Source: an uncultured Aquimonas sp.
GTDB taxonomy: Bacteria > Pseudomonadota > Gammaproteobacteria > Xanthomonadales > Xanthomonadaceae
Assembly (NCBI GenBank): GCA_946481615.1
Contig: CAMLOR010000051.1
Location: 1 to 18,085 of the forward strand
Length of the DNA: 18,085 nucleotides
Direction of reading: 5' to 3'
Below, piece after piece: positions 1-18,085 of this stretch. The position numbers were made by a program, and so were the translations under genes. How positions within the stretch are numbered: position 1 is the first letter of the stretch; each line of letters begins with the position of its first letter. Under the pieces are notes generated by a model, which had not been told where the DNA came from, ran no database searches, and saw only the letters and a list, made by a program, of their open reading frames with translations.

Positions 1-661
1 TCGGCGCCCATTGTTCGAGGCGGCCGGCGTGCATCACGCCGACGCGGTCGGCGAAAGCGAAGGCCTCGTCCTGGTCGTGCGTCACCAGCAGTGCGCCGAT
101 GCCCAGACGCTTGAGCAGCGCGCGCAACTCTCCGCGCAGCGTGGCACGCAGATGCGAATCGAGGCTCGAGAAAGGTTCGTCGAGCAGGAGCAGATCCGGG
201 CGCGGCGCCAGCGAGCGCGCCAGCGCCACGCGCTGCTGCTGGCCGCCGGAAAGTTCGTGCGGATAACGCGCCGCGAAATCCTGCAGGCCGAGCAATGCGA
301 GGGTTTCCCGCACGCGGGGCGCGCGTTCGCCACGCGGCAGGGCCTGCAGGCCGAAGGCGACGTTGTCGCCCACGTCCAGGTGCGGGAACAGCGCGAGGTC
401 CTGGAACACGAAGCCAAGTTCGCGGGATTCCGGCGGTAGTCCCGAAACGTCCCGCCCGCGAAGGGCAATGGCGCCGGTCTTCAGCGGCTGGAATCCCGCG
501 ATCGCGCGCAGCAGCGTGGTCTTGCCGCAGCCGCTGGGGCCGAGCAGGCAGCCCAGTTCGCCGGGCTGCAGCTCGAAGGAAACGCCGCGCACGATGGCGT
601 GCGCGGCGATGTCGCAACCGACCTCGTGCAGGGCGAGCAGCGGAGCCTGCGAGGCGGTCAA
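1..661 (-). CDS. ABC transporter ATP-binding protein (FbpC/PotA-like), 3' part beyond window
   Basis: ATPase subunit of an importer-type ABC transporter. The visible 220 residues contain the complete nucleotide-binding core: Walker A GPSGCGKT (41-48), Q-loop Gln87 in VFQD, ABC signature LSGGQQQR (137-144), Walker B LLLLDEP (157-163), D-loop SSLD and switch His195 in VTHDQDEA. The signature and the strong HDQDEA motif resemble the iron(III)/polyamine/molybdate group (FbpC, PotA, ModC); the substrate cannot be told without the C-terminal regulatory domain or the permease, both outside the window. No ATG fits. I place the start at a TTG four bases after the sodB stop, because it puts Walker A near residue 40 as in the family and an upstream extension would run into sodB. 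No clear ribosome binding site is seen, so translation may be coupled to sodB. The function class is certain; start and substrate are not. Confidence 0.88.
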   Translation of the reverse strand, partial: MTASQAPLLALHEVGCDIAAHAIVRGVSFELQPGELGCLLGPSGCGKTTLLRAIAGFQPLKTGAIALRGRDVSGLPPESRELGFVFQDLALFPHLDVGDNVAFGLQALPRGERAPRVRETLALLGLQDFAARYPHELSGGQQQRVALARSLAPRPDLLLLDEPFSSLDSHLRATLRGELRALLKRLGIGALLVTHDQDEAFAFADRVGVMHAGRLEQWAP

Positions 662-665
662 GGCA

Positions 666-1244
666 TCAGGCCATCTGGCTGGCGACGAAGTCCCAGTTCA
701 CCAGGTTCCAGAAGTGCTCGAGATACTTCGGGCGGGCGTTGCGGTAGTCGATGTAGTAGGCGTGTTCCCACACGTCGCAGGTCATCAGCGGCTTGTCGGC
801 CCCGGTGAGCGGCGTGGCGGCGTTCGAGGTGCTGGCGAGGCCCAGCGAACCGTCGGGACGCTGCACCAGCCAGCTCCAGCCCGAGCCGAAGGTGCCGATG
901 CAGGTCTTGGTGAACTCTTCCTTGAAGGCGGAGAAGGAACCGAAGGCCTTGTTGATGGCCTCGGCCAGCTTGCCAGTGGGTTCGCCGCCGCCGGCGGGCT
1001 TCATGCAATTCCAGTAGAAGGTGTGGTTCCACACCTGCGCCGCGTTGTTGAAGACGCCGCCCTGCGACTTCTTCACGATGGTCACGAGGTCGGCGTTCTC
1101 GAACTCGGTGCCCTTGATCAGGTTGTTGAGGTTGGTGACGTAGGCCTGGTGGTGCTTGCCGTAGTGGAAATCCAGGGTCTCGGCCGAGATGTGCGGCTCG
1201 AGCGCGTTGCGCTCGTAGGGCAGGGGAGGAAGTTCGATCGCCAT
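666..1244 (-). CDS. sodB: Superoxide dismutase, iron type
   Basis: Converts superoxide to oxygen and hydrogen peroxide in the cytoplasm. The 192-residue product has the normal length for bacterial Fe-SOD. Metal ligands are visible at His27 (DFHYGKHH), His74 (WNHTFYW), Asp157 and His161 ([10 protein letters not shown]). Gln70 in the [11 protein letters not shown] segment is the active-site glutamine position typical of iron rather than manganese enzymes, so the iron form is preferred. The ATG at 1244 starts [11 protein letters not shown], the usual N-terminus. A longer in-frame reading would run through the divergent glutaredoxin gene and is rejected. The ABC ATPase gene starts four bases after the stop, suggesting co-transcription. 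The gene is divergent from grxD with 63 bp between the start codons. No convincing Fur box was seen there. Confidence 0.96.
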
Positions 1245-1271
1245 GGCTTCGCGTCTCGTGGCTAGGGGAAC

Positions 1272-1277
1272 TACAAT
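1272..1277 (+). promoter_or_regulatory. Possible -10 element for the grxD operon
   Basis: TACAAT matches the sigma-70 -10 consensus at five of six bases and lies 30 bases before the grxD start codon. It is followed by a good ribosome binding site (GGAG at 1297-1300, seven bases before the ATG). The -35 position falls in GC-rich sequence next to the sodB start codon and matches poorly (TTCGCG), so the assignment is tentative. Confidence 0.35.
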
Positions 1278-1307
1278 TCTGGCATAGCTGTTTGCCGGAG
1301 TTTCCCC

Positions 1308-1628
1308 ATGACCATCCAGGACCGCATCCAGGCGGAAGTCGAACGCGCTCCCATCGTGCTCTTCATGAAGGGCACGCCGCAGTTCCCGATGTGCGGTTTC
1401 TCCAGCCGTGTGGTGCAGGCGCTGAAGGCCTGCGGGGCCGAGTTCCACTCGGTCAACGTGCTGGAAGATCCCGAGGTGCGCGCCAACCTGCCGCGCTATT
1501 CGAACTGGCCGACGTTCCCCCAGCTCTTCATCCATGGCGAGTTGATCGGCGGCTGCGACATCACCGTCGAGCTGCACGAGAAGGGCGAACTCGCGCGCAT
1601 GGTGGCCGACGCCCAGAAGGCGGCCTGA
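1308..1628 (+). CDS. grxD: Monothiol glutaredoxin, Grx4 family
   Basis: Small iron-sulfur cluster carrier of the CGFS glutaredoxin class; the E. coli counterpart (GrxD/Grx4) binds a [2Fe-2S] cluster with glutathione and works in cluster delivery and iron homeostasis. The 106-residue product carries the CGFS site at 29-32, the upstream [14 protein letters not shown] segment, the cis-proline motif WPTFPQLF and the glutathione-binding GGCD motif. Length and motifs are those of a single-domain Grx4. It is the first gene of a three-gene plus-strand unit; its stop overlaps the next start by one base (TGATG). Sitting divergent from an iron superoxide dismutase fits a role in iron and redox handling, but no shared regulatory site could be identified. 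Confidence 0.96.
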
Positions 1629-2377
1629 TGCCGCAGCTGCGCGAGCTGCAACCCGCCGCCGATGCGCTGGCCGGCCGCACCATCCTCGTGACCGGCGCCA
1701 ACGGCGCGCTCGGCGAGGCCGCGGTGCGCGCCTGCGCCGCGGCCGGCGCCACGGTGGTGCTGCTCGGGCGCCGCGTGCCCAAGCTCAACCGGCTCTACGA
1801 CTTGCTCCTGCAATCGGGCGCGAAGGAGCCGGCGATCTATCCGCTCGATCTGGAAGGCGCCACGCCCGACGACTACGCCGATCTGGCCGAGGCGCTGCAG
1901 CGCGACTGCGGTGGCCTCGACGGCGTGCTGCACTGCGCGGCCGAGTTCAAGGGCCTGGCCTCGATCGAGAACACCCCGGTCGAGGATCTGCTGCGGGCCT
2001 TGCAGGTGAACCTGGTGGCGCCGCTGCTGCTCACGCGCGCGTTGCTGCCGCTGCTGCGCCAGCGCAGCGATGCGGCCGTGGTGTTCGTGCTCGACGATCC
2101 CGAGCGCGCCGGCAAGGCGTTCTGGGGCGGCTACGGCATCGCCAAGCAGGGTTTGGTCGGGGTGCTCGCAGTCTTGCATCAAGAGACGGAGTGCTCGTCC
2201 GTACGGCTCCATGGCCTGCAGCCGGGGCCGATGCGTACGGCGCTGCGCGGCAAGGCCTGGTTCGCCGAGAACCCCGGCGAAGTGCCGGAAGCCGCCGAGT
2301 ACGCGCCGGCCTGCGTGCAGTTGCTCAGCGCCGCGGGCGCGCCGTATCGGGGTCGCATCCTCGGGGTCGCCCCATGA
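1628..2377 (+). CDS. SDR family oxidoreductase, YciK-like, catalytic Ser replaced by Asp
   Basis: Short-chain dehydrogenase/reductase, 249 residues, Rossmann fold. The NAD(P)-binding motif TGANGALG is at 22-29, followed by the basic residues GRR (47-49) often linked to NADP(H) preference. The catalytic Tyr169 and Lys173 are present (YGIAK), as is the structural Asn128 (QVNLVAP). The position 13 residues before the tyrosine, normally the catalytic serine (SSS in E. coli YciK), reads LDD here, so Asp156 replaces it. The NNAG motif is also altered (HCAAEF). Overall similarity is to YciK, whose substrate is unknown. The start is the ATG overlapping the grxD stop by one base; the stop overlaps the MarC start by four bases, so translation of all three genes is probably coupled. 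Enzymatic activity is uncertain. Confidence 0.85.
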
Positions 2378-2967
2378 CCATCGTCTCCGCCACCATCCTG
2401 CTGTTCCTGATCCTCGATCCGCTCGGCAACGTCCCGGTCTTCCTCAGCCTGCTCAAGCCGCTGGCGCCCGCCCGGCGCCGCGTCGTGCTCGTGCGCGAGC
2501 TGCTGATCGCCCTGGGCGTGCTGTTCGCGTTCCTGTGGGCCGGCAAGATCGTGCTCGACGCCATGCACATCCGGCAGGAGTCGGTGTCGATCGCCGGCGG
2601 CATCGTGCTGTTCCTGATCGGCCTGCGCATGATCTTCCCGCCGCCCGAAGGCCTGCTGGGGGAAATCCCCGAGGGCGAGCCCTTCATCGTGCCCATGGCC
2701 ATCCCGCTGGTGGCCGGCCCTTCGGGCATGGCGGCGGTGATCCTGATGGGAAGCCAGGAGCCCGACCGGCTGGCGGAATGGAGCCTGGCGCTGTTCCTGG
2801 CCTGGCTCGGCACGGCGGTGATCCTGTTTTCCGCCACCTATCTTTACAAAGTGCTCGGCACCCGTGTCTTGACCGCCGTGGAACGCTTGATGGGCATGTT
2901 GCTGGTCACGTTGTCGGTGCAGATGTTCCTCGACGGCGTCGCCGGCTACCTCGCGCCTGCGACGTGA
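2374..2967 (+). CDS. MarC-family integral membrane protein
   Basis: Inner membrane protein of 197 residues in the MarC/YchE/YhgN family. The N-terminal hydrophobic segment contains the family hallmark FLILDPLGNVPVFLSLL, and a second half carries FIVPMAIPLVAGPSGMAAVILM, a repeat-like match typical of these proteins. About six transmembrane segments can be read. No transport substrate is established for the family, and despite the name MarC it is not a proven multidrug resistance determinant. The ATG overlaps the stop of the upstream SDR gene (ATGA), so it is the last gene of the grxD unit. No terminator hairpin with a T-tract follows, so some read-through towards the TonB receptor gene is possible. 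Confidence 0.92.
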   Translation: MTIVSATILLFLILDPLGNVPVFLSLLKPLAPARRRVVLVRELLIALGVLFAFLWAGKIVLDAMHIRQESVSIAGGIVLFLIGLRMIFPPPEGLLGEIPEGEPFIVPMAIPLVAGPSGMAAVILMGSQEPDRLAEWSLALFLAWLGTAVILFSATYLYKVLGTRVLTAVERLMGMLLVTLSVQMFLDGVAGYLAPAT

Positions 2968-2979
2968 CGACCGGGTGAC

Positions 2980-3013
2980 GGGTTACAAATCTGTCACCGA
3001 CTGCTGTTAAACT
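2980..3013 (+). promoter_or_regulatory. Pho-box-like element and -10 upstream of the Oar-like receptor
   Basis: A perfect Pho-box half repeat CTGTCAC (2991-2997) is preceded, at the 11-base period of PhoB sites, by a degenerate half GGGTTAC (2980-2986) with an AT-rich spacer AAAT. Exactly ten bases further downstream lies TAAACT (3008-3013), a four-of-six match to a -10 box. This matches the usual layout in which a Pho box replaces the -35. The first half repeat is poor, so the assignment is a hypothesis. Confidence 0.35.
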
Positions 3014-3022
3014 GCGGTTAAC
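3006..3022. repeat. Short inverted repeat over the predicted -10
   Basis: GTTAA and TTAAC (3006-3010 and 3018-3022) form a five-base inverted repeat with a seven-base spacer, overlapping the predicted -10 box of the receptor gene. It could be an operator or chance. Confidence 0.3.
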
Positions 3023-3081
3023 GAGTCGACGCCAAGGGGCGCGGGCTTCGTATCCACCTGTCCGGGAAAGGGTTTTCATCA

Positions 3082-6000
3082 ATGAAAAAACAGCTCCGAG
3101 TCACGCGCCTTGCCGGCGCACTCGCCGTCCTGCTCGCCACCGCTCCGTCGGTCTACGCGCAGAACACGGCCGCCAACCTGGCCGGCCGCATCACCTCCGT
3201 CGACGGCGCTCCGCTGGCCGGCGCCCAGGTGACCATCGTCCACACCCCTTCGGGCACCACCAGCCGCGCCACCACCGATGCCGACGGCCGCTATTCCGCG
3301 CGCGGTCTGCGCGTCGGCGGTCCCTACACGGTGACGGTGCAGCGCGAAGGCTACACGGGCGAAGCCTCGGAAAACGTCTTCCTGCTGCTGGGTGAAACCT
3401 CCAGCGTCAACGTCGATCTCGATCCGGCCGCCACCACCGAACTCGAAGCGGTGGAAGTCGTCGCCGCCGCGGGCGTGAGCGTGTTCTCCGCCGAGAGCAT
3501 GGGCGCCGGCACCAGCGTTTCGCGCCAGGACATCGAGGCCCTGCCGTCGATCAACGGCAACATCCAGGACTACATGCGCCTCGACCCGCGCGTGGCCTTC
3601 ACCGATCGCGCCTCGGGCTCGATCTCGGCCGGCGGCCAGAACCCGCGCTTCAACAAGATCACCATCGACGGCGTCTCGGCCAGCGACACCTTCGGCCTGG
3701 AAGGCAACAACCTGCCGACCCAGCGCCAGCCGGCCTCGATGGAAACCATCGAAGCCATCGACATCAGCCTGTCGAATTACGACGTGATCTACTCCGGCGC
3801 GGCCGGCGCCAACGTCAACGCCGTCACCAAGTCGGGCACCAACGAGTTCCACGGCTCGGTCTACGGCTACATGCGCGACGGCGACTGGTTCGGCGAGCAT
3901 CCGCTCACCGAGGCCGAGTTCTCCGAGTTCACCAAGGAAGAAACCTACGGCGCCACGCTGGGCGGCCCGATCCTCAAGGATCGCCTGTTCTTCTTCGCCA
4001 ACTACGAGAAGTACACCCGCGGCAAGCCGGCTCCCGACCTCGCCAACACTCCGCTCGGCGCCGGCGGCGACTTCGATGCCGCCGACGTGGCCGAAGTCCA
4101 GCGCATCGCGCGCGACGTCTACGGCTTCGATGCCGGCGGCCTGACCGGCAACGGCGACACCGAGCTGGAAGAGAAGGCGGTCAAGTTCGACTGGAACATC
4201 AGCGAAGACCACCGCGCCAACTTCCGCTACAGCGATCTGGAACAGACGCGCGTGCGTCCGGAAGGCTCGACCGCCAGCGCGCTGGCCCTGAGCTCGAACT
4301 GGTACAACCACGTCAAGTCGGTGGAAAGCTACGTCGGCCAGGTCTTCAGCGACTGGAGCGACACCTTCTCGACCGAGTTCAAGGCCTCCTACCGCGACTA
4401 CTCGGCGATCCGCGTCACCCCGACCAACGCGCCGGCCATCCAGATCTACTTCGACGACGGCAACCCGAACAACCAGATCACCGCCGGCGACTTCATCCGC
4501 CTGGGCACCGAGCGCAGCTCGATGGGCAATGCGCTCACGACGGAAACCTGGAACTACTTCGCGGCCGGCACCTGGACGGTGGGCGACCACGACATCAAGT
4601 TCGGCGCCGAGTACAGCGACAACGAGATCTACAACTTCTTCCTGCAGGACGCCTGGGGCAACTACAGCTTCTACGGCCTGGACGCCTTCGAGAACGGCGA
4701 GTACTTCGACTACGACGTGAGCCTGGAAACCTCGCCCGGCTCGATCCCGGCGCAGTTCTCGGCCACCAACCTCGGCCTGTTCGTGCAGGACACCTGGTAC
4801 GCCACGGCGAACCTGACGCTGAACTTCGGCATCCGCGCCGACCGTCCCGAAACCGATCCGCAGCCGACTTTCAATAGCTGCTTCGCCCAGCCGCGCGTGC
4901 CCAACGGCACCGGCGGTTCGGACTGCCCGAACGGCGGCTTCGGTCTGGACAACAGCAATACGTATGACGGCGACTTCATCATCCAGCCGCGCTTCGGCTT
5001 CAACTACACCTTCGACTGGGAGCGTCCGACCCAGCTGCGCGGCGGCCTGGGCCTGTTCCAGGGCGATGCGCCGAACGTGTGGGTGAGCAACTCGTACCAG
5101 AGCACGGGCCTGAACTTCATCAGCTTCACCAACATCACCGACTTCGCCAACGTGCCGTTCACGCCGGACGGCCTGAACCCGTCGGTGCCGCCGGCCGGCA
5201 CGGCCGTGCGCAACGTCAACGTGATCGCCGAAGACTTCGAGCTGCCCTCGGTGTGGAAGGCCAACCTGGCGTTCGACCATGAGCTGCCCTGGTGGGGCGT
5301 GGTCGCCACCGCCGAAGTGCTGATGACGGAAGTCGAGAACGCACTGTTCTACAACACGCTCAACATCGGCCCGGGCTTCCTGGGTCCGGACGGCCGCGCG
5401 CTGTTCTGGAACCCGACGGCGCCGAACTTCCTGTCGACCTCGGCCAACCGCTTCGGCCGCAACTCGTACTTCGGCGACGTTTACCTGCTGGAGAACACCA
5501 ACAAGGGCAAGAGCCAGCAGCTCACGCTCATGCTGCAGAAGCCGTTCACGGCCGAAAGCGACTGGTCGTGGTCGGTGGGCTACACCTACACCAACGCCGA
5601 CGAAGTGGGCGCGCTCACGAGTTCCACGGCCGGTTCGGGCTTCGGCAGCCAGTACAACTTCAGCACCAACGAAGAGCTGGCCAACACCGCCCGTTACGAG
5701 ATCAAGGACCGCTTCACCGGTTCGCTGAACTGGCAGCATGCCTTCTTCGGCGACTACGCCACCAGCGTGGGCCTGTTCTACGAAGGCCGCAGCGGCCGTC
5801 CGTTCTCGTACATCTTCACCGGCGACGCGAACGGCGACAGCCGCACCTTCAACGACCTGTTCTACGTGCCCAACGGCCGTGGCGACGTGCTGTTCGGCAG
5901 CATCTCGAACTCGGGCGTGTTCACGCCGAACCAGGCCGCGGAAGATGCGTTCTTCAACTGGCTCAACGACCATCCGGAGCTGCCGCAGTACGCCGGCACC

Positions 6001-6351
6001 TACGCGCCGGAGAACGGCTTCCACGCCGGCTGGGTCAACACCTTCGACCTGCGCTTCAGCCAGGAACTGCCGGGCTTCTTCAAGGAGCACCGCTCGGAGG
6101 TGTGGCTCGACATCCAGAACGTCGGCAACCTGATCAACGACGACTGGGGCCACATCCTCGACTACGGCTTCAACGCCAACGAGTCGGTGGCGACGCTGGT
6201 GGGCATCCACGACGGCCGCTACGTGTACAACTACCGCACGGGCACGCAGTTCGGCCAGCCGACCGCGGTCGGCGTGCCGACCGACGCCGATGGCCAGACC
6301 AACGGCATCTCGCAGTGGTCGCTGCAGGTGGGCTTCCGCTACAAGTTCTAA
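3082..6351 (+). CDS. Oar-like TonB-dependent receptor with N-terminal carboxypeptidase-regulatory-like domain
   Basis: Outer membrane TonB-gated transporter of 1089 residues. It has a signal peptide (MKKQLR then a hydrophobic stretch, cleavage after VYA at 26), a beta-sandwich carboxypeptidase regulatory-like domain at about 30-115 (NLAGRI, PLAGAQVTI, DADGRYSARGL), a candidate TonB box around 121-127 (LEAVEVV), a plug at about 140-255 ending in ANVNAVTKSGTNEFHGS, and a long barrel ending in the aromatic C-terminus FRYKF. The layout is that of Oar proteins. Myxococcus Oar is linked to protease secretion; in other bacteria the ligand is mostly unknown, and none can be named here. The start follows AAAGGG nine bases upstream. 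The gene stands alone between a predicted promoter and a strong terminator. Codons are mostly C/G-ending, as expected for an abundant protein in this genome. Confidence 0.93.
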   Translation: MKKQLRVTRLAGALAVLLATAPSVYAQNTAANLAGRITSVDGAPLAGAQVTIVHTPSGTTSRATTDADGRYSARGLRVGGPYTVTVQREGYTGEASENVFLLLGETSSVNVDLDPAATTELEAVEVVAAAGVSVFSAESMGAGTSVSRQDIEALPSINGNIQDYMRLDPRVAFTDRASGSISAGGQNPRFNKITIDGVSASDTFGLEGNNLPTQRQPASMETIEAIDISLSNYDVIYSGAAGANVNAVTKSGTNEFHGSVYGYMRDGDWFGEHPLTEAEFSEFTKEETYGATLGGPILKDRLFFFANYEKYTRGKPAPDLANTPLGAGGDFDAADVAEVQRIARDVYGFDAGGLTGNGDTELEEKAVKFDWNISEDHRANFRYSDLEQTRVRPEGSTASALALSSNWYNHVKSVESYVGQVFSDWSDTFSTEFKASYRDYSAIRVTPTNAPAIQIYFDDGNPNNQITAGDFIRLGTERSSMGNALTTETWNYFAAGTWTVGDHDIKFGAEYSDNEIYNFFLQDAWGNYSFYGLDAFENGEYFDYDVSLETSPGSIPAQFSATNLGLFVQDTWYATANLTLNFGIRADRPETDPQPTFNSCFAQPRVPNGTGGSDCPNGGFGLDNSNTYDGDFIIQPRFGFNYTFDWERPTQLRGGLGLFQGDAPNVWVSNSYQSTGLNFISFTNITDFANVPFTPDGLNPSVPPAGTAVRNVNVIAEDFELPSVWKANLAFDHELPWWGVVATAEVLMTEVENALFYNTLNIGPGFLGPDGRALFWNPTAPNFLSTSANRFGRNSYFGDVYLLENTNKGKSQQLTLMLQKPFTAESDWSWSVGYTYTNADEVGALTSSTAGSGFGSQYNFSTNEELANTARYEIKDRFTGSLNWQHAFFGDYATSVGLFYEGRSGRPFSYIFTGDANGDSRTFNDLFYVPNGRGDVLFGSISNSGVFTPNQAAEDAFFNWLNDHPELPQYAGTYAPENGFHAGWVNTFDLRFSQELPGFFKEHRSEVWLDIQNVGNLINDDWGHILDYGFNANESVATLVGIHDGRYVYNYRTGTQFGQPTAVGVPTDADGQTNGISQWSLQVGFRYKF

Positions 6352-6373
6352 GCTTCACCGCAACGCGTACAGG

Positions 6374-6402
6374 AAAACGGCCGGAGCGATCCGGCCGTTT
6401 TT
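6374..6402 (+). terminator. Rho-independent terminator after the Oar-like receptor
   Basis: A 12-base-pair perfect stem (arms 6374-6385 and 6390-6401, core CGGCCGGA / TCCGGCCG) encloses a GCGA tetraloop, and the 3' side runs into a five-T tract (6398-6402). It lies 22 bases after the receptor stop codon. This is the clearest terminator in the window and separates the receptor from the downstream genes. Confidence 0.95.
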
Positions 6403-6564
6403 CGTTGCGGGCGGCGCGTTGCCGCGTGCGCGCGCGAGCGCGCGTACGTTCCCGTGGTGCCGCAGGTCGCGGTATCGAGGGAGCATGGAATGCGCGCGCG
6501 TCTTGACCCCGCCCCGTCGTGGCGGCAGGCTTCGGCAAAAGCAGGGAAGAACAACCGCCGCGAG

Positions 6565-7584
6565 ATGATCAACCTCAGCGTCTTCCGCCATTTCGTCCCC
6601 ACGCACTCGCTCTCGCCGGCCGACCGCGCCGAACTGGCGCGCCACAGCTATCTCGCGGGCTACCAGCCGGGGCAGGTGCTGTTCCATCGCGGCGACAGCG
6701 CGAAGACGGTGGCGTATCTGGTTTCGGGCGAAGTGGAACTGGTGAGCGAACTGGGTTCGCGACTGGTCGCCGGCGACACCGAGGAATCGCGCTACGCGCT
6801 GTCCTCGGGCGAGAAGCGCGCGGTCACCGCGACTTGCACGCGGCCGGCGCAGGTGCTTTTCATCGATCGCGTGCGGCTCGACCTGATGCTGACCTGGGCC
6901 CAGACCGGTGCCGTCGACGTGCGCGACGTCGACGAGGGCGAAGCGCAGGACTGGATGAGCGCCATGCTGCGCAACGCCGCCTTCCACCGCATCCCGCCGG
7001 CCAACATCGCGCAGATCATCGCCAGCGTGGAGCAGGTGGAATTCGCCCCGGGCGAAGACATCATCCGCCAGGGCGAGGCCGGCGATTACTACTACGTGGT
7101 CACCGACGGCCTGTGCCAGGTGTTGCTGAAGGATCCCGACGGCAACGAGCGCGAGCTCGACCGCATCGGCCAGGGCCAGGGCTTCGGCGAGGAGGCCCTG
7201 GTCTCGGGCGACCCGCGCAACGCCACCGTGCGCGCCCTCACGCGCGCCTCGCTGGTGCGCCTGGCGGCGCAGGATTTCGCCCGCCTGCTGCGCGATCCGC
7301 TCATGCACCGCGCCAACCTCGATGCCATGCCGCAGGGCGCCATCCTGGTCGACGTGCGCCTGCCCGAGGAGTTCGCCCGCGGCCACCTCGCCGGTGCGGT
7401 GAGCCTGCCGCTGCGCCGCCTGCGGAGCGAAGTGCGCAGCATGGACGCCTCGCGTCCCCTGATCGTCTATTGCGACACGGGGCGCCGCAGCGCCTCGGCC
7501 ACCTTCCTGCTCACCGAGCGCGGCTTCGACGCCCGCTGGGTGGAGAAGGGAGTGCCCGAGGCCAGGCTCACATCTGTGTCATAG
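6565..7584 (+). CDS. Double cyclic-nucleotide-binding and rhodanese fusion protein
   Basis: Soluble 339-residue protein with three domains. The first cyclic-nucleotide-binding domain (about 8-110) is degenerate and lacks a recognisable phosphate-binding cassette. The second (about 135-245) keeps the cassette: FGEEAL (207-212) followed by PRNATVRA (217-224), with Glu209 and Arg218 nine residues apart as in ligand-binding CRP/PKA-type domains. The C-terminal rhodanese domain (about 255-335) has the loop CDTGRRSA with catalytic Cys303. There is no DNA-binding helix-turn-helix and no membrane segment. A cyclic nucleotide may gate sulfur transfer or persulfide handling; this is inference. Start choice is open: an upstream in-frame ATG at 6490 has a better ribosome binding site (GAGGGAG seven bases before), adding 25 poorly structured residues. 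I prefer 6565 because the fold begins there. Confidence 0.85.
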   Translation: MINLSVFRHFVPTHSLSPADRAELARHSYLAGYQPGQVLFHRGDSAKTVAYLVSGEVELVSELGSRLVAGDTEESRYALSSGEKRAVTATCTRPAQVLFIDRVRLDLMLTWAQTGAVDVRDVDEGEAQDWMSAMLRNAAFHRIPPANIAQIIASVEQVEFAPGEDIIRQGEAGDYYYVVTDGLCQVLLKDPDGNERELDRIGQGQGFGEEALVSGDPRNATVRALTRASLVRLAAQDFARLLRDPLMHRANLDAMPQGAILVDVRLPEEFARGHLAGAVSLPLRRLRSEVRSMDASRPLIVYCDTGRRSASATFLLTERGFDARWVEKGVPEARLTSVS

Positions 7585-7587
7585 TTG

Positions 7588-7606
7588 TCGGTCCAGAATC
7601 GACCGA
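7588..7606. repeat. Small inverted repeat between the rhodanese fusion and ppnN
   Basis: TCGGTC (7588-7593) and GACCGA (7601-7606) form a six-base inverted repeat with a seven-base spacer. It overlaps a possible weak promoter for ppnN (TTGTCG at 7585-7590, 16 bases, TAGAAA at 7607-7612). It could be an operator, a weak hairpin, or chance. Confidence 0.3.
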
Positions 7607-7626
7607 TAGAAAGAAGCAGACCCGAA

Positions 7627-8997
7627 ATGCCCGCTACGACCGTCAACGCCCGCATCTCCCCGCGCGGCGGCCTCGATATCCTTTCCCGCAGCGAAGTGCA
7701 GCGCCTGCGCGACGCCTCCTCCGGCGGCCTGCACGAACTGCTGCGCCGCTGCGCGCTGGCCGTGCTCACCTCCGGCTCCACCAGCGACGACCCGCGCGCC
7801 GCGCAGGAGCGCTTCCCCGATTTCGACATCCAGGTGCAGCAGCAGGACCGCGGCATCAAGCTCGAACTCACGCACGCGCCGGCCCAGGCCTTCGTCGACG
7901 GCAAGATCATCGTCGGCGTGGCCGAACTGCTGTTCGCCGTGGTGCGCGACATCGCCTACGTGGCGAGCGAGATCCAGGGCAGCGGCAAGTTCGATCTCGG
8001 CGACTCGCACGGCATCACCAACGCGGTGTTCGAGATCCTGCGCAATGCGCGCGTGCTGCGCCCGCACCTGGATCCCAACATGATCGTGTGCTGGGGCGGC
8101 CACTCGATCGGCCGCGACGAATACCTCTACACCAAGAGCGTGGGCTACGAGCTCGGCCTGCGCGGCCTCGACATCTGCACCGGCTGCGGCCCGGGCGCGA
8201 TGAAGGGCCCGATGAAGGGCGCCACCATCGCGCACGCCAAGCAGCGCCGCCGCCCGAACCGCTACATCGGCATCACCGAGCCCGGCATCATCGCGGCCGA
8301 ATCGCCGAACCCGATCGTCAATTCGCTGGTGATCATGCCGGACATCGAGAAGCGCCTCGAGGCCTTCGTGCGCACCGGCCACGGCATCATCGTGTTCCCC
8401 GGCGGCGTGGGCACGGCCGAGGAGATCCTCTACCTGCTCGGCATCCTGCTGCACCCGGACAACGCCGGCATGCCGTTCCCGCTGGTGTTCACCGGCCCGC
8501 ACCAGGCCGCGGCGTATTTCGAGCAGATCGACCAGTTCCTGCGCATGGCGCTCGGCGAACAGGTGGCGCAGCGCTACCGCATCATCGTCGACAACCCGGC
8601 CGAAGTCGCGCGCTACATGGTGCGCGGCGTCGAGAAGGTGCGCACCCACCGCCTGGACAACAAGGACGCCTTCTTCTTCAACTGGTCGCTGCGCATCCAG
8701 CCGGAATTCCAGCACCCGTTCGCGCCCACGCACGAGAACATGGCGCGCCTGAAACTGCATCGCGACCAGCCCGCCCACCTGCTGGCCGCCGACCTGCGCC
8801 GCGCCTTCTCGGGCATCGTGGCCGGCAACGTGAAGGAAGACGGCATGCGCGCCATCGAACAGTTCGGCCCGTTCCGCATCGACGGCGAACCCGAAGTGAT
8901 GCGCGCCCTCGACGAACTGCTGCGCGCCTTCGTCACGCAGAAGCGCATGAAGATGTCGGGCGAGTACCGGCCCTGCTACGAGGTGGTGGGGGCCTGA
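7627..8997 (+). CDS. ppnN: Nucleotide 5'-monophosphate nucleosidase PpnN (LOG family)
   Basis: Cytoplasmic enzyme that hydrolyses the N-glycosidic bond of purine and pyrimidine nucleoside monophosphates, releasing base and ribose 5-phosphate; the E. coli protein (YgdH) is stimulated by (p)ppGpp. The product is 456 residues, close to the 454 of E. coli. The LOG-family core is visible: CTGCGPGAMKGPMKGA about residues 183-198 and the signature PGGVGTAEE near residue 258. The flanking N- and C-terminal domains are those of the long PpnN type, not the short cytokinin-type LOG proteins. I use the ATG at 7627 (MPATTVNARISPRGG). An in-frame TTG at 7585 immediately follows the upstream stop, but the added residues look unstructured. 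It lies 42 bases after the rhodanese fusion gene, so co-transcription is possible. Its stop codon sits in the loop of a GC hairpin. Confidence 0.94.
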   Translation: MPATTVNARISPRGGLDILSRSEVQRLRDASSGGLHELLRRCALAVLTSGSTSDDPRAAQERFPDFDIQVQQQDRGIKLELTHAPAQAFVDGKIIVGVAELLFAVVRDIAYVASEIQGSGKFDLGDSHGITNAVFEILRNARVLRPHLDPNMIVCWGGHSIGRDEYLYTKSVGYELGLRGLDICTGCGPGAMKGPMKGATIAHAKQRRRPNRYIGITEPGIIAAESPNPIVNSLVIMPDIEKRLEAFVRTGHGIIVFPGGVGTAEEILYLLGILLHPDNAGMPFPLVFTGPHQAAAYFEQIDQFLRMALGEQVAQRYRIIVDNPAEVARYMVRGVEKVRTHRLDNKDAFFFNWSLRIQPEFQHPFAPTHENMARLKLHRDQPAHLLAADLRRAFSGIVAGNVKEDGMRAIEQFGPFRIDGEPEVMRALDELLRAFVTQKRMKMSGEYRPCYEVVGA

Positions 8998-9004
8998 GGC
9001 CCCC
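8988..9004. terminator. GC hairpin between convergent ppnN and pilE
   Basis: GGGGGCC (8988-8994) and GGCCCCC (8998-9004) form a seven-base-pair stem whose three-base loop is exactly the ppnN stop codon TGA. The 3' side ends only 11 bases before the end of the convergent pilE gene. There is no T-tract beyond TT on the plus strand and none on the minus strand, so it may be a weak bidirectional terminator or a transcript-end stabiliser. Confidence 0.5.
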
Positions 9005-9015
9005 TTCGCGAGACC

Positions 9016-9468
9016 TCAGCGCCAGCAGTCGGCGAGCGTGCCGGACGACTGGCCGCGTGCGCCGGTGTTGTCGAGCGTCAGCGTGCCGCAGGCGTCCTCG
9101 GCCTGGTCGTCCTGCGGGATGGCGACGAGGTTGTAGGTCGTGGCCGTCGGCGGGTTGTCTTCGTCGAAGCCCACCGTATAGAACGCCGAGATGTCCTGCG
9201 TGCACGCGCCCGGCGCCGCGACGGCCACCGGCACCGGCACGGCCGCCGTGGGGCGCGTCTGGTGGTACTGCAGGTTGGTCGTGTAGAAGCGCTCCATGAA
9301 CTGCGCGCCTTCCGTCAGACAGGTCTGCGCCACGGCGCGGCGCGAGTTGCGCACCGAATCGCGATAGGCCGGGATCGCGAACGCCAGCAGGACGCCGATC
9401 AGCGCCACCACCACCATGAGCTCGATCAGCGTGAAACCGCGCGCGCGTGCCAGGGATGGGCGAGTCAT
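9016..9468 (-). CDS. pilE: Type IV minor pilin PilE
   Basis: Minor pilin, 150 residues, last gene of the pilus operon. A class III prepilin leader is visible: MTRPSLARARG then FTLIELMVVVALIG, with cleavage by PilD expected after Gly11, Phe at +1 and the assembly-critical Glu at +5. After the hydrophobic helix, FAIPAYRDSVRNSRRAVAQTCL is typical of the Xanthomonadaceae PilE type. Cysteines at CTQ, ACG and DCWR could form the C-terminal disulfide loop. The ATG lies two bases after the pilY1 stop; GAGGG inside the last pilY1 codons, nine bases upstream, can serve as ribosome binding site. Minor pilins prime pilus assembly and sit at or near the tip together with PilY1. The gene is convergent with ppnN, 18 bases apart. 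Confidence 0.93.
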   Translation of the reverse strand: MTRPSLARARGFTLIELMVVVALIGVLLAFAIPAYRDSVRNSRRAVAQTCLTEGAQFMERFYTTNLQYHQTRPTAAVPVPVAVAAPGACTQDISAFYTVGFDEDNPPTATTYNLVAIPQDDQAEDACGTLTLDNTGARGQSSGTLADCWR

Positions 9469-9470
9469 GA

Positions 9471-12400
9471 TCAGTTGCCCTCGATTTCGCGCCACGAGGA
9501 ACGGCTCTCGCCGAGGGTGCCGGTGCTCGGCGGCAGCCTGATCCAGCCCAGTTCGCCCTCCGAGCCGCCCACCACGAGCACGCCGTCGATGATGGTGGGC
9601 TGGGTCGGCATGTTGATGCCGAGGTCGACCGAGCCGATCGGCAGGCCGCCGACCGAGCCGGGGATCGTGCGACCGTCGTGGATCTGGCCCGCGATCGCCG
9701 AGGCCGTGAAACTCGTGCCGTTGAAGGCATCGATGCCGTTGATGTAGCCCGAGCCGCCCGGCGAGCAGGCATCTTCCTGGTCGAAGGGCGGAATGCGCGT
9801 GGCGAAGATCAGCGCATCGTTGAGCACGAACGGCCGCGTGATCACGCGCTCGCCCGGCGTCGGCGTGTCGAAATCGATGTACCAGCCCTTGGCCGCCGCA
9901 GGCAGGGTGTTGGCGGCCTCGAAGGCGCGCACCGGGAACGAGCCCACCACGGCCACGACTTCGATGTCGCGTTCCTGCAGTTCGTTGCGGGCCACGGTCT
10001 CGTTGTTGTCGATCACCGCGTACAGGCTCTGGATCGTCTCGTCCTGGCTGTCGTCGGTGGTGAAGTAGGAACCCGAGCCGAAGAACACGAACAGCTTGCC
10101 GGTTTCCTGGTTCTTGGCCAGCGCCAGGCCGCTGGAAAGCGGTTGACCGGCCGGCGTGCTGAACATCGGCTCGCCTCCCAGGGCCAGCGCGGGCGTCGAG
10201 CCGGTGAAATCGAACTTCCAGACGTTGCCGCGGTAGTCCGCCGCGAACACTCGGTCGACCAGGCGGTCGTTGTCGTCGTCCCAGCCGCGCGGCGCGAACA
10301 GGCCGTTGTCGCCGGCCTCGCCGGTCCGGATCTTGGTGTAGGCGCCACTCGACAGGTTGATCACGAACAACACCGCCTCGCCGGAGCCGCTGTTGAGGCC
10401 GTTGCCCACGATCGCGACCGGCGTGCCGTCCTGGGTCTTGGTGATCAGCGGTTCGCCCAGCACGTTGCCGAGGTCGGCATCGACGATCTCCCACATCACG
10501 TCGTTGCCGTCGAACGAGCGCACGTCGGTGACGTCGAGCGCGAACAGCGACTTGCCGCCGCGGCCGAGCGAACCGATGAGGATGTTCTGGTTGGGCGTCT
10601 GGGCGAAGTTCGTGACCACCATGGGGCCGTCGACGAAATAGCGGTGCTCGTAGATCGGCGAACTGAGTTCGCCGAGGTCGTCGAAATCGATCTGGCTGGG
10701 CACGTAGGCCATGATTTCCACGCCGGTGTGCTCGTCGAAGGCGTGCAGCATGCCGTCGTTGGAGCCCACGTAGATGGCCTCGGTGTGCGCATCGTAGAAC
10801 GGCGAGGAATTCGCGATGTCGCCGATGGTCGAGTCGCGGCGGCGCAGGCCTTCGCTCTCGCCGCTGCGGTCGCCCGCGAGGTAGGCGGCGTTGTCGGCGC
10901 CGCTCACCGGGCCTGCCGCACGCGCGCTGCGGTCGAGCGCCGTGACCTGGGCATCGGTCGGGAAGGCGGCTCCTTCGTCCTCGTCGGTGTCCCAGGTGAA
11001 GAGGTGGCGGCTGCCGTACGCGGGCGTCGTCGCGACCCAGGTCGCCTCGTCCGCCACGCTGCCGTTCTCGACCGCGAACGCCTTCAGCGTGCCGTTCCAG
11101 CGGCCGGTGTCGTAGCTCGCCTGGAATACGTAACGCTCGTTCTGCGTCGAAGTGCTGTTGGTGGAGACGTTGGAGCCGGCGCCGGTGCGCGAATCGAGCA
11201 GCGCGAAGGCGCCGGTCAGCGCGTTCGCGAATTCCGAGGTGTTGGAGGCCACGACGAAGTCGCCGCGTCCGTTGACCGAGGCATGCAACAGGTCGTCGAT
11301 GCGCGTTGCGTTGACGGAACTCGGGCTGTCGGGGCGCGTGTCGGGCCACTCCTTCGAACCGATTTCGATCAGTCCGACGTCGGTGGCGGGATCGAGGGTG
11401 CCTTCCAGGCCGATCGACACGCCGAAGGTCACCATGTGTTGCCAGAACGCCGGATCGTCGGTCGAGCTCGGCACGGTGTTGTCGTAGTCCGGGGCGAGGT
11501 CGGTCTTCCAGTAGTGCATCGCCACGTCGGCGAGCGTGTCGGCACGGCGCGCGGCCGACAGGGCAAGATTGTCCTGGTACGGGCGCTCCACCTCGTAGAT
11601 GAAATCCGGATCGTCCGGGCCGCTGTGCGTGTCCGGGCCGGCGGTGCCGTCGGCATCGCCGACATCCGTGTAACCGCTCGTCGAATTCCAGTAGCCGTCC
11701 GTGGTGAGGATCGCGAAGTTCTGGCGGCAGGCCAGGATGTCGTCGTTGCTCGAGGTGCGGTACGGGCTGCTCGCGCTTTCGGTGTCGGAGAAGTAATTGC
11801 CGGCACGTTGCAGGGCGCGGTGCAGATAGGTGCTGCCGTCGGCGTCCTCGGCGTGGAGGCGCTCGTACCACTCCTCCTTGTTCTCGTCGCGGAACAGGCC
11901 GTCGTCGTTGTCGACCGGGATGTCGAACGGCACGCCCGTGCCGCGGTTGATGCTGTCGTAGCCGATGCGAAGATTCAGATCGAGCGAGGAGAAGGCTTCG
12001 CTGGCGCCGGCCTTCGCCACCTTCATGCGCGAACGGTGGTAGGCGTACCAGTTGGCGTAGTTCTGCTTTTCCAGCGCGACGGTGGTGCGCGACGCGTTGG
12101 GCAGCTCTTCGGCGACGGTGGTGTAGAACGTCACCGTCGCCACCACGTTGCGATAGCGCGACGAAGCCGAGATGCCCGCGCGCCACGTGCCGGAGGCCGG
12201 GAACATGACCGAGATCGTCTCGTCGTTGTCGTCGCCGGTCGAGCGGTAATCGTAGTTCGATGTCGTCGGCGCCGCGCTGTTGCGCAAATAGAGGTCGGCA
12301 CCGTCGCCGTCCTCGTTGGTGGCATTGTTGTTGTCGCCATGCGTGCCGCCGGAGAGGCTGACCACCATTTGCGCGGTGTTCGCCGGCACGGCGATGTTGG

Positions 12401-13007
12401 TCAGCGCCTGCATGCCGCTGTTGCTGTCGCGATTGTCGATCGGATAGCCCGCCGGAGGGTTGGCGTACTGCGTCTTGTAGACCTTTCCGCGCTGGGCCGA
12501 CGGCGCGTCGTTGCCGATGATCATCCAGCGCCAGTAGTCCGTCGCATTGGTGCTCGTGGTGGGCGGCGTCTTGGGCACGAAGAACGTCTGCGTCGTCGTG
12601 CGCAGGTCGTAGGCGCTGCCCAGGGTGGAGGTGTCGCGCGACGCCGAGTTGTAGTTGGCGGCCGCCAGGCGCGAGCCGCTCGCCGTCATCCACGGCAGGT
12701 AGGTCGTGGCCGGGTTGTAGTGGATCGAGTTGTGCACGTGGCTGGCGTCGGTGACGCGCAGCGGATCGAGGGCGCGTGTGGCGCCGTTGCCCGAGGTGTC
12801 GGTCGGATCCTCGAGCTCCGCGGGCATCGCGATCAGATTCATCGAGCCCGAATCGTCGAGGATGAAACGCACGTTCGGCGGCGGGTACAGCACGCCGGAT
12901 TCGAGCGGCACGGAAGGAAAGTTCACCGCCTGGGCGGTGCCGCCCGCGCAGGTGGCCAGGCACGCCAGCATCAGCGTGGAGAGGCGGGTCGATCGCGTGG
13001 TTTTCAT
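9471..13007 (-). CDS. pilY1: PilY1 pilus tip protein with a predicted inserted PPC domain
   Basis: Secreted type IV pilus tip/adhesin and mechanosensing protein, 1178 residues. A signal peptide ends about residue 27 (GTAQA). The N-terminal von Willebrand A-like region has the metal-site motif DDSGSM (51-56) and the later TDGYWN (436-441). Within it, at about 203-297, is a stretch that looks like a bacterial pre-peptidase C-terminal domain (ADLYLRNSAAPTTS, then YDYRS, and FPASGTWRAGIS). The typical PilY1 sequence resumes at KQNYANWYAYHRSRM. The C-terminal beta-propeller (about 725-1165) contains AIYVGSNDGMLHAF and an EF-hand-like calcium loop with Asp910, 912, 914 and 918, followed by VFAADYRGNVWKFD. 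In Pseudomonas calcium binding by this loop controls pilus extension and retraction. The start follows GAGGGG; the gene begins 14 bases after pilX. Confidence 0.95.
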   Translation of the reverse strand: MKTTRSTRLSTLMLACLATCAGGTAQAVNFPSVPLESGVLYPPPNVRFILDDSGSMNLIAMPAELEDPTDTSGNGATRALDPLRVTDASHVHNSIHYNPATTYLPWMTASGSRLAAANYNSASRDTSTLGSAYDLRTTTQTFFVPKTPPTTSTNATDYWRWMIIGNDAPSAQRGKVYKTQYANPPAGYPIDNRDSNSGMQALTNIAVPANTAQMVVSLSGGTHGDNNNATNEDGDGADLYLRNSAAPTTSNYDYRSTGDDNDETISVMFPASGTWRAGISASSRYRNVVATVTFYTTVAEELPNASRTTVALEKQNYANWYAYHRSRMKVAKAGASEAFSSLDLNLRIGYDSINRGTGVPFDIPVDNDDGLFRDENKEEWYERLHAEDADGSTYLHRALQRAGNYFSDTESASSPYRTSSNDDILACRQNFAILTTDGYWNSTSGYTDVGDADGTAGPDTHSGPDDPDFIYEVERPYQDNLALSAARRADTLADVAMHYWKTDLAPDYDNTVPSSTDDPAFWQHMVTFGVSIGLEGTLDPATDVGLIEIGSKEWPDTRPDSPSSVNATRIDDLLHASVNGRGDFVVASNTSEFANALTGAFALLDSRTGAGSNVSTNSTSTQNERYVFQASYDTGRWNGTLKAFAVENGSVADEATWVATTPAYGSRHLFTWDTDEDEGAAFPTDAQVTALDRSARAAGPVSGADNAAYLAGDRSGESEGLRRRDSTIGDIANSSPFYDAHTEAIYVGSNDGMLHAFDEHTGVEIMAYVPSQIDFDDLGELSSPIYEHRYFVDGPMVVTNFAQTPNQNILIGSLGRGGKSLFALDVTDVRSFDGNDVMWEIVDADLGNVLGEPLITKTQDGTPVAIVGNGLNSGSGEAVLFVINLSSGAYTKIRTGEAGDNGLFAPRGWDDDNDRLVDRVFAADYRGNVWKFDFTGSTPALALGGEPMFSTPAGQPLSSGLALAKNQETGKLFVFFGSGSYFTTDDSQDETIQSLYAVIDNNETVARNELQERDIEVVAVVGSFPVRAFEAANTLPAAAKGWYIDFDTPTPGERVITRPFVLNDALIFATRIPPFDQEDACSPGGSGYINGIDAFNGTSFTASAIAGQIHDGRTIPGSVGGLPIGSVDLGINMPTQPTIIDGVLVVGGSEGELGWIRLPPSTGTLGESRSSWREIEGN

Positions 13008-13021
13008 GATGTCCCCTCAGC

Positions 13022-13573
13022 TCATTCCGCGGCCAGGATCGACTGCAGCACCACGACGGCGCGGCCGTCGCCGTCGGTTTCCGACTGGCTGCGCGCGGTG
13101 ATGCGGAAGCGGCGTTGCGTGCCCGTGACGTCGCACTCCACCCCGCTGACGTCGCCGCTGGTGCTGCAATCCCCGCTGCTGCCGGTGCCCGGCACGTCGG
13201 TGGCGATCAGCTCCACGATGTAGCGCGGCGGATCGACCAGGCCTTCGAATTCGGTCTGCGCCTCCGGGGCGTTGGCCCACACGGTGGCGCTCTCCCACAC
13301 GGGCGCGGCGGAAGGGTCGGGAATGCCGCACACGCCGCTGGTGCAACCGGACGCCGGGAACGCGACCGCGGTGGCGCGCCGCTCGCCTTCGCGCAGCGCC
13401 GCCTCCGCCGCCTGGAACGCCAGGCTGCGGTCGAGCATGCCGGCGCTCATGCGTTCCTCGAGCACCGTCGCGCGGACGCTGACGATGCCGAGCAGGGTCA
13501 TCACCAGCAACAGGACCAGCACCGTGACGAGGGCCGCGCCTTGCTGGCGGCGGGGTGGGCGTATTGGCTTCAT
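13022..13573 (-). CDS. pilX: Type IV pilus minor pilin PilX
   Basis: Minor pilin of 183 residues. The prepilin leader is MKPIRPPRRQQG (12 residues) followed by AALVTVLVLLLVMTLLGIVSV. The +5 position after the expected cleavage is Thr, not Glu; this is seen in PilX/GspK-type pilins that cap the tip complex. The sequence TVLEERMSAGMLDRSLAFQAAEAALREGE is the PilX N-terminal family hallmark. Two cysteine pairs (GCTSGVCG and DCSTSGDVSGVECD) may form disulfides in the C-terminal part. The ATG overlaps the pilW stop by four bases (ATGA), with GAGGA seven bases upstream as ribosome binding site, so the gene is translationally coupled in the operon. Confidence 0.92.
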   Translation of the reverse strand: MKPIRPPRRQQGAALVTVLVLLLVMTLLGIVSVRATVLEERMSAGMLDRSLAFQAAEAALREGERRATAVAFPASGCTSGVCGIPDPSAAPVWESATVWANAPEAQTEFEGLVDPPRYIVELIATDVPGTGSSGDCSTSGDVSGVECDVTGTQRRFRITARSQSETDGDGRAVVVLQSILAAE

Positions 13574-14649
13574 GTCCGGTTCCTCAGAGCGATGGTGTGT
13601 TGCATCCACCGGGTCAGGGGTGCGCCGTCGGTGCCGACCGCTACCGTGCCGGTCAGTGTCAGCCGCACGCGGACGGCACTGACGTTGCTCCAGTTGGTGA
13701 CGACACTGGCGTCCACGTACGTGGCGGTGTTGCCGCTGCCGACGAGATAGCGCAACTGCAGATCCTGCACGTTCTCCGCGATCTCGATCGGATCGGCGGT
13801 GAGCGAGCCATCGACGTTGCGCAGCGCGGCGCGATACAGCGAACGCCCGCCGCGACCGTTGTTGCCGACATACCAGCGCGCCGCTTCCAGGCGGGCGATG
13901 GTGCCCGGCCACGGGCGCGGATCGACGCAGGTGCCGTTGTTGCGGCGCGCGCCGTTGAAGCAGCCGAAACTGTAGGTGCGCGCGCCGCCGCCGCCCGGGA
14001 CGTTGGGGCAGTTGCCATCCAGCGACAGGCAGGTGGTTGCGTTGCCGGGCGTCTGCGCGCCGGTGTTGTGGACGATGTTGTTGTTGGTGCCGGACTGCGC
14101 GTTGGTGACCTGGAAGATGGCCGCATGGTCGAAATCGCAGACCATCGCGATGTCGCCGTCCTGCAGGCCATGGTCGACCTTGTTAACCGAGAAGCGCGCC
14201 GACGCCGATTGATGATCGGCCACGGTCACGCCGTTGGAATGCGCCGAGTGCAGCTCGATCGCGTCGGTGCCGCTGAGGCGTTGGCCGGCTCCGGTGCCGA
14301 ACGGCAGGCCGGCCGCGGCCGTGGTGGCCTCGTAGCCCGAGAGCGGCGTGGTCCACATGCTCCACCACGCGGTGGCCGGGCTGTTCAGCACGTTGACGAT
14401 CGGAGCGTCGAGGTCGCAGGGCATGCCGCCGGCCTCGCGCACGTCGCGCGCCATCACCTCGAAGGCGATGCGCGCGGTTTCCTGGATGCGCCCCAGGCTC
14501 TCGGTGGCGGCGTAGGTCTGCCGGTTGGAAATGAAGACGGTGAGCGCGGCGCCCACCACCATCAGGCCCAGGATCAGCGAAACCATCAATTCGACGAGGC
14601 TCACGCCCGCCATGCGGCGGGGCGGCGCGAAGCCGGAACGGCGGCTCAT
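13570..14649 (-). CDS. pilW: Type IV pilus minor pilin PilW
   Basis: Large minor pilin of 359 residues. The leader of 15 residues ends in RRMAG, followed by VSLVELMVSLILGLMVVGAAL: Val rather than the usual Phe at +1, and the conserved Glu at +5. NRQTYAATESLGRIQETARIAFEVMARDVREAGG is the standard PilW continuation. The C-terminal part contains a WYVG segment, LYRAAL and the ENVQDLQLRYLVG block found in PilW proteins. A glycine- and asparagine-rich middle region (about residues 180-250, four or more Cys) may be a surface loop. Start and stop overlap pilV and pilX respectively by four bases each; GAGGA lies seven bases before the ATG. Confidence 0.93.
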   Translation of the reverse strand: MSRRSGFAPPRRMAGVSLVELMVSLILGLMVVGAALTVFISNRQTYAATESLGRIQETARIAFEVMARDVREAGGMPCDLDAPIVNVLNSPATAWWSMWTTPLSGYEATTAAAGLPFGTGAGQRLSGTDAIELHSAHSNGVTVADHQSASARFSVNKVDHGLQDGDIAMVCDFDHAAIFQVTNAQSGTNNNIVHNTGAQTPGNATTCLSLDGNCPNVPGGGGARTYSFGCFNGARRNNGTCVDPRPWPGTIARLEAARWYVGNNGRGGRSLYRAALRNVDGSLTADPIEIAENVQDLQLRYLVGSGNTATYVDASVVTNWSNVSAVRVRLTLTGTVAVGTDGAPLTRWMQHTIALRNRT

Positions 14650-15089
14650 AGCGCGGTCCTCGTTTGCACGGTGTAGGTCTGCAGCGCGAGGTCGTCGCCG
14701 CTGCCGCGCGAATCGTCCCAGCGCACCTCGATCAGGCAGGCTTCGCCGTCGCAGTCGACACGGCCGCAGGCCGTGCTGTTGATGTTTTCCTTGAGCGACA
14801 GGACCCAGTCGCGCAGATCGTCGCGTGCGCCGCTGGCCCCCGCCACCGGCGGTTCGCACATGAAGCCGGTGACGTTGTAATCGCCCACCAGCGCGCCGCC
14901 GCGGGCGCGCATGGAGTCGAGGATCGAATAACTTTCCATCACGGCCTGCGTGCGTTCGAACGCACTCTGGCTGTTGCGCAGGGACACGGCCTGCATGGCG
15001 GCGATGCCGAGCATGCCCAGTGCCAGTACCAGTACGGCGACCAGCACTTCGATCATGCTGAAGCCGCGGTGTTTCGATGGAGCGTGCAT
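14646..15089 (-). CDS. pilV: Type IV pilus modification/minor pilin PilV
   Basis: Minor pilin of 147 residues. The leader MHAPSKHRG is followed by FSMIEVLVAVLVLALGMLGIAAMQ, with Glu at +5 and the LALGMLGIAAMQ segment typical of PilV. The C-terminal region contains several cysteines (FMCEPP, TACGRVDCDGEACL) and the EVRWDD block seen near the end of PilV proteins. I chose the ATG at 15089 because GAGG lies six bases upstream and it gives a nine-residue leader. An in-frame ATG at 15101 overlaps the fimT stop (ATGA) and would give a 13-residue leader; both are acceptable prepilins. The stop overlaps the pilW start by four bases. Confidence 0.9.
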   Translation of the reverse strand: MHAPSKHRGFSMIEVLVAVLVLALGMLGIAAMQAVSLRNSQSAFERTQAVMESYSILDSMRARGGALVGDYNVTGFMCEPPVAGASGARDDLRDWVLSLKENINSTACGRVDCDGEACLIEVRWDDSRGSGDDLALQTYTVQTRTAL

Positions 15090-15097
15090 ATCGCGCC

Positions 15098-15697
15098 TCA
15101 TGGGTTGCCCGGTGCGCCGCATTCGCCGTTGCTGTCGACGCGCGACACCGCCACGCGGCCGCCGACGGCAAGGCTGACGTCGCGCGAATTTTCCGGGGGA
15201 TTCATCGTCGGGATGCAGGCGCGCAGATTGCCCGCCATCAGATCGTCGCGATCCTTGTTGTAGGCGAAACCGTCGTGGCGGAACACGATGCGGCTGTCAT
15301 CGCTGACGTTGCCGCTGGCCCACAGCTCCGTGGGCCCGGTGAGCAGGTGCGAGCGCAGGATGCGTTCGCCGGTGTTCAGATCACCGTTGCCGTTGCTGTC
15401 TTCGAAGGAAATGAATCCGCGCCAGCGCGCGCCCGTGGTGCAGGTGCTGCCGTCGTCGCTCGGGCACACCACGGTGCGCACGCCGCGGCGCACGGCTTCG
15501 ATGCGCGCGGCCTGCAGCGTGGCGGTGAGTTCGTTGCTGGCGCTCGCCAGGCGATTGTTGTTGATGACCGCCGTGAACCCGGGCACGGCGGCCGCGGCGA
15601 GGATGGCGAGGATGGCGAGCACCGTCATCAGCTCGACGATCGAAAAGCCCAGAGGCCGACGCGCGCCCCGGCGCATGCCTGTGACAGTTGTTTTCAT
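15098..15697 (-). CDS. GspH/FimT-family minor pilin (FimU/FimT-like), first gene of the pilus operon
   Basis: Minor pilin of 199 residues. The leader of 17 residues ends in RRPLG, followed by FSIVELMTVLAILAILAAAAVPGF, with Glu at +5. The C-terminal GspH-type beta domain shows NELTATLQAARIEAVRRGVRTVVCPSDD and FISFEDSNGNGDLNTGERIL. By position, as first gene before pilV-W-X-Y1-E, it corresponds to Pseudomonas FimU. DNA-binding FimT proteins carry a GRxR motif near the C-terminus; here the equivalent place reads GGRVAVSR, so that motif is incomplete and a FimU role is more likely than DNA uptake, though not settled. The ATG at 15697 has AGGGG nine bases upstream; an internal ATG at 15676 would leave a 10-residue leader. 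A Clp-type palindrome lies 63-78 bases before the start. Confidence 0.9.
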   Translation of the reverse strand: MKTTVTGMRRGARRPLGFSIVELMTVLAILAILAAAAVPGFTAVINNNRLASASNELTATLQAARIEAVRRGVRTVVCPSDDGSTCTTGARWRGFISFEDSNGNGDLNTGERILRSHLLTGPTELWASGNVSDDSRIVFRHDGFAYNKDRDDLMAGNLRACIPTMNPPENSRDVSLAVGGRVAVSRVDSNGECGAPGNP

Positions 15698-15835
15698 GTT
15701 GGATGGCCCCTGACGTGGCGAGGACCATCCTAATTGATGTTCAGCACTTGTGCAGCTGGTGTGAACTTGATCACAAACGAAATTTACATTGGCAACGTTT
15801 CCCGGGCCGGCCTTCGGATAGGCTAGCGGCCAGCG
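15698..15835. promoter_or_regulatory. Divergent control region between the pilus operon and the sensor kinase
   Basis: This 138-base gap is markedly more AT-rich than its surroundings between about 15728 and 15795. It holds a perfect CRP/Clp palindrome and a small inverted repeat GCAC-TT-GTGC (15744-15753). Towards fimT, possible -10 sequences such as TAGGAT or TCAATT lie on the minus strand near 15728-15738, about where class II CRP activation would place them, with no good -35. Towards the kinase, TTTACA and TTGGCA (15783-15794) resemble -35 boxes but lack a well-spaced -10. Both promoters therefore look activator-dependent. No sigma-54 consensus was found. Confidence 0.6.
15760..15775. promoter_or_regulatory. 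CRP/Clp operator, perfect consensus, intergenic
   Basis: TGTGAACTTGATCACA is an exact match to the CRP consensus TGTGA-N6-TCACA. In Xanthomonadales this site is used by Clp, the CRP homologue that responds to cyclic di-GMP. Its centre is 70 bases from the fimT ATG and 68 from the kinase ATG, so it can serve either or both promoters. An AlgR-like half match (TCGTTTGTG on the minus strand, 15772-15780) overlaps its edge and is weak. Confidence 0.85.
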
Positions 15836-16849
15836 ATGAGCGATCTGGCCCGCCCCCTCGACGCGATGTGGCAGCCGCGCGCCCTGGTCTGGGCGATCGT
15901 GCTGGTGCTGGGGCTGGCCGTGGTATTGGCGCTGGCGCCCGGCAGTGCGCCCGCCCGCCTCGGCGTGCTGATAGAGCGCTTCGGGCTTTACGCCTTCCTC
16001 GGCGCCTGGATCGTGCTGCTCGCCCTGGGCGGGCTGTATGCGCTGCGCAATCACGTCATGCACCTCTCCGCGGCGGCGATCGCCTGGATCGCCGTGGGGC
16101 TGTTGATGGTGTCGACCCTGGTCGTGTGCGGCGCCAGTTTTCTCGTGATCGGGCAGCTCAGTGATGTGAATCTGATCACAGTACTGCTGCGCACTGCCGG
16201 CATTTCGCTGACCATGGGGCTGCTCGCGATGGGCGCCTTCCGCACGGTCTGGGGCAACATCCAGCTGCGCGCGGCGGCGCGCCAGGCGGAGCTGCAGGCG
16301 CTGCAGGCGCGCGTGCATCCGCACTTCCTGTTCAACACCCTCAACACGGCGGTGACCCTGGTGCGGCAGCAGCCTGCGCAGGCCGAGATGTTGCTGCACG
16401 ATCTTTCCGATCTGTTCCGCGCCGCGCTGTCGTCGCAGCGCGACATCCCGCTCTCGCAGGAGCTGCATCTGTGCGAGCGTTACCTGGAGATCGAGAAACT
16501 GCGCTTGGGCTCGCGCCTGTCGGTGCGCTGGGCGCGCCCGGAGCAGTTGCCCGATCCGGTGGTGCCGGCGTTGCTGATCCAGCCGCTGGTCGAAAATGCC
16601 GTGCGACACGGCATCGAATCGCAGCCGGTGGGCGGCGAGGTGGGCATCGAGGTCGAATTCACGGAACGCCTGCTGACGATCCGGGTGAGCAATCCGTTGC
16701 CCGCCACGCCGCCGCGCCGCGACGGCCACCACATCGGGCAGAGCGCGGTGCGCGGCCGCATCGCGCTGGCCACGCAGGAGCGGGGAAAACTCGCGACGAA
16801 GGTGGACGGTGGCCGCTACGTGGCCACCGTCACCCTGCCGCTGGTCTGA
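15836..16849 (+). CDS. LytS/AlgZ(FimS)-type membrane sensor histidine kinase
   Basis: Inner membrane sensor kinase of 337 residues. Four hydrophobic segments (about 17-34, 49-69, 80-105 and 113-137) form the membrane part, followed by a short helix and the His_kinase domain of the LytS family: ARVHPHFLFNTLNTAV with phospho-acceptor His163, LSDLFRAAL, ELHLCERYLEIEKLRLG, and the N-box ALLIQPLVENAVRHGIE (246-261). The ATP lid is minimal (SNPLPATPP then GHHIGQSAVRGRI), as in AlgZ/FimS proteins. Partners are normally LytTR-domain regulators such as AlgR, which in Pseudomonas activates the fimU-pilVWXY1E operon. No such regulator gene follows here. The ribosome binding site is weak. A second perfect CRP/Clp palindrome lies within the fourth membrane region of the gene. 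The stop abuts the stop of the convergent DUF885 gene. Confidence 0.9.
   Translation: MSDLARPLDAMWQPRALVWAIVLVLGLAVVLALAPGSAPARLGVLIERFGLYAFLGAWIVLLALGGLYALRNHVMHLSAAAIAWIAVGLLMVSTLVVCGASFLVIGQLSDVNLITVLLRTAGISLTMGLLAMGAFRTVWGNIQLRAAARQAELQALQARVHPHFLFNTLNTAVTLVRQQPAQAEMLLHDLSDLFRAALSSQRDIPLSQELHLCERYLEIEKLRLGSRLSVRWARPEQLPDPVVPALLIQPLVENAVRHGIESQPVGGEVGIEVEFTERLLTIRVSNPLPATPPRRDGHHIGQSAVRGRIALATQERGKLATKVDGGRYVATVTLPLV
16165..16180. promoter_or_regulatory. CRP/Clp operator, perfect consensus, inside the kinase gene
   Basis: TGTGAATCTGATCACA is a second exact TGTGA-N6-TCACA match, 405 bases from the intergenic one. It covers codons for DVNLIT. The codons around it (AGT GAT GTG AAT CTG ATC ACA GTA) contain an unusual run of A/T-ending choices for this GC-rich genome. 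Whether it is occupied by Clp is unknown. Confidence 0.65.
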
Positions 16850-18085
16850 TCAGGCCGCGGTCTGGCCCTTGCCGGCCGCGATCCAGCGCTCGATCTTGGC
16901 TTCCAGCACATCGAGCGGCACCGAGCCGTCCTTCAGCACTTCGGCGTGGAAGGCGCGGATGTCGAACTTGTCGCCGAGTTCCTGCTGGGCCTTCGCGCGC
17001 AGTTCCTTGATCTTCAGCTCGCCGATCTTGTAGGCCAGCGCCTGGCCGGGGATGGCGATGTAGCGCTCGGCTTCCGACACCGCCTCGGTGTTGGTGGTGG
17101 CCGAATTGGCCAGCATGTATTCGATCACCTGCTCGCGTGTCCAGCCCTTGCTGTGCAGGCCCGTGTCCACCACCAGGCGGATCGCGCGCCACAGCTCGCC
17201 CTGCAGGCGGCCGAAGTACATGTACGGGTCGGTGTAGACGCCCAGCTCCTTGCCCAGGCTCTCGGCATACAGGCCCCAGCCCTCGGCGAACGCGGTCTCG
17301 CCGCCGAAGCGGCGGAACTTCGGGATGCCGGTCAGTTCCTGCTGCAGCGCGATCTGGAAGTGATGGCCCGGGATGGCCTCGTGCAGGTAGAGGTCTTCCA
17401 TGTCCCAGGTCTTGCGGCTGGGCAGGTCGTGCGTGTTGACGTAGAAGATGCCGGGGCGGGAACCGTCTTCGCTCGGGAACATGTAGGAACCGCCGGCCGC
17501 GCTGGCGGCGCGGAAGGGTTCCACCGGGCGGATCTCGAAGGCGGCCTTGGGCACGAGCGAGAAGAGTTCGGGCACCTTGGCGTCGACCCTGGCGCGGAAT
17601 CCGTTGTAGGCATCGAGCAGCGCCTGTTCGCTGGCGAACTGGAACTGCTTGTCGGTCGTCATGAACTTGAAGAAGGCCTGCAGGTCGCCTTCGAACTTCA
17701 CCTGTTCCATCACCTGGCGCATCTCGCCATGGATGCGCGCGACCTCGTCCAGGCCGATCTGGTGGATCTGCGCGGGCGTGAGATCGGTGGTGGTGCTGTT
17801 GCGGGCGTTGTAGGCGTACCAGGCCTCGCCGTCGGGCAGGGCCGAGAGCGAGACGGTGTCGCGCGCCGCCGGCATGTATTCGTTGGCGATGAAGTCGCGC
17901 AGGCGCTGGTAGGCAGGCACGATCTGCTCGGCGATCAGCTTGCGGTATTCGGCGGTGAGACGGGTTTTGTCGGCCTCGGCCAGGCCCTCGGGGAAGCGCG
18001 TGACCGGCCCCCAGAACAGCGTGTCCTCGGGCTTGTCCTTGATCAGCGCGTCGAGCTGCGGCAGCACTTTCTGCATCAGCACCTT
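16850..18085 (-). CDS. DUF885 family protein, putative metallopeptidase, N-terminus beyond window
   Basis: C-terminal 411 residues of a DUF885 protein; full-length members are usually near 600 residues with a secretion signal, so about the first third is missing beyond the right edge. A zinc-site-like motif HEAIPGHHFQ is followed by GGETAFAEGWGLYAESLG, where the glutamates are likely ligands or catalytic, as in related HExxH-type peptidases. Activity of the family is poorly characterised and often only inferred, so a peptidase role is a family-level inference. The reading frame is open to the last base of the window, and the ORF runs back without a start that looks genuine. The stop (TGA on the minus strand) directly abuts the kinase stop, giving the palindrome TGATCA at 16847-16852. 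Confidence 0.9.
   Translation of the reverse strand, partial: KVLMQKVLPQLDALIKDKPEDTLFWGPVTRFPEGLAEADKTRLTAEYRKLIAEQIVPAYQRLRDFIANEYMPAARDTVSLSALPDGEAWYAYNARNSTTTDLTPAQIHQIGLDEVARIHGEMRQVMEQVKFEGDLQAFFKFMTTDKQFQFASEQALLDAYNGFRARVDAKVPELFSLVPKAAFEIRPVEPFRAASAAGGSYMFPSEDGSRPGIFYVNTHDLPSRKTWDMEDLYLHEAIPGHHFQIALQQELTGIPKFRRFGGETAFAEGWGLYAESLGKELGVYTDPYMYFGRLQGELWRAIRLVVDTGLHSKGWTREQVIEYMLANSATTNTEAVSEAERYIAIPGQALAYKIGELKIKELRAKAQQELGDKFDIRAFHAEVLKDGSVPLDVLEAKIERWIAAGKGQTAA

Follow-up and report, generated by a model that had tools for sequence, protein, structure and literature searches.

We have analyzed an 18,085-nucleotide stretch of DNA from an uncultured Aquimonas sp. (the window). The gene of a type IV pilus tip adhesin, pilY1, occupies positions 9471..13007 of its minus strand and codes for a protein of 1178 amino acids. 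The product has the beta-propeller of the PilY1/PilC tip adhesins (PF05567, 106 bits against a cut-off of 28.1). The closest solved structure by sequence was Pseudomonas aeruginosa PilY1 (PDB 3hx6, E 1.5e-41), which belongs to the same propeller family and is a C-terminal part only, so that the likeness covers that part. The match to the NCBIfam equivalog of Neisseria PilC fell below its cut-off (87.9 versus 350). The neighborhood is the usual minor-pilin operon, all on the minus strand. Upstream of pilY1 are genes for a fimU-like minor pilin (15098..15697, start approximate; GspH and N_methyl matches), a pilV-like one (14646..15122; N_methyl only, plus position), pilW (13570..14658, start approximate; PF16074) and pilX (13022..13561; PF14341 and PF13681), and downstream is a pilE/comP-like minor pilin (9016..9459; N_methyl). 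The product of the latter also matches PF16732, ComP_DUS, the family of DNA-uptake-sequence receptor pilins, with 73 bits. A histidine kinase gene (PF06580, 86.9 bits; 15836-16849, plus strand) adjoins the fimU-pilE operon and is divergent from it; FimS/AlgR is the regulator of the minor-pilin operon in P. aeruginosa. The gene at 6454-7584 (plus strand) codes for a protein with matches to CRP-like nucleotide-binding and, at the C-terminus, rhodanese-like domains, none of which reached its NCBIfam cut-off.

The N-terminal half of PilY1 contains a von Willebrand A (VWA)/integrin I fold with a DxSxS motif. The motif is DDSGSM (residues 51-56; 12840..12857), which we take to be the MIDAS, and follows the first VWA strand (model residues 19-24). 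The segment at residues 57-180 (12468..12839) was delimited by alignment with relatives lacking the insert. Then comes the insert itself (residues 181-297; 12117..12467), after which PilY1 resumes with the first VWA helix of the model (residues 310-323; 12039..12080). The remainder of the VWA fold extends over residues 310-609 (11181..12080) and the propeller over residues 733-1113 (9669..10811), all on the minus strand.

The insert is a bacterial pre-peptidase C-terminal (PPC) domain. Against the whole protein PF04151 scored 36.8 bits (curated cut-off 25.9, E 7e-9, residues 205-280), and with the 95 residues that an earlier note on this DNA had marked as PPC-like the E value was 5e-11. The phmmer search of residues 183-309 against PDB sequences retrieved the PPC of a Vibrio metalloprotease (2luw, E 7e-6). 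The structural model of the segment was a beta-sandwich (pLDDT 86.5) and its nearest folds were the PPC domains of subtilases, the Vibrio metalloprotease and a clostridial collagenase, the aligned part being model residues 9-124, that is residues 181-296 of the protein or window positions 12120-12467. Thus, the PPC-like domain proposed in that note was confirmed both by the profile search and by the structure prediction, which gave a separate sandwich and not an integral VWA part of all PilY1 proteins; the motifs quoted there are present in the translation. The bounds given (12117-12401, residues 203-297) lay inside the domain and left out its first strands. In the predicted model the sandwich is nested within the VWA fold, entering after the MIDAS strand, in agreement with the placement between two VWA parts and the immediate return to ordinary PilY1 sequence described before.

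The usual context of a PPC, though outside the profile definition, is the C-terminal end of a secreted protease, and here the domain is internal to an adhesin. The PPCs of secreted proteases are often removed by processing, a role brought up by the earlier note as well, and this would be a reason to expect cleavage of the PilY1 domain. It fits poorly with an internal position: the VWA fold resumes after the PPC, so that processing would cut the adhesin, and we regard it as very improbable. The proteases that we compared (vEP 2luw, Tk-SP 3afg and the ColG collagen-binding domain 1nqj) share profile and fold with the insert, and the core GGxGDADLYVR, PTTSxYDCR and GNxESC is common to related PPCs. 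Two features set sequences apart. An extra loop of at least 8 residues was found in 31 of 80 PilY1 PPCs (14-15 residues in 28 of them) and in none of 51 PPCs from other proteins; it is rich in Asn, Gly and Asp, and in the window it comprises the 14 residues THGDNNNATNEDGD (residues 222-235; 12303..12344, minus strand). That it has to do with calcium is a guess. The window copy is also devoid of the usual Cys pair (it reads YDYR and ETI), which is present in 62/80 PilY1 PPCs and 41/51 of the others. Among the 16 direct-repeat families of at least 24 bases in the window there were no more PPC copies.

The insert is not peculiar to the window protein: it fills a variable slot in the PilY1 of many Lysobacteraceae. 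Of the 120 relatives listed, a count that includes the query, 67 have an insert at this site, and the alignment proposed in the earlier note indeed revealed many PilY1 proteins in which it is missing. The 120 divide into 56 with PF04151 and a long loop, 10 with a long loop and no Pfam match, 53 with a short loop and no match, and P0117, a shortened row with a PPC. All 10 long loops of the second class matched a profile of the other inserts plus flanks and 9 a core-only profile. Loop lengths were bimodal in 232 proteins and the inserts of fairly uniform size; duplicates L098 and L103 were removed before measuring, the fragments L061, L063, L025, L042, L052 and L020 were left out, and L066 had no usable ORF. 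In a second set of proteins 55 of 74 long loops contained the PPC profile. Named holders include Lysobacter, Luteimonas, Cognatiluteimonas, Noviluteimonas, Arenimonas and Pseudoxanthomonas. A few of the holders were titled "pre-peptidase C-terminal domain-containing protein" at source, which shows that automatic annotation can recognize the domain. Outside the family none of the 42 measured loci matched the PPC profile (45 were classed outside by their record titles, L061, L063 and L066 not being measurable); L013, titled only Proteobacteria, was counted within Lysobacteraceae because it carries the insert and groups with that family in the tree. At the class level the PilY1-PPC profile was matched in at least 30 of 369 sampled genomes, with at most the best 13 candidates scored per genome. 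One long ORF from each of five of these genomes was compared with the PilY1 propeller and gave no hit (L228 is cut by a contig end).

The slot has other contents too. A second kind of insert, at the same site and of similar size, was seen in L003, L124, L178, L185, L186, L189, L194 and L195. When these eight, together with L196 and P0085, were compared with the Pfam PPC, L189 scored 26.7 against the cut-off of 25.9, L186 (20.0) and L124 (19.3) stayed under it, and the other seven had no PPC match, their weak matches to unrelated families being all below cut-off. The profile-profile match of the divergent group to PPC was weak (probabilities of 70 and 84 over 30-39 columns). Judging from sequence, these inserts are probably divergent PPCs. 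Long loops of still other content occupy the site in the MAGs L054 (Comamonadaceae) and L059 (Zoogloeaceae), and that of L054 seems to contain a repeated stretch of the neighboring segment.

Presence of the insert is clustered on the tree of the protein body but changes often. A FastTree tree built from residues 315-1178 comprised 176 of 213 rows, half of them (88) with the insert and half (88) lacking it. On this tree presence needs 15 changes, at least 12 of them forced by the starred branches, compared with 59 for shuffled labels. The sisters P0031/P0070 and P0095/P0120 differ by insert presence. We also built a propeller tree of a single genus with 23 of its 25 genomes (two had fragments only) and three outside rows, which did not separate as an outgroup. 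Eight changes were required there for the four types (PPC, divergent, none, other), against a mean of 10.0 after shuffling, and 12 of 200 shufflings gave as few, i.e., all labels together were somewhat clustered, and the PPC label alone was no more clustered than when shuffled (222/500). PPC and divergent types alternate between the sister groups L124/L180+L181, L178/L179 and L186/L182+L183.

What fills the slot is to a good extent independent of the remainder of PilY1. In 88 PPC-bearing proteins (of 95 PPC rows, after dereplication) the pairwise identities of PPC and propeller were uncorrelated (rho 0.02), versus 0.26-0.78 for the other blocks. In 36 close pairs of this set PPC identity was 0.27 below that of the propeller, while the other blocks dropped by 0.07 at most, except the adjoining 25 residues (0.20, 12 pairs). 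A separate pair comparison, from which nine rows had been omitted as duplicates or near-duplicates, covered the 48 pairs with a propeller identity above 0.84. The second set, found with another query and having two proteins in common with the first, behaved in the same way (49 proteins; rho 0.17 versus 0.44-0.80, PPC drop 0.28 versus 0.12 at most). The effect is weak in the genome rows alone: the first set contains 22 rows that come from genomes, and among these rho was 0.47, within the 0.43-0.74 of the other blocks. The nearest neighbors by PPC and by propeller agreed in 39 of 88 proteins, and those by other blocks in hardly more (43-57).

The clearest mosaic is P0061/P0078, with propellers 99% identical, PPCs 28% identical, near identity before and after the insert, and breakpoints that are sharp at the protein level (between genome pairs the synonymous sites have diverged too far for a DNA comparison). 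The P0078 insert is 86% identical to that of P0044, which has a more distant body. In P0051/P0085 residues 57-157 are 59% and the PPCs 34% identical between parts 92-94% identical, so that the change spans the whole stretch from MIDAS to helix. P0008/P0010 is less sharp. The window PPC, too, has close counterparts in P0121 and P0122 (53-54% identity), whose bodies are distant; both came from a PPC search and were absent from the whole-protein list of 120. By the same measure, P0006 has a PPC region near these values (50%) and a propeller 54% identical to that of the window. A recent import of the PPC into the window was considered and rejected, its GC (0.650) and GC3 (0.898) being ordinary.

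Alternatively, these mosaics may be chimeras of metagenome assembly that inflate an otherwise modest variability. P0061, P0078, P0096, P0097, P0051 and P0085 come from jgi or lgn only, so the sharpest cases are probably metagenomic, and the weaker discordance of the genome rows points the same way. On the other hand, presence and type also change among genome assemblies, P0008 represents 13 sequences from 6 contigs, and the two junctions within one gene of P0061/P0078 should be harder for a misassembly to make. Chimerism seems to us rather unlikely. Slightly better placed, but still doubtful, is an ordinary PPC that is inherited vertically, lost many times and diverging fast by point changes, with no exchange. 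The correlation in the genome rows agrees with it, and so does the closest genome pair, L180/L181, where the PPCs are 93% identical with pN/pS 0.12 (0.03-0.05 elsewhere) at similar pS, which speaks for fast point change and not exchange. Such a history hardly explains the abrupt changes between near-identical parts in P0061/P0078 and between the conserved parts of P0051/P0085, the resemblance of the P0078 PPC to that of a more distant body, or the alternation of types between sister groups.

In the PPC tree 74 of the 80 PilY1 PPCs form one clade (aLRT 91), separate from the PPCs that related genomes carry in other proteins. A common origin of the whole 80 was not rejected (p-AU 0.94, the constrained tree being even more likely), a result that vertical inheritance would also predict. 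These sequence trees would fit one ancient acquisition of a protease-type PPC with later losses and exchanges; several captures are possible. An independent recent gain in P0031, whose PPC falls among those of proteases, was dropped given this p-AU and since L179 PilY1 has a PPC at about the same distance from it as those of the proteases.

The nearest precedent, by analogy, is the finger of Acinetobacter baumannii ComC, a PilY1 orthologue, which is likewise a lineage-variable insertion in the VWA (PMC10374093). A comC without this finger did not restore adhesion to HUVEC or twitching, and brought transformation back to about one tenth; the authors use the image of an interchangeable tool system. 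The finger is an antiparallel beta protrusion in two variants, not termed PPC in the available text, whereas the PilY1 slot has several contents across a family. Another N-terminal module, DUF4114, is the suggested exopolysaccharide binder of Myxococcus PilY1.1/1.2, and in the accessible part of a 2026 survey of PilY1 domains VWA and DUF4114 are named and no other N-terminal domain is identified (PMC13190605). We found no paper joining "PilY1" with "pre-peptidase C-terminal" in a search whose coverage leaves out most subscription papers; "PPC domain" was in none of the matches listed by a wider search, and those on PilY1 variation or mosaicism contained nothing on the PPC slot. Variable inserts in the PilY1 VWA are a known principle, and the PPC content and its turnover across the family appear to be new within the literature searched.

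By analogy with the ComC finger, the PPC can be taken as a tool head. We propose, with a probability of about 0.6, that it is an interchangeable ligand-binding head whose slot changes content by loss and replacement, probably through recombination. VWA and propeller would hold the head on the pilus, perhaps at its extreme tip, and carry force, and the PPC would decide or tune what the tip sticks to, be it a polymer, a matrix protein, or the surface of prey or a neighbor. The slot of a Lysobacteraceae lineage is empty or holds a PPC of the window's kind or a more divergent domain; recombination in the conserved flanks would be the probable route of replacement, and new targets might be selected for. 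The insert may instead be a structural spacer with no ligand of its own, shaping or shielding the MIDAS face or stabilizing the tip. Its nested, non-terminal position, its absence in many PilY1 proteins (53 of the 120) and a content as variable as that of a weakly constrained spacer would suit this role, but a spacer need not be of such uniform size, nor keep a fold that binds substrates in other secreted proteins. The PPC-bearing segments of the Grimontia hollisae and Vibrio harveyi collagenases bind collagen (PMC6168687, PMC8799719), the former without calcium (PMC6168687). We consider the spacer improbable, about as much as purely vertical inheritance.

Tip recognition by type IV pili is an open question in most bacteria, and a separable PilY1 domain offers a handle for testing tip specificity directly. 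To the N-terminal parts already named (VWA and DUF4114, in the available text of PMC13190605) the insert adds the substrate-binding fold of proteases. As it comes and goes between close relatives, nature provides pairs with it, without it or with different versions. A bolder, tentative extension is that the Lysobacteraceae maintain a standing pool of PPC-type heads exchanged at the one VWA slot. If so, the target of the tip would change between close relatives with the pilus unchanged, much as phage tail fibres swap their receptor-binding domains. The exchange may even draw on DNA imported by these very pili, the pilE product of the operon matching a pilin family of DNA uptake.
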